Assembly: GCF_016907535.1 (NCBI RefSeq)
Contig: NZ_JAFBCF010000001.1
Coordinates: 186,001-250,000, forward strand
Direction: 5' to 3'
DNA from: Microlunatus panaciterrae
GTDB lineage: Bacteria > Actinomycetota > Actinomycetes > Propionibacteriales > Propionibacteriaceae
DNA: 64,000 nt
Below, piece by piece: positions 1-64,000 of this stretch. A program made the position numbers and the translations under genes. The notes under the pieces are model-generated. The model ran no database searches. It was not told the DNA's origin and saw only the letters and a list, made by a program, of their open reading frames with translations. Positions within the stretch are counted from its first letter, which is position 1. Each line of letters begins with the position of its first letter.

Positions 1-2737
<2,737 letters not shown>

Positions 2738-2920
2738 CGGGGCTCCTCGACGACGGCTCGGGCACCACAGTCGGTGCAGATCCTCCAGACTAGATCGGCC
2801 CGGCGGTCGACGGCAGGAATTCCGTATCCTGACATGGCCATCTCGGCCTCCGAGCGGCCCCGGTCCACCTCTGGTCGACGGCAATGTCGGAACGGCGGCG
2901 CGGCCGACAGAGCCGGCGAC

Positions 2921-2926
2921 TAGAGT
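2921..2926 (+). promoter_or_regulatory. Leaderless-type -10 box for the PAC2 gene
   Basis: TAGAGT ends 7 bases before the ATG at 2934. This puts the predicted transcription start at or next to the first base of the start codon. No Shine-Dalgarno sequence is present. The arrangement matches actinobacterial leaderless promoters. Confidence 0.6.
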
Positions 2927-2933
2927 GTTGGAC

Positions 2934-3782
2934 ATGGTGCAGTCGATGGGTGCGGACCTGCGGAACCTGAGCGACCCGGTGGTCGTGGCGGCGTTCGGCG
3001 GGTGGAATGACGCCGGCACGGCGGCGTCCTCGGCCATCCAGCACCTGGCCGACAGCTACGACGCCGAGCTTGCCTACGCGATCGACCCCGACGACTTCTA
3101 CGACTTCCAGGTGAACCGGCCCCAGGTCAGCCTCGTCAACGATGAGGGGGAGCACGAGATCACCTGGCCGACGACCGAGATCAAGGTGGCTACGCTGCCG
3201 ACCGGGCGCCACCTCGTGCTGATCCAGGGCCTGGAGCCGAACCTGCGCTGGCGCCAGTTCGTCGGCATCCTCAGCTCGGCGCTGGCCACGGTGAAGCCGA
3301 AGCGCGTCTTCATCCTCGGTGCCCTCCTCGCCGACACGCCGCACACCCGACCCATCCCGGTCTCCCTGACCACTCGTACGACCCGGCTGGCCGACGAGCT
3401 GGGACTGGACATCTCCACGTACGAGGGCCCGACCGGGATCGTCGGCGTGCTCGCCGACTCTCTCTCCCGCGCCGGGCACGAGGTGGTCTCGATGTGGGCG
3501 GCCATCCCGCACTACGTGTCCCATCCGCCGTGCCCGAAAGCGACGCTGGCCCTGCTGACCAAGCTCGAGGACGTGCTGGACACCCCGCTCGACCTGGGTG
3601 AGCTGCCCGAACTGGCCCGGGCCTGGGAACGCGGCGTGGACGAGCTCGCCGCCGAGGATACCGAGGTGGCGGAGTATGTCAGCACGCTCGAGGAGCAGCG
3701 CGACGCCACCGAGCTGCCGGAGGCGTCTGGCGACGCCATCGCCGCCGAGTTCGAACGCTACCTGCGTCGGCGTCGGGGGTAG
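2934..3782 (+). CDS. PAC2 family protein
   Basis: A 282-residue protein of the PAC2 (proteasome assembly chaperone 2-like) family common in actinobacteria. Family features seen are the N-terminal [15 protein letters not shown] segment, the central [14 protein letters not shown] segment and the [15 protein letters not shown] segment, followed by a helical acidic C-terminus. The open frame extends upstream to 2640, but that part overlaps metH. The ATG at 2934 is supported by the leaderless -10 box and by homology starting at about residue 10; an ATG at 2946 is a second option. It is a monocistronic plus-strand gene between metH and rpe. The bacterial function is not settled; the name comes from the fold family, and a role with the actinobacterial proteasome is only inference. 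Confidence 0.85.
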
Positions 3783-3866
3783 CGGCACACCGCGCCAGCG
3801 GCTGGTCCAGTGATGTCTCGGTGAGGACCGCAGTCGCCGGCTGCGTCTCCTGCCGAGGCCGGCCGG

Positions 3867-4541
3867 CTAGTGCTGGGCCAGTTGGCGCAGCTTTTCGACC
3901 ATCTCGTCCGGATGGTCGGCGCCGAACACCGCTGATCCTGCGACAAAGCAGTCGGCGCCCGCCTCGGCGCAGCGCTCGATGGTCTCCACCGACACCCCGC
4001 CGTCGATCTGCAGCCAGATGTCGCCCCGCCGCTGGGCACCGGGGCTGCCCAGGGCGTCAATGAGCTCGCGGGTCCGCCGGATCTTGGGCAGGCACAGGTC
4101 GAGAAACTTCTGGCCGCCGAACCCCGGCTCCACGGTCATGATCAAGATCATGTCGAGCTCGGGCAGCAGGTCGGCGTACCCCTCGATCGGAGTTGCTGGC
4201 TTGAGGGCCATGCCGGCCCGGGCACCCAGGCTGCGCAGTTCGCGGGCCAGCCGCACCGGCGCAGCGGCGGCCTCGATGTGAAAGGTGACCGACTCCGCCC
4301 CGGCCTCGGCATAGGCGGGAGCCCACCGGTCCGGCTCGTCGATCATCAGATGGATGTCCAGCATCGCGTCCGTCGCCTTGCGAATCGACTCCACCACCGG
4401 CAGGCCGAGGGTCAGGTTGGGTACGAAGTGGTTGTCCATCACGTCGACGTGCAGAGCGTCGGCGCTCGGCACGGACTCGATCTCGCGCTGCAGGTTCGCG
4501 AAGTCCGAGGACAGCAGGCTGGGCATGATCTGGATTCCCAC
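3867..4541 (-). CDS. rpe: Ribulose-phosphate 3-epimerase
   Basis: Interconverts D-ribulose 5-phosphate and D-xylulose 5-phosphate in the pentose phosphate pathway. The 224-residue length is typical of this TIM-barrel family. Motifs seen: MPSLLSSDF near the N-terminus, the metal- and base-bearing [12 protein letters not shown] segment, [12 protein letters not shown], and IDGGVS with VAGSAVFG at the phosphate-binding end. The frame extends upstream to 4850, but that part overlaps rsmB. I chose GTG at 4541 because conserved sequence begins at once and a TACACT box sits 6 bases upstream, which suggests leaderless translation. It is the last gene of the priA-fmt-rsmB-rpe run and probably has its own promoter. 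Confidence 0.95.
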
Positions 4542-4547
4542 GGCGCG

Positions 4548-4553
4548 AGTGTA
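4548..4553 (-). promoter_or_regulatory. Leaderless-type -10 box for rpe
   Basis: TACACT on the minus strand ends 6 bases before the GTG start at 4541, with no Shine-Dalgarno between them. It lies between the rsmB stop and the rpe start. Confidence 0.5.
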
Positions 4554-4569
4554 GCGTCCAGCCAGCAGT

Positions 4570-5928
4570 TCAGAGCTTGCGCAGGTAGGCCGCAAACATC
4601 GCATCAGTGCCGTGCCGATGCGGCCACAGCTGGAGGTAAGGACCCCGAGCCGCATCGCCCAGCTCGGGCAGCAGCCCGGCGGCGTCGATGACGGCCACAT
4701 CGGCGCGCTGGGCCAGAATCGGGTCGACGACGTCGGTGGTCTCCTGCCGGTGCGGCGAGCAGGTGACATAGGCCACCACCCCTCCACTGGCCGCCGAGTC
4801 CAGGGCCGTGTTGAGCAGCGCCCGCTGCAGCGGATGCATAGCCTCCACATCCTCGGGTTGTCGGCGCCAGCGCGACTCCGGTCGGCGACGCAGCGCCCCC
4901 AAGCCCGAGCAGGGCACGTCGGCCAGCACCCGGCTGAAGGCCCCGGGATGCCAGGCCGGGCGGGTCCCGTCGGCCGTGATCACGGCGGGGTCCGCCCATC
5001 CGGTGGTCCGCGCGACCCGGGCGTATCCACGCAGCCCCGCCCGGACGAGCAGGCTGCGATGCACGGACAGTTCGGCAGCCAGCAACCGGCCGCCCCGTTC
5101 GGGAGCCAGACCGGCCAGCAGAGCGCTCTTGCCACCCGGTCCGGCACACAGGTCCAGCCACCAGCCGTCCGGTGCTGCTGCCCGGGTCAGCCCCCAGGTG
5201 ACCAGCTGTGAGCCCTCGTCCTGGACGCCGGCCCGACCCTCCCTGACGGCAGCCAGGTCAGCCGGGTTGCCGCTCCACCGGGCGGCGAACGGTGAGTACG
5301 TCGTCGGGTCGGCGCCTGCCGCCACCAGCTCGGCCACCTCGGCCAGCCCGGGACGGACCGCGAGCGTGGTGGTCGGGGACGCGTTGTTGGCCGCGAGCGC
5401 CGTCTCCAGCTCCTCCTCGGGCAGCAGGTCGGCGTACGCGGCGACCACCCAGTCGGGATGCGCGGTACGCAGCGCGAGCGCCGCCCGCGGGTCCAGTCCG
5501 GTCGACAGCTCCTCGACCCAGTCGTCGAAGCTGCGTGCCGCAACCCTCCGCAGGATCGCATTGGTCAGCCCGGTCACGCGTTCACCGACGGCTGAGGCCG
5601 CGAGGTCGACGGTTGCGGCAACGGCGGCGTGCGTCGGCACACGCAGGGCCAGCAGCTGGTGAGTGCCCAGTCGCAGCACATCCACGACCGCGGGCTGCAG
5701 CGTGTTGAGTGTCCGGCCGGCGGCGGCGGTGAGGATGCGGTCATAGGTCCCCTGCATCCGGCAGGTCCCGGCCAGCAGCTCGGTGGCGAAGGCGGCGTCG
5801 CGGCCGGACAGGTGGCGCTCGGTCAGCAACTTGGCCAGCACCAGGTTGGCATACGCGTCGTCGGCGTGCACCGCCCGCAGGGCGTCGAAGGCGACCCGGC
5901 GGGCTGGGTCGACCGTCAGACGCCTCAC
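4570..5928 (-). CDS. rsmB: 16S rRNA (cytosine-967 C5) methyltransferase RsmB/Sun
   Basis: SAM-dependent m5C methyltransferase for 16S rRNA, 452 residues. The N-terminal NusB-like RNA-binding domain covers about residues 1-140 ([24 protein letters not shown]). The catalytic Rossmann domain has [14 protein letters not shown] for SAM binding. The two family cysteines lie in [14 protein letters not shown] and [11 protein letters not shown]. The GTG start at 5928 overlaps the fmt stop codon (GTGA), so the two genes are probably translationally coupled. This fmt-rsmB pair is common in bacteria. Confidence 0.95.
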
Positions 5929-6848
5929 TCCCCGAGCTTTTCGTCCGGGCCGAGCTGGATCCCGCGCGCCCAGTCGGCCGCCTGCATGGGTTTCTTGCCC
6001 TGAGCCTGCACCAGTCCGAGTTCGAGGGCGCCCGCTCCAGTGCCTACCCGCACGCTGCGCTTGGTCACCTGGAGCTCCCCCGGTGCCAGCTGCTCCTCCG
6101 ACAGGCTGGCGCTGTTGATCTTGAACCGTTCACCACGGAACAGCGTCCAGGCACCTGGCGCGGGAGCACAGCCACGGATTCTGCGGTCGAGCACGACCGC
6201 CGGCTGGGCGAAGTCCAGCTCGGCATCGGCAACGGTGATCTTGGGTGCGAACGTGACCCCTTCTGCTGGCTGCGGCTGGGGTTGCAGGTTTCCGCTGGCG
6301 ATGCCGTCGATGGTCTCCAGCAGCAGCTGCGCGCCGGAGTGTGACAGCCGCTCCAGCAAGGCCCCCGCCGTGTCGTCGGGTGCGATCGGCTCCCGCAGCG
6401 TCAGATAGACCGGGCCGGCGTCCAGCTCGGCCACCAGCGAGAACGTACAGGCACCAGTCACCTGGTCCCCCGCGATCACCGCATGCTGCACCGGGGCCGC
6501 CCCACGCCAGGCGGGCAGCAACGAGAAGTGCAGGTTGACCCAACCAAAGCGAGGAATGTCGATCACGTGCTGCGGAATCAAGGCGCCGTAGGCCACCACC
6601 GGGCAGCAGTCCGGCGCCAGCTCCTCAAGCCGGGCCACGAAGTCAGCGTCCCTGGGGCGTTTCGGCTTCAGCACCTCGATGCCCAGCTCAGCGGCTCGCG
6701 CGGCAACCGGGCTTGGCCGCAGGGTCCGACCGCGTCCCTGTGCGGCATCAGGTCGGGTCACCACCGCAACGACCGCATGGTCGGACTCGACCAGGGCATT
6801 CAGCGAGGGCAGGGCAACTTCGGGAGTACCGGCAAAGACGATGCGCAC
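5925..6848 (-). CDS. fmt: Methionyl-tRNA formyltransferase
   Basis: Formylates the initiator Met-tRNA using 10-formyl-tetrahydrofolate. At 307 residues it has normal family length. Seen: [16 protein letters not shown] at the N-terminus, the catalytic segment [20 protein letters not shown], the [18 protein letters not shown] region, and a C-terminal OB-like domain (about 205-300). The GTG start follows a strong TAGAAT box by 6 bases, so it looks leaderless. A GTGA overlap couples it to rsmB downstream. The 149-bp gap to priA upstream contains a hairpin that may end the priA transcript. Confidence 0.96.
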
Positions 6849-6854
6849 CGGCGC

Positions 6855-6860
6855 ATTCTA
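6855..6860 (-). promoter_or_regulatory. Leaderless-type -10 box for fmt
   Basis: TAGAAT on the minus strand, a near-consensus actinobacterial -10, ends 6 bases before the fmt GTG at 6848. There is no Shine-Dalgarno. Confidence 0.6.
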
Positions 6861-6928
6861 GGCCACTCCGCACGCGCCCGACGTGCGCCCAACCGGGCGT
6901 ACGGCAACGGGGGCACCGTTCGTCCAGT

Positions 6929-6975
6929 GGCAGCCAGTGGTTCGGACGGAGCCGCAAACCCAACCACTGGCTGCC
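6929..6975. terminator. 14-bp perfect hairpin between priA and fmt
   Basis: GGCAGCCAGTGGTT at 6929-6942 is exactly complementary to AACCACTGGCTGCC at 6962-6975, with a 19-base loop. There is no U-tract. It lies just 3' of priA on the minus strand, so an intrinsic terminator or mRNA-end stabiliser is plausible. It could instead be a dispersed palindromic element. Confidence 0.5.
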
Positions 6976-6997
6976 GCTCGCACCGCAGAAGCGCCGG

Positions 6998-9076
6998 TCA
7001 GGCGATGTCGACGGGGTCGACTCGGACTCGGAGGGCGCCCTCACTCTTGCGGGCGCTGCGGACGCCCGAGACGTCCTTGACCGCCTTGGTGAGAGCCTGG
7101 CCGAGGGCGAGCGGGGACCGTAGCGTCAGCCGGTGCACTGGCGCGTCCCCGGTGGTCGACGGTCCGAGCTCGACCGGGCCGAGCACCTCAGTCGGCCCGG
7201 GCAGCTCGGCGAGCTCGAGGAACTCCGCAAGTGCCTCGGAGCGGCCGTCGACCTGGATCATCTTCACTGCCGGTGGGAACCGGGCCTCGGCACGCTCAGC
7301 CAGTTCCCGCTGTGCGAACCCATCCGGGTCCAGCCGCACCAGGGCCTGCAGCGCTCGGCTGGTGCTCTCGCCCACGGCCAGCACGGAGCCGCCGTCGGCA
7401 CCGGAGCGGACCAGCCCGACAACGTTCAGCCAGCGCCTCAGTGCCTCCTCCCCCGCGCGCAGATCGGCTCGGAGCAGCAGCAGCGAGGTGTCCAACAACA
7501 ACGCCGCGGCGTAGCCGCCCTCCGCGGTCGGCTCGGCGCCAGGAGTGGCGACCACGATCGCCGCGCCGGACGGAACCGTTGACAGCACCCGCCCGGCCGC
7601 CGACTGGCGTACCGGGGTCTGAGGGAACGCCCGGCCGAGCTCCTCGGCGGTCCGCCCGGCGCCGACCACCGGGGCGCGCCAACGATGCTCGCCGCAGGTC
7701 GGGCAGGCCCAGTCGGTGACGAGGCGACCGCACCACCCGCAGCTGGCAACGCCCTGACCCTCCGCCGAAGCGGCGCCCACGCGCACCGGTCCCGAGCAGG
7801 CCGGGCACCGGACCCGATCCCGACAGGTCTGACAGGTCAGCGACACCAGGTAGCCCGCCCTCGGCACCTGGACCAGCACCGGGCCCTGCAGCAGGGCGGC
7901 ACGGACCAGTTCGAAGACCTCGTGCGGCAGCCGGGTCTCCCGAGCGTGGGGGTCACGCTGCAGTGCGAAGTCGCTGTCGCCGGCGATCTTGACCCGCGGT
8001 GCGGAGTGGCGCATCGCCGCCCGTTCCGCCTTGAGTTCGCGCAGCCACCCCCGGTCCACCCACTGCTGCACCTCGGCCGTCCTGCCATAGCCAGCCAACA
8101 GCACAGCCGCGCCCGACTCGGCTGCCCTGATCGCGAGCACCTCCCGGGCATGCGGATAGGGCGCCCGCGGCTCGGCCAGCAGGTCGTCACCGTCATCCCA
8201 CAGGGCCAGCAGTCCCAGGTCGCGTACCGGCGCGAACACCGCCGCCCTGGTGCCGATCACCACCCGGACGTCACCGCGCAGTACGGCGAGAAAGGCCCGG
8301 TAGCGGGCGGCTGGTCCCAGATCGGAGGTCAGTACGACAAAGGACCGCTCCCCCAGCACCTCGACGCACGCCTGTTGCAGACGGAGCAGGTCGCGCTGGT
8401 CGGGCACCACGGCCACCGTGCCACGCCCGCCGGCGAGCGTCTCGGCGGCCGCGACCGCGAATCCGACCGCCCAGTCCCCCGCCTCAGCGGAAGTGGGCGT
8501 CAGCTGCCACGCGGCTCGCGGACTCATCCGGCGGCGCAGCGAGCCGAGCAGCGCTTCACCCGTCGGGTAGTGCCGAAAAGGGCCGGCCGACGTCGACGGC
8601 GCCGCCCGTGGGCGGTCGGAATGGGCGGCCGGAGTGGCCTTCTCGGTCGCCGCATGCCGCGGCGGCACGGCCAGACGCATCACATCGGCAAAACAGCCGG
8701 CGTAGTGGTCGGCAGTCCGGCGGATGAGCCGGACGATCTCGCTGGTCAGCACCGGTTCCGCGGAAATCACCTTGTGCAACGTCGCCAGCCGGCCCTCGTG
8801 CTCGCTGGCCGCGCAGCGTTCGACAATGAACCCGTCCCGCAACTTACCGGCGAACCGCACCCTGACCCGGGCACCCGGGACGGCCTCGGCGTCCTGCGCA
8901 GGAGCAACCGCGTAGTCGAAGAATCGGTCCAGATGGCTCAGGGAGACGTCGACGGCCACCCGTGCCACCGGCAGCGTCACCGACCCGTGCTCGGCATCGT
9001 CCCGGTCGGGGGCTGTCAACAGCGCCGACTGCACCGCAGCGAGCTGCGGCTCAGGGGTGATCTGGCGTTCGGGCAC
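6998..9076 (-). CDS. priA: Probable primosomal protein N' (PriA), helicase-motif-degenerate
   Basis: Replication restart protein of the PriA family, 692 residues. The N-terminal DNA-binding domain starts at ARVAVDVSLSHLDRFFDYAVA. The zinc-binding core is clear: paired CxxC motifs in CQTCRDRVRCPACSG and CGWCG/CPTCGEHRWR (about residues 415-480). The helicase core is degenerate: no GxTGSGKT Walker A is seen and the DEAH box is replaced by WDDGDD. This is a known trait of actinobacterial PriA, suggesting a loading scaffold rather than an active helicase. The open frame extends upstream to 9616, but the GTG at 9076 follows a TATCAT box by 5 bases and that extension runs through the divergent ThrE-family gene. 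Confidence 0.9.
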   Translation of the reverse strand: MPERQITPEPQLAAVQSALLTAPDRDDAEHGSVTLPVARVAVDVSLSHLDRFFDYAVAPAQDAEAVPGARVRVRFAGKLRDGFIVERCAASEHEGRLATLHKVISAEPVLTSEIVRLIRRTADHYAGCFADVMRLAVPPRHAATEKATPAAHSDRPRAAPSTSAGPFRHYPTGEALLGSLRRRMSPRAAWQLTPTSAEAGDWAVGFAVAAAETLAGGRGTVAVVPDQRDLLRLQQACVEVLGERSFVVLTSDLGPAARYRAFLAVLRGDVRVVIGTRAAVFAPVRDLGLLALWDDGDDLLAEPRAPYPHAREVLAIRAAESGAAVLLAGYGRTAEVQQWVDRGWLRELKAERAAMRHSAPRVKIAGDSDFALQRDPHARETRLPHEVFELVRAALLQGPVLVQVPRAGYLVSLTCQTCRDRVRCPACSGPVRVGAASAEGQGVASCGWCGRLVTDWACPTCGEHRWRAPVVGAGRTAEELGRAFPQTPVRQSAAGRVLSTVPSGAAIVVATPGAEPTAEGGYAAALLLDTSLLLLRADLRAGEEALRRWLNVVGLVRSGADGGSVLAVGESTSRALQALVRLDPDGFAQRELAERAEARFPPAVKMIQVDGRSEALAEFLELAELPGPTEVLGPVELGPSTTGDAPVHRLTLRSPLALGQALTKAVKDVSGVRSARKSEGALRVRVDPVDIA

Positions 9077-9081
9077 ACCCG

Positions 9082-9087
9082 ATGATA
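9082..9087 (-). promoter_or_regulatory. Leaderless-type -10 box for priA
   Basis: TATCAT on the minus strand ends 5 bases before GTG at 9076, with no Shine-Dalgarno. It lies within the 120-bp divergent region shared with the ThrE-family gene. Confidence 0.5.
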
Positions 9088-9184
9088 GGCCGATCGATCT
9101 GACAGTTCGGTCGGCAGCGCGACGACGGCTGAGCCGCCGGACCCAGCACCGATCACCCCGCGTCGAGGCACCCGGACCAACTGG

Positions 9185-9190
9185 CAGAGT
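9185..9190 (+). promoter_or_regulatory. Weak leaderless-type -10 box for the ThrE-family gene
   Basis: CAGAGT ends 6 bases before the ATG at 9197. Its first base departs from the TANNNT pattern, so support is modest. The DUF349 gene at 45209 has the same form, a CAG-box followed by TGTCCC. Confidence 0.35.
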
Positions 9191-9196
9191 TGCCCC

Positions 9197-10504
9197 ATGG
9201 AGGTCCCGCAGCCGCAGTCGACGGAGGGCGGCAGCGCCGATGTCCGGAGCCGAGGGCGGCTGGTCCGCTCTCCCGACGTCACCGACCGGAAGCTGCTGAC
9301 CTATCTCGGTACGGCCATGATCGCCAGTGGACAACCGGTGCACGAGGTGGAGGAACAGCTGCGCCGCGTGAGTGCCCGACTCGGGCATCCGGATGCCCAG
9401 GTGGCCGCCACCCCGACCGGCCTGACCCTGAACCTCGGCAGTGGCGAACCGGCCAGCTTCGAGTCGATCAACGGTCCGCTCAGGCTCGACCAGTCGGCGA
9501 TGGTCAGCGACATCCGGCTCGGTCTGCTGACCGGCGGACTCGACCCGGAGGAGGCCCTGACCCGGCTCAGTGGGCTGCGTTCGCTCCCCTCGCGGTATCC
9601 CGGCTGGGCCATGCATCTGGGCTTTCTGGCTGTCGCCTTCGGCATCGCGATGATCCTGCAGCCCGGCTGGCCGAACCTGCTGGTTGCCGCGGCGGGTTCA
9701 GTCGTGGTGCTCGGCATGTCCCGCCTCGCAGCCCGAGCCCAGCTGCTGGCCACGCTGCTGCCCACCGTGGCCGCCTTCGCGGTCGCCCTGATGGTGTTCA
9801 GCGCCGCGGATGCGGGTCTTATCGAGGGGCCGCTGCGCACGCTGCTCCCGCCGCTGGCGGTGCTGCTGCCGGGAGCGTTGATGGTCACCGGCATGTCCGA
9901 GCTGGCCGCGGGTGCCATGGTCGCCGGCTCCTCCAGACTCATCTTCGGCGTCGTCCAGTTGCTCCTCTTCACCCTCGGTGTGCTCGCCGCGGCGAAGGTG
10001 CTCCCGGTCGAGGCCACTCAGCTCGGCAACATCCGGGTCGACGAGCTGGGCTGGTGGGCTGCGCCGACCGGGCTGGTCGTGATCAGTGTCGGACTCTGCC
10101 TGCTGGAGAGCGCACCGTTTCGCCAGCTGCCCTGGATCGGCGTCGTTCTGCTGCTCGCCTTCGCGGCACAGTCGGTTGGTCAGCTCCTCGGCGGCACCGC
10201 CGTGGGCAGCTTTCTGGGGGCCCTCGCCGCCAGCCTCGGCGCGTCACTGGTGGAGGCGGTCAGGCCCCAGCTTCCCCGGCTGGTCGTCTTCCTGCCCGCA
10301 TTCTGGCTGCTGGTACCGGGCAGTCTCGGGCTCTTGTCGGTGACCCAGCTGGGCATCAACCCATCCGAGGCGGTCTCGACGGTGGTGCAGGTGGTCGCCG
10401 TCATCTGCGCCATCGCGCTCGGGCTGATGTTCGGTTCGGCGATCGCGCGCTCGACCGGGCGGCTGATCCGTAGGTTTCGGCGGCGGCGAACAGTGCCTCA
10501 CTGA
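9197..10504 (+). CDS. Threonine/serine exporter family membrane protein (ThrE-like)
   Basis: A 435-residue membrane protein of the ThrE/DUF1212 family, whose Corynebacterium member exports threonine and serine. The N-terminal cytosolic domain (about residues 28-135) shows the typical LGTAMIASGQPVHEVEEQL start. At least nine hydrophobic segments follow from about residue 140, with PLAVLLPGALMVTGMSELAAGAMVAGSSRL in the middle. The substrate is inferred from the family only. The gene stands alone between divergent priA and convergent metK; its 3' flank holds a short-repeat cluster. Confidence 0.85.
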   Translation: MEVPQPQSTEGGSADVRSRGRLVRSPDVTDRKLLTYLGTAMIASGQPVHEVEEQLRRVSARLGHPDAQVAATPTGLTLNLGSGEPASFESINGPLRLDQSAMVSDIRLGLLTGGLDPEEALTRLSGLRSLPSRYPGWAMHLGFLAVAFGIAMILQPGWPNLLVAAAGSVVVLGMSRLAARAQLLATLLPTVAAFAVALMVFSAADAGLIEGPLRTLLPPLAVLLPGALMVTGMSELAAGAMVAGSSRLIFGVVQLLLFTLGVLAAAKVLPVEATQLGNIRVDELGWWAAPTGLVVISVGLCLLESAPFRQLPWIGVVLLLAFAAQSVGQLLGGTAVGSFLGALAASLGASLVEAVRPQLPRLVVFLPAFWLLVPGSLGLLSVTQLGINPSEAVSTVVQVVAVICAIALGLMFGSAIARSTGRLIRRFRRRRTVPH

Positions 10505-10516
10505 GTGGCCCTGGTC

Positions 10517-10641
10517 GCTCTTCGACAGGCTCAGAGCGCGGACGTCGGCTCAGAGCGCCGAAAGGGGCTCTTCGACAGGCTCAGAGCGCGGGGGTTCGGC
10601 TGTTCGACAGGCTCAGAGCGCGGGGGTCAGCTCAGAGCGCG
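10517..10641. repeat. Cluster of TTCGACAGGCTCAGAGCGCG repeats
   Basis: Three near-full copies (10517-10540, 10566-10590, 10601-10622) and two partial copies (about 10548-10560 and 10628-10641) fill the convergent gap between the ThrE-family gene and metK. The core TTCGACAGGCTCAG is the complement of the TGAGCCTGTCGAA core found at 36741-37001 and, degenerate, at 34611-34647. The units are direct repeats, so no single strong hairpin forms. Confidence 0.85.
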
Positions 10642-10646
10642 GCGGG

Positions 10647-11840
<1,194 letters not shown>

Positions 11841-11914
11841 GGCCGTACGTCTCCTGATAGGTGATGGGCGCTCACGGGAGGGATGCCGACGAACAACGTC
11901 ATTCCTCTCGCACC

Positions 11915-13141
11915 TTACCTTTCGGCCCTCAGCCGAAGGGCTTCGTCCCAGATTTCATGCGCGAGCATGTCCTTGCTCCCGGCAACGGGAGCAGCAGCTC
12001 CAGCCGGCGTGAGCAGGGTGATCTCACTCGTCTGCTGGCCGAACACCTTGCCGTGGCCGACCGCGTTGAGCACCAGCAGGTCGCAGCCCTTGCGGGCCAG
12101 CTTGTCCCGGCCCAGCTGGAGCAGAGAGCCGTGGTCAGCGGCCGTCTCCGCGGCGAAGCCGACGATCAGCTGCCGCTGGTCGGTCCGGTCCCGGACCAGA
12201 CCGGCAAGGATGTCCGTGGTCTGGACCAGCTCAACCCGCAGTCGATCGGTTCCGCTGCTCTTCTTGATCTTCGTCTGCTGGCTGTCGGCGGGAGTGAAGT
12301 CTGCCGGCGCTGCAGCCATCACGACCAGGTCGGCGTCCTTGGCCGCCCTGGTCATGGCCTGGTGCAGATCCTCCGTGGACGTCACCTGCTCGAGGGTGAC
12401 ACCGGCCGGCGGCGGCAGGCTGACATTCGCCGCGACCAGGCGCACCTCGGCACCCCGCAGGACGGCGGCCCGGGCCAGCGCCCAGCCCATCAGCCCCGAC
12501 GAGGCGTTGCCGACGAAACGGACCGGATCCAGATGTTCCCTGGTGCCGCCGGCGCTGACCACGATCCGCAGCCCGCGCAGGTCCCGGCTCGCGGCGCGGC
12601 GGCCCGTGTCCGGGTCAGCGAGGACACTCTGGGCGATGGCGAAGAGCTCGGCCGGGTCGGGCAGCCTGCCGGGCCCGGTGTCGCTGCCGGTCAGTCGGCC
12701 CGAGTCCGGGTCGATGACGACGGTTCCGCGGCTGCGCAGTGACTCCACATTGGCGACAGTTGCCGGATGCAGCCACATCTCGGTGTGCATCGCCGGAGCG
12801 AAGACCACCGGACAGCGGGCGGTCAGCAGGATGTTGGTGAGCAGGTCGTCGGCCCGCCCGGACGCCGCCCGGGCCAGCAGATCCGCGGTCGCCGGAGCCA
12901 CCAGCACCAGCTCCGCCTGCTTGCCGAGCGCCACATGCGGCACCCTCGGTACGTCGTCGAAGACACCGGTGTGCACCGGCCGACCTGACAGCGCCTCCCA
13001 GGTCGCGCTGCCGACGAATCTCAGTGCCGCCTCGGTCGGCACGACGGTCACCTCGTGACCGGCCTCGGTGAAGCGGCGGGTGAGCTCGCACGCCTTGTAG
13101 GCGGCGATGCCGCCGGCCACACCGAGAACGATCCGGCTCAT
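11915..13141 (-). CDS. coaBC: Bifunctional phosphopantothenoylcysteine decarboxylase/synthase
   Basis: Catalyses two steps of coenzyme A synthesis, adding cysteine to phosphopantothenate and then decarboxylating the product. The 408 residues split into an N-terminal flavodoxin-like CoaC domain ([24 protein letters not shown], the usual actinobacterial form of the PAMN motif) and a C-terminal CoaB domain starting at about residue 190 ([35 protein letters not shown]). The ATG follows the rpoZ stop by 19 bases, so the two are in one transcript. The rpoZ-coaBC-metK order is conserved in actinobacteria. Confidence 0.96.
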
Positions 13142-13160
13142 CGAGGTGCCGTTGCGGCCG

Positions 13161-13484
13161 TCAGGCCAGGCTCGGCTCGTCGCCAGACTGCTCCGCGGCG
13201 AGCGCTGCCGCAGCCTCGGCCTCGGGGTCGATGTCGATGCAGTTCAGTACGCCGGCGTTCACCTCGCGCAGGGCGATGGACAGCGGCTTCTCCTGGACGG
13301 TCGTCTCGACCAGCGGTCCGACATGGTCCAGCAGTCCCTCACCGAGTTGGGAATAGTAGGCGTTGATCTGACGAGCCCGCTTGGCCGCGAACAGCACCAG
13401 CTTGTACTTGGAGTCGGAGTGGGTGAGCAGCTCGTCGATCGGGGGATTCGTGATCCCCTCGGCAACCATCTTCTTTGCGGACAA
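13161..13484 (-). CDS. rpoZ: RNA polymerase omega subunit
   Basis: Small subunit that helps assemble RNA polymerase, 107 residues. Diagnostic segments: [37 protein letters not shown] and [15 protein letters not shown]. There is no ATG at the N-terminus. I chose the TTG at 13484, which has GAAGG six bases upstream; an alternative TTG at 13490 is too close to that site. The open frame extends upstream to 13916 but that part is the wrong frame of gmk. The gene lies between gmk and coaBC in the usual order. Confidence 0.93.
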
Positions 13485-13573
13485 AATCAACCTTCGGGTG
13501 AGAGGGGTGCAGCGGGGTGGGTCCCGCCGCCGAACAATGGGTTGTGCACACCCGGCCTGCGGACAGACCGTGG

Positions 13574-14158
13574 TCACAATCCCAGCAAGCCTACCAAGTC
13601 TTCGACGGCTTGGCCCACTTCGCCGTTGACGATGACGTGGTCGAACTCCGAGGCGGCGGCCATCTCCTCTCGGGCGGTCTCCAGCCGCCGGGCCCTTTCC
13701 TCGGCCGACTCGGTGCCCCGGCCCACCAGCCGGCGCACCAGTTCCTCCCACGAAGGTGGGGCCAGGAACACGAACCGCGCGTCGGGCCAGGACTGCCGCA
13801 CCTGCCGGGCACCCTGCAGGTCGATCTCCAGCAGGGCCTCCCGACCCTCGCTGATCGCCTGGAGAACGGGGCCTCTGGGGGTGCCGTAGCGGGCGGAGCC
13901 GTGCACACTGGCCCATTCCAGCAAGGCATCGGTTTCGATCAGCTGGTCGAACTCGGCCTCGGTCAGGAACAGGTAGTGCTCACCGTTCACCTCGCCTGGC
14001 CGGGCGGGTCGGGTGGTGGCCGAGATCGAGACCCAGATCTGCGGGTAGTCGGCACGCAGACGCTCGACCACGGTGCCCTTGCCCACTGCTGTCGGACCGG
14101 AGAGAACGGTCAGATGGGTCCCACCCGGCGGTGAAGGGTGTCGTGTCCCGCTCGTCAC
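13574..14158 (-). CDS. gmk: Guanylate kinase
   Basis: Phosphorylates GMP to GDP. The 194 residues start with [16 protein letters not shown], a P-loop variant usual in actinobacteria. The GMP-binding region shows [22 protein letters not shown] and [16 protein letters not shown], and the lid region has [17 protein letters not shown]. The GTG start at 14158 overlaps the mihF stop (GTGA), so translational coupling is likely. Confidence 0.96.
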
Positions 14159-14499
14159 GACTCGCGGTTCCCGGCCGACTGGCGCTGGCCGGAGAACTCG
14201 GCGATCAGGGCGGCAATCTGGTGCTTGCCGAGCCCGCGCAGCCGGCGGTTGTCGGCGATGTCGAACCGGTCCATCGCCTCGGCCGCACGGACCGTGCCGA
14301 CCCGGGGCAGGGCCTTGAGCACGTCGATGACCTTGGCGTGGGCGATCACCGCGTCAGTCTCGGCGATCTCCAGAACCTCGGCGATGGTCAGGGTGCCGGC
14401 ACGCAGCTGCTGCTTCATCTCGGCGCGGCGTCGCCTCGCCTCGGTGGCGGCAGTCCGCGCCTGCCGGCGCTGTTCGTCGCTGAGGGGCGGAATCGACAC
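14155..14499 (-). CDS. mihF: Actinobacterial integration host factor (mIHF)
   Basis: Nucleoid-associated DNA-binding protein of the mIHF family, unrelated to proteobacterial IHF. Family segments seen are IPPLSDEQRRQAR, a basic helix, KVIDVLKALPRVGTVRAAEAMDRFDIADNRRLRGLG and a C-terminal helix; the middle segment is the helix-two-turns-helix DNA-binding part. The GTG at 14499 follows GGGAG by 6 bases and gives 114 residues, close to the roughly 105 of characterised members. It sits between pyrF and gmk, the conserved actinobacterial position. Confidence 0.92.
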   Translation of the reverse strand: MSIPPLSDEQRRQARTAATEARRRRAEMKQQLRAGTLTIAEVLEIAETDAVIAHAKVIDVLKALPRVGTVRAAEAMDRFDIADNRRLRGLGKHQIAALIAEFSGQRQSAGNRES

Positions 14500-14565
14500 G
14501 ACGTGCTCCCGATGGCTGGTCCCTGGCGGTGCGGCGAGGCACCGGGCCACGCACTAGGCCTGAAC

Positions 14566-15426
14566 CTACCCCACCGAGAGGATGGGCCCAATCCGGGCCA
14601 GCCAGCCGGCGGCCACCTGTCGCAGCGCCTCCGGGTCGGGCCCGGCGGAGATGATCTCGCGGCTGGCGCTGGGCAGCACCAGCGTGGTGGCGTCAGCGAA
14701 CACGTCCGCCAGGTCTTCCGGCCCAGCGCCCTGCGCGCCGAGCCCAGGCGCCAGGATCGAGCCGCCCAGCCGGCTGAAGTCGAAGGAGTTGCGACCGATG
14801 GTGGCGCCCACCACGAGCCCGACCGGGCCGATCGGCAGTCCACTGGCCGCATTGAGGGCACTCGCCTCGTCAATGATGGTCTGTGCGACCGTACGCCCTT
14901 CGGCGGTGACGGCGTACTGGAACTGGGGGCCCTCGGGGTTGCTGGTCAGCGCCAGCACGTAGACACCGCGTCCGTTGCTGACGGCCAGGTCGATGGCACC
15001 GCGGAGCGAACCGAACCCCAGATAGGGGCTGAGGGTGATGGCATCGGCTGCCAGCGGCGACCCGTCGGCGAGGTAGGCAGCCGCGTAGGCGTCCATGGTC
15101 GAGCCGATGTCACCGCGCTTCACGTCCAGCAGCGAGAGCGCCCCGTACGCACGGCAGTCGGCAAGCACGCGCTCCAGCACGGCGATACCGGCCGAGCCGT
15201 AGGCCTCGAAGAACGCCGACTGTGGCTTGAACACCGCGACCGTCTCCCCCAACGCCTCCACCAGCCCGCGCGCGCAGCGCTCCAGCCCGGAGACGTCGCG
15301 GGGCAGGTCCCAGCGGTCCAGCAGGGCGGGATGAGGGTCGATGCCGACACAGAGGGCGCCCCTGGCCCGGACCGTCTCGCCAAGCCGCTGGCCGTACGGG
15401 GTGCCGGTCGAGGTGGCGACAGTCAT
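14566..15426 (-). CDS. pyrF: Orotidine 5'-phosphate decarboxylase (type 2)
   Basis: Last step of UMP synthesis. The 286-residue length and the [15 protein letters not shown] start are typical of the actinobacterial type 2 enzyme. The catalytic Asp/Lys segment [17 protein letters not shown] is intact, and [10 protein letters not shown] is the phosphate-binding region. The ATG overlaps the pyrD stop (ATGA), and 66 bases separate the stop from the mihF start. Confidence 0.96.
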
Positions 15427-16537
15427 CGGACGATCTCCTTCTGGTTGACGGTGAGCTGGTTCAGCTCGCTGGTCAGGGCAGGGCCACGGAAGATGTATCC
15501 GGTGTAGACCTGCAGCAGGCTGGCCCCCGCGTCCAGCATCGCCTGGCCGTCGGCGGCGGTGAGGATCCCGCCGACCCCGATCACAGGCAGCGTGGTCTGG
15601 CTGGTGAGGTGGCGCACCACCGTACGGGCCCGGACGGTCAGCGGAGCGCCGGACAAGCCTCCCGACTCGTGACCGAGCATCCGATCCGACGGCGCCAACC
15701 CGTCCCGGCTCAGCGTCGTATTGGTGGCGATGAGTCCCTGGATCCCGCTGTCGTGGCAGACGGTCAGCACCTCGTCCAGGGCGGTCTCGGTCAGGTCGGG
15801 AGCGATCTTGACGAAGATCGGCACCGGACCGGCCGGGTCCGCTGCCGCCAGCAGCCGTGCCTCCGCGGTGAGGGCGCCGAGCAGCTCGGCCAGCGCCGCC
15901 TTGTCCTGCAGACTGCGCAGACCGGGCGTGTTCGGGCTGGACACGTTGACTGCGACATAGTCGGCCCGTGGTGCCAGCAGCCGCAGCGAGCTGAGATAGT
16001 CCGCGGTCGCCTCCGCCAGCGGCGTCGACTTGGTCTTGCCGATGGAGATGCCGACCGGGATGCCGACGGCGTTGTTCCCACGGCGGACCCCGGCGGTGTC
16101 GAGTCGGTCGGCCAGAGCCTGGGCTCCGTCATTGTTGAAACCCATCCGGTTGATGATCGCCCGGCTGTCGCGGAGGCGGAACAACCGCGGTCGCGGGTTG
16201 CCGGGCTGCGGCCGGGCGGTGACGGTGCCGAGCTCGGCGTGGGAGAAACCGAGCGCGCCCCACGCCTGGACTCCGATGCCGTTCTTGTCCATCCCGGCGG
16301 CCAGGCCGACCGGGCCGGGGAACCGGATGCCCGCGACCGTCACCCCGTCGGCCGGCCGACCCACCAGGCCGCCGACCACACGCAGGGCCGCCGGGTGACC
16401 CCCCAGCCGGGCGATCATCCTGAGGGTGCGTTCGTGCACCCGCTCGGCGTCACCTCCGGCGGTGCGGAACAGCGCCGGCCGGAGGACGGTGCGATAGCCG
16501 ACGTCGAGCATCCGGCTCCGACCGCTCATCGCTGCGG

Positions 16538-16541
<4 letters not shown>
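15423..16541 (-). CDS. pyrD: Dihydroorotate dehydrogenase (quinone, class 2)
   Basis: Oxidises dihydroorotate to orotate, passing electrons to membrane quinone. The N-terminal extension (about residues 1-55) with [12 protein letters not shown] is the membrane-associating part typical of class 2. The FMN barrel shows [10 protein letters not shown], the catalytic serine in [20 protein letters not shown] and VGGI, ending with [16 protein letters not shown]. The GTG at 16541 overlaps the carB stop; an ATG four codons later is an alternative. 372 residues. Confidence 0.96.
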
Positions 16542-19857
<3,316 letters not shown>

Positions 19858-19858
<1 letters not shown>

Positions 19859-21060
19859 CAGGCCCGCCCTCCTGTGGTCTCGGGATCGGAGCCCGGTGTC
19901 CTGCGGGCGGCCATCATGTCGATGAAGCGGTCGAACAGATAGCTCGCGTCGTGCGGACCGGCCGCCGCCTCCGGGTGGTACTGGACAGAGAACGCGACTA
20001 ACCGACCATCCGGTGCGGTGAGCTTGAGCCCCTCGACCACCTGGTCGTTGAGGCCGATGTGGCTGACCTCGGCGATGCCGTACGGCGTCTCGGTGGGCCG
20101 GTCGACCGGCGCGTCCACGGCGAAGCCGTGGTTGTGCGCGGTGATCTCCACCCGGCGGGTCTGCAGGTCCATCACCGGTTGGTTGATGCCGCGGTGGCCG
20201 TATCCCAGCTTGTAGGTGCCGAAGCCCAGGGCGCGGCCGAAGAGCTGGTTGCCGAAACAGATCCCGAAGTAGGGGATGCCGGCCTCCAGGATGCGAACCA
20301 GCAGCTGCACCTGCGCATCCGCCGCACCGGGGTCGCCGGGACCGTTGGAGAAGAAGACCCCATCCGGCTGCAACGCGGCGATCTGCTCGAAGGTGGAGTC
20401 CGCCGGCACCACATGCACCTCGATGCCGCGCTCGGCCATCCGGTACGGCGTCATGGTCTTGATCCCGAGGTCGACCGCGACCACCCGGAACCGGGGCCTG
20501 CTGCTGCCGTCGATCTCATGAGCGGGCACGACGTAGGGCTCGGCCACGCTGACCTGCGGGGCCAGGTGGGCGCCGACCATGCTGGGCGCCTCAAGCACCC
20601 GCTCGAGCAACGCGGCCGGGTCGGTCTCGGTGGTGGAGATGCCCACCCGCATCGCGCCACGCTCGCGCAGATGCCGGGTCAGGGCGCGGGTGTCCACCTC
20701 GCTGATGCCGACGATCCCCTGCGCCCGCAGCTCGTCCTCCAGGCTGCGCTTGGACCGCCAGTTGGACGGCACCCGGGCGGCGTCACGGACGACATAGCCG
20801 GCGACCCAGATCTTGCCCGACTCGTCATCCTCGTCGTTCCAGCCGGTGTTGCCGATGTGCGGCGCAGTGGCGACGACGACCTGGCGGTGGTAGCTCGGAT
20901 CGGTGAGCGTCTCCTGGTACCCCGACATCGCGGTGGCGAAGACCGCCTCACCGAAGGTCTCACCGCGCGCGCCGAAAGGTTTGCCGACGAAGGACCGCCC
21001 GTCCTCCAGAACGAGGAGAGCCCTTCCGGCTGGCGACTGCCGGGTGCCCGGGGTCACCAT
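19858..21060 (-). CDS. carA: Carbamoyl-phosphate synthase small chain
   Basis: Glutaminase subunit that feeds ammonia to CarB. The 400 residues have an N-terminal CPSase domain ([26 protein letters not shown]) and a class I glutamine amidotransferase domain with the nucleophile in [10 protein letters not shown] and the His/Glu pair in [12 protein letters not shown]. The ATG lies within the last codons of a 33-codon reading frame (ACATGGTGA overlap), so its translation may depend on that frame. I see no clear Shine-Dalgarno of its own. Upstream lies a PyrR-type RNA hairpin. Confidence 0.97.
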
Positions 21061-21155
21061 GTCTGCCTTGGGTCACTGTCGCAGGTGTGCCAGGTCTGGG
21101 CCTGACAGATCTGGCAACTGCGGTCGAGCTGGTGTCGGGCGCGCAAGTAGGGCAT
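21054..21155 (-). CDS. 33-residue Cys-rich leader ORF overlapping carA
   Basis: A short frame starts with ATG at 21155 after a strong Shine-Dalgarno (AGGAAAGGA, 5 bases away) and ends 7 bases inside carA. The peptide starts [12 protein letters not shown], continues with a CQIC pair, then WHTC, and ends RQTW. The CxxC...HxxC spacing resembles half a zinc ribbon, but it is short. Its ribosome-binding site forms the 3' strand of the PyrR-type hairpin, so it would be the regulated first cistron, passing control to carA by coupling. I do not recognise a family. It could be a leader peptide with no function of its own. Confidence 0.55.
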
Positions 21156-21160
21156 GACCG

Positions 21161-21193
21161 TCCTTTCCTGCCTCACTGGACAGGTCTTAAAGG
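21161..21193 (-). promoter_or_regulatory. PyrR-binding RNA hairpin in the carA leader
   Basis: Read on the minus strand this forms a lower stem CCTTT/AAAGG, a purine-rich AAGA bulge on the 5' side, an upper stem CCTG/CAGG, and the loop TCCAGTGAGG. That matches the architecture and the UCCAGAGAGG-type loop of known PyrR binding sites. The 3' side of the lower stem is part of the Shine-Dalgarno of the 33-codon ORF, so PyrR bound with UMP would block translation. Mycobacterial pyr genes are known to be controlled by PyrR in this translational way. No pyrR gene is in the window. Confidence 0.8.
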
Positions 21194-21210
21194 TTGGTTG
21201 AACGCCTTCG

Positions 21211-21216
21211 AGGCTA
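21211..21216 (-). promoter_or_regulatory. Candidate -10 box of the car/pyr operon
   Basis: TAGCCT on the minus strand would start transcription near 21204, about 10 bases before the PyrR hairpin. The leader would be roughly 50 nt. No good -35 is seen. Confidence 0.4.
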
Positions 21217-21248
21217 TCAGCCACCACCGAGTGCTCTCGAATCGACAG

Positions 21249-21254
21249 TAGTCT
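21249..21254 (+). promoter_or_regulatory. Leaderless-type -10 box for the first marR gene
   Basis: TAGTCT ends 6 bases before the ATG at 21261, with no Shine-Dalgarno. Confidence 0.5.
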
Positions 21255-21260
21255 GCGGAC

Positions 21261-21740
21261 ATGAACGCCGACCAGCTCGACGCCAGCCACCCGCCCGGAC
21301 AGTCCGCGCTGGCGACTGCCGAGCGCGAGATCACCCGGTTTCTGCGCCGGTCGCGGATGGCGTCGCAGCAGCTGGCGGCCAGCGTGCATCCCGACCTCGA
21401 CCCGGCCGGCTACGGGATCCTGGTCAACCTGTTCGAGCTGTCCGCAACGATGCCGCACGGCGTCCGCGCCTCCGATCTCGGTGCGGCGCAGGGCCTGCAC
21501 AAGTCGACCACCAGTCGCAACATCGCCGATCTCGAGGCTCTCGGGCTGATCCGGCGGGTCCCCGACCCCAGCGACGCGCGGGCGCGGCTGGTGCAGTTCA
21601 CCCCCAGCGGCGAGCATTCGCTGCGCCAGATCCGGGCGGCCCGCAGGCTGAAGCTGTCGCAGTCGCTCAGCCGGTGGCCGGCCGAGGACGTGGAGAACCT
21701 CTCCCGACTGCTGCGTCGGCTCGGCGACGACCTGCTCTAG
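21261..21740 (+). CDS. MarR family transcriptional regulator (first)
   Basis: A 159-residue winged-helix protein. The DNA-binding part shows RASDLGAAQGLHKSTTSRNIADLEALGLIRRVPDPSDARARLVQFTPSG (about residues 70-118), the classic MarR helix-turn-helix plus wing. Flanking helices would form the dimer interface. It is divergent from carA and 109 bp upstream of a second marR gene. No palindrome is visible at its own promoter, so its target is unknown; it might act on the neighbouring efflux operon. Confidence 0.9.
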   Translation: MNADQLDASHPPGQSALATAEREITRFLRRSRMASQQLAASVHPDLDPAGYGILVNLFELSATMPHGVRASDLGAAQGLHKSTTSRNIADLEALGLIRRVPDPSDARARLVQFTPSGEHSLRQIRAARRLKLSQSLSRWPAEDVENLSRLLRRLGDDLL

Positions 21741-21789
21741 CGCGCCCGGACGTGGGGTGCTGCCGGTGGGCAAATCGTCCCTACAAGTT

Positions 21790-21833
21790 AGTTGCATGAT
21801 GCAACTGCTTCTCTTATAGTTGCGTACAGCAAC
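21790..21833 (+). promoter_or_regulatory. Promoter with two MarR-type operators
   Basis: A perfect palindrome AGTTGCATGATGCAACT lies at 21790-21806 and an imperfect copy, AGTTGCGTACAGCAAC, at 21818-21833; the centres are about 28 bp apart. A -35 (TTGCAT, 21792-21797) and -10 (TATAGT, 21815-21820) are separated by exactly 17 bp. The first operator covers the -35 and the second overlaps the -10 and start point. This predicts autorepression of the second marR gene and the efflux gene behind it. Confidence 0.8.
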
Positions 21834-21849
21834 CAACGAGAGGCGGTTC

Positions 21850-22338
21850 ATGAACGTCCGGCCCGAGTCCACCAGCGACCTGTTGTCGTCGCTGAGCGAG
21901 CTGATCCGTACCGTGCGCCAGCTGGGACACCGACATCACGCGGCCTTGGGGCCGACCGGCACTCCGGTGGCCCTGCTGAAGGTGCTGCGGGACGGCGATG
22001 TCCGGGTCAGCGACCTGGCAGTCCGACTGGCGCTGGCGCCGTCGGTCGTGTCCCGTGCGATCGTCCCCTTGGAGCGCGACGGTCTGGTCGAACGACTTCC
22101 CGATCCCGCCGACGCCCGCGCCTGCCGGATCTCCCTGACTGCGGCCGGGCAGCAACGCCTTGCCGAGGTCCACGGCGACTACGTCCTGCGTCTCACCGAG
22201 CTGCTCACCTCCTGGGACGAGGCCGAGGTCCGGTCGGCGGCCCGGCTGATGCGCAAGCTGCAGGGCACCCTGGCCGACGGCATCGACGCGGAGACCGACC
22301 TGCGCCTGCGGGTTCCGGCCCTGATCACCCCATCCTGA
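21850..22338 (+). CDS. MarR family transcriptional regulator (second)
   Basis: A 162-residue MarR protein. The helix-turn-helix and wing are seen in RVSDLAVRLALAPSVVSRAIVPLERDGLVERLPDPADARACRISLTAAG (about residues 55-105). I chose the ATG at 21850, preceded by GAGAGGCGG, over an upstream ATG at 21820 that overlaps the predicted start point. It is 27 bp upstream of the MFS gene, and paired operators lie in its promoter. It is therefore the likely local repressor of the transporter, released by a drug-like ligand. Confidence 0.92.
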   Translation: MNVRPESTSDLLSSLSELIRTVRQLGHRHHAALGPTGTPVALLKVLRDGDVRVSDLAVRLALAPSVVSRAIVPLERDGLVERLPDPADARACRISLTAAGQQRLAEVHGDYVLRLTELLTSWDEAEVRSAARLMRKLQGTLADGIDAETDLRLRVPALITPS

Positions 22339-22365
22339 CCGACCACTGACCGACAGGTACCCACC

Positions 22366-24591
22366 ATGACGACAACGGGCCCTCTAACAACAACGGGCAA
22401 GATGACGACAACGGTCGCTGCTCCGCCGCACGCATCGGACCAGACCATGTCGCACCGGCAGATTCTGGAGGCGATGACCGGCCTGATGGCCGCGCTCTTC
22501 ACCGCCCTGCTCAGCAGCAACATCGTGGCCACCGCCCTGCCGACCATCATCGGCGCACTGGAGGGGACGCAACGGCAGTACACCTGGGTGATCACCGCAT
22601 CGCTGCTGGCCACCACGGTGAGCACCCCGATCTGGGGCAAGTTCTCCGACCTGTTCAACAAGAAGCTGCTCGTCCAGCTGTCCATCCTGGTCTTCGTGGC
22701 CGGGTCGGTCGGTGCCGGCTTCGCCCACGACGTACCGTTCCTGATCGGCTGCCGGGTCATTCAGGGACTCGGCATGGGCGGCCTGACGGCACTGACCCAG
22801 TCGATCATGGGATCGATCATCGCCCCGCGCGAACGCGGGCGGTACTCCGGCTACATGGGCGCCGTGATGGCCGTCAGCACCGTGTCAGGCCCGCTGATCG
22901 GTGGCGTGATCGTCGACAGCGCCCTCGGCTGGCGTTGGTGCTTCTTCGTCTGCGTCCCGCTGGCGATCATCTCACTGTTCGTCCTGCAGGCCACGCTGAA
23001 GGTGGAGACCATCCGACGCGAAGTCCGGATCGACTATCTGGGCGCGCTGCTGATCGCCATCGGCGCCAGCCTGCCGCTGCTCTGGGTGACCTTCGCCGGC
23101 AACGACTTCGACTGGTGGTCGTGGCAGACCGCCGCCTACCTGGTGCCGTCCGCGCTGGTCATCGGGCTCGCCGTCCTCGTCGAGCTCCGGGTCGCGGAGC
23201 CGACCGTACCGCTGCGGGTGCTCAACAACCGGACCGCGGTGCTGGTGATCATCGCCAGCGTCGCGGTCGGTATCGCCATGTTCGGTGGCACCACCTTCCT
23301 GGGCCAGTACTTCCAGGTGGCCCGGGGCTACACCCCGACCCGCGCCGGTCTGATGATGATCCCGCTGATGGTGTGCATGCTGATCTCCTCGACCGGCGCC
23401 GGCCAGATCATCAGCAGGACCGGCCGGTGGAAGAAGTTCCTGATCGGCGGCGCCATCCTGCTGCTCGCCGGCCTGGCCGGGCTGAGCACCCTGGACCACA
23501 CCACCCCGCTGTGGCAGACGGGCATCTACATGGGTCTGATGGGTCTGGGCATGGGCGCGATGATGCAGAACCTGGTGCTGGCGGTGCAGAACACGGTCGA
23601 TGTCGCTGACATCGGGGCGGCCTCGGCCACCATCGCCTTCTTCCGGACTCTGGGCGGCGCGGTCGGCGTCTCGGTCCTCGGGGCGGTGCTCGCCACCCGG
23701 GTCAAGACCAACATCACCGATGGACTCACCCGACTGGGCGTCCCGACGGCCGGCTCGTCCGGGGAGGGCGCCACCCTGGACCTGACGAAGCTTCCGCCGC
23801 CGGTGCTCGAGGTCGTCCGGGCGGCATACGGTGACGCCACCGGCAGGATCTTCCTGATCGGCGGGATCGTCGCAGTGCTGGCGCTGGTCTCGGTGCTGTT
23901 CATCAAGGAGGTCCCACTGCGGACCACGGTACGGATGACGGAGAACCTGGAGTCGAGCGCCGGGACTCCTGCCGTCGCCGATCCTGAGCCGCCCGCCTCG
24001 GAGCCGGTGCGCGCCGGCGGGCCGATCTCGGCCGGTCGGCGGGCACGGACGTCCGAGCCTGAGACTGCCGACCCGCGTGCCGTCGAGACCGGGGCGCCCG
24101 AGTCGGGCGGCCTCAACTCCGACACCGACTCGCTTGACGACCCGGAGCAGCGGATCGCCGTCGCCGCACTCGACGTCCTCACTTCGGCGCAGGACAGGTC
24201 CAGGCAGCATCTGGAGTCGTCGGAACAGAGCCGGGTCGAGGCCGCAACCAGGATCGACCGGCTGTCCGCCGAGATCGACGCTGTGGCGGCGGGGTTCCAG
24301 GCCGAGCTCGACCAGATCAAGAGCCGGCTCCAATCGGTGGACTCGGGCGCCTCGCTCGGTCGGGACGGAGTCGGCGGCGACAACCTGCGCAGCTATGAGT
24401 TCGGGCTGCTGCTGAACAGTCAGCGCACCGCCAGCCGGGTGACGTCGGCGGCCCGAGAGGAGGCGGAGCGGCTCACCTCCGAGGCGCGGGCCCAGATCCA
24501 CGAGCTCGAGCATCGGATCGAGACGCTCCGGCAGGTGGAGCAGGAACTCGAGCAGCGGGCGGCCGATCGGCTCCGGCTCGAGCGCAGCTAG
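22366..24591 (+). CDS. DHA2-type MFS drug transporter with C-terminal coiled-coil extension
   Basis: A 741-residue inner-membrane efflux protein. Residues about 30-515 form a 14-helix MFS unit of the DHA2 (EmrB/QacA-like) group: IVATALPTIIGAL in TM1, WGKFSDLFNKK in the loop 2-3 motif, RVIQGLGMGGL, and FFRTLGGAVGVSVLGAVLA. After about residue 520 comes an unusual cytosolic tail of about 220 residues: a Pro/Glu/Ala-rich linker, a helical stretch (about 591-660) and a second one (about 677-741, NSQRTASRVTSAAREEAERL) resembling DivIVA/Wag31 coiled coils. Typical relatives end near residue 520. It is probably cotranscribed with the second marR gene. The substrate is unknown. Confidence 0.9.
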   Translation: MTTTGPLTTTGKMTTTVAAPPHASDQTMSHRQILEAMTGLMAALFTALLSSNIVATALPTIIGALEGTQRQYTWVITASLLATTVSTPIWGKFSDLFNKKLLVQLSILVFVAGSVGAGFAHDVPFLIGCRVIQGLGMGGLTALTQSIMGSIIAPRERGRYSGYMGAVMAVSTVSGPLIGGVIVDSALGWRWCFFVCVPLAIISLFVLQATLKVETIRREVRIDYLGALLIAIGASLPLLWVTFAGNDFDWWSWQTAAYLVPSALVIGLAVLVELRVAEPTVPLRVLNNRTAVLVIIASVAVGIAMFGGTTFLGQYFQVARGYTPTRAGLMMIPLMVCMLISSTGAGQIISRTGRWKKFLIGGAILLLAGLAGLSTLDHTTPLWQTGIYMGLMGLGMGAMMQNLVLAVQNTVDVADIGAASATIAFFRTLGGAVGVSVLGAVLATRVKTNITDGLTRLGVPTAGSSGEGATLDLTKLPPPVLEVVRAAYGDATGRIFLIGGIVAVLALVSVLFIKEVPLRTTVRMTENLESSAGTPAVADPEPPASEPVRAGGPISAGRRARTSEPETADPRAVETGAPESGGLNSDTDSLDDPEQRIAVAALDVLTSAQDRSRQHLESSEQSRVEAATRIDRLSAEIDAVAAGFQAELDQIKSRLQSVDSGASLGRDGVGGDNLRSYEFGLLLNSQRTASRVTSAAREEAERLTSEARAQIHELEHRIETLRQVEQELEQRAADRLRLERS

Positions 24592-24622
24592 CCCCCGGAC
24601 CCGCCGGCGGCTGGCTGCTCGC

Positions 24623-24650
24623 GGCTGACCACCGGCCGGGCCGGTCAGCC
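24623..24650. terminator. Hairpin at the convergent MFS/nusB ends
   Basis: GGCTGACC (24623-24630) pairs with GGTCAGCC (24643-24650) across a 12-base GC-rich loop. It overlaps the nusB stop codon. It may terminate either transcript; there is no U-tract. Confidence 0.45.
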
Positions 24651-25079
24651 GTGCGGCGCGACCGCGACCTTGGTCGCGACGATGGTGCCCAGGACGCCGT
24701 TGACGAACCCGGGCGACTCGTCGGTGGACAGGTCCCCGACCAGGTTGAGCGCCTCGGACACCGCGATGGAGTCGGGAAGGTCGGAGTAGTCGATCTCGAA
24801 GACGGCGATGCGCAGGCAGTTGCGGTCGACCCGCGGCAGCCGGTCCAGGCTCCAGCCGTCGGTCAGGGCGGCGCTGATCCTGGCGTCGATGTCGTGGCGA
24901 TGCTCACTGAACCCGTGCACCAGCTCGGCCGTGTAGTCACGTACCGGCGGGTCGGCGTCGGCCGTGCGCTCGGCCAGCGTGTCGAGCAGTGCGGACCCGC
25001 GCAACTCTGCCTCGAACAGGATGTCCAGGGCGCGCTTGCGTGCCTTCGATCGGGTGGAACCCTTGCTCCGGGCGGTCAT
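24645..25079 (-). CDS. nusB: Transcription antitermination factor NusB
   Basis: All-helical RNA-binding protein that works with NusE and NusA on rRNA transcripts. The 144 residues show SKARKRALDILFEAELRG, the central DRLPRVDRNCLRIAVFEI segment and VSEALNLVGDLSTDESPGFVNGVLG at the C-terminus, all family-typical. The open frame extends upstream to 25412, overlapping efp in another frame; I chose ATG at 25079, where homology starts. It lies 52 bp downstream of efp, the usual efp-nusB order. Confidence 0.95.
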   Translation of the reverse strand: MTARSKGSTRSKARKRALDILFEAELRGSALLDTLAERTADADPPVRDYTAELVHGFSEHRHDIDARISAALTDGWSLDRLPRVDRNCLRIAVFEIDYSDLPDSIAVSEALNLVGDLSTDESPGFVNGVLGTIVATKVAVAPHG

Positions 25080-25131
25080 CGATTGCTTCGCGGAAGTCGA
25101 GTGCTGTGTGGGGCCATGGAACAGTGCCGGC

Positions 25132-25695
25132 TCAGCTGGCGACGCGGCCGAGGTAGTCACCCGTGCGGGTGTCGACCTTGACCTTCTCGCCGTTGACGAT
25201 GAACAGCGGGACCTGGATCTGCTTGCCGGTCTGGAGCGTGGCGGGCTTGGTGCCGCCGGTGCTGCGGTCGCCCTGCAGTCCCGGCTCGGTGTAGGTGACG
25301 TCCAGCTCGACCGACGCTGGCAGGTCGAGGTAGAGCGGGGTGCCCTCGTGGATGGCCACCGTGGCGACCTGCTCCTCCAGCAGGTAGTCCTTGGCGTCAC
25401 CGACGACGGCATCGTCGATCGTCACCTGGTCGTAGTTGGAGGTGTCCATGAAGACGTAGCCGGAGCCGTCGTGGTAGAGGTACTGCATGTCGCGCCGGTC
25501 GACGTTGGCGGTGTCGACCTTGCTGTCGGAGTTGAAGGTCTTGTCGACGATCTTGCCGGAGGTCACGTTCTTGAGCTTGGTGCGGACCACGGCGTTGCCC
25601 TTGCCCGGCTTGTGGTGCTGAAACCAGACCACCGACCACAGCTGGCCGTCCAGGTCGAGGACCATTCCGTTCTTGATGTCATTCGTCGACGCCAC
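25132..25695 (-). CDS. efp: Elongation factor P
   Basis: Relieves ribosome stalling at proline runs. The 187 residues have the three-domain EF-P layout. The tip loop reads [17 protein letters not shown], with Lys at the position modified in some bacteria; I see no modification enzyme gene (epmA or similar) nearby. The GTG start is preceded by AAAGGG. It is upstream of nusB and diverges from the pentapeptide-like gene with a 160-bp gap. Confidence 0.97.
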
Positions 25696-25843
25696 GCGAT
25701 AACCCTTTCAGAATTCTGAGATGCCCGGCACGGACACAGGAAGTCGTGCCTCGAGGGCAGCGGCCCAGTTTAGCCCGGTCGCCACGTTTTCTCGAAGTCG
25801 GCCCGTTCTCGAAGCGGCCCGGTCCGCGCCGGCGGCACCTGGC

Positions 25844-25849
25844 TAGGCT
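25844..25849 (+). promoter_or_regulatory. Leaderless-type -10 box for the pentapeptide-like gene
   Basis: TAGGCT ends 6 bases before the GTG at 25856, with no Shine-Dalgarno. Confidence 0.55.
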
Positions 25850-25855
25850 CGTCCC

Positions 25856-26518
25856 GTGACCGGGCCCCCTTTGCCACCGGCCGCCCCGAGGCAGGTGCCG
25901 GAGCGGCAGGCCGCCGCGCTGCCGCGCGATGCCATCGCCGACGACGCCGTCCTCAACGAGCTCGACTACAGCCATGCCGAGCTGGAGGGGTCGACGGCCG
26001 AGTTCGCCGAGCTGTTCGGCTGCCGCTTCGCTGACACCGCACTGGCCTCGACGGTCTGGTACCGCGCCTCGGTGGTGGACACCGAGTTGCACAGCTGCGA
26101 CCTGGCCAACGCCGAGTTCACCGAGTCCGGCTGGCAACGGCTGCTGGTCGAGCGGAGCAGGCTGACCGGCCTGCAGCTGGCCGGCTGCACGGTCCAGAAC
26201 GTCCGGTTCGTGGACGACGTCATCGACCTCTCCAACTGGCGGTTCGCCAAGCTGGCCAGGGTCGTGTTCGAACGCTGCTCACTGACCGGCAGCGACTGGA
26301 ACACGGCCCGGCTGGAGAACGTGCTGTTCGACTCCTGCGACCTCACCGACGCGCAGTTCAGCTCGGCGACGACCTCGCGGACGCGGTTCCAGCAGTGCAC
26401 GCTGGACGGCCTGCGCGGCGTCGCCAGCCTGTCCGGCTCCGTCATCGACCCGGTGAACGTTGTCGACCTGAGCCTTCAGCTCGCTGCCGCGCTCGGCATC
26501 ACCATCGCCACCGACTGA
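25856..26518 (+). CDS. Pentapeptide-repeat-like protein
   Basis: A 220-residue soluble protein with no signal peptide or membrane segment. From about residue 40 to 190 it shows degenerate five-residue units of the A(D/N)LxX type (for example LHSCDLANAEFTESGW, SRLTGLQLAGCTVQNVRFVDDV, FERCSLTGSDWNTARLENVLFDSCDLTDAQF), predicting a right-handed beta-helix. Such proteins include DNA-mimicking gyrase protectors (Qnr/MfpA type), but many have no known role, so function is open. It stands alone on the plus strand between efp and aroB, where many actinobacteria carry other genes, and is followed by a strong terminator. Confidence 0.75.
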   Translation: MTGPPLPPAAPRQVPERQAAALPRDAIADDAVLNELDYSHAELEGSTAEFAELFGCRFADTALASTVWYRASVVDTELHSCDLANAEFTESGWQRLLVERSRLTGLQLAGCTVQNVRFVDDVIDLSNWRFAKLARVVFERCSLTGSDWNTARLENVLFDSCDLTDAQFSSATTSRTRFQQCTLDGLRGVASLSGSVIDPVNVVDLSLQLAAALGITIATD

Positions 26519-26520
26519 GT

Positions 26521-26558
26521 GGGTGGGATCCCTACTGACCTCGGTAGGGATCCCACCC
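26521..26558. terminator. Strong bidirectional hairpin terminator
   Basis: A perfect 15-bp stem (26521-26535 with 26544-26558, core GGTGGGATCCCTAC) closes an 8-base loop, TGACCTCG. It lies 3 bp after the stop of the pentapeptide-like gene and 10 bp before the aroB stop. It probably ends both convergent transcripts. Confidence 0.85.
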
Positions 26559-26568
26559 GGAAGCGGTC

Positions 26569-27663
26569 TCAGGCGGCCACCTCGGCGTAGGCGGCCCGCA
26601 GCAGGCTCTCCTCGGGTCCCTCCAGGATGGCGGCCTTTGCCAGGCCATCCAGGATGACGAAGCGCAACGTCGAGCCGCGGGTCTTCTTGTCCAGGGCCAT
26701 CGTCGCCCGGAGGTCGTCATAGGCGGCGGCCGGATAGCTGACCGGCAGACCGAGGCTGGCCAGGGTGTTGCGATGCCGGGCCGCCGTCTGGGCGTCGAGG
26801 TGTCCGGCGAGCCGGGACAGCTCCGCGGCGAACACCTGCCCAACGCTGATGGCCTGGCCGTGCCGCCAGCGGTACTTCTCGCGGCGCTCGATCGCATGGC
26901 CGAGAGTGTGGCCGTAGTTGAGTAGCTCCCGGCCGACGGCGGACCCGCTGGACGTCCGTTCGCGTAGGTCCGTCGACACCACCGACGCCTTGACCTGGAT
27001 GGACCGTTCCACCACCTCCCGCAGCCCGGCCGCACCGGGATCGAGAATGCCCACCGGGTCGGCCTCGACCAGGTCCAGGATCACCGGGTCCGCGATGAAC
27101 CCGCACTTGACCACCTCGGCCATCCCCGAGACCAGCTCGGTCCGGCCCAACGTCTGCAGGAGGTCGAGGTCGCACAGTACGGCGGCAGGCTCGTAGAACG
27201 ACCCGACCAGGTTCTTCCCCTCGGCGGTGTTGATCCCCGTTTTGCCGCCGACGGCAGCGTCGACCATGCCGAGCACCGTCGTCGGGACGGTGACGAGGCG
27301 GACGCCTCGCAACCAGGTGGCAGCCACGAAGCCGGCCAGGTCGGTGGTCGCGCCGCCACCCAGCCCGACCACCGCATCCGACCGGGTGAAGCCGGCCCGT
27401 CCGAGCGCCGACCAGCAACGCACCAGGACGTCGGCGGTCTTGGCGTCCTCCGCATCCGGCACCTCGACCAGCATCGGCTCGATCCCGGTGTCCGCGAGCT
27501 GTTCTTGAACCCGCTGCGCGAGCGTGCCCAACGTCGGCGGATGCAGCACCGCTGCCCGCTGCACCCGATCCCCCAGCACCTGCCGCAGCCGGGCCAGCAC
27601 TCCGGGACCGACCAGGACCTCGTACGGCGACTCAGCCGAGACCTTGATCGAGGTCTCAGCCAT
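26569..27663 (-). CDS. aroB: 3-dehydroquinate synthase
   Basis: Second step of the shikimate pathway: turns DAHP into 3-dehydroquinate using NAD and a metal. The 364 residues include [21 protein letters not shown] (NAD binding), [31 protein letters not shown], and the metal ligands around [11 protein letters not shown] and [13 protein letters not shown] chose ATG at 27663 (MAETSIKV), which overlaps the aroK end by 8 bases; the frame remains open to 27699, but that extension overlaps aroK further. It is the last gene of aroE-aroC-aroK-aroB. Confidence 0.96.
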
Positions 27664-28180
27664 CCGCAGGCTCTCGTCGGTCGACGTCCAGTCCGTCAAC
27701 GATGATCCGGACCACCTCTTCGGGCGAACGGTCGTCGGTCGGCACGGACTGGGAGGCGACCTCCGCGTACAGCGGCGTGCGCTCGGCCAGCAGCTTGATC
27801 AGCCGCCCACGGACGTTGCCGAGCAGCAGCGGCCGGGCCTCGGTCATCCCGACGCGCTTCGCGGCCTGGGCCGGGCCCACCTGCAGCCACACCACCTCGC
27901 GACCCTTCAGCGCCGCCCGGATCTCCGGCGAGATGACCGCACCGCCACCGAGCGACAGCACCCCGTCCTCGGCCAGCAAGCGCAGCGTCGTCGCCTCCTC
28001 CAGCGCTCGGAACACCGGCTCACCGTCATCGGCGAAGATCTCCGCGACCGGCTTGCCAACCTCCGCCTCGATGACGGCGTCCACATCACGAAACGTCAGC
28101 CCGAGCCGGGCAGCGAGCAGGGCGCCGACGGTGGACTTGCCGGAGCCAGGGGCGCCAACGATGACGACAGGCCCGCTCAC
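27656..28180 (-). CDS. aroK: Shikimate kinase
   Basis: Phosphorylates shikimate at the 3-OH. The 174 residues start with [19 protein letters not shown] (Walker A), then the shikimate-binding DVDAVIE and the [14 protein letters not shown] glycine loop. The lid segment is [30 protein letters not shown]. The GTG start overlaps the aroC stop (GTGA) and the end overlaps aroB, so the three are tightly coupled. Confidence 0.96.
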
Positions 28181-29376
28181 GACTGGTGCACCTGAAGTCC
28201 GCGCGCGGCCACATCGGCCAGGTACGCCTGGCAGTTGCGTCTGCTCTCGGCCACGGAGTCACCACCGAACTTCTCCAGGCAGACGTTGGCCAACACCAGC
28301 GCCACCATCGCCTCGGCTACCACTCCGGCGGCCGGCACAGCGCACACGTCGGAGCGCTGGTGGTGCGCCACCGCCGCCTCCCCGGTGGCGGTGTCCACGG
28401 TCCGCAGCGCCCGCGGCACGGTGGCGATCGGCTTCATCGCGGCCCGCACCCGCAGCACCTCGCCGGTGCTCATTCCGCCCTCGGTGCCGCCCGACCGGTG
28501 TGAGGCGCGGGCGATGCCGCCGTCGCCGAGCACGATCTCGTCATGAGCGGCGCTGCCACGCGACCGGGCCAGCTCGAAGCCGTCGCCGACCTCGACACCC
28601 TTGATCGCCTGGATCCCCATCAACGCCCCCGCGAGCTGCGCGTCCAGCCGGCGGTCCGCGTGCACGTGCGACCCGAGACCAGGCGGCAGGCCCCAGGCCA
28701 CCACCTCGACCACCCCGCCCAGGGTGTCGCCGTCCTTCTGGGCCGACTCGACCTCGGCCACCATCGCCGCACTCGCGTCGGCGTCGAAGCAGCGGACCGG
28801 GTCGGCATCGATCATCGCCAGGTCAGCCTGCCTGGGAATCACCCCGTACGGCGCCCTGGCCCGGCCCAGCTCGACCACATGGCTCAGTACGGTGATTCCG
28901 AAGGCCTGCTCGAGGAAGTGCATCGCCACCCGACCGAGCGCGACCCGGGCGGCGGTCTCGCGGGCCGACGCGCGCTCCAGGATGGGCCGGGCCTCGTCGA
29001 AGGCGTACTTCTGCATGCCCGCCAGGTCGGCGTGGCCGGGGCGTGGGCGGGTCAGGGCGGCGTTGCGGGCCTGGCCGGCGAGCACGTCCGGGTCGACCGG
29101 ATCGGCCGCCATCACCGTCTCCCACTTGGGCCACTCCGTGTTGGCCACCTGGATCGCCACCGGACCGCCCTGGCTCTCGCCGTGCCGGACGCCGCCCAGG
29201 ATGGTCACCGCGTCCGCCTCGAACTTCATCCGGGCGCCGCGGCCGAACCCGAGCCGCCGACGCGCCAATGCGTCGGCGATGTCCCCGGTGGTCACCCGGA
29301 CGTGGGCCGGCAGCCCTTCCAGGGTGGCAACCAGTGCCGGGCCGTGTGATTCTCCCGCAGTAAGCCAACGCAGCAT
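28177..29376 (-). CDS. aroC: Chorismate synthase
   Basis: Last step of the shikimate pathway, using reduced FMN. The 399 residues show [25 protein letters not shown] at the N-terminus, [15 protein letters not shown], and the conserved [25 protein letters not shown] segment. The start follows the aroE stop by 13 bases and the stop overlaps aroK by 4. Nothing unusual. Confidence 0.97.
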
Positions 29377-29389
29377 GGGCGCAAGTCTT

Positions 29390-30214
29390 TCACGCGCCGG
29401 CCCGGCGGCTCAGTTCCGCCCGTCCTGCAGACATCAGGACTGCCGGGTCAATATCGCGACCGGTCATCAGCCTGACCTGGAGCACCGCCTGCCCGACCAG
29501 CAGGTCGAGCCCGTTGAGCACCGCGACGCCGAGGTGCTCGGCCGCCGAGGCGAGCGCGGTCGGCCACGGGTCATAGACCACGTCGAAGATGATCGGGGCC
29601 GCCGCCACCGCGTCGGCCGCCACCGCGTCGGCCGCACCGGCGGTGACGGTCGAGACCAGCAGGTCGGCTGCCGGCAGGGGCGATCCCCATGGCTGGACGT
29701 CCAGCCGCAGCCCCAACGCCAGCGCCAGCGGTCGGAGCGCCTCGGCCCGGCTCGGGGTCCGGGCGACGACGATCACCCGTCCAGCGCCCAACTCTGCCGC
29801 CGACGCCAGCGTCGACCGGGCGGTGGCACCGGTGCCCAGCACCACGACCGTCGCCAGGTCACCGCGTCCTGCTCCGAGCCCACCGCGGACAGCCGAGACC
29901 AGCCCGCCGACGTCGGTGTTGAAGACCCGCCGCCCGTCATCGTCGAAGATCAGGGTGTTGGCGGCCCCAACCAGCCCGGCGACCGGGTCGACCTCGCCGA
30001 GGCCGAGCGCCACCACCTTCAGCGGCATCGTCAGGCTGAGGCCACGCCAGCTGGCGTCCCGTCCCCGGACGAAGTCGGGCAGGCCGACCTCGTCCATCTC
30101 GTGGCGCTCATACGACCAGTCGGACAGACCCAGCTCTTCGTAGGCAGCCAGGTGCAGCGCCGGGGACAGTGAGTGCTCGATCGGCGAACCGAGCACGGCG
30201 CACTTCGTCCTCAC
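29390..30214 (-). CDS. aroE: Shikimate dehydrogenase
   Basis: Reduces 3-dehydroshikimate to shikimate with NADPH. The 274 residues contain the substrate-binding [13 protein letters not shown] and [18 protein letters not shown], and a nucleotide-binding loop in [16 protein letters not shown] short tandem duplication of about 15 bp near 29601-29630 encodes [12 protein letters not shown], a small alanine-rich insertion. The gap to mltG is 7 bases, so they share a transcript. Confidence 0.94.
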
Positions 30215-30221
30215 CGCGGCC

Positions 30222-31340
30222 TCAGCAGCGTCCCTGATGAGCCTGACACCACCTGCGGAAGTCGGCGACGTTCTTGTCGTGCACGGCCTTGTCGTTGGTG
30301 AACCTGGTCTCCCCGGTGTCCAGGTTGACCGTGACGAAGTACAGCCAGTTGCCGGGGGTCGGGTTGATGGCGGCTTGCAGCGACGCCCGACCTGGGGCGG
30401 AGATCGGGCCCGGCGGCAGACCCTTGTGGACGTAGGTGTTGTAGGGCGAGCGGCTCCTGCGGTCCGCGTCGGTGGTGGTGACCTTCTCGCCCTTGTGGAC
30501 GGCGTAGTGCACCGTCGAGTCCATCTGCAGCCGCATCTTCTTGTGCAGCCGGTTGTAGATCACCCGGGCCACCTTCGGCCGGTTCGCGGGCACGTTGACC
30601 TCGCGTTCGATGATGCTGGCCACGATCAGCACCTCGTACGGGCTGTAGCCGAGCTCCCTGGCCCCTCCCTCCAGGTCGATGTCCTTCGCGACCCGGTTGT
30701 ACTGGCCCACCATCTGCTTCAGCACGGTGGTCGCCGAGGCGTTTCCGGTCAGCTCGTAGGTCTCCGGGAACAGCAGGCCCTCCGGGTTGTTCCCGGCGTA
30801 CTTGGGCAGCCCCAGCGCCTGCGGCTTCTTCAACGCAGCCTGGTAGTCGGCCTTCTTGATCTTGGTGCTCTTCACCAGCGAGTCGATCTGGTCACTGAGC
30901 CGGAGCCCCTCGGTCACCGTGAACTGGCTGCGCACCTGCGACTCCGACGGGTTCAGCAGCCTCCGCAGCGCCTCGACGGCCGGCAGCTGGGTCTTCAGGG
31001 CGTAGGTGCCGGCCTGCAGGCTGCTGGAGCGCTGCTCGTTCTGGACCGCCCGGTCCCAGGCCTTGACCGACTTGATCACGTCCTTCTCCAGCAGGATGTC
31101 GCCGACGTCGTCCAGCGACGAGCCCTTCGGGATGGTGACCGTGACCGGGTCCTTGCCGGCGCCGACGTAGTCGGGGACCTCGCCCAGCGAGGTGAGGAAG
31201 GAGGAGGCGCGGTCGTAGACGAAGTAGCCCCCGCCGACGAGCACCGCCAACGCGATCAGCACCGCAAGGCAACCCTTGCTGCGGTGCCCGAACTCCTTGG
31301 CAGGGCTCGGCTTGGTCTCCGGCTCGAGGATCGATGACAC
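30222..31340 (-). CDS. mltG: Endolytic murein transglycosylase MltG
   Basis: Cleaves nascent peptidoglycan at the membrane and is thought to end glycan strands. The 372 residues have a short cytosolic N-terminus, one membrane helix (about 29-50, GCLAVLIALAVLVGGGYFVY) and the YceG fold with the catalytic glutamate in LIVASIIEREVNVP. Substrate-groove segments include QMDSTVHYA and YNTYVHKGLPPGPISAPG. I chose the GTG at 31340, which overlaps the ruvX stop (TAGTG); longer frames upstream lie within ruvX. Confidence 0.93.
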   Translation of the reverse strand: MSSILEPETKPSPAKEFGHRSKGCLAVLIALAVLVGGGYFVYDRASSFLTSLGEVPDYVGAGKDPVTVTIPKGSSLDDVGDILLEKDVIKSVKAWDRAVQNEQRSSSLQAGTYALKTQLPAVEALRRLLNPSESQVRSQFTVTEGLRLSDQIDSLVKSTKIKKADYQAALKKPQALGLPKYAGNNPEGLLFPETYELTGNASATTVLKQMVGQYNRVAKDIDLEGGARELGYSPYEVLIVASIIEREVNVPANRPKVARVIYNRLHKKMRLQMDSTVHYAVHKGEKVTTTDADRRSRSPYNTYVHKGLPPGPISAPGRASLQAAINPTPGNWLYFVTVNLDTGETRFTNDKAVHDKNVADFRRWCQAHQGRC

Positions 31341-31867
31341 TAGTGAGTCTCTTCCTGTTGTCCTGCCGCAGGCGGACGTGGGGGGAATTCTGCGGCCGAT
31401 AGTAACTCGCCGGGTGGCGTGTTCCGCGCCCGTTCGATCTCCAGCGCGTGCTCCAAGATAGCGACCGCGGCCGCCTGGTCGATGATCTGGCGCTGCTCCC
31501 GGGCGCGTCTCCCGCTCTGGCTCAGCCGTTGCGCCGCGGTGACCGTGGTCAGCCGCTCGTCCACCAGCCGCACCGGTGGCGGGTCGGCCGTCGAGGCCAG
31601 CGCCGCCACCAGCTCGGCCGCATGGGCCCGGGTGCGGACCGCGGCCGGGCCCTCGCCGCCCGACAGCGAACGGGGCAACCCGACGACGATCTCGATCGGT
31701 TCGTACTCGCTCACCAGGCCGAGCAGGAGGCTCAGCGCCCGCTCGCCGGCGGCCACATTGCGCACCGGGTAGGCCAGGGTGCCGGAGGCGTCGCAGGCTG
31801 CCACGCCGATCCGCGCCTCCCCCCAGTCCAGCGCCAACCGCACACCGGTACGGAAGGTGGTGCTCAT
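31340..31867 (-). CDS. ruvX: RuvX/YqgF-family pre-16S rRNA nuclease
   Basis: RNase H-like fold; the family processes the 16S rRNA 5' end and was earlier annotated as a Holliday junction resolvase. The 175 residues show LALDWGEARIGVAACD with the first catalytic Asp, IVVGLPRSLSGGEGPAA, LVDERLTTVTAA, and the last Asp in QIIDQAAAVAILE. It lies 49 bp after alaS and overlaps mltG, the usual alaS-ruvX-mltG order. Confidence 0.93.
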   Translation of the reverse strand: MSTTFRTGVRLALDWGEARIGVAACDASGTLAYPVRNVAAGERALSLLLGLVSEYEPIEIVVGLPRSLSGGEGPAAVRTRAHAAELVAALASTADPPPVRLVDERLTTVTAAQRLSQSGRRAREQRQIIDQAAAVAILEHALEIERARNTPPGELLSAAEFPPRPPAAGQQEETH

Positions 31868-31916
31868 CCCCTGCGGCAGCCCGCCCCGCCACCGAGATTC
31901 ACCACTGCACCGGAGG

Positions 31917-34583
31917 TCATGACTGCACCCGATGCCCGATGGCGTACTCGACCGCCTTCAGCGCGGCCGGGATCTGGCCCGCGTCATTGCCGCCGCCCTG
32001 GGCGAGGTCGTCGTTGCCGCCGCCCCGACCGCCCAAGGTCTCACTGGCGATCCTGACCAGCTCGCCCGCGTTCAGGCCCCGGTAACGGGCACCTTCGGTG
32101 GTGGCGACGACCACACTGGGCTTCTCCTGGGTCCCGCCGATCACACAGATGACCGACGGCTGCTGGGCGACCCGGCTGCGGATCTCGAGCGCCAGCGTGC
32201 GCAGGTCGCCTCCGCCGACCCCCTCGGCGTGGTGGCCGATGTAGCCGACCCCCCACATGTCGTGGGTCTTCGCGACGATCGAGTCCACCTCGGCCAGCAC
32301 GCTCTTGCTGCGCAGCGCCGCGATCTCCCGCTCCGCATTCTTGAGCTGAGCCACCATCTTGGTGACCCGGTCCATCAGCTGGTCCGGTTGTACCTTCAGC
32401 GCGTCGGTCAGACCGAGCACCAGGGAACGTTCCCTGGCCAGGAACCGGAACGCCTCGATGCCGACGAACGCCTCCACCCGACGTACCCCGGAGCCGACCG
32501 AGGACTCCCCCAGCAGGCTGACCAGCCCGATCTGGGAGGAGTGCTGGACGTGGGTGCCACCACACAGCTCGCGGGACCAGAGGCCGCCCATCTCGACAAC
32601 CCTGACCTCCTCGTCATAGGTCTCACCGAACAGCGCCAGTGCGCCGATCTCCCTGGCCCGGGCCAGCGGCATATAGGTGGCGGACACGTTCAGGTCCTTG
32701 CGGATGCCCTGGTTGGCCGCCTCCTCGACCGCGGCCCGCAGGTCCTGACTGAGGCCACTCGGCCAGGCGAAGTCCAGCCGCAGATAGCCGGGCTTGTTGT
32801 ACGAGCCGCTCTGCAGCGCGGTCGGACCGAGCACCTGGCGCAGCGCAGCGTGCATCACGTGGGTGCCCGAGTGTGCCTGGCACGCTCCGAGCCGCCACTC
32901 GGCGTCGACCGACGCGAGCACGTCCTGACCGGTCCGCAGCTCACCCTCGAGGACCCGGACGCGGTGCACGATGAGGCCCTTCACCGGACGCTGGACGTCG
33001 ACCACCTCGAGCCGCACACCGTCTGCGGTGATGACGCCGGCGTCGGAGTCCTGGCCGCCGGACTCCGCATAGAACGGGGTCTGCTCCAGCACCACCTCGA
33101 CGGTGCTGCCCTCCCCGGCCGTCTGGGCCAGCTGACCGTCGACGACGATGCCGCGCACCTTCGAGTCGGTGACCAGCTCGGAGTAGCCGGTGAACGGGGT
33201 GGTGCCGCGGTCACGCAGCTGCCGGTAGGCCTCGCTGCCCTGGCTGCCGGCCTTCTTCGACTTGGCGTCCGCCTTCGCCCGGTCCTTCTGCTCCTGCATC
33301 AGCCGGCGGAAGCCGCCCTCGTCCACGGCCAGCCCCTGCTCAGAGGCCATCTCCAGGGTCAGGTCGATCGGGAAACCGTAGGTGTCATGCAGCTGGAAGG
33401 CGCGCTCACCGGTCAGCGTCGACAGCTGGTGGCTCTTGGCGTCCCGGACCGCCAGGTCGAAGATCTGGGTGCCTGCGGTCAGGGTGCGCCGGAACGCGTC
33501 CTCCTCCGCGTACGCGATCTGGCTGATTCGGTCGAAGTCCTTCTCGACCTCCGGGTAGGACGCCTTCATCGCCGCGCTGCTCAGCGGCAGCAACTCGTTC
33601 AGCACCGGCTCGCGTACGCCGAGCAGCCGCATCGAACGCACGGTTCGACGCAGCAACCGGCGCAGCACGTAGCCGCGGGCCTCGTTGCCGGGGGTCACGC
33701 CGTCGCCGATCAGCATCAACGCAGACCGGATGTGGTCACCGACCACCCGCAGCCGGACGTCGTCCGCCCGCTTGGCACCGTAGCCCGTGCCGGCCAGCTC
33801 CGCCGCGCGGGCGATCACCGGGAACACCTCGTCGATCTCGTAGAGGTTGTCGACGCCCTGCAGCAGGTAGGCCACCCGCTCCAGCCCCATGCCGGTGTCG
33901 ATGTTCTTGCGGGGCAGGTCGCCGACGGTGTCGAAGTCGTCCTTGGCCCTAACCTCGGAGAGCTCCTCCTGCATGAACACCAGGTTCCAGATCTCCAGGA
34001 ACCGGTCCTCGTCGACCACCGGACCACCGTCCGGGCCGTACTCCGGGCCACGGTCGATGTAGATCTCACTGCAGGGGCCGCCGGGGCCGGGGATGCCCAT
34101 GTGCCAGTAGTTGTCCCGCAGCCCGCGGCGCTGGATGCGCTCCTGCGGTAGGCCGGCGACCTCGGCCCACAGCCGAGCCGCCTCATCGTCGGAGTGCAGC
34201 ACCGTGACCCAGACCGTGTCCGGGTCGAAGCCGAGGCAGCCGGACTCGGTTGACCCGGTGACCAGCTCCCAGGCGTAGCTGATCGCCTGCTCCTTGAAGT
34301 AGTCACCGAAGGAGAAGTTGCCGTTCATCTGGAAGAAGGTCCCGTGCCGGGTGGTCTTGCCGACCTCCTCGATGTCGAGGGTGCGGACACACTTCTGCAC
34401 GCTGGTGGCGCGGTTGAACGGCGGCGCCTCGGCGCCGGTGAAGTAGGGCTTGAACGGGACCATGCCGGCGTTGACGAAGAGCAGCGTCGGGTCGTTGTAG
34501 AGCAGCGGTGCTGACGGCACCACCTCGTGGCCTCGCTGGGCGAAGTAGTCGAGGAAGCGGCGCCGGATTTCGGCGGTGTTCAT
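31917..34583 (-). CDS. alaS: Alanyl-tRNA synthetase
   Basis: Charges tRNA-Ala and edits Ser/Gly errors. The 888 residues contain the class II catalytic core (RFLDYFAQRGHEVVPSAPL, RHGTFFQMNGNFSFGDYFK), the editing domain with HSGTHVMHAALRQVLG and the CGGTHVQ zinc motif (ELCGGTHVQHSSQIG), and the C-terminal DHHA1-like domain with GGRGGGNDDLAQGGG. AAGGAACC precedes the ATG. No T-box-like leader is seen. Confidence 0.97.
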   Translation of the reverse strand: MNTAEIRRRFLDYFAQRGHEVVPSAPLLYNDPTLLFVNAGMVPFKPYFTGAEAPPFNRATSVQKCVRTLDIEEVGKTTRHGTFFQMNGNFSFGDYFKEQAISYAWELVTGSTESGCLGFDPDTVWVTVLHSDDEAARLWAEVAGLPQERIQRRGLRDNYWHMGIPGPGGPCSEIYIDRGPEYGPDGGPVVDEDRFLEIWNLVFMQEELSEVRAKDDFDTVGDLPRKNIDTGMGLERVAYLLQGVDNLYEIDEVFPVIARAAELAGTGYGAKRADDVRLRVVGDHIRSALMLIGDGVTPGNEARGYVLRRLLRRTVRSMRLLGVREPVLNELLPLSSAAMKASYPEVEKDFDRISQIAYAEEDAFRRTLTAGTQIFDLAVRDAKSHQLSTLTGERAFQLHDTYGFPIDLTLEMASEQGLAVDEGGFRRLMQEQKDRAKADAKSKKAGSQGSEAYRQLRDRGTTPFTGYSELVTDSKVRGIVVDGQLAQTAGEGSTVEVVLEQTPFYAESGGQDSDAGVITADGVRLEVVDVQRPVKGLIVHRVRVLEGELRTGQDVLASVDAEWRLGACQAHSGTHVMHAALRQVLGPTALQSGSYNKPGYLRLDFAWPSGLSQDLRAAVEEAANQGIRKDLNVSATYMPLARAREIGALALFGETYDEEVRVVEMGGLWSRELCGGTHVQHSSQIGLVSLLGESSVGSGVRRVEAFVGIEAFRFLARERSLVLGLTDALKVQPDQLMDRVTKMVAQLKNAEREIAALRSKSVLAEVDSIVAKTHDMWGVGYIGHHAEGVGGGDLRTLALEIRSRVAQQPSVICVIGGTQEKPSVVVATTEGARYRGLNAGELVRIASETLGGRGGGNDDLAQGGGNDAGQIPAALKAVEYAIGHRVQS

Positions 34584-34610
34584 GAGGGTTCCTTAGTGGT
34601 GCGATTCGCG

Positions 34611-34647
34611 CCCTGAGCCCGGCGGCGTGCCCTGAGACTTCCGAGGG
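34611..34647. repeat. Two degenerate CCCTGAG repeats before alaS
   Basis: CCCTGAGCCC (34611-34620) and CCCTGAGACTTCCGAGGG (34630-34647) are decayed members of the family seen near metK and rarA/aspS. They lie in the 98-bp gap between the DUF6167-like gene and alaS. Confidence 0.5.
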
Positions 34648-34681
34648 TCCTGCCGCGGTTGCTCACAGCACGCGGGTGTGG

Positions 34682-34918
34682 TCAGTTGTCGTTCTCGGGA
34701 AGGCCGACCGCGTCACGGAGCTCCGCTTCGCGCTCGACCATGGCGGCTCGCACTGTGGCATTGAACTCGCGGATCGACTCCCTGACCCCCGACGCCGACT
34801 CCGCGACCCGGTGGCCGAGGGCCTCCGGGCTCGCCTGCTGCAGGTACTGCCGGAGTTTGACCAATCCGTAGATGCCGACACCGGCACCGACGGTGAACCA
34901 GAAGAGGCGACGCATCAC
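34682..34918 (-). CDS. Small membrane protein (DUF6167-like)
   Basis: A 78-residue protein with one N-terminal hydrophobic helix (about residues 4-21, RLFWFTVGAGVGIYGLVKL), then a charged helical tail with SPEALGHRVAESASGVRESIREF. Small proteins like this are found between DUF948 genes and alaS in many actinobacteria; the DUF6167 name is from memory. The start overlaps the DUF948 stop by 4 bases. Function unknown; it may partner the DUF948 protein at the membrane. Confidence 0.7.
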   Translation of the reverse strand: MMRRLFWFTVGAGVGIYGLVKLRQYLQQASPEALGHRVAESASGVRESIREFNATVRAAMVEREAELRDAVGLPENDN

Positions 34919-35310
34919 TTCACCCGCCGTCCCCGCTTCGGCGTGCCGGTGCCCTTGATGGCCTTCCGGATGCCGTAGCTGAACGCAGCGGTCTTGACCA
35001 GCGGGCCGCCGAGCGTGGCACTGAACAGCGTCGTCATCTGGGCGGCGTTCTGGCTCACGACGGTCGCGTTCTTGGTCACCGTGGAGACGTCCTCGGTGAC
35101 GAAGCTGAGCTTCTCGAGCTCACTGTTGGTCGCGCTCACCGTGCCTCGCAGCTCGGTCAGGATGGGTACGCTCTCATGGCCGATATCGCGCACGGCGAGC
35201 CGCAGCTCCTCCAGCACCCGTCCCAGCTTCAACAGCGGGACGGCGAACAGAGCCACCAGCACGACGAAGGCGATTGCGGCGATGAGACCGGCGATCTCCC
35301 CTACTGACAT
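34915..35310 (-). CDS. DUF948 domain membrane protein
   Basis: A 131-residue protein with one N-terminal membrane helix (about residues 5-27, IAGLIAAIAFVVLVALFAVPLL), then an amphipathic helical region (LEELRLAVRDIGHESVPILTEL, SEKLSF-like segments) typical of DUF948, and a basic C-terminus ending GTPKRGRRVK. Related general stress proteins exist in Firmicutes, but function is not known. It is coupled to the DUF6167-like gene by a 4-base overlap and lies 80 bp after rarA. Confidence 0.8.
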   Translation of the reverse strand: MSVGEIAGLIAAIAFVVLVALFAVPLLKLGRVLEELRLAVRDIGHESVPILTELRGTVSATNSELEKLSFVTEDVSTVTKNATVVSQNAAQMTTLFSATLGGPLVKTAAFSYGIRKAIKGTGTPKRGRRVK

Positions 35311-35390
35311 TTGCGTTCCTTACGGTCCGGACGGCGCCACGCCGGATGTGGGCGATGGGCGTGAGTACTTCTGCTTATCAAGTGTCGACC

Positions 35391-36809
35391 CTATCGCGGC
35401 GGGTCCTCTGCTGCGGAATGCATTCTGAGGATGCCCTCGATGCGCCGCAGCCTATCGACCATCGCCGCCTCCGCACCGCGGGCCACCGGCCGGTAGTAGT
35501 CGGCCCCCGACAGCTCGTCCGGCAGGTACTGCTGGGCCGCGATCCCGTGCGGCTCGTCGTGGGCGTAGGTGTAGTCGACACCGTGCCCGTACGTCTTGGC
35601 GCCGGGATAGTGCCCATCGCGCAGGTGCGGCGGGACGAGCCCGATCCGCCCCGCCCGCACGTCGGCCAACGCCTCGTCCACGGCCAGCACGACGGCGTTC
35701 GACTTCGGGGCGAGCGCCAGCGCGATGACCGCCTGCGCCAGGTTGATCCGCACCTCGGGCATCCCGATCAGCGCCACCGCCTGCGCTGCGGCGACCGCGG
35801 TCTGCAACGCGGTCGGGTCGGCCAGGCCGATGTCCTCCGAGGCGAGCACCACCAGCCGCCGCGCGATGAAGCGCGGGTCCTCGCCCGCCTCCATCATCCT
35901 GGCCAGGTAGTGCAGCGACGCCTGCACGTCCGATCCCCGGATCGACTTGATGAACGCGCTGATGACGTCGTAGTGCTGGTCACCGTCCCGGTCGTAGCGG
36001 ACCGCCGCCTTGTCCACCGCCCGCTCGACGGTGCTGGTGTCGATCAGCTCGGAGCCGGTGGCCTCGGCCCCGGCAGCCGACTCCTCCAGATAGGTCAGCG
36101 CCCGCCGGGCATCGCCCCCCGCCATCCGCAGCAGGGTGTCGCGGGCCTCGGGATCGAGGGTGAACGCGCGCGCCGTGTCGCCGGCGGGATGGATACCGCG
36201 GTCATCGGTCAACGCCCGGTCGATCAGCACGGAGATGTCGTCGTCAGTCAACGGCCGCAGTGTCAACAGCAGGGACCGGGAGAGCAGCGGCGAGATCACC
36301 GAGAAGCTCGGGTTCTCCGTCGTCGCCGCGATCAGCGTCACCAGCCTGTTCTCCACCGCCGGCAACAGGACGTCCTGCTGCGTCTTGGAGAACCGGTGCA
36401 CCTCATCGACGAAGAGCACGGTCTGAACGCCCTGGTTGAGGTCGCGGCGCGCCTGGTCGAGCACAGCCCGGACCTCCTTGACCCCGGCGGTGACAGCCGA
36501 CAGCTCGACGAACCGCCGCCGGGTGGTCTGCGAGACCACGTAGGCGATGGTCGTCTTCCCCGTCCCGGGCGGCCCCCAGAGGAACACCGACATCGCCGTG
36601 TCGCCCGAGGCCAGCCGGCGCAGCGGCGACCCCGCCGCCAGCAGATGCTGCTGACCGACGATCTCGTCGATCGTCCGCGGCCGGAGCCGCACCGCCAGCG
36701 GCAAACCGGCCCGGGTCGTGTCGCTCAGACTCCCCCCGTGTCCTGAGCCTGTCGGGCCGTGCCCTGAGCCTGTCGGAGCACTGAGATCACCGAACAGATC
36801 CTCACTCAT
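35391..36809 (-). CDS. rarA: Replication-associated AAA+ ATPase RarA/MgsA
   Basis: Clamp-loader-like ATPase acting at stalled replication forks; 472 residues from ATG 36809. Motifs: [21 protein letters not shown], Walker [10 protein letters not shown] (about residue 80), Walker B FVDEVHRF, and the C-terminal tetramerisation region with YVYP-like [20 protein letters not shown]. The N-terminal linker is odd: residues 12-25 are PTGSGHG twice, encoded by two in-frame copies of the dispersed TGAGCCTGTCG repeat (36735-36776). The frame stays open to 37097 through more repeat copies, but [10 protein letters not shown] is the family start. Confidence 0.93.
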
Positions 36810-37001
36810 GGCGCCTCCGAGCTTGTCCGAGACCCGCATCCTGAGCCTGACGATCCGTGCCCTGAGCCTGTCGAAGGGCAACCCCTCACGTACGGATGAA
36901 CGCTCTTCGACAAGCTCAGAGCGCGTGCTTCCGTGTCCTGAGCCTGTCGAAGGGCACCCCTCAGAGCGCGTGCTTCCGGGCCCTGAGCCTGTCGAAGGGG
37001 G
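36741..37001. repeat. Cluster of CCCTGAGCCTGTCGAAGGGC-type repeats
   Basis: Good copies begin near 36741, 36762, 36860, 36936 and 36981, and an opposite-strand copy (TCTTCGACAAGCTCAGAGCGCG) near 36904; degenerate pieces lie near 36817 and 36840. The cluster fills the 211-bp gap between aspS and rarA and runs into the rarA 5' coding region. A CAGAGCGCGTGCTTCCG tail is repeated near 36916 and 36962, so the local array has grown by duplication. Confidence 0.88.
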
Positions 37002-37020
37002 CCGCGACACAGCAGCATGG

Positions 37021-38826
37021 TCAGGCTCCGGGTTCCTCGGGCTTGGCGTCGACGCCGGCCTCCTGGCGCTGCTGCGGTGTGATCGGTGCCGGCGCATCGG
37101 TCAGCGGGTCCACTCCACCACCGGACTTCGGGAAGGCGATCACCTCGCGGATCGAGTCCGCGCCGGCGAGCAGGGCCACGATCCGGTCCCAGCCGAAGGC
37201 GATGCCGCCGTGCGGTGGCGGGCCGTAGTTGAAGGCGTCCAGCAGGAAGCCGAACTTCTCCGCCGACTCTTCGCGGCTCAACCCCATCACCGCGAACACC
37301 CGCTCCTGGACGTCGCGCTGGTGGATACGGATCGAGCCGCCGCCGATCTCGTTGCCGTTGCAGACGACGTCATAGGCGTACGCCAGGGCCTTGCCCGGGT
37401 CACTGTCGAAGTTGTCCATGGACTCGGGCTTCGGCGAGGTGAAGGCGTGGTGCACCGCGGTCCAGGCACCGGAACCGACCGCGACGTCACCGGCGGCGAC
37501 CGCATCACCGGCCGGCTCGAACAACGGCGCGTCGACGATCCAGCAGAACGCCCACGCCTTGTCCGGGTCCTGCACAGCGGCCGACTCGTCGATCAGACCG
37601 GTCTTGCGGGCGATCTCCAGCCGGGCAGCGCCGAGCAGAGCCTGGGAGGTGTTGCGCGGGCCGGCGGCGAAGAAGACACAGTCGCCCGGCTTCGCCCCGA
37701 CACGATCGGCGAGCCCGGCCCGTTCGGCCTCGGACAGGTTCTTGGCGACCGGTCCGCCGAGCTCTCCGTCTTCCGTGAAGAGCACGTACGCCAGCCCCCG
37801 AGCGCCCCGCTGCTTGGCGAAGTCCTGCCAGGAGTCGAGCTGTTTGCGTGGCTGGCTGGCGCCGCCGGGCATCACCACGGCACCGACGTACGGTGCCTGG
37901 AACACCCGGAACGGGGTGTCGGCGAAATAGTCGGTGCACTCGACGATCTCGTTCCCGAACCTCAGGTCCGGCTTGTCGGTCCCATAGCGGTCCATCGCGT
38001 CCGCGTAGGTGATCCGTGGGATGGGGGTGCTGATCTCGTGGCCGATCAGCCGCCACAGCGCCACCAGGATCTGTTCAGACAGCTCGATCACGTCGTCCTG
38101 GTCCACGAAGCTCATCTCGATGTCGAGCTGGGTGAATTCGGGCTGCCGGTCGGCCCGGAAGTCCTCATCGCGGTAGCAGCGGGCGATCTGGTAGTAACGC
38201 TCCATCCCCGCCACCATCAGCAGCTGCTTGAACAACTGCGGGCTCTGCGGCAGGGCATACCAGGACCCGGGCCGGAGCCGGGCCGGCACCAGGAAGTCGC
38301 GGGCCCCCTCAGGCGTGGACCGGGTCAGGGTGGGGGTCTCGATCTCGACGAAACTGCGCTCCGCCAGCACCGTACGGGCGGCCCGGTTGACCTCGCTCCG
38401 CAGCCGGAGGGCGGCGGCCGGAGCCGGCCGGCGCAGGTCCAGGTAGCGATACCTCAGCCGGGCCTCCTCGCCGACGGCGACGCGCTCGTCGATCTGGAAC
38501 GGTAGCGGGGCTGCGGCGCTGAGCACCTCGAGAGCCTCGGTGACGACCTCGACCTCGCCGGTCGGCAGGTCGGGGTTGGCGTTACCGGCCGGCCGCTCGT
38601 TCACCGTCCCGACGATCTTGATGCAGTACTCGTTGCGGAGGTCGTGGGCGCCGGAGGCGGCCAGCATCTCGTCTCGGACCACCACCTGGACGATCCCGGA
38701 GGCGTCCCGCAGGTCCAGGAAGGCGACCCCACCGTGATCTCGGCGGCGGGCCACCCATCCGGCCAGGGTCACAGGGGTACCAGCGTGCTCGGCGCGCAGG
38801 CTGCCGGCATCGTGGGTGCGAATCAC
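37021..38826 (-). CDS. aspS: Aspartyl-tRNA synthetase (probably non-discriminating)
   Basis: Class II synthetase, 601 residues. The N-terminal OB-fold starts [18 protein letters not shown]; the catalytic core shows [43 protein letters not shown], and motif 3 lies in [14 protein letters not shown]. The His in RRDHGG stands where discriminating enzymes such as E. coli AspRS have Leu, which suggests it also charges tRNA-Asn, to be corrected by GatCAB. I chose GTG at 38826 with GGAAGG seven bases upstream; a TTG at 38841 is a weaker option. The leader carries a 15-bp tandem repeat. Confidence 0.95.
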
Positions 38827-38842
38827 TCGGTTTCCTTCCAAT

Positions 38843-38896
38843 GGTGCTGTGTGCGTTGGTGCTGTGTGCGTTGGTGCTGTGTGCGTTGGTGCTGTG
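38843..38896. repeat. 15-bp tandem repeat in the aspS leader
   Basis: Unit GGTGCTGTGTGCGTT occurs as three exact copies (38843-38857, 38858-38872, 38873-38887) plus nine bases of a fourth. It ends 6 bp before the aspS Shine-Dalgarno region. In the aspS mRNA it gives an AC-rich, G-poor leader likely to be unstructured. Confidence 0.9.
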
Positions 38897-39031
38897 CATC
38901 GTGCGGGGGGGCTCGCGGCGGACCGGGCCAGCCTCTGATCTTAGGCCACCTACCAGCGCCTGCCTGACCGCCAAGGGGCTGGATGGCGATAGACGACACT
39001 AACCGGCGTGCCTGACACCCGGCGCCGGCGG

Positions 39032-39640
39032 CTACTGCCGGACCAGGTCCAGAAAAAAGCGGTGGATACGTACATCGCTGGTGACCTCGGGGTGGAAGGA
39101 GGTGGCCAGGATCCGGCCCTGCCGGACCGCGATGATCCGGCCATCCGCTGCGGGGTGGCCGCTCTGCTCCACTCGCCCCAGCACCTGCACCTCGGGACCG
39201 GCCTCCTCGACCCACGGCGCCCGGATGAACACGGCATGCACCGGCCCGCCGTCGATCCCTGCGAGGTCGACATCGCTCTCGAACGAGTCGACCTGACGGC
39301 CGAACGCGTTGCGGCGCACGGTGATATCGAGCCCACCGAAGGTCTGCTGCCCGGGTCCCCCGTCCAGCACCCGGTCGGCGAGCATGATCATGCCCGCGCA
39401 GGACCCGAACGCCGGCAGCCCCGCCCGGAGCCTCTCCACCAGCGGCTCGCGGACCTCGAAGATGCGTGACAGCTTGTCGATCGTCGTCGACTCCCCGCCC
39501 GGCAGCACGATGCCGTCAAGGTCCGCCAGCTCACCCGGTCGCCGGACCGCGCGGGTCCTGGCGCCACAGTGGCTGAGCGCGGCCAGATGTTCTCGGACGT
39601 CCCCCTGCAGGGCGAGGACGCCGATCAGTGGACCGGTCAT
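39032..39640 (-). CDS. pdxT: Pyridoxal 5'-phosphate synthase glutaminase subunit
   Basis: Supplies ammonia to PdxS for PLP synthesis. The 202 residues begin [29 protein letters not shown] and the nucleophile in [11 protein letters not shown] are intact, and the triad His/Glu are in SFHPEVT. Eleven bases separate it from pdxS upstream. The 205-bp stretch between its stop and the aspS start holds the tandem repeat and nothing else I can identify. Confidence 0.97.
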
Positions 39641-39651
39641 TCAGTGCGAGC

Positions 39652-40653
39652 TCACCAACCGCGGTCGGCCAGCCGGTGCGGCTGCGGCATGTCGCCGGTC
39701 CGCTCGCCCGCCTGAGGCGGGGGGACGTTGATGCCCACCATGGCCTCGCCGAGACCGCGGGACACCTTGGCGATGACGTCCGGGTCGTCGTAGAACGTGG
39801 TGGCCTTGACGATCGCGGCGGCGCGTTCCGCCGGGTTGCCCGACTTGAAGATGCCGGAGCCGACGAACACGCCCTCGGCACCGAGCTGCATCATCATGGC
39901 GGCGTCGGCCGGGGTGGCGATGCCCCCGGCGGTGAACAGCACCACCGGCAGCTTGCCTCGCTCGGCCACCTCGACCACCAGGTCGTAGGGCGCCTGCAGC
40001 TCCTTGGCGGCGACGTAGAGCTCGTCCGGCGACAGGCTGGACAGTCGCCGGATCTCGCCGCCGATCTTGCGCATATGCATGGTGGCGTTGGACACGTCGC
40101 CGGTGCCGGCCTCGCCCTTCGAGCGGATCATCGCCGCGCCCTCACTGATCCGCCGCAACGCCTCGCCGAGGTTGGTGGCGCCGCAGACGAACGGGACGGT
40201 GAACTTCCATTTGTCGATGTGGTTGACATAGTCGGCCGGGGTCAGCACCTCCGACTCGTCGATGTAGTCCACCCCGAGGGACTGCAGCACCTGGGCCTCG
40301 ACGAAATGACCGATCCGCGCCTTGGCCATCACCGGGATCGACACCGCCGAGATGATGCCGTCGATCATGTCCGGGTCGCTCATCCGGGAGATGCCACCCT
40401 GGGTGCGGATGTCGGCGGGCACCCGCTCGAGGGCCATCACCGCTACCGCGCCGGCGTCCTCGGCGATCTTCGCCTGGTCGGGGGTGACGACGTCCATGAT
40501 GACGCCGCCCTTGAGCATCTCGGCCATTCCACGCTTGACCCTGCTGGTACCGGTCGGGGTCGGGTGGGCCGGCGAACCGCCGTTGGCGGAGGTGCTGGTA
40601 GTCGGGGTGACGGGGGTCTCGGCGCTGGCGGGAGCGGGAGAGGATTGGGACAT
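39652..40653 (-). CDS. pdxS: Pyridoxal 5'-phosphate synthase lyase subunit
   Basis: Builds PLP from ribose 5-phosphate, glyceraldehyde 3-phosphate and ammonia in a dodecamer. The 333 residues include a variable Ser/Thr/Pro-rich N-terminus (about 1-36), then [29 protein letters not shown], the catalytic lysines in [10 protein letters not shown] and [23 protein letters not shown], and [14 protein letters not shown] precedes the ATG. A TAGGAT box (40687-40692) gives a leader of about 27 nt. No PdxR-type regulator gene is near. Confidence 0.97.
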
Positions 40654-40686
40654 GACAACCTTCTGACGGTGCTGGTAGACGGATCG

Positions 40687-40692
40687 ATCCTA
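40687..40692 (-). promoter_or_regulatory. -10 box for pdxST
   Basis: TAGGAT on the minus strand. Predicted start near 40680, about 27 nt before the pdxS ATG, leaving room for the AAGG Shine-Dalgarno. Confidence 0.45.
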
Positions 40693-40712
40693 CGCCCAGC
40701 CGACGGCAGCCC

Positions 40713-41645
40713 CTACCGCCCGGGGGCGGTGGCGGCCGCCTGCCGCAGCCGCTGCACCGCCAGCGTGCAGAGTCCGGCGATGATGATGGCGCTCAGGTTG
40801 ATCAGCAGCTGCAGTGCCGACCCGGCAGCCTCATTCCAGACGCCGTACGCGATGGCCACCGCGGCGTTGGAGGCAGCCGGGATGGTGGTGACCGAGATCA
40901 ACACCCCGACCAGCGCCCCCGACTTCGCCGAGGTGAGTGACAGCATGCCGGCGATCCCGGCCAGGAAGGCGATCACCCACGACAGTGCATCGGGCCGCCA
41001 GATGAAGTCGGTCAGCGGTCGTTTCGCCAGCAGCATGCTGCGGTCCACCAGGCCGACCGCGTCCAGTACGAGGGTGCTCAGCACGGTCGCCACCAGTCCG
41101 ACCGCGAACCCGACCACCAGAGTGACCGCAGCACGGCCGATCATCCCCCGGTGCCGACGGACCAACCCGACGCAGAGGGCGGCCAACGGGCCGAACTCGG
41201 GACCGACCACCATCGCGCCGACGATCAGGATCGGCTGGTCCAGCAGCACCCCGAAACTGGCGATGATCATGGCCACCACCATGAAGGCGAGATAGGTGAT
41301 CGACAGCCGGGTCTCTTCGCTCGTCTTCTGCTCGATCTCCTCCCAGACCACCGCGTCGCTGCCGAGTCCGGGCACCGCCTTCTCCGAGCGATCGGCCTGC
41401 TCCGACATCGAGACATCGACCTCCTGCACGGTGATGGCACCGTGGTGGAGCAGGCCGAGCGACCGAAGTTGATCAAGGACTTCGCTGGTGCCCTCGCGGG
41501 CCGTGTCGCAGACGATCACGTCGCCGGCGGGGTTTCGGGCAGCGCCCTCCCACAGGACGATATTGGCCACCGCCGGATGATCATCGAGCAGAGCCATGGT
41601 GCGCTCGGTGAACGACACCGGCGTGATGACCCGGACCTGCATCAT
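40713..41645 (-). CDS. DUF389 domain membrane protein
   Basis: A 310-residue protein. The N-terminal cytosolic ferredoxin-like region (about 1-75, MQVRVITPVSFTERTMALL) is followed by an acidic linker and about six hydrophobic helices from residue 115 (LSITYLAFMVVAMIIASFGVLLDQPILIVGAMVVGPEFGPLAAL, typical of DUF389). The family has no settled function; it is sometimes called hydrophobic domain protein or TIGR00341-like. The ATG overlaps the DUF2252 gene stop, so the two are translationally coupled. Confidence 0.88.
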   Translation of the reverse strand: MMQVRVITPVSFTERTMALLDDHPAVANIVLWEGAARNPAGDVIVCDTAREGTSEVLDQLRSLGLLHHGAITVQEVDVSMSEQADRSEKAVPGLGSDAVVWEEIEQKTSEETRLSITYLAFMVVAMIIASFGVLLDQPILIVGAMVVGPEFGPLAALCVGLVRRHRGMIGRAAVTLVVGFAVGLVATVLSTLVLDAVGLVDRSMLLAKRPLTDFIWRPDALSWVIAFLAGIAGMLSLTSAKSGALVGVLISVTTIPAASNAAVAIAYGVWNEAAGSALQLLINLSAIIIAGLCTLAVQRLRQAAATAPGR

Positions 41646-43108
41646 GGTCGGAACGCCGATCCGGCCCCCTCGAGGGCCTCCTCGCTGACCGGGAGCCGAC
41701 CCTTGTGCACCGCCGCTACCAGCGCGGCATGGTCAGCCTCGGTCTGGTCGGCATACGACTGGGCGAATCTGCAGAGGGCCCGGTCGACCTTGTCCGCCGA
41801 GCCGACGTACCCGGCGATCATCGACGCCCCGCTGGTGCGAGCATGGCCCTTGGCCAGCAGATGGCCGACGATGCCGGCGTAGTCGGTCAGCGCCGCTGCG
41901 TCGATCTGGTTCAGCGGGATGGTGCCCTTCATATTGCGGAACTGCCGGACGTAGAACTGCAGCCCGTCGATGGTGGTCCAGCCGAGCAGCGGGTCGCTGA
42001 CCGTCTGCAGCGCCTGCTGGTACTCGACCACCCGCTGCCCCTGGTGCTTGTGCCAGGCCGAGTCGCCGTGGACATACCTGCCCAGCACCGAGCGCCGGGC
42101 CTGCTTCAGCTGCAGGAAGACGACGTCGTCGGAGCTGCTGCCCTCCAGCAGCGCGACGTAGGCGCGCAGCCCGACGCTGCCTACTCCGACCACCTTGTGT
42201 GCCAGGTCGACCAGCGTGTAGCCGCCCAGCGCCCGGCGCCAGTGCGGCGCCAGGGTGAGCAGGTACTCGTCGAGCGCCTCGGCGATCCGGTCGGCGTGCT
42301 CGTCGCTGACCCGGGTGATCAACGGCGGCTCCTCGACGATCCGACGGCCACCCTCGTGCTCCCGGGTGAACCGCGGGAGCGCCCGGTCGCTGGTCCTGCT
42401 GCGGGCGCGTCGGGCCGACCTGGCGATCTCCTTGTGCAGCGACTTCTCGGTCACCGTCTCGTGCAGCCGGTGCACGTCCAGGCGGTTGTACGAGCGCGTC
42501 AGCAGCGGCTGCTCGGCCAGGAACCGGACCTCTTCCCGGTAGGCGGCCACGCAGGAGGCGACCGAGTCCTCGCACTGCTGCTCACTCCGACCGTTCTCGC
42601 GCCCGGCAACCCAGATGCTCGCGACCAGCCGGCGCAGGTCCCACTCCCAGGCGCCCGGGTGGGCCTCGTCGAAGTCGTTCAGGTCCAGCACCAGCTCAGC
42701 CTCAGGCGAGGCGTAGAAGCCGAAGTTGCCCAGGTGCGCGTCTCCGCAGATCACCGGAGTGATCCCGGTGGAGGGCAGGTGGGCCACGTCCTCTGCCATC
42801 ACCACCGCCGTGCCCCGGAGGAACCCGTACGGTGAGGTCACCATCCGGGCCACCCGGACCGGGACCAGCCACTCCAGTCGTCCCTGGTGCGACTCGATGA
42901 TCTGCGCCACCGGGTCGGGCCGGTCGTGGGGCGGCTGCCACAGCGCCAGGCTCTTGCGTGGCACCTGACGGCGCAGCCCGCGCCCCATCTCGTAGCGTTC
43001 CTTCCGCGAGCTCGGGCGTCGCCGCAGGGTGTAGTAGGACTCGCTCTCGGCGGAGGCGATGACCGTATGGGTATTGGGCACCGTATGGGTATGGGGAATG
43101 GCGGCCAT
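41642..43108 (-). CDS. DUF2252 domain protein (kinase-like fold)
   Basis: A 488-residue cytosolic protein of the DUF2252 family, which resembles aminoglycoside-phosphotransferase/protein-kinase folds. Seen: FLRGTAVVMAEDVA, the catalytic-loop-like VICGDAHLGNFGFY, and LVLDLNDFDEAHPGAWEWDLRRLV (a DFD metal motif equivalent). Downstream are YTLVDLAHKVVGVGSVG and FLQLKQARRSV. I chose ATG 43108 because AGGAG sits 6 bases upstream; the frame is open to 43237 through the hisS end. Substrate unknown. The N-terminus HTHTVPNTHTV comes from a short duplication of ACCGTATGGGTAT. Confidence 0.88.
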   Translation of the reverse strand: MAAIPHTHTVPNTHTVIASAESESYYTLRRRPSSRKERYEMGRGLRRQVPRKSLALWQPPHDRPDPVAQIIESHQGRLEWLVPVRVARMVTSPYGFLRGTAVVMAEDVAHLPSTGITPVICGDAHLGNFGFYASPEAELVLDLNDFDEAHPGAWEWDLRRLVASIWVAGRENGRSEQQCEDSVASCVAAYREEVRFLAEQPLLTRSYNRLDVHRLHETVTEKSLHKEIARSARRARSRTSDRALPRFTREHEGGRRIVEEPPLITRVSDEHADRIAEALDEYLLTLAPHWRRALGGYTLVDLAHKVVGVGSVGLRAYVALLEGSSSDDVVFLQLKQARRSVLGRYVHGDSAWHKHQGQRVVEYQQALQTVSDPLLGWTTIDGLQFYVRQFRNMKGTIPLNQIDAAALTDYAGIVGHLLAKGHARTSGASMIAGYVGSADKVDRALCRFAQSYADQTEADHAALVAAVHKGRLPVSEEALEGAGSAFRP

Positions 43109-43151
43109 CGTTACTCCTGGCTCGATGCTGGGTTGCCCCGATTGTTGCGTC

Positions 43152-44492
43152 TCACTCGTCCCAGTTCTCGACGACCCGGGGGCGCAGGTCTTCGCTCGGC
43201 GGTTGCCAGCTGGCCGGGTCGGCGCCCACCTGGTCACCCGAGCGGATGTCCTTCACCTCGTCATTTGCGCCCGCGCCGAACCAGACGTACGGGATCGAGC
43301 GCCGGTCGGCGTAGCGGATCTGCTTGCCGAACTTGTCCGCCTTGGGCGCCACCTCGGTCGGGATGCCGCGCTGCCTGAGCTGGCTGGCGACCGCCACCGC
43401 GGCTGCCCGGGTCTCCTCCGCGTCGACCGCCACCAGGACGCAGGTCGGCACTGGCCGGGTGACGGTCAGCCGCTGCTTGCCGAGCAGGGGCGCCAGGATC
43501 CGGGTCACCCCGACGCTGAACCCGACGCCCGGATAGGTGGTCCGGCCGTCGCTGGCGAGTGCGTCGTAGCGGCCCCCGGAGGCCACCGACCCGAGCGACT
43601 CGTAGCCCTGCAGCTCGGTCTCGTAGACGGTCCCGGTGTAGTAGTCCAGCCCGCGGGCGATCTTCAGGTCGGCGACGAGCCGACCCGGTGCGTACCGACC
43701 GGCGGTCCGGACCAGCTCGGCCAGCTGCTCCATCCCGGCCTCCAGCTCGTCGGTGTGCACACCGAGCCGCCGCACCTCGTCGACGAAGGTCTCGTCGGCG
43801 GAGGAGATGGTGGCCAGCGACACGCACGACTTGGCCTGCGCCTCCGTCAGCGACGCCTCGCTGACCAGCAGCTCGCTGACCCGGTCCGGGCCGACCTTGT
43901 CCAGCTTGTCCACGATCCTCAGCACCGCAGCGGTGTCGCCGATCTCCAGACCGGTGTAGAAGCCCTGCGCCAGCCTGCGGTTGTTGACCCGCATCAGCAC
44001 CGGCGGCAGGCCCAGGTCGGTGTGCAGCCGCTCCATCGCGTCCAGCGCCACCAGCGGGATCTCCACGTCGTGGTGGGCCGCCAGCTCACCGGAGCCGACG
44101 ATGTCGATGTCGGCCTGGGTGAACTCGCGGTAGCGCCCCTCCTGCGGCCGCTCACCGCGCCAGACCTTCTGGATCTGGTAGCGCCGGAACGGGAACTGCA
44201 GCTGACCGGCGTTCTCCAGCACGTACCGCGCGAACGGCACTGTCAGGTCGTAGTGCAGGCCCAGCTCGTCCGGGACGCCGTCGTCGGCGTGGATCCGGCG
44301 GACGGTGTAGACCTCCTTGTCGATCTCACCGCCCTTGGTCAGCGTCTCGACCGGCTCGACCGCCCGGGTCTCGATCGAGGCGAAGCCGTGCAGCTCGAAG
44401 GTCTCCCGCAGCCGGTCCAGCACGAACTGCTCCACCATCCGGGGCCCGGGCAGGAACTCCGGAAAACCCGACAGCGGCTTGGGGCGACTCAT
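43152..44492 (-). CDS. hisS: Histidyl-tRNA synthetase
   Basis: Class II synthetase for tRNA-His, 446 residues. Seen: LSGFPEFLPGPRMVEQFVLD, motif 2 in FRRYQIQKVWRGERPQEGRYREFTQADIDIVG, the histidine-specific GLDYYTGTVYE and GGRYDAL, and a C-terminal anticodon-binding domain (about 340-430). The start overlaps the MBL hydrolase gene stop (ATGA). Nothing unusual. Confidence 0.97.
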   Translation of the reverse strand: MSRPKPLSGFPEFLPGPRMVEQFVLDRLRETFELHGFASIETRAVEPVETLTKGGEIDKEVYTVRRIHADDGVPDELGLHYDLTVPFARYVLENAGQLQFPFRRYQIQKVWRGERPQEGRYREFTQADIDIVGSGELAAHHDVEIPLVALDAMERLHTDLGLPPVLMRVNNRRLAQGFYTGLEIGDTAAVLRIVDKLDKVGPDRVSELLVSEASLTEAQAKSCVSLATISSADETFVDEVRRLGVHTDELEAGMEQLAELVRTAGRYAPGRLVADLKIARGLDYYTGTVYETELQGYESLGSVASGGRYDALASDGRTTYPGVGFSVGVTRILAPLLGKQRLTVTRPVPTCVLVAVDAEETRAAAVAVASQLRQRGIPTEVAPKADKFGKQIRYADRRSIPYVWFGAGANDEVKDIRSGDQVGADPASWQPPSEDLRPRVVENWDE

Positions 44493-45178
44493 AGGGCATC
44501 TTCCTGCAGGTAGGGGTTCGTGGCCCGTTCGCGGGCCATGCTCGTCTGCGGTCCGTGACCGGGAAGAACCACCACCGAGTCCGGCAGGGGCAGCACCTTC
44601 GACCGCAGACTTCTCAGCATGTCGCCATGGTCTCCGCCTGGCAAATCAGTTCTGCCGATCGAGCCCGCGAAGAGCACGTCACCGGAGAACACCAGCGAGT
44701 CGACCTCGTCGTCGTTCGGGTAGGCCGTCCGATACATCACCGAGCCCGGGGTGTGCCCGGGGGCGTGGACGGCGCCGAGGTCGAGACCGGCCAGCTCCAA
44801 CCGGGCACCGTCGGTCAGCTCGCGCACCTCGTCAGGCTCGACGAAGCCGGCCGAGGTGCCGGTGATCTGCTGCAGCATCGCTTGCGTCTCGGGGCCCATC
44901 GCTCGCAACGGGTCGCTGAGCAGCGCGCGGTCGTCGGGATGGATCCAGGCCGGCGCGGCATAGCTGCTGCACACCGGGGCGACGCTGAACATATGGTCCA
45001 GGTGGCCGTGGGTCAGCACCACAGCCACAGGTTTGAGGTGCTGTTCGGCCACCACCTCGGCCACTCCGGCGGCCGCATCCATGCCTGGGTCGATCACGAT
45101 GCATTCGGCTCCGGGCTGGGTGGCCAGGACGTAGCAGTTCGTCTGCCACGGGCCAGCGGGAAAAGAGGCGATCAACAC
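44489..45178 (-). CDS. MBL-fold metallohydrolase (glyoxalase II-like)
   Basis: A 229-residue single-domain metallo-beta-lactamase-fold hydrolase. The dinuclear zinc motif is intact: LTHGHLDHMFSV, with later ligands in APGHTPGSVMY, FSGDVLFAGSIGRTD and LPGHGPQT. The N-terminus VLIASFPAGPWQTNCYVLA matches the actinobacterial group that precedes hisS. I chose the GTG at 45178, 7 bases after a TAGTCT box. Its substrate may be a hydroxyacyl-thioester, but actinobacterial members are poorly defined. Confidence 0.9.
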   Translation of the reverse strand: MLIASFPAGPWQTNCYVLATQPGAECIVIDPGMDAAAGVAEVVAEQHLKPVAVVLTHGHLDHMFSVAPVCSSYAAPAWIHPDDRALLSDPLRAMGPETQAMLQQITGTSAGFVEPDEVRELTDGARLELAGLDLGAVHAPGHTPGSVMYRTAYPNDDEVDSLVFSGDVLFAGSIGRTDLPGGDHGDMLRSLRSKVLPLPDSVVVLPGHGPQTSMARERATNPYLQEDAL

Positions 45179-45185
45179 AACCTTG

Positions 45186-45191
45186 AGACTA
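45186..45191 (-). promoter_or_regulatory. Leaderless-type -10 box for the MBL hydrolase
   Basis: TAGTCT on the minus strand ends 7 bases before GTG 45178. It is only 5 bp from the opposite-facing box of the DUF349 gene. Confidence 0.55.
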
Positions 45192-45196
45192 TCGGG

Positions 45197-45202
45197 CAGG
45201 AT
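45197..45202 (+). promoter_or_regulatory. Candidate leaderless -10 box for the DUF349 gene
   Basis: CAGGAT ends 6 bases before ATG 45209. It departs from TANNNT at the first base. There is no Shine-Dalgarno. Confidence 0.4.
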
Positions 45203-45208
45203 TGTCCC

Positions 45209-46480
45209 ATGAGCGAAGACGCAAAGGCCGAACACCTGGAGACCCCGGCACCGGGACCCGGCTCCTTCGGTCGAGTCGAACCTGACGGCACTGTGTACGT
45301 CCGAACAGCCGATGGGGAACGCAGAGTGGGCCAGGTGCCCGATGTCGGCCCGGACGAGGCACTCAGCTTCTTCGTCCGCCGGTTCGAGGCCCTGGAGCTC
45401 GAGGTGTCGCTGCTCGAGACCCGGATCAAATCCGGCGCCCTGTCACCAGATGATGCGGGCTCGGCCATCAAGACCGTCCGTACGGCCGTCACCGATGCAC
45501 ACGCGGTCGGTGACCTGGACCGACTGCTCGCGCGGTTGGAGGCGCTGTCGCCGATGATCGCGGAGCAACGCGCCGCGCGCCGGGCCGAGCGGGCCAAGCA
45601 GAACGAGGAGGCTCGGGCGGCCAAGGAGAAGTTCGTCGAGGAGGCGGAGAAGCTGGCCGCCGGCAACGACTGGCGCGGCGGGGTGAACCGGTTCCGGGCG
45701 CTGCTGGAGGAATGGAAGGCTCTCCCCCGGCTGGACCGGGCCACCGACGACCGGCTGTGGCACCGCTTCTCCAGTGCGCGGACGACGTACACCCGGCGCC
45801 GCAAGGCGCAGTTCGCCCAGCAGGCCGAGCAGCGTGAGGGCGCCCGGGCGACCAAGGAGAAACTGGTGGCCGAGGCCGAGGCGCTGGCCACCTCGACCGA
45901 CTGGGGACCCACGACGGGCGCCTACCGGGACCTGATGACCCGCTGGAAGGCGGCCGGCCCGGCGCCGCGCGGCCTGGACGACGCGCTGTGGAAGAGATTC
46001 CGCGCAGCGCAGGACACCTTCTTCGCGGCCAAGCAGGCCACCTTCGAGGAACAGGACGCCGAGTTCAAGGTCAACCAGGACGCCAAGGAGGCGCTGCTGG
46101 TCGAGGGCGAGGCGCTGCTGCCGATCACCGACCTGGATGCCGCCAAGGCGGGCTACCGCGACCTGCTGGAGCGCTGGACGGCCATCGGCAAGGTGCCGAG
46201 GGACGCCATCAAGCCGCTGGACAGTCGGCTGCGGGCGATCGAGTCCGCCATCAAGCAGGCCGAGGATGAGCAGTGGCGGCGGACCAACCCGGAGGCCCGC
46301 GCCCGGGCGGAGGACACCGCAGCCAAACTCGAGGCCCAGATCGAGGCGCTCGAGTCGAAAGCGACCCGGGCCGAGGCCCGCGGCGACCAGAAGGCCGCCA
46401 GAGAGGCGACCGAGTCCGCCAATACCTACCGCGAATGGCTCACCCAGGCGCAGAAGGCCGTCAGCGACTTCAGCGGATAG
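45209..46480 (+). CDS. DUF349 domain protein
   Basis: A 423-residue, strongly charged, mainly helical protein. After an N-terminal beta-rich segment (GRVEPDGTVYVRTADGERRVGQVPDV) it carries three tandem DUF349 units from about residue 125 (EKFVEEAEKLAAGNDWRGGVNRFRALLEEWKALPRLDRATDDRLWHRF; EKLVAEAEALATSTDW; EALLVEGEALLPITDL), then a C-terminal coiled coil. Function is unknown. The frame remains open far upstream inside the MBL gene, but ATG 45209 begins the conserved region. Confidence 0.87.
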   Translation: MSEDAKAEHLETPAPGPGSFGRVEPDGTVYVRTADGERRVGQVPDVGPDEALSFFVRRFEALELEVSLLETRIKSGALSPDDAGSAIKTVRTAVTDAHAVGDLDRLLARLEALSPMIAEQRAARRAERAKQNEEARAAKEKFVEEAEKLAAGNDWRGGVNRFRALLEEWKALPRLDRATDDRLWHRFSSARTTYTRRRKAQFAQQAEQREGARATKEKLVAEAEALATSTDWGPTTGAYRDLMTRWKAAGPAPRGLDDALWKRFRAAQDTFFAAKQATFEEQDAEFKVNQDAKEALLVEGEALLPITDLDAAKAGYRDLLERWTAIGKVPRDAIKPLDSRLRAIESAIKQAEDEQWRRTNPEARARAEDTAAKLEAQIEALESKATRAEARGDQKAAREATESANTYREWLTQAQKAVSDFSG

Positions 46481-46509
46481 CCGCGGCTCGACAGACCCCC
46501 GCGCCGCCC

Positions 46510-46588
46510 GTCCATCGTCCCGTACGCCCTCCGCACCCGTACGCCCTTGGTCCCGTACGCCGGTCGTCCCGTACCCGTACGCACGCCG
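46510..46588. repeat. Imperfect CCCGTACGCC repeat array
   Basis: Copies near 46519, 46536, 46551 and 46567-46587 in the convergent gap after the DUF349 gene. CGTACG in the units is self-complementary, so folding is possible. Confidence 0.65.
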
Positions 46589-46612
46589 GACCCTCAGGGC
46601 GCGACGCAGCCA

Positions 46613-46664
46613 GGGAAACTGTCACATGGCTCGGCAAATTTGCCGAGTCATGTGACAGTTTCCC
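46613..46664. repeat. 52-bp near-perfect palindrome
   Basis: The two 26-base arms match except for one G/T position, and the centre is AAATTT. One arm begins GGGAAACTGTCACATG. It is followed by a smaller palindrome (46662-46677, CCCAAGTTGACTTGGG) and by GAAACCGACACC twice (46677-46688 and 46700-46711). It lies between convergent DUF349 and relA genes, so it could terminate both, but it is longer than an ordinary terminator and may be a mobile repeat remnant. Confidence 0.85.
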
Positions 46665-46726
46665 AAGTTGACTTGGGAAACCGACACCGGTCAGCGCGAG
46701 AAACCGACACCCCGCAGGGCACCGGG

Positions 46727-49114
46727 CTACTGGTTGATGCGGTAGACGTCGAAGACGGCCGGGACCTGGCGGACCGCCTTCAGGACGTGATCCAGGTGGG
46801 TGGGGTCGGCGGTCTCGAAGGTGAACTTCGCCTTGCAGATCCGGTCCTTGCTGGTGTTCAGGGCCGCCGACAGGATGTTCACGTGCTGGTCGGAGAGCGA
46901 CCGGGTGATGTCGGAGAGCAGCCGGTTGCGGTCCAGCGCCTCGACCTGGATCGCGACCAGGTATGAGCTCTTGGCCGTCGGCGCCCAGGTCACCTCGATC
47001 AGCCGTTCCGGCTCCTGGCGCAGGTTGTCGGCGTTGACACAGTCGGTCCGGTGCACCGACACGCCGGCGCCCCGGGTCACGAAGCCGAGGATCTCGTCGC
47101 CGGGCACCGGGGTGCAGCACTTGGCCAGCTTGACCCACAGGTCGGAGGCGCCCACCACCTGGATGCCGGCGTCGTCGCCGCCACCGGCACCGGACCTGCG
47201 GCGGCCGGTGACCACCCGGTCCTCGCTGGTCTCGTCAGCGGCCGCGTCCTCGCCCCCCTCGACCAGGATCAGCCGGTTGACCACGGCCTGGGCTCCCACC
47301 GTGCCCTCGCCCACCGCCGCATACAGCGCTGTCACGTCGGCCAGCTTGAAGTAACCGGCCACCGCGGTCAGGTGCTCGAGGGTCAGCAGCCGCTGCAGCG
47401 GCAGGCCGGCCTTGCGCATCTGCCGGGCCAGCGACTCCTTGCCCAGCTCGATGGACTCCTCGCGGCGCTCCTTGGTGAAGTGATGGCGGATCTTGTTCCG
47501 GGCCCGCGGGCTCTTGACGAAGCCCAGCCAGTCCCGGCTCGGCCCGGCACCCTCCGCCTTGGAGGTGAAGATCTCCACCACATCGCCGTTGGCCAGTGCC
47601 GACTCCAGCGGCACCAGCCGCCCGTTGACCCGGGCGCCGATGCACCGGTTGCCCACCTCGGTGTGGATGGCGTAGGCGAAGTCGACCGGCGTCGAGCCCG
47701 CCGGCAGCGACATCACGTCGCCCTTCGGGGTGAACGCGAACACCTCGTTGGAGTTGATCTCGAACCTGAGCGAGTCGAGGAACTCCCCCGGGTCGGCGGT
47801 CTCCCGCTGCCAGTCCAGCAGCTGGCGGACCCAGACCAGGTCACCGCCGTCGCCCCTGGCCGGCGACGGGGTGTCTCCCTTGGTCTCCTTGTACTTCCAG
47901 TGCGCCGCGACGCCGAACTCGGCCCGCCGGTGCATCTCGTCGGTGCGGATCTGCAGCTCCACCGGCTTGCCCTGCGGTCCGAGCACGGTGGTGTGCAGCG
48001 ACTGGTACATGTTGAACTTGGGCATCGCGATGTAGTCCTTGAACCGCCCGGGCAGCGGGTTCCAGCGGACATGCATCACGCCGAGGGCCGCATAGCAGTC
48101 CCGTGGGCTCTCGACCAGGATCCGCAGGCCGACCAGGTCGTAGATGTCCTGGAAGTCGCGGCCACGGACGACCATCTTCTGGTAGATCGAGTAGTAGTGC
48201 TTCGGTCGACCGGTCACCGTCGCCTTAATCTTGGCCGCCTTCAGGTCGGCCCGGACCTGGTCGATCACCGAGGAGAGGAACTGTTCCCGGGACGGCGCCG
48301 CCTCGGCCACCAGCCGGACGATCTCGTTGTACACCTTGGGATGAAGGGTGGCGAAGGACAGGTCCTCCAGCTCCCACTTGATGGCGTTCATGCCGAGCCG
48401 GTGGGCCAGCGGGGCGAAGATCTCCAGCGTCTCCGAGGCGATCCGCGCCTGCTTGTCGGGCCGCAGATAGTGCAGCGTACGCATGTTGTGCAGCCGGTCC
48501 GCGAGCTTGATCACCAGGACGCGGATGTCCTTGCTCATGGCAACGACCATCTTGCGGATGGTCTCCGACTTCGCCGACTCGCCGTACTTGACCTTGTCCA
48601 GCTTGGTGCAGCCGTCGACGAGCAGCGCCACCTCCTCGCCGAAGTCCTTGCTCAGCTGGGTCAGCGTGTACGCGGTGTCCTCGACGGTGTCGTGCAGCAG
48701 GGCCGCGCAGAGGGTCGGCTCGGTCATCCCGAGCTCGGCCAGGATGGTCGTCACCGCCAGCGGGTGGGTGATGTAGGCGTCGCCGCTCTTGCGGAGCTGA
48801 CCACGGTGATACCGCTCGGCGGTGCGGTAGGCGCGTTCGATCACCGCCAGGTCGGCCTTGGGGTGGCTGGCGCGGATGACCTTGAACAGCGGGTCGAGCA
48901 CCTCGACCTGGGGCCGGGTGGTGCCGAGCCGGGCCAGCCGCTGACGCATCCGGACCCTGGGCTGCTCGGGTCCGGTAGCGAGACGTACCGGGATCGCGAC
49001 GCTGGAGGACTCCTGGACCGCAGGCGCAGCACCGGACTCCGGCGGGCTGTCAGCGCTCGTCGGTGACACCTCCGGCGCAGTGGTCGGAGTGACGGCGGTA
49101 CCTGGTTCGCTCAA
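46727..49114 (-). CDS. relA: Bifunctional (p)ppGpp synthetase/hydrolase
   Basis: Makes and degrades the stringent-response alarmone. The 795 residues comprise a disordered N-terminus (1-60), the HD hydrolase domain ([17 protein letters not shown] at about 139-147), the synthetase domain ([34 protein letters not shown]), a TGS domain (about 425-490), and a C-terminal ACT domain (about 720-790). The basic RPKH motif is that of bifunctional enzymes. I accept TTG 49114 with GAGG upstream; a TAGACT box (49144-49149) gives a short leader. Confidence 0.95.
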
Positions 49115-49143
49115 GCGACGACCTCATTCCGTGGGAGTCCCCA

Positions 49144-49149
49144 AGTCTA
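49144..49149 (-). promoter_or_regulatory. -10 box for relA
   Basis: TAGACT on the minus strand, predicted start near 49137 and leader about 22 nt, long enough for the GAGG site. The -35 is weak. Confidence 0.4.
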
Positions 49150-49182
49150 GTGGTGCCTGCGCACCTGTCACTCCCTAGGGTT

Positions 49183-50289
49183 TCAACGCCCTCGTCGACC
49201 CCCGAATTCCCTACGCTCCCCGCCGGAAGGCAGCGGTGCTGCCGCCTGGTCGGACCTGCGGACCACCACCAGCTGGTCGCCGGTCTCAAGCCGCGCCACG
49301 GTGGGGTCGTAGAACCGTCGCAGGGTCTTGTTCCGGACCACGGCCACGACCCGTTCGCCCATCACCTCGCCCGGTGACTTGCCGACCTCGTCGGCGGTGA
49401 CCTGCCGCTCGGACACCTCCAGCCCGTCTCCGGACGACAGCAGGTCCTCGATCACGGTGCCCAGGTTGGGGCTGACCGCGGACAGCCCCAGCAGCCGGCC
49501 GACCGCATCCGAGGAGGTGACCACGGCGTCGGCGCCGGACTGGCGGATCAGGGTCGCATTGTCCTGCTCGCGGACGGCCACCACGACATGTGCGCTCGGG
49601 TTCAGCTGGCGTACGGTCAGCGTCACCAGGATCGCCGAGTCGTCCCGGTCCAGCGTGATGATCACCTCGCGGGCCTTGCTGATCTCGGCCCGGCGGAGGA
49701 TGTCCCGACGGGTGGCATCGCCCTCGATGGCGGCATAGCCGCCGATGTTGGCGTCGCTGATCGCCGACGGCCGGCCGTCGATGATGACCACCTGTGCCGG
49801 GTTGCAGTTGTTCTTCTCGAGCGTCTTCACGGCGGCCCGGCCCTTGGTGCCGTAGCCGACGACGACGATGTGATTGCGCATCCGCTTCCTCCAACGTGCA
49901 TCGCGGAACACCCGGCGACCTTCGTTCGCCAGCACTTCCAGTGTGGTGCCGACCAACAACACCAGGAACAGGATCCTCATCGGCGTGATCAAGATGGCGT
50001 TGATGATCCGGGCGTGGGTCGCCACCGGGGTGATGTCACCGTAGCCGGTGGTGGTGATCGTCACTGTGGCGTAGTAGATCGCGTCGACCAGGCTGACCAC
50101 ATGGTCGGCGTTGTTGTCCTGGTAGGCGCCGCGGTCGAAGTAGACCAGGCCGACGGTGATCACCAGCAGCCCGAGCGCGAACAGCGCCCGTCGCCCGAGC
50201 TCCCGGGTCGGCGTGGAGGTGCGCGCCGGCAGGCTGACCAGTGCCTGGTAGCCCCAGGCCGGCCTGCTGCGACCTTCCTCGCTGTTCAT
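49183..50289 (-). CDS. Two-TM potassium channel with RCK domain
   Basis: A 368-residue K+ channel. TM1 is about residues 32-50 (RALFALGLLVITVGLVYF); the pore helix and selectivity filter read YYATVTITTTGYGDITP (about 72-88), and TM2 is about 95-118. The RCK domain follows, with the nucleotide loop VVVGYGTKGRAAVKTL and ending around residue 250, then a TrkA-C-like domain (about 275-345). Unlike Kv channels there is no voltage sensor. The start overlaps the apt stop by 4 bases, so it is part of the secDF-apt transcript. It probably helps set membrane potential or turgor. Confidence 0.92.
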   Translation of the reverse strand: MNSEEGRSRPAWGYQALVSLPARTSTPTRELGRRALFALGLLVITVGLVYFDRGAYQDNNADHVVSLVDAIYYATVTITTTGYGDITPVATHARIINAILITPMRILFLVLLVGTTLEVLANEGRRVFRDARWRKRMRNHIVVVGYGTKGRAAVKTLEKNNCNPAQVVIIDGRPSAISDANIGGYAAIEGDATRRDILRRAEISKAREVIITLDRDDSAILVTLTVRQLNPSAHVVVAVREQDNATLIRQSGADAVVTSSDAVGRLLGLSAVSPNLGTVIEDLLSSGDGLEVSERQVTADEVGKSPGEVMGERVVAVVRNKTLRRFYDPTVARLETGDQLVVVRRSDQAAAPLPSGGERREFGGRRGR

Positions 50290-50831
50290 GACGATCCGAA
50301 GCGCAGCAGCGCGTTGACGGTGTCGATCCCCTGCGCGGTCAGGTAGTCGCGACCGGAGAGGAAGGTCAGCTCCATCAGTACGGTGACGGCCACCAGCTCT
50401 GCGCCAAGCTGCTTGAGCAGTCCGGCGGTGGCTCCGACCGTGCCGCCGGTCGCCAGCACGTCGTCGACCACCAGGACCCGAGCCCCGTCGGCGATGGCGT
50501 CGGCGTGGATGGTCAGGGTCTCGGCGCCGTACTCCAGGTCATAGCTCTGTGCCAGGGTGTCACCGGGCAGCTTGCCGGGCTTGCGCACCGGAACGAAGCC
50601 GGCGCCCAGTGCCAACGCGACCGGTGCCCCGAAGATGAATCCGCGCGCCTCCATCCCCACCACGACGTCGATGTCGTCCGGGGAGATCTCGACCATGCCG
50701 TTGACCGCCTCGGCGAAACCGCCCGGGGAGGCCAGCAGCGGGGTGATGTCCTTGAACACCACGCCGGGCTGCGGGAAGTCGGGGATGTCGCGGATCAGCC
50801 GGCTGAGCCGGTCTGCGGCGCTGGGGCTCAT
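50286..50831 (-). CDS. apt: Adenine phosphoribosyltransferase
   Basis: Salvages adenine to AMP with PRPP. The 181 residues have IPDFPQPGVVFKDITPLL, GMEARGFIFGAPVALALGAGFVPVRKPGKLP and the PRPP loop VLVVDDVLATGGTVGAT. I chose ATG 50831, 2 bases after the secF stop; the open frame continues upstream only as a shadow of secF. The secD-secF-apt-relA order is common in actinobacteria; here a K+ channel gene is inserted. Confidence 0.96.
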   Translation of the reverse strand: MSPSAADRLSRLIRDIPDFPQPGVVFKDITPLLASPGGFAEAVNGMVEISPDDIDVVVGMEARGFIFGAPVALALGAGFVPVRKPGKLPGDTLAQSYDLEYGAETLTIHADAIADGARVLVVDDVLATGGTVGATAGLLKQLGAELVAVTVLMELTFLSGRDYLTAQGIDTVNALLRFGSS

Positions 50832-50833
50832 CA

Positions 50834-52141
50834 CTACTTCTTCCGCTGGCTTCGCGGTCGGTGCTGAGGCTGCGGCCGTTTGGCGGCGGCGTCGTCGAGC
50901 GGCCTGGTCCCGACCGCAGGGGTGCTCCCGGTCCGGGTGACGGTGATGGGGATCTTCGAGCCGCCCTCGGCCGGCTGCTCCGGCGTCGTCGACTGCTCGA
51001 CGCTGCCCTCGCCGGCCTCCTCCGCCTGCTTGGCGGCCAGCCGCTCGCGGTATCCCTGTGCTCCGGACGCTGACGAGGCGCTGCGCCGACTGGCTGCTGC
51101 AGTCCGGCTCGCCCCGGCCCGCTCGGCTGCATCGGTGCTGGCTCCGGTCCGGGCTGTCTCCTTGGCCCGCCGGTTCTCGACCCGCTTCCGGAGCTTGACC
51201 ATCTCCGGCTCGCGTTCCTTCATCTGGGCCAGCAGCGGCGTCGCGATGAAGATGGACGAGTAGGCCCCCGACACCATACCCACGAAGAGCGCCAGCGCCA
51301 GGTCCTTCAGCGGCCCGGTGCCGAGGATGGCAGCTCCGGCGAACAGCAGCGCCGCCACCGGCAGTACGCCGATGACCGTGGTGTTGATCGACCGGACCAG
51401 CACCTGGTTGACCGCCAGGTTGGCACCCTCGGAGTAGGTGCGGGTGGTGCTGGAGCGGATGTCGCGGACGTTCTCGCGGACCTTGTCGAAGACGACGACG
51501 GTGTCGTAGAGCGAGTAGCCGAGGATGGTCAGCACGCCGATCAGGGTTGCCGGACTGACGGTGAACCCGACCAGGGCATAGATCCCGACCGTCAGCACCA
51601 GGTCGTGCAGCAACGCCACCAATGCAGCGATGGACATCTTCCCGTTCCGGAAGTAGGCCCAGATCACCAGCGTGACCAGGACCAGGAAGACCACCAGCGC
51701 GATCAGGGCCTTGTCGGTGATCTGCTTGCCCCACGAGGCACCGATCAGGCTGTAGGCGACCTCCTCGCTCTTGATCCCCACCTCCTTCGCGATCGCCCCA
51801 CGCACCTTCGCCACTTCGTCCACGTCGAGGGTGCGGGTCTGCACCCGCACCGTGTTCGTGCCGATGGTGGTGACCGAGGCCTCGCCCAGGTCGGTGACAC
51901 CGGACGCCTCGACCGCATGCCGGACGTCGTCGACGGTGCTGTGGGTCACGCTGACCGGAGCCTGGAAGTCGGCACCGCCCTTGAACTCGATCCCCCAGGA
52001 GAGGCCCCGCAGGCCGAGGGAGGCCAGCGCGACCACGATCAGGATGGCCGAGACGAGATACCAGCGACGCCTTCTGCCGACGAAGTCGTAGGAGATCTCC
52101 CCCGTGTAGAGCTTGTGCCCGACGTTGGACAGTTTGGACAT
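50834..52141 (-). CDS. secF: Protein translocase subunit SecF
   Basis: Inner-membrane part of the SecDF chaperone that uses proton flow to aid export. The 435 residues have six predicted helices; FKGGADFQ after TM1 and VLTILGYSLYDTVVVFDKVREN in the conserved membrane region. The last about 130 residues form a cytosolic tail rich in Ala, Ser, Gln and Arg, ending in a basic stretch; it is longer than in E. coli but such tails occur in actinobacteria. The ATG overlaps the secD stop (TGATG). Confidence 0.95.
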   Translation of the reverse strand: MSKLSNVGHKLYTGEISYDFVGRRRRWYLVSAILIVVALASLGLRGLSWGIEFKGGADFQAPVSVTHSTVDDVRHAVEASGVTDLGEASVTTIGTNTVRVQTRTLDVDEVAKVRGAIAKEVGIKSEEVAYSLIGASWGKQITDKALIALVVFLVLVTLVIWAYFRNGKMSIAALVALLHDLVLTVGIYALVGFTVSPATLIGVLTILGYSLYDTVVVFDKVRENVRDIRSSTTRTYSEGANLAVNQVLVRSINTTVIGVLPVAALLFAGAAILGTGPLKDLALALFVGMVSGAYSSIFIATPLLAQMKEREPEMVKLRKRVENRRAKETARTGASTDAAERAGASRTAAASRRSASSASGAQGYRERLAAKQAEEAGEGSVEQSTTPEQPAEGGSKIPITVTRTGSTPAVGTRPLDDAAAKRPQPQHRPRSQRKK

Positions 52142-53856
52142 CAGGCCTCCACTACTTCGGGATCCGTCGCAGCGGCCCGCCCCTTGCGGGGTCGCCTGCC
52201 GGGCAGCTCCTTGACCCCCAGGTGAGCCGGGTCGAGCCCGGACAGCCGGTGGCCGCCGCCGAAGAACTTCGTCCGGGCCAGCAGCGTCATCAGCGGCTTG
52301 GTGAACAGGAACACCACCGCAACGTCGATCAGGGTCGTCAACCCGAGAGTGAACGCGAAGCCCTTCACCGAGCCGATCGCGAGCACGAACAGGACCACTG
52401 CGGAGAGCATCGAGACGGCATCGGCGATCAGCACCGTCTGCCGGGCCCGGCGCCAGCCGACCTCGACGGCCGAACGGAGACTGCGCCCGTCGCGAACCTC
52501 GTCCCGGATCCGTTCGAAGTAGATGACGAAGCTGTCGGCGGTGACGCCGATGGCCACGATCGCGCCGGCGATACCCGGCAGGTTCAGCGCGAACCCGACG
52601 GAACCACCGAGCAGCACCATGGTGGCGTAGGTGATGGTGCCGGCAACCAGCAGCGAGGCGACGACGACGATGCCCAGGCCGCGGTAGTACAGGAAGCAGT
52701 AGCCGACCACCAGGATCAGGCCGATCAGCCCGGCGATCATGCCAGCGCGCAACTGCTCACCGCCCAGGGTGGCCGAGACGTTGGACACCTCGGAGATCTC
52801 GAACGACAGCGGGAGGGCGCCGTATTTCAGGACGTTGGCGAGCTCCTGGGCCGACTGCTGGTTGAAGTTGCCCGAGATCTCGGCCTTGCCGCCGGGGATC
52901 GCCGCGCTCACCGACGGCGCGGAGATGGACTTCCCGTCCAGCACGATGGCGAACCGGTTCTGCGGGTCCTGACGGGTGGCCAGTACGCCGGTCGCGTTCT
53001 GGAACGCCTTCGCCCCGGAGGAGTCGAACTCGAGGTTGACCACCCAGGTGAGCTGCCCCTGCGGTACGCCGGCACTGGCCGACGTCAGCTGGTCACCCTT
53101 GATCAGGGTCGGGCCCAGCAGGTACTTCTCGGTGCCCTCCCGGTTGCAGGCGAACAGCGGCTGGTCCGACACGTCGGGGAACTCGTCTCCGCACTTGTAC
53201 GTGGCGAACTCGCTGTAGTCGTTCTCGCTCGGCTGGAAGTTGATGGCCTTGTCGGGGGCGGTGCCCTTGCCGGCCTCCGTCGGGCGGGGCGTCTTCGGCG
53301 CGGGCGGCGCCGTCGGCAACTGCGGCGCGGGGCGGCCGTTTCCGGTCGCGGAGGCGCTCGGCCGGGCCGAGGCAGTGGCCGACCCACCGGGGGCGGCAGA
53401 CGCACTGGCGCCGCCTCCCGGCTGGGTCGACGCGCTGGCGCCGGCACTCGGGCTGGGACTGGCCTGGACGGCGGGCTGGACCGGTTCGGCGGCGTAGACG
53501 GCGCGGAACCGCAGCACGGCGGTCTGACCGACCAGCCGGACGAGCTCGTCCTGCTGAACGTTCGGCACGCTGACCACGATCTGGTTGTTGCCGGCGGTCG
53601 TCACCTCGGACTCGCCGACGCCGAGGCTGTCCACCCGGTTCTGGATGATGGTCCGCGCCTGCTCCAGGCTGTTCGGGTCGACATCACCGGCACCGCTGGT
53701 GTTCGAGGCGGTGAGGGTGATGGTGGTTCCGCCCCGCAGGTCGAGGCCCAACTTGGGGGTCCAGGACTTGGTGAACGCCATCAGACCGACCAACGCGACG
53801 ACCACGATCAGCAGCGCCACCAGAGTGCGGCCCGGGTGGCCAGGCTTCGTTGCCAC
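52141..53856 (-). CDS. secD: Protein translocase subunit SecD
   Basis: Partner of SecF with a large periplasm-side domain. The 571 residues start with TM1 (LVALLIVVVALVGLMAF) and LGLDLRGGTTITL. A Ser/Ala/Pro/Gly-rich low-complexity region of about 70 residues (about 132-200) interrupts the extracytoplasmic domain. The C-terminal half has five further helices including AGAIVAIGVTADSFVIYFERIRDE. The gap to yajC is 6 bases. Its C-terminus is basic (GRRPRKGRAA). Confidence 0.95.
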   Translation of the reverse strand: MATKPGHPGRTLVALLIVVVALVGLMAFTKSWTPKLGLDLRGGTTITLTASNTSGAGDVDPNSLEQARTIIQNRVDSLGVGESEVTTAGNNQIVVSVPNVQQDELVRLVGQTAVLRFRAVYAAEPVQPAVQASPSPSAGASASTQPGGGASASAAPGGSATASARPSASATGNGRPAPQLPTAPPAPKTPRPTEAGKGTAPDKAINFQPSENDYSEFATYKCGDEFPDVSDQPLFACNREGTEKYLLGPTLIKGDQLTSASAGVPQGQLTWVVNLEFDSSGAKAFQNATGVLATRQDPQNRFAIVLDGKSISAPSVSAAIPGGKAEISGNFNQQSAQELANVLKYGALPLSFEISEVSNVSATLGGEQLRAGMIAGLIGLILVVGYCFLYYRGLGIVVVASLLVAGTITYATMVLLGGSVGFALNLPGIAGAIVAIGVTADSFVIYFERIRDEVRDGRSLRSAVEVGWRRARQTVLIADAVSMLSAVVLFVLAIGSVKGFAFTLGLTTLIDVAVVFLFTKPLMTLLARTKFFGGGHRLSGLDPAHLGVKELPGRRPRKGRAAATDPEVVEA

Positions 53857-53862
53857 GGGTGG

Positions 53863-54414
53863 CTATTCCTTGTTCGGGTCGCGCAGGCGCTGCGGTTCCT
53901 GGGCCTGGAACGTCTCGTCACCGGCCGGCTGGTCGAGACGGGGGCTCTCGAACGCGGACTGCTCCGAGGTGGGAGCAGCGTCCGTGCGCGCCGGCGTGGA
54001 CCCGTCCGGCTCGGTGGCGACCGGCTCGACGGCGTCGTGCCGATCGGTCAGGCTGGAGGCGTCATCGGGAACGGTGCCGATCGGCTCGGCGTCGCCGACC
54101 TCGTCCAACTCCGACTCCTCGAACTCCGTCTCCTCCAGCGGCGGTTCCAGGTCGGCATCCGTCGCCACCCGGGCGATCGCGGCCTTGAGCACCGTCATCT
54201 GCACACCCGGCGACACCTCGAGGACCGCCTGCTTCTCACCGATCTCCACGATGTTGCCGAAGACTCCGCTGGCCAGAAGCACCTGCGTCCCGGGGGTGAG
54301 GGAGTTCAGGGTCCGCTGCTGGGCCTGCTGACGCTTCTTCTGCGGCCTCAGGATGAGGAAGTAGAAGAGGGCGATCATCGCCACGATCAGTAACAGGGTC
54401 GAATATTGTTCCAT
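53863..54414 (-). CDS. yajC: Preprotein translocase subunit YajC
   Basis: Small single-span protein of the SecDF-YajC complex. The membrane helix is about residues 5-23 (STLLLIVAMIALFYFLILRP), followed by QKKRQQAQQ and a conserved beta domain (LTPGTQVLLASGVFGNIVEI). The tail after about residue 90 is acidic and low-complexity, making the protein (183 residues) longer than the usual 100-120. I chose ATG 54414 with GGAG nearby over an in-frame start at 54453. Confidence 0.93.
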   Translation of the reverse strand: MEQYSTLLLIVAMIALFYFLILRPQKKRQQAQQRTLNSLTPGTQVLLASGVFGNIVEIGEKQAVLEVSPGVQMTVLKAAIARVATDADLEPPLEETEFEESELDEVGDAEPIGTVPDDASSLTDRHDAVEPVATEPDGSTPARTDAAPTSEQSAFESPRLDQPAGDETFQAQEPQRLRDPNKE

Positions 54415-54513
54415 AACTCCAGCGTCCCGTTTGCGACGCGACCAGACTGCCACGCCAGTTGATGTCCGGCAAAAGCGCCGACCGCCGTACTCTACCTACA
54501 CCCGCCCACAATC

Positions 54514-55614
54514 CTAGAGTCCGCCGAACAGGTCGGGCGCGCCCTGGCCACCCTGCACACCGGTCGGCGGGGCCAGACCCAGGTGCTGCCAGGCCGCCGC
54601 GGTCGCCACCCGGCCGCGCTGGGTGCGCATCAGGAAGCCCTCCCGGACCAGGAACGGCTCGGCCACCTCCTCGACCGTCTCGCGTTCCTCCCCGACCGAG
54701 ATGGCCAAGGTGGACAGCCCAACCGGCCCGCCCCCGAACCGGTGGCACATCGCCTGCAGCACCGCCCGGTCCAGTCGGTCCAGACCCTGCTCGTCCACCT
54801 CGTAGAGCTCCAGCGCCGCCTGCGCGACCGCCGGTGTGATGAAGCCGTCGGCCCGCACCTGGGCGAAGTCGCGGACCCGGCGGAGCAGCCGGTTGGCGAT
54901 CCGGGGCGTGCCCCGGGAACGGCGGGCGATCTCGGCTGCCCCCTCGGCATGCAGTTGGGCGCCGAGCAGCCGCGCCGACCGGAACACGATGTGCTCCAGC
55001 GCTGCGGTGTGGTAGAAGTCCAGCTGAGCGGTGAAGCCGAACCGGTCCCGCAGCGGTCCGGGCAGCAGCCCGGCCCGGGTGGTGGCACCTACCAGGGTAA
55101 AGCGCGGGATCTCCAGCGGGATCGCGGTCGCGCCCGGCCCCTTGCCGACCACCACGTCGACCCGGAAGTCCTCCATAGCGAGATAGAGCATCTCCTCCGC
55201 GGGACGTGACATCCGGTGGATCTCATCGAGGAAGAAGACCTCACCCTCGGTGAGGCCGGACAGGATGGCGGCCAGGTCGCCGGCGTGCTGGATGGCGGGC
55301 CCGCTGGAGATCCGCAGCGGAGCCGACATCTCGGCGGCGATGATCATGGCCAGGGTCGTCTTGCCCAGCCCGGGCGGACCGGACAGCAGCACGTGGTCCG
55401 GCACCGTACCCCGGTGCCTGGCCGCCTCGAGCACCAGCCCGAGCTGGTCGCTGACGCGCTCCTGGCCTTCGAACTCCGACAGGCTGGTCGGCCGTAGCGC
55501 CGACTCGGCCGCTTCCTCGTCCGGGTCCGGGTGCGGATCGACGATTTCGTAGCCGGCCGACTGGTGGTGCGTCGACCGGGGGTCCTGCTCGCTCACTGCA
55601 TCATGGTCGGTCAT
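54514..55614 (-). CDS. ruvB: Holliday junction branch migration helicase RuvB
   Basis: AAA+ motor that drives branch migration with RuvA. The 366 residues show the N-terminal [15 protein letters not shown], Walker [12 protein letters not shown], Walker B FFLDEIHR, sensor 1 [20 protein letters not shown], and the winged-helix C-terminus with [12 protein letters not shown]. The start is 3 bases after the ruvA stop. Confidence 0.97.
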
Positions 55615-55617
55615 CGG

Positions 55618-56223
55618 CTAGCTCTTGGCCAACCGCTGCAGCGCGGCCCGCATCAGCATCGCGACGCTCGCCGGCGGGTCGTCGGCGGCCAGATGCTCGA
55701 CGTCGGCGCAGGCGGCGTCGGCGTCCTTCGCGCTCCAGCCCAGTCCCTGCAGACCCTGGCTGACCTGTTCCCGCCACGGGTTCGAGCTGGCCGGCCCGGC
55801 CGCCGGCACACTGGCCAGCCCGACAGCGTTCATCTTGTCCTTGAGCTCGATCACGATCCGTTGGGCACCCTTGCGCCCGATCCCCGGCACCTTGGTCAGC
55901 TGCACCAGGTTCTCGGTGCTGATCGCGGTCCGCAGCTCGTCGGGGGTCAGCACGGCCAGCGCGGCCTGGGCCAGCTTGGGCCCGACGCCGGTGGCCGTCA
56001 GCAGCAGCTCGAAGAAGTCCCGTTCGTCGCCACCGGCGAAGCCGTACAGGGTGAGGGAGTCCTCCCGGACGATCAGCGAGGTGTGCAGGGTGGCCGGTTG
56101 GCCCATCCTCAGCCCGGCGGTGGTACCCGGGCTGCACAGGGCGACCACGCCGAGGCCGCCGACCTCGATCACAGCCGACGTCGGCCCGAGCCCGATCACC
56201 GTTCCGGACAGTTGCGCGATCAC
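55618..56223 (-). CDS. ruvA: Holliday junction DNA-binding protein RuvA
   Basis: Binds four-way junctions and recruits RuvB. The 201 residues have an OB fold ([41 protein letters not shown]), two helix-hairpin-helix motifs ([31 protein letters not shown]), and a C-terminal RuvB-binding domain. I chose GTG 56223, which overlaps the ruvC stop (GTGA) and follows AAGGAG; the open frame upstream is a shadow of ruvC. Confidence 0.96.
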
Positions 56224-56789
56224 TTCTTCTCCTTGACCTGGGCTGCGAACGCCTGCCGCTGCCGCCTGGACTGAGCCGCGGCCGCCTGCAGTGCGTCGTT
56301 GATGCGGTGGTTCGCCGACCCGCGCCAGACATGGCAGATGGCCAGTGCCAGGGCATCGGCCGCGTCGGCGGGCCTGGGCGGGCTGTCGAGGCGCAGGATC
56401 CTGGTCACCATGGCTCCGACCTGGTCCTTGCCTGCCCGTCCGGACCCGGTGATGGCCGCCTTCACCTCGCTCGGGGTGTGCAGCACGACCGGGATCCCCC
56501 GCCTGGCCGCAGCGAGCATCGCTACCCCGGCCGCCTGGGCGGTGCCCATCACCGTCTGCACGTTGTGCTGGGCGAACACCCGCTCCACCGCCAGGGTGTC
56601 CGGTCGGTAGGTCGTCAGCCATTCCTCCACCGCCGCCTCGATCTGGACCAGCCGGCGCGCCACGTCCAGCTCGGTCGGCGTGCGGACGACGTCGACCGCC
56701 ACCAGCGTCGGGGGCCGGCCCATGCCGCCCTCGACGACGCCGAGCCCGCAGCGGGTCAGGCCGGGGTCGATGCCGAGTACGCGCATCAC
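56220..56789 (-). CDS. ruvC: Crossover junction endodeoxyribonuclease RuvC
   Basis: Dimeric nuclease that cuts Holliday junctions. The 189 residues have catalytic acids in [31 protein letters not shown], and [22 protein letters not shown] precedes the ATG. It is the first gene of ruvC-ruvA-ruvB and has a LexA-type SOS box at its promoter. Confidence 0.97.
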
Positions 56790-56855
56790 GGCTCCTCGTG
56801 GTCGGGTGGCACGTCAGGCGCCAGAGCTGGACAGCTGGATCGGGCGGAGGATCGG

Positions 56856-56882
56856 TCGAACAGACGTTCGGATGCGATCCTA
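56856..56882 (-). promoter_or_regulatory. ruvC promoter with LexA/SOS box
   Basis: TCGAACAGACGTTCGG (56856-56871) matches the Gram-positive SOS box TCGAAC-N4-GTTCGA at 11 of 12 fixed positions. On the minus strand a TAGGAT -10 (56877-56882) lies just upstream, so LexA would cover the start point. In Mycobacterium ruvC is SOS-controlled. Confidence 0.85.
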
Positions 56883-56952
56883 CGGTGCCCCGACGGCCGA
56901 GCGGTGGAGGCTCGCAGAACCGACCGCGTGCCGGCGACCCGGTACGGTCCGG

Positions 56953-57714
56953 TCAGCCCGCGTCGGCCAGCGCGTCCTCCGGGGCGTCGAAGTTCGCATA
57001 GACGTTCTGCACGTCGTCGGAGTCCTCGAGCGCCTCGATCAGGCGGAAGATCTTGCCGACGGTCTCGCCATCCACCTCGACCGTGACAGAGGGCACGAAC
57101 GACACCTCGGCCGAGTCGTAGTCCAGGCCGGCGGACTGGATGGCCTGCCGCACGCCGACGACATCTCCTGGGTCGGAGATCACCTCGAAGCTGTCCCCCA
57201 GGTCGTTGACCTCCTCGGCGCCCGCATCGAGCGCCGCCTCCAGCAGGTCGTCCTCGGTCAGCGTCCGGCTGTCCTGCTCCTTGGCCAGCACCACCACGCC
57301 CTTACGGGCGAACATGTACGAGCAGCTGCCGGCATCGGCCATGGTGCCGCCGTTGCGGGTCATGGCCACCCGCACGTCTGAAGCCGAACGGTTGCGGTTG
57401 TCGGTCAGGCACTCGATCAGCATCGCCACCCCGGCCGGTCCGTAGCCCTCGTACATCAGCGTCTCGTAGTCAGCGCCACCGCCCTCGGCGCCCGAGCCGC
57501 GCTTGACCGCACGGTCGATGTTGTCGTTGGGTACCGAGCTCTTCTTCGCCTTCTGGATGGCGTCGTACAGGGTGGGGTTGCCCGCCGGGTCGCCGCCGCC
57601 CATCTTGGCGGCCACCTCGATGTTCTTGATCAGCTTCGCGAACAGCTTCCCTCGTCGGGCGTCGACGACCGCCTTCTTGTGCTTGGTCGTCGCCCACTTC
57701 GAATGTCCCGACAT
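56953..57714 (-). CDS. YebC/PmpR family regulatory protein
   Basis: A 253-residue protein of the YebC family, reported to act as a transcriptional regulator or, in recent work, as a ribosome-associated factor for difficult peptide runs. Diagnostic start [25 protein letters not shown]; later [15 protein letters not shown] and [15 protein letters not shown] chose ATG 57714 with GGAGG upstream. It lies upstream of ruvC in the usual yebC-ruvC order; pdxST, which often precedes it, is 17 kb away here. Confidence 0.93.
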
Positions 57715-57838
57715 CTTCACCCTCCTGAGTACGGTGTCTGCCCTGTTTACGGTGTTGGCCTGATCACGGAGTCTGGCGCACACCACCTGCTCGGCGGCGC
57801 GCTCACCGGCCGCGCTTCGGGACCGGAACAGACTGAGT

Positions 57839-58894
57839 TTATCCGGCCGGTTGGTAGTTCTCGGTCAGCGCGTGCATGACGATCGTCTCGCCTGCACGGT
57901 AGCCGAGGCTTTCGTACAGTTGGAAGGCGCCGGTCGGGTTGTCCGAGTCGACCCCCAGCCCGGCCGCCTCCAGACCGGCGTCGGCGAATGAGCGCATCGA
58001 GGCACACAGCAGCGCCCTGGCGATCCCCCGGCCACGCCAGGCCCGGCGGACCCCGAGACGGTCGGTCCAGCCCTCCGAGTAGCCCTGGGCGTCCCAGTCC
58101 TGTCGGTAGGCGGCGTTCATCGCATAGCCGGTGACCTCGCCGGTCTCACCGTCCAGCGCCACCCAGCTCCACTCCGGTCGCGCGTCGGCGCGCACCAGCT
58201 GCTCCTGCCACCGGGTCCGGTCCACCGGCTGCGAGCCCCAGTGGTCGGCGAAGGCCTCGTTGTGGGCCCGGCGGACGCCCTCGGACAGCTCGTCGCTGAA
58301 CGGCACGATGGTGACCCCGGTCGGCACCGGCGCCGTCGGCGGGTCGCCGTCGAAGAGGAACGACATGTCGGCGTACCAGCGCAGCGGCTCCAGGCCGAAT
58401 GACTCGAACAGGGCCCGCCGTCCGGTCTGCTTCTCGTCGACATGCCCCATCACCCGCAGCGGGCCGTGTCCCGGCTGCCAGCTCCGTCGATACCAGCTCC
58501 GGGCCTGCTCCAGCTGCCACCGGAGCAACGCGGTGCCGATCCCCTGCCGCCGCCAGCCCGGGTGCACCCCGCCGTCCAGGTAGACCCGTCGTGGGTCGGT
58601 GTCGGTTCGACCTGGGTGGTTCCAGCCGTACGCGACCAGCGGTCCGCCGCCGTCGCGGCCCAGCAGACCGTCGTGGGCGGGGTCGGCGCCGGCCTCGTCG
58701 AAGGCCTCGTAGAGCGCTTCGAGGCTGTGCCGTTCCAGGGGCTCGTCGAGTACCTCGATGGCCGTCATCAGCCCGCTCAGCTCTTCAAGGTCTTCACGGG
58801 TGATCCCGGACCATTCCAGGTTGCCCTCGGAGTCCGGGAGCCCGTCCACGGCCGGGGTCAGCTGCCTGCGCTCACGCGCGGGGCGATGTGACAC
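57839..58894 (-). CDS. Tandem GNAT N-acetyltransferase
   Basis: A 351-residue protein with two GNAT folds. The first has the acetyl-CoA loop in [17 protein letters not shown] (about residues 110-128), the second in [19 protein letters not shown] (about 285-305). Both loops look intact. Tandem GNATs include mycothiol synthase MshD, but I do not see enough to call it that. GTG 58894 follows GAGGAG. It lies 7 bp after the PlsC-like gene, so it is probably in the lipid-type cluster. Substrate unknown. Confidence 0.82.
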
Positions 58895-58901
58895 GCTCTC
58901 C

Positions 58902-59783
58902 TCAATTCCGCCAGATCTTCGTTCGTTCGGACCCGCCGCCCGGGGCGGGTGGCTCGGTCTGCTGCCAGATCCGCCGCCAGCTCCCAGCCGGCGGCTCGAC
59001 AACCACCGCCGCGGCGCCGCGCTGCGACTGCCACCAGGTGCCGCTGTCCTCCTCGATCAACTGTTTCACAGCAGCCGCGATCTTCGGCGCAAGCTCACGT
59101 GGGGTCTCGCCGGGTCGCGGCACGATCGGGTCGCCGTAGCGGACGCTGACCCGAGGCCGGCCGCTGACCGGCCAGGACTTGCCGCGCGGCATCGCGGCAT
59201 AGCTGCCGCGCAGCCCGACCGGAATCACCGGAACCTGGTGCTGGGCGGCCAGCCAGGCGGCGCCGAGCCGGAACCGGCCGAGGTAGCCGTCCTTGGAGCG
59301 GGTGCCCTCCGGATAGAGCAACACACTCCACCCCTCCGACAGCAGCTTGCCGGGCGTGGCGCTGAGGGCACCCGCCTGCCGGTCGATCGGGAAAGTGTTG
59401 AAGGCGATGGCGGACCCGGCAGCACGCCACCAGGTATCGAAGAAGTAGTCCTTGGCCGCGGCCACCGCCGTCCGCCGCCGACGGTCGGCTGGCAGCGTGC
59501 ACAGCAGCAGGGCGGTGTCCAGGTGGCTCGAGTGGTTGGCCACGATCAGGGCAGGACCCTCCAGGTCGCGGATCCGGTCCAGCCCCTGCACCTCCATCGA
59601 CACCTCGGCTCGCAGCAACGTCCTCAGGCCGGCGACCTGGACCACCTCGCGCAGCACCCTGACCGGCCCGCGCCGGGCCCAGTCGGTGCGGGCGGTGCCC
59701 GGGCTCGCCTCGCTCACGTCGGTGGGCTCGGCGGCGGCTGGTCGGTTCTCCCGACGACGCGGGATCGGCAGCTTGGGAGTCAT
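58902..59783 (-). CDS. PlsC-like 1-acyl-sn-glycerol-3-phosphate acyltransferase family
   Basis: A 293-residue lysophospholipid acyltransferase-type protein. The catalytic NHSSHLD motif (HX4D) is at about residue 83, the substrate-binding YPEGTRS at about 157, and VPVIPVGLRGSYAAMPRG is motif IV. The N-terminus (1-40) is disordered. The ATG overlaps the LarA-like gene stop by 4 bases. It may transfer an acyl group to a lysolipid or to an alcohol or ether product of the neighbouring reductase; the exact acceptor cannot be told. Confidence 0.87.
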   Translation of the reverse strand: MTPKLPIPRRRENRPAAAEPTDVSEASPGTARTDWARRGPVRVLREVVQVAGLRTLLRAEVSMEVQGLDRIRDLEGPALIVANHSSHLDTALLLCTLPADRRRRTAVAAAKDYFFDTWWRAAGSAIAFNTFPIDRQAGALSATPGKLLSEGWSVLLYPEGTRSKDGYLGRFRLGAAWLAAQHQVPVIPVGLRGSYAAMPRGKSWPVSGRPRVSVRYGDPIVPRPGETPRELAPKIAAAVKQLIEEDSGTWWQSQRGAAAVVVEPPAGSWRRIWQQTEPPAPGGGSERTKIWRN

Positions 59784-61279
59784 CTGACGTCCGCGATCAG
59801 GTGCGTCGGCTGGTGCAGATAGCTGATCTTCGGTGTCCGGCCGACGGTCGGGGCCACGATCTCGAGCGCGTCGTGCAGGGTGCTCGCGCTCCGGAAGCCG
59901 AGCCGTTCGACGGTGGCGATGTCGGCACCGACCCAGATGATGTCACCGCAGTGCTCCACTGCCCGTGACAGCTGGTACCAGAGCAGGAACGGGTGGGCAC
60001 CGTGGTAGGCGTTCCCGGACCGGTAGAGGTGCGCGTACCAGGCGTCCTCGGCGTACTTCGCCTGGAACGTGTCCCGCACCTCGGTCGCATCGGTGCCCGC
60101 CGAGAGCACATCGGCGAAGAAGTCCACATAGGACGGATGGTGCAACGAGCTGAACTCGTTCACCGCCGGATGGTAGACGATCAGGGCCCCACCCTCCCGG
60201 ACCACCGGTAAGCCGGTGTGCGCGGCGAAGGTGTGCCCCAGAGCCATCCAGGCGGCCAGGATCGGGTTGAGGACCGAGTCTGCGCTGTAGGGCGAATGCT
60301 GGCCGACTCCGGTGATCATCACGTCGGCCTGGCCCTTGACCTCCACCAGCTGTTGCTGACGCACCTTCGACGCCGATGCTTCGGCCACCGCCCCCGGGTC
60401 CCCGGCCCTGACCTGGATGACCCCGAAGGACGCCTCGGCCGAGTTGACCAGCCGGCGTCGCGCCTTGGCCGGCGCCAGCTCGAGGGCGCGCATCACGGCT
60501 GAGGAGGTCATCCGGTCCCGCAGGCTCCACTCCCACTCCCGCTTGGCCAGGAAGTCCAGACCGGTGGGGAAGGCGTTGTTGTCCAGCACGGCCTCCACGC
60601 TGAAGATCGGCGGCAGGGTGCCCCACTCAGGAACGGGTTCGGTCTGGCCGGACCGGACGGCGTCCAGCCCGCCGCGCTCGAGCAGCAGCTCGGCCGGGCC
60701 GAGCCCCTTCAGTACGGCCGCCACGCCGTTCCCCAAGGGCGACACGGTGACGTGGACGTACACCAGCAGGTCGGACTCGGCCGCGCGGGCGTTGATCGAG
60801 CCGTGCACGTCAGTCGCGTCGTGATTGTTGAGCCGACCGTCGGCGAAGAAGGAACGGAAGACCCGCTCACCGAGCAGATGCAGCATCTCGGCCTGGGTGA
60901 TCCGGCGCTGCAGACCGTTGCCGACCAGCAGTTCGACGTCGTCGACTCCGGCTGCGGCCGCCAGCCCCAACACCTTCTCGATGATCCGGCCCCTGATGTC
61001 GGGGCGCCGCATCCGTGGCGCCGGCACGGTGACGTCGTCGAAGGCGATGGTCAGCTTCATTCCTGCCCGCAGCCGATCGGCCAGCGGGTCACTGCCCAAC
61101 GGCTGGCCGAGGGCCTCGTCGATGGCGGCCTCGACGTCGGGCAACGCCGGCAGTGCCTCCGGCGGGTAGACCACCTGGGTGCCGAGCGGAAGTCGTTCCA
61201 GCCGGAAGGTGTCGCCGGTGGGGATCAGCAACGGCGGGGTGCGGGTGTCGACCTCGTGGACGAAGCCTGGACGTGCCAT
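59780..61279 (-). CDS. LarA-like (DUF2088) protein, altered metal-site motif
   Basis: A 499-residue protein of the lactate racemase-like/DUF2088 family. The N-terminal family motif is present (FDDVTVPAP, about residues 80-88), as is RLNNHDATD (about 149-157), the site of one nickel-pincer histidine in LarA. The GTHRPMT-like motif, however, reads GNGLQRRIT with Gln where His is expected, and no GGAKSILPG-type stretch is found. It may therefore not bind the nickel-pincer cofactor in the standard way. No larB/C/E maturation genes are in the window. AGGAGA precedes the ATG. Confidence 0.78.
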   Translation of the reverse strand: MARPGFVHEVDTRTPPLLIPTGDTFRLERLPLGTQVVYPPEALPALPDVEAAIDEALGQPLGSDPLADRLRAGMKLTIAFDDVTVPAPRMRRPDIRGRIIEKVLGLAAAAGVDDVELLVGNGLQRRITQAEMLHLLGERVFRSFFADGRLNNHDATDVHGSINARAAESDLLVYVHVTVSPLGNGVAAVLKGLGPAELLLERGGLDAVRSGQTEPVPEWGTLPPIFSVEAVLDNNAFPTGLDFLAKREWEWSLRDRMTSSAVMRALELAPAKARRRLVNSAEASFGVIQVRAGDPGAVAEASASKVRQQQLVEVKGQADVMITGVGQHSPYSADSVLNPILAAWMALGHTFAAHTGLPVVREGGALIVYHPAVNEFSSLHHPSYVDFFADVLSAGTDATEVRDTFQAKYAEDAWYAHLYRSGNAYHGAHPFLLWYQLSRAVEHCGDIIWVGADIATVERLGFRSASTLHDALEIVAPTVGRTPKISYLHQPTHLIADVR

Positions 61280-61340
61280 CAGTGTTCTCCTGTGTCGTGC
61301 AGTGCTGGCAGGCTCGGGGCGGCGATGCTGCTGGTGGACG

Positions 61341-63695
61341 TCATTTCGGCATCGTCCAGCGGAACGCCTGCGGCTTGATCCGCCATTCGGCCATCGACCA
61401 CTGGTTGGCCCGGGCGGCCCGCATCAGGGGTACGTCCGGGCTCACCGCCACCGGGTTGCCGACCGCCGCCAGCATGGGCTGGTCTGAGTGCGAGTCGGCG
61501 TAGGCGAAGCTTCGGGACAGGTCGATCCCGTTCAAGGCGGCGAAGTGCCGCAGCCAGGCCGCCCGTGACTCGCCCACCAGCGGCGGCCCGGTGAGGAACC
61601 CGGTGCACCGGCCGTCGGCGTCGGTGGCCAGGTCGGCGGCGACGATGACGTCGAACAGCGGCCGTAGCGGCCTGGTCAGCGGCCGGACGACACCGGTGAT
61701 CAGGATGGTGGTGTGTCCGGCGGCGCGGTGGGCCCGGATCCGGCGGACCGCGTCCGGGGACAGCCGGCTGAGCACGTGCGGGGCCATCTCGTTGTCGACG
61801 AACTCCTCCAGGGCGGCCAGGTCGGCGCCCTGGTAGCGCCGGTACACCGCACGCAGGAAGGTGCCGCGGTCGCGCCTTTCCGCCTTGATGTAGCTGGGCA
61901 GCTTGCGCAGCACCGCGCCCACCTCGGCAGCCTGACGCAGCTTGCTGAGCTCCGGCAGTCGGGCCCAGAGGTAGGTCTCGATGACGTTCGTGGTCATCAC
62001 CGTGCCGTCCAGGTCGAAGACGGCCAGGGCCTGCGACCCGGCGGTGTCCCTGCTCAGGTCTTTCATCGTGGTGGGACGCGCACCCCGCTTGCGCCGGATG
62101 GCGTCCATCCTGCGGACCGGCTCGGTGATCGACGGGCAGTGCACCTCCTCGATGTAGGTGGTCCAGTCGTAGACGGCGGTGTCGAAGGCGAAGATCGGCT
62201 GGTCATCCGGGTGCAGCGACCGGGTCAGCCGCAGCGTGTTGTCGTCGACGAAGTGCAGCTCGGACTGGGCATACTCGTTGTACAGGCCCAGGTAGCGGCG
62301 CAAGAAGGTCATCCGGACCCGTGCCCGGTCCAGGTCGCGGGCGATCTTGCGAATCCGCTCCGAGCGCGGGGCTCTCGCCAGCACCCGTTCGGCCACCTTG
62401 TGGGCGCGCTCGGAGTTCGTCAGCAGCCGCTCGACCGACGTGGCACCGGGGAACTGCCATTGCGGCAGGTGGGCGGCGCCACGCTCGCCGCCGTCGAAGG
62501 GGTGGGCGGTGAAGTAGGAGCGGACGTGGTCGTACAGCTCGCGGAAGGTCAGTGGGTTCCGCGCCCCGGAGGCCACGTGGTAGTACTCGGGTCTGCCGAC
62601 CTCGGGCACAGTCGCGCAGACGGCGAGGATGGCGTTCACGACGTGGTCGCAGGGCACGATGTCGACCACCGAGTCCGGTGAGGCCGGGAACTCGGGCAGC
62701 TCGCCCCGGCCGTACGCCAGGATCAGCGGCTCGGCCATCTTGAACCCCTCGATCCATCCGGGGTACGGGTGCAACCAGGACGACTCGACGATGGCGGGAC
62801 GGACGATCGAGACGTGCAGGTTGGCCCCGAGATCGGCGACCACCCTCTCACCCAGTGCCTTGGTGAAGGTGTAGACGTCGGTCCAGCCCAGCGACCGGGC
62901 CCGTTCGGTGCCGGCCTCGACCAGCTTCTCCTGCACCCAGTCCTTGCGGCGGCGCTCGGTGTCGGCGGCCGTGGTCAGGAAGCCGGCGGCGCGATGCTCC
63001 CGCTCAGCCTCCTTGCGCAGCCGGGTGAGCTGCTCGGCGGTGCGGGACTCGGCCTCGATCAGCTCGCGCATGGCCAGCCCGGCCCGGGTCTCGGTCTCGT
63101 AGTCGATGCTGTGCTCGTGCGGAGCCTCCGGGATGGCGCCACGGCGCCGTCCGGCCGTGTAGGCGGTGGAGATGTGCACATAGTGCGGCACCTTGGTGAT
63201 ATTGCCAGCCTCGTCGGTGACGGCCTCAATCATCCGCCGCATCAGGGCCCGGGTGCCGATCACATTGGTGGTGAACGCCTGGTCGATCGGCGGGTCGAAG
63301 GACACGTCTCCGGCGCAATGCATCACCACGTCGAGATCGGCGGGCAGCTCGGGGACGTTCGGCAGGTCGCCCTCGATCACCTGGATCCGGGCATCCACCA
63401 GCTGCTCGGCGCCGCCGGCCGCCTCCCGCAGCTGGGTGAAGATCTTCTTCTTGACCAGGCCGATCACGCGCTCCCGGGCGGACGCGGAACCCTTCCGTCG
63501 GACCAGGACCGCGGGCGCGGTCTCCGGGAGCTCGGTCAGGATCTTCCAGAGCACCTGTTCACCGATGAAACCCGTGACACCGGTCATGACGATCTTCTTG
63601 CCGGCGAGCAGCTCGCTCAGCCGGCCGTCGAGAGTCGGCCCGGCAGCGGTGGCGACAGCGGAGCGGCGGAAGGCCGCCGCGGGGACGGCCGTCAT
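61341..63695 (-). CDS. Fatty acyl-CoA reductase-like / HAD phosphatase fusion
   Basis: A 784-residue two-domain protein. Residues about 35-500 form a NAD(P)-dependent male-sterility-type (FAR) domain: [12 protein letters not shown] (nucleotide loop, about 36-47), HISTAYTAG, and YxxxK in [10 protein letters not shown] (Y275, K279). The FAR C-terminal helices follow. Residues about 555-780 form a HAD-IB hydrolase with the nucleophile in [12 protein letters not shown] (about 559-570), ILITG and [14 protein letters not shown] proteins reduce acyl-CoA to fatty alcohol; the HAD part suggests phosphate removal from a lipid. The start overlaps the hisA stop (ATGA). Confidence 0.88.
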
Positions 63696-64000
63696 AGGCC
63701 CCCCAGTCCACGGTCGGCCGGCTCGCTCACCGGGCGGCCCTGCGCTGTCGCCAGGGCCTCCTCGATGGTGAAGTTGCCGACATAGAGCGCCGTGCCGATG
63801 ATCGCACCCTCGACCCCGGCACCCACCAGCTCGGTCAGCGCCGCGATGTCCGCCAGCGTCGAGATCCCGCCGCTGGCGATGACCGGCTTGTCGGTGCGGG
63901 CGCAGACGTTGCGGAGCAGCTCGAAGTTGGGCCCGGCCAGCATGCCGTCCGAGGCGACGTCGGTGACCACGAACCGGGCGCAGCCGGCACGGTCGAGCCG
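63692..64000 (-). CDS. hisA: Phosphoribosyl isomerase HisA/PriA (5' end outside window)
   Basis: C-terminal about 102 residues of the TIM-barrel isomerase of histidine synthesis; in actinobacteria the enzyme (often called PriA) also does the TrpF reaction. Seen: [15 protein letters not shown] with a catalytic Asp, [14 protein letters not shown] (phosphate site) and [22 protein letters not shown]. The start lies beyond the window. The stop overlaps the FAR-HAD start codon. Confidence 0.9.

Follow-up and report, generated by a model that had tools for sequence, protein, structure and literature searches.

PyrR-dependent translational repression in Mycobacterium smegmatis was, judging from the title, the subject of a 2007 paper by Fields and Switzer, in which the site reportedly lies before the first gene, pyrR, as a 5'-terminal binding loop in the mRNA that overlaps the Shine-Dalgarno sequence. 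A published proposal is also said to have PyrR acting on the translation of a leader peptide in Thermus. The PyrR binding loop of translational sites consists of two stems, a purine-rich 5' bulge and a UCCNGNGAGG loop. In lactococci, attenuation by PyrR has been invoked for pyr operons that include carA and carB (PMC10986495). A study of M. tuberculosis ppe2 describes a B12 riboswitch 5' of a uORF that has an AUGA overlap and on which PPE2 production depends, mainly by termination-reinitiation (PMC11260477). Short leader genes at which ribosomes reinitiate have been put forward as a general booster of translation, with actinobacteria among the examples (PMC4833913). The pyrR motif is included in a comparison of RNA motifs, in a table whose actinobacterial groups, in the portion available, are Corynebacteriaceae and Mycobacteriaceae (PMC3766115).

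The window, meaning the whole 64,000 nt stretch of DNA analysed here, belongs to a genome of 4,068,014 bases in a single contig. Propionibacteriaceae come first among the relatives identified through its CarA, and protein names point towards the Microlunatus/Friedmanniella group. It contains a predicted PyrR-type hairpin before the carA operon, with a short open reading frame between the two; the features are as follows.

21211..21219, minus strand: extended -10-like element TGATAGCCT, in which TAGCCT is 21216-21211
21193-21162, minus strand: predicted PyrR-type binding hairpin (RF00515, 30.9 bits; model R2, E 2.4e-7)
21161..21167, minus strand: Shine-Dalgarno sequence GAAAGGA, sharing bases with the hairpin's 3' strand (from the sequence and complementarity to the 16S 3' end)
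21155-21054, minus strand: leader ORF of 33 codons plus TGA (ATG 21155-21153, TGA 21056-21054)
21080..21122, minus strand: hairpin within the leader ORF (-21.9 kcal/mol, z -4.14)
21060-21054, minus strand: ATGGTGA overlap of the carA start (ATG 21060 or GTG 21057) with the leader stop (TGA 21056-21054)
19858..21060, minus strand: carA, carbamoyl-phosphate synthase small subunit (TIGR01368, 434 bits)
16538..19858, minus strand: carB (NF003671, 1610 bits)
15423..16541, minus strand: pyrD, quinone-dependent dihydroorotate dehydrogenase (NF003652, 418 bits)
14566..15426, minus strand: pyrF, orotidine-5'-phosphate decarboxylase (TIGR02127, 256 bits)
14158-13574, minus strand: guanylate kinase gene, 3' of pyrF
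About 3095110-3095748 of the contig (G000:C1; 1351-1989 of locus L002): pyrR, with pyrB next

With the M. smegmatis system as reported, this locus shares the protein family and a predicted 5'-end binding loop overlapping a Shine-Dalgarno sequence. It differs in that the site lies before carA rather than pyrR, with a leader ORF between, and in that the pyrR of this genome is unlinked to the hairpin and has no detected site of its own. The lactococcal case is similar in involving PyrR and in having carbamoyl-phosphate synthase genes among those repressed, but relies on terminator formation, whereas no terminator-like site was found in 21000-21330, before carA (PMC10986495). The ppe2 leader appears to be the closest experimental parallel that we have found: an RNA switch is likewise followed by a short ORF with a stop codon that overlaps the start of the following gene, and that gene depends on the short ORF, as is proposed for carA here (PMC11260477). 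The ppe2 switch is, however, a metabolite riboswitch and its overlap AUGA, as against a predicted protein-bound RNA and AUGGUGA in the window.

The lower stem of the hairpin pairs CCUUU (21193-21189) with AAAGG (21166-21162), and the upper stem pairs CCUGUC (21184-21179) with GGCAGG (21172-21167), all on the minus strand; the bulge, AAGA, is at 21188-21185, and the loop CAGUGA occupies 21178-21173 within UCCAGUGAGG (21180-21171). The structure thus has the two stems, purine-rich 5' bulge and UCCNGNGAGG loop of a PyrR binding loop. RNAfold reproduces it at -11.3 kcal/mol (z -1.65), but because 18 of 200 shuffles folded equally well, the fold alone is unremarkable. An Rfam covariance search, proposed as a check in the preliminary description, gave a divided answer. 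RF00515 aligned to the hairpin with 30.9 bits over model positions 5-36 of 115, the half representing the binding loop, at an E value of 0.021 that refers to 501 bases compared with all 4227 Rfam families, none of the others of which matched the hairpin. This falls below the gathering score of 54; at the gathering threshold, Rfam returned no match in the entire window, nor did RF00515 in the entire genome at E <= 0.001. The half-length alignment may explain these null results. RF00515 takes in attenuator leaders of the Bacillus type, and the part of it without a match here is presumably the attenuator, which we take translational sites to lack.

Decisive support for the predicted hairpin is instead comparative, and comes from a model (R2) of eight sites preceding pyrR in three other families of the window's order, from which sites before carA were excluded to avoid circularity. 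Searched against the 4.07 Mb genome, R2 returned the hairpin as its sole match at E <= 1. In the alignment from which R2 was made (A4), the bulge gap falls in the lower stem in two of the eight rows; two other alignments (A2 and A3) were discarded, as the bulge gap had been placed in the lower stem. A second model, R1, matched the window hairpin at E 3.8e-21, a value that is partly circular since the window and the carA sites went into its construction. When eleven sequences were aligned, 95.8% of cells were paired, compared with 48-61% when slid. The covariation support for the hairpin is modest: two pairs are altered on both sides, a number also reached by 166 of 500 shuffles. A 12-base pattern of the loop was uninformative, with 26 matches in the genome against 23 in the reversed control.

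Sites of this kind are widespread in the window's order, in which R1 matched 142 of 196 genomes at E <= 0.01. We classified 141 loci, made up of 18 from the genus, 23 returned by the R1 search of the order and 100 chosen among the matches listed; the remaining listed matches come largely from one genus (g21) of family f2 and score about the same as those taken, and five weaker family matches (G023, G047, G056, G105 and G125) also lie outside the set. Directly behind the hairpin was pyrR at 84 of these loci and carA at 53. One carA, that of the window, and one pyrR (locus L300) were not direct, and two loci escaped the regular expression and were read by eye, L154 having a degenerate loop before carA and L291 a loop before pyrR. 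At L300, from a genome of the same family (G161), the hairpin lies about 160 bases 5' of pyrR, which has its own Shine-Dalgarno sequence and a start that the hairpin does not cover. Where a genome of the order had two matches, and both places were known (26 of 34), there was in all 26 one site with carA and one with pyrR, whilst in the other family genomes inspected the site went with carA in eight of nine; both tallies were classified by best protein match only, regardless of directness.

Across the class, R2 matched 288 of 296 genomes at E <= 0.01. The 90 loci studied comprised 30 returned by the R2 search and 60 hand-picked among the matches listed; 16 of them are within the window's order and mostly repeat places from the set of 141. 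The site precedes pyrR at 88 and carA at two, both of the latter being in the window's order, and at all 74 loci outside that order the gene is pyrR. One of those counted as pyrR, L375, was scored by script as not direct, but by eye has an ATG right behind the hairpin. Hence, in this sample of 90 loci, carA sites appear to be confined to the window's order. A model of only eight sites fits 288 of the class genomes, whereas RF00515 misses the window hairpin at E <= 0.001, and a dedicated model for translational PyrR sites may be worthwhile.

Within the genus, 20 genomes were searched, 19 of which have a true carA (the remaining one, G017, has a weak carA match only). A near-identical hairpin precedes carA in 17 of the 19 (R1 E <= 4.4e-18), and in 16 of these 17 carA follows directly, the window being the exception. 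The window's hairpin, as far as the ATG, is identical to those of G015 and G018, the CarA proteins of which are 78-79% identical to that of the window. The other two carA-bearing genomes, G014 and G013 (loci L154 and L155), have degenerate hairpins before carA and altered start codons; G014, an assembly of 610 contigs, also has an out-of-frame ATG behind its degenerate loop, which opens 13 codons, with an in-frame GTG four bases further on. These two sites look as if they are being lost, and both assemblies are fragmented. At the pyrR loci of the 20 genomes no PyrR site was detected, the best R1 score being 9.2 bits (L200), although every one of the 74 sites classified outside the order lies before pyrR; feedback in this genus seems to have been relocated to the carA operon.

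The site in the window thus agrees with the carA-preceding sites of the genus and order in its hairpin, the position of the Shine-Dalgarno sequence and the target gene, but differs from them in the 33-codon leader that separates hairpin and gene. The preliminary description had presented a PyrR site before carA as exceptional, a view that did not survive the comparison (17 of 19 genus genomes and 53 of 141 order loci). It also knew of no description of the arrangement. PyrR-dependent translational repression has reportedly been published for M. smegmatis; the 33-codon leader, on the other hand, occurs in the window's genome only, among the genomes examined. In the openly licensed literature we found neither PyrR sites described before carA for this order nor any leader ORF gated by PyrR, though the reported Thermus proposal would further lessen the novelty of the latter. 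What is unusual is hence the leader, a PyrR site before carA being usual in the genus.

Conserved sequence upstream of the hairpin indicates where the transcript may begin. Among the 140 loci considered, 130 distinct upstream segments passed the regular expression; 126 of these contain TANNNT, compared with 10% in shuffles of the same segments, and in 110 of the 126 the last match is 21-25 nt 5' of the hairpin, whilst TGNTANNNT is present in 95 of the 130. A scan of the hairpin region for consensus promoters found none, the consensus being of the E. coli type. The conserved distance of the -10-like element would place the hairpin at the 5' end of the transcript, which we infer to start at around 21205-21203, about ten bases 5' of the hairpin. 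A start downstream of 21161 is unlikely, as TAGCCT stands at a position conserved among relatives.

A place for the hairpin on the transcript, 5' of a pyrimidine gene, would agree with this upstream element and with the genes downstream, which run in the order carA, carB, pyrD, pyrF and the guanylate kinase gene. The regulator itself is encoded elsewhere: a search for pyrR, suggested at the outset, found it at about 3.09 Mb beside pyrB. Its product passes the NCBIfam cut-offs for PyrR (NF003547, 271.9 bits against a cut-off of 230), and its structural matches are to solved PyrR proteins that include 1w30, from M. tuberculosis.

The hairpin overlaps the Shine-Dalgarno sequence of whichever ORF lies behind it, carA in the 16 relatives and the leader ORF in the window. 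The sequence GAAAGGA is complementary to part of the pattern at the 16S 3' end, which occurs once in the genome. The preliminary description agrees with these analyses in the PyrR-type site itself, the placement of the Shine-Dalgarno sequence in its 3' strand and the 33-codon ORF overlapping the start of carA, and the pyrR gene that it called for is present elsewhere in the genome.

The 16 other genus genomes whose hairpin is intact lack the leader ORF, and it has no match in NCBIfam. Its position-specific GC content (0.53, 0.56 and 0.79) leans towards coding, but its codon score is -5, compared with +11.6 per 33 codons for carA and -18 to -21 for the wrong frames of carA, and at its base composition the chance of a frame this long remaining open is about 0.40. 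Length and codon usage are hence compatible with a chance frame, and the leader is present in the assembly as an unproven ORF of a single genome. The hairpin within it was at one stage thought to be special, an idea dropped when the corresponding variable stretch of three of the 16 relatives gave 49-nt folds stronger than that of the window; taken as a whole, the leader folds no better than ordinary sequence either (z -0.94).

From the end of AAGG to a conserved CarA motif there are 143 bases in the window and 49-115 in the 16 intact relatives. The stretch is thus 28-94 bases longer in the window, although it is strongly variable in all, and shows no similarity apart from its first twelve or so bases and short words here and there. 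Our reading is that carA was moved away from its ancestral start by an insertion, or by an expansion accompanied by a frameshift, and that the leader ORF would have arisen as a by-product. No second copy of the leader stretch was found in the genome beyond matches of 24 bases, and it has no plasmid match. Short matches (19-34 bases, E <= 0.01) occur in 17 of 197 family genomes besides its own, where about two were expected; as the three inspected sit in differing sequence contexts, we attribute these to chance, the sequence being GC-rich.

An in-frame TGA at 21075-21073 means that carA has no start nearer to the hairpin. As in termination-reinitiation pairs, the leader stop overlaps the carA start, which has a weak Shine-Dalgarno sequence of its own, AAGG at 21069-21066. 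Accessibility of this start is 0.41, against a median of 0.37 for 35 long ORFs that were picked mechanically from the window and have uncertain starts, and shifts little, to 0.44-0.48, when the leader is masked; a local hairpin at the start has -18.9 kcal/mol (z -2.14). Since accessibility is ordinary and masking has a small effect, dependence of carA on the leader through a locked start was not used in the argument. Given its own AAGG and this ordinary accessibility, carA may partly initiate independently.

We consider it likely that the hairpin mediates translational repression of carA-carB-pyrD-pyrF by PyrR and UMP, relayed to carA through the coupled leader ORF. With plentiful UMP, PyrR would bind the hairpin and lock the Shine-Dalgarno sequence carried by its 3' strand; with scarce UMP, initiation would take place at the ATG behind the hairpin. 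The equivalent ATG in relatives is the predicted start of carA, but in the window, with its longer stretch, the ATG is out of the carA frame, and ribosomes would translate the 33-codon leader, terminate at ATGGTGA and start again at carA, such that repression is passed on by termination-reinitiation. The placing of the leader stop on the new carA start would thereby keep carA under the control of PyrR.

A different account, in which the leader is incidental, carA initiates at 21060 or 21057 from its AAGG, and PyrR control is weakened or lost with the hairpin left as a relic, draws on the insignificant openness of the frame, its poor codon usage, carA's own AAGG and a carA start that is not unusually structured. 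We think it unlikely, as the leader stops exactly on the carA start and the identity of the hairpin through the ATG with G015 and G018, despite CarA proteins only 78-79% identical, implies that it is still selected or that the change is very young. An error of sequencing or assembly could produce the same picture if the true start of carA were at 21155 and reading continued from there in frame. There is one assembly, the equivalent ATG starts carA in relatives and the window's CarA, of 400 aa, is the only member of its protein-database cluster. Such an error is nonetheless very improbable: a single indel would have to fall within the roughly 20 bases from 21075-21073 to 21056-21054, where there is no run of four equal bases, and the resulting extension, containing Cys, His and Trp, is unlike the Pro, Ala and Ser-rich extensions of relatives.

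A transcription attenuator of the Bacillus type, in which binding of PyrR promotes a terminator before carA, might be suggested by the strength of the hairpin at 21122-21080 and by the inclusion of such leaders in RF00515. That the match to this family is limited to the binding-loop half, that 21000-21330 lacks a terminator-like site and that 16 relatives have the carA start within a few bases of the hairpin, leaving no room for a terminator, together make attenuation almost certainly the wrong explanation. An extension of the coupled-leader model would have PyrR controlling CarAB only via translation of the short ORF, with ribosome speed or pausing providing a second signal to be integrated with UMP. 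Stronger folds than that of the leader hairpin in three of the 16 relatives lead us to rate this lower, as rather improbable; if true, the second signal would act on CarAB, the step common to pyrimidine and arginine synthesis.

The two-site genomes suggest that the window's order has placed a translational PyrR site before carA as well as before pyrR, and the window's genus appears to have the site before carA with none detected before pyrR. Feedback would then act on the shared carbamoyl-phosphate step, whilst pyrR-pyrB appears to be free of feedback through PyrR. The window may represent a natural experiment: in this one genome a conserved RNA switch has become separated from its gene by a leader ORF, which would open the dependence of carA on termination-reinitiation to direct testing.
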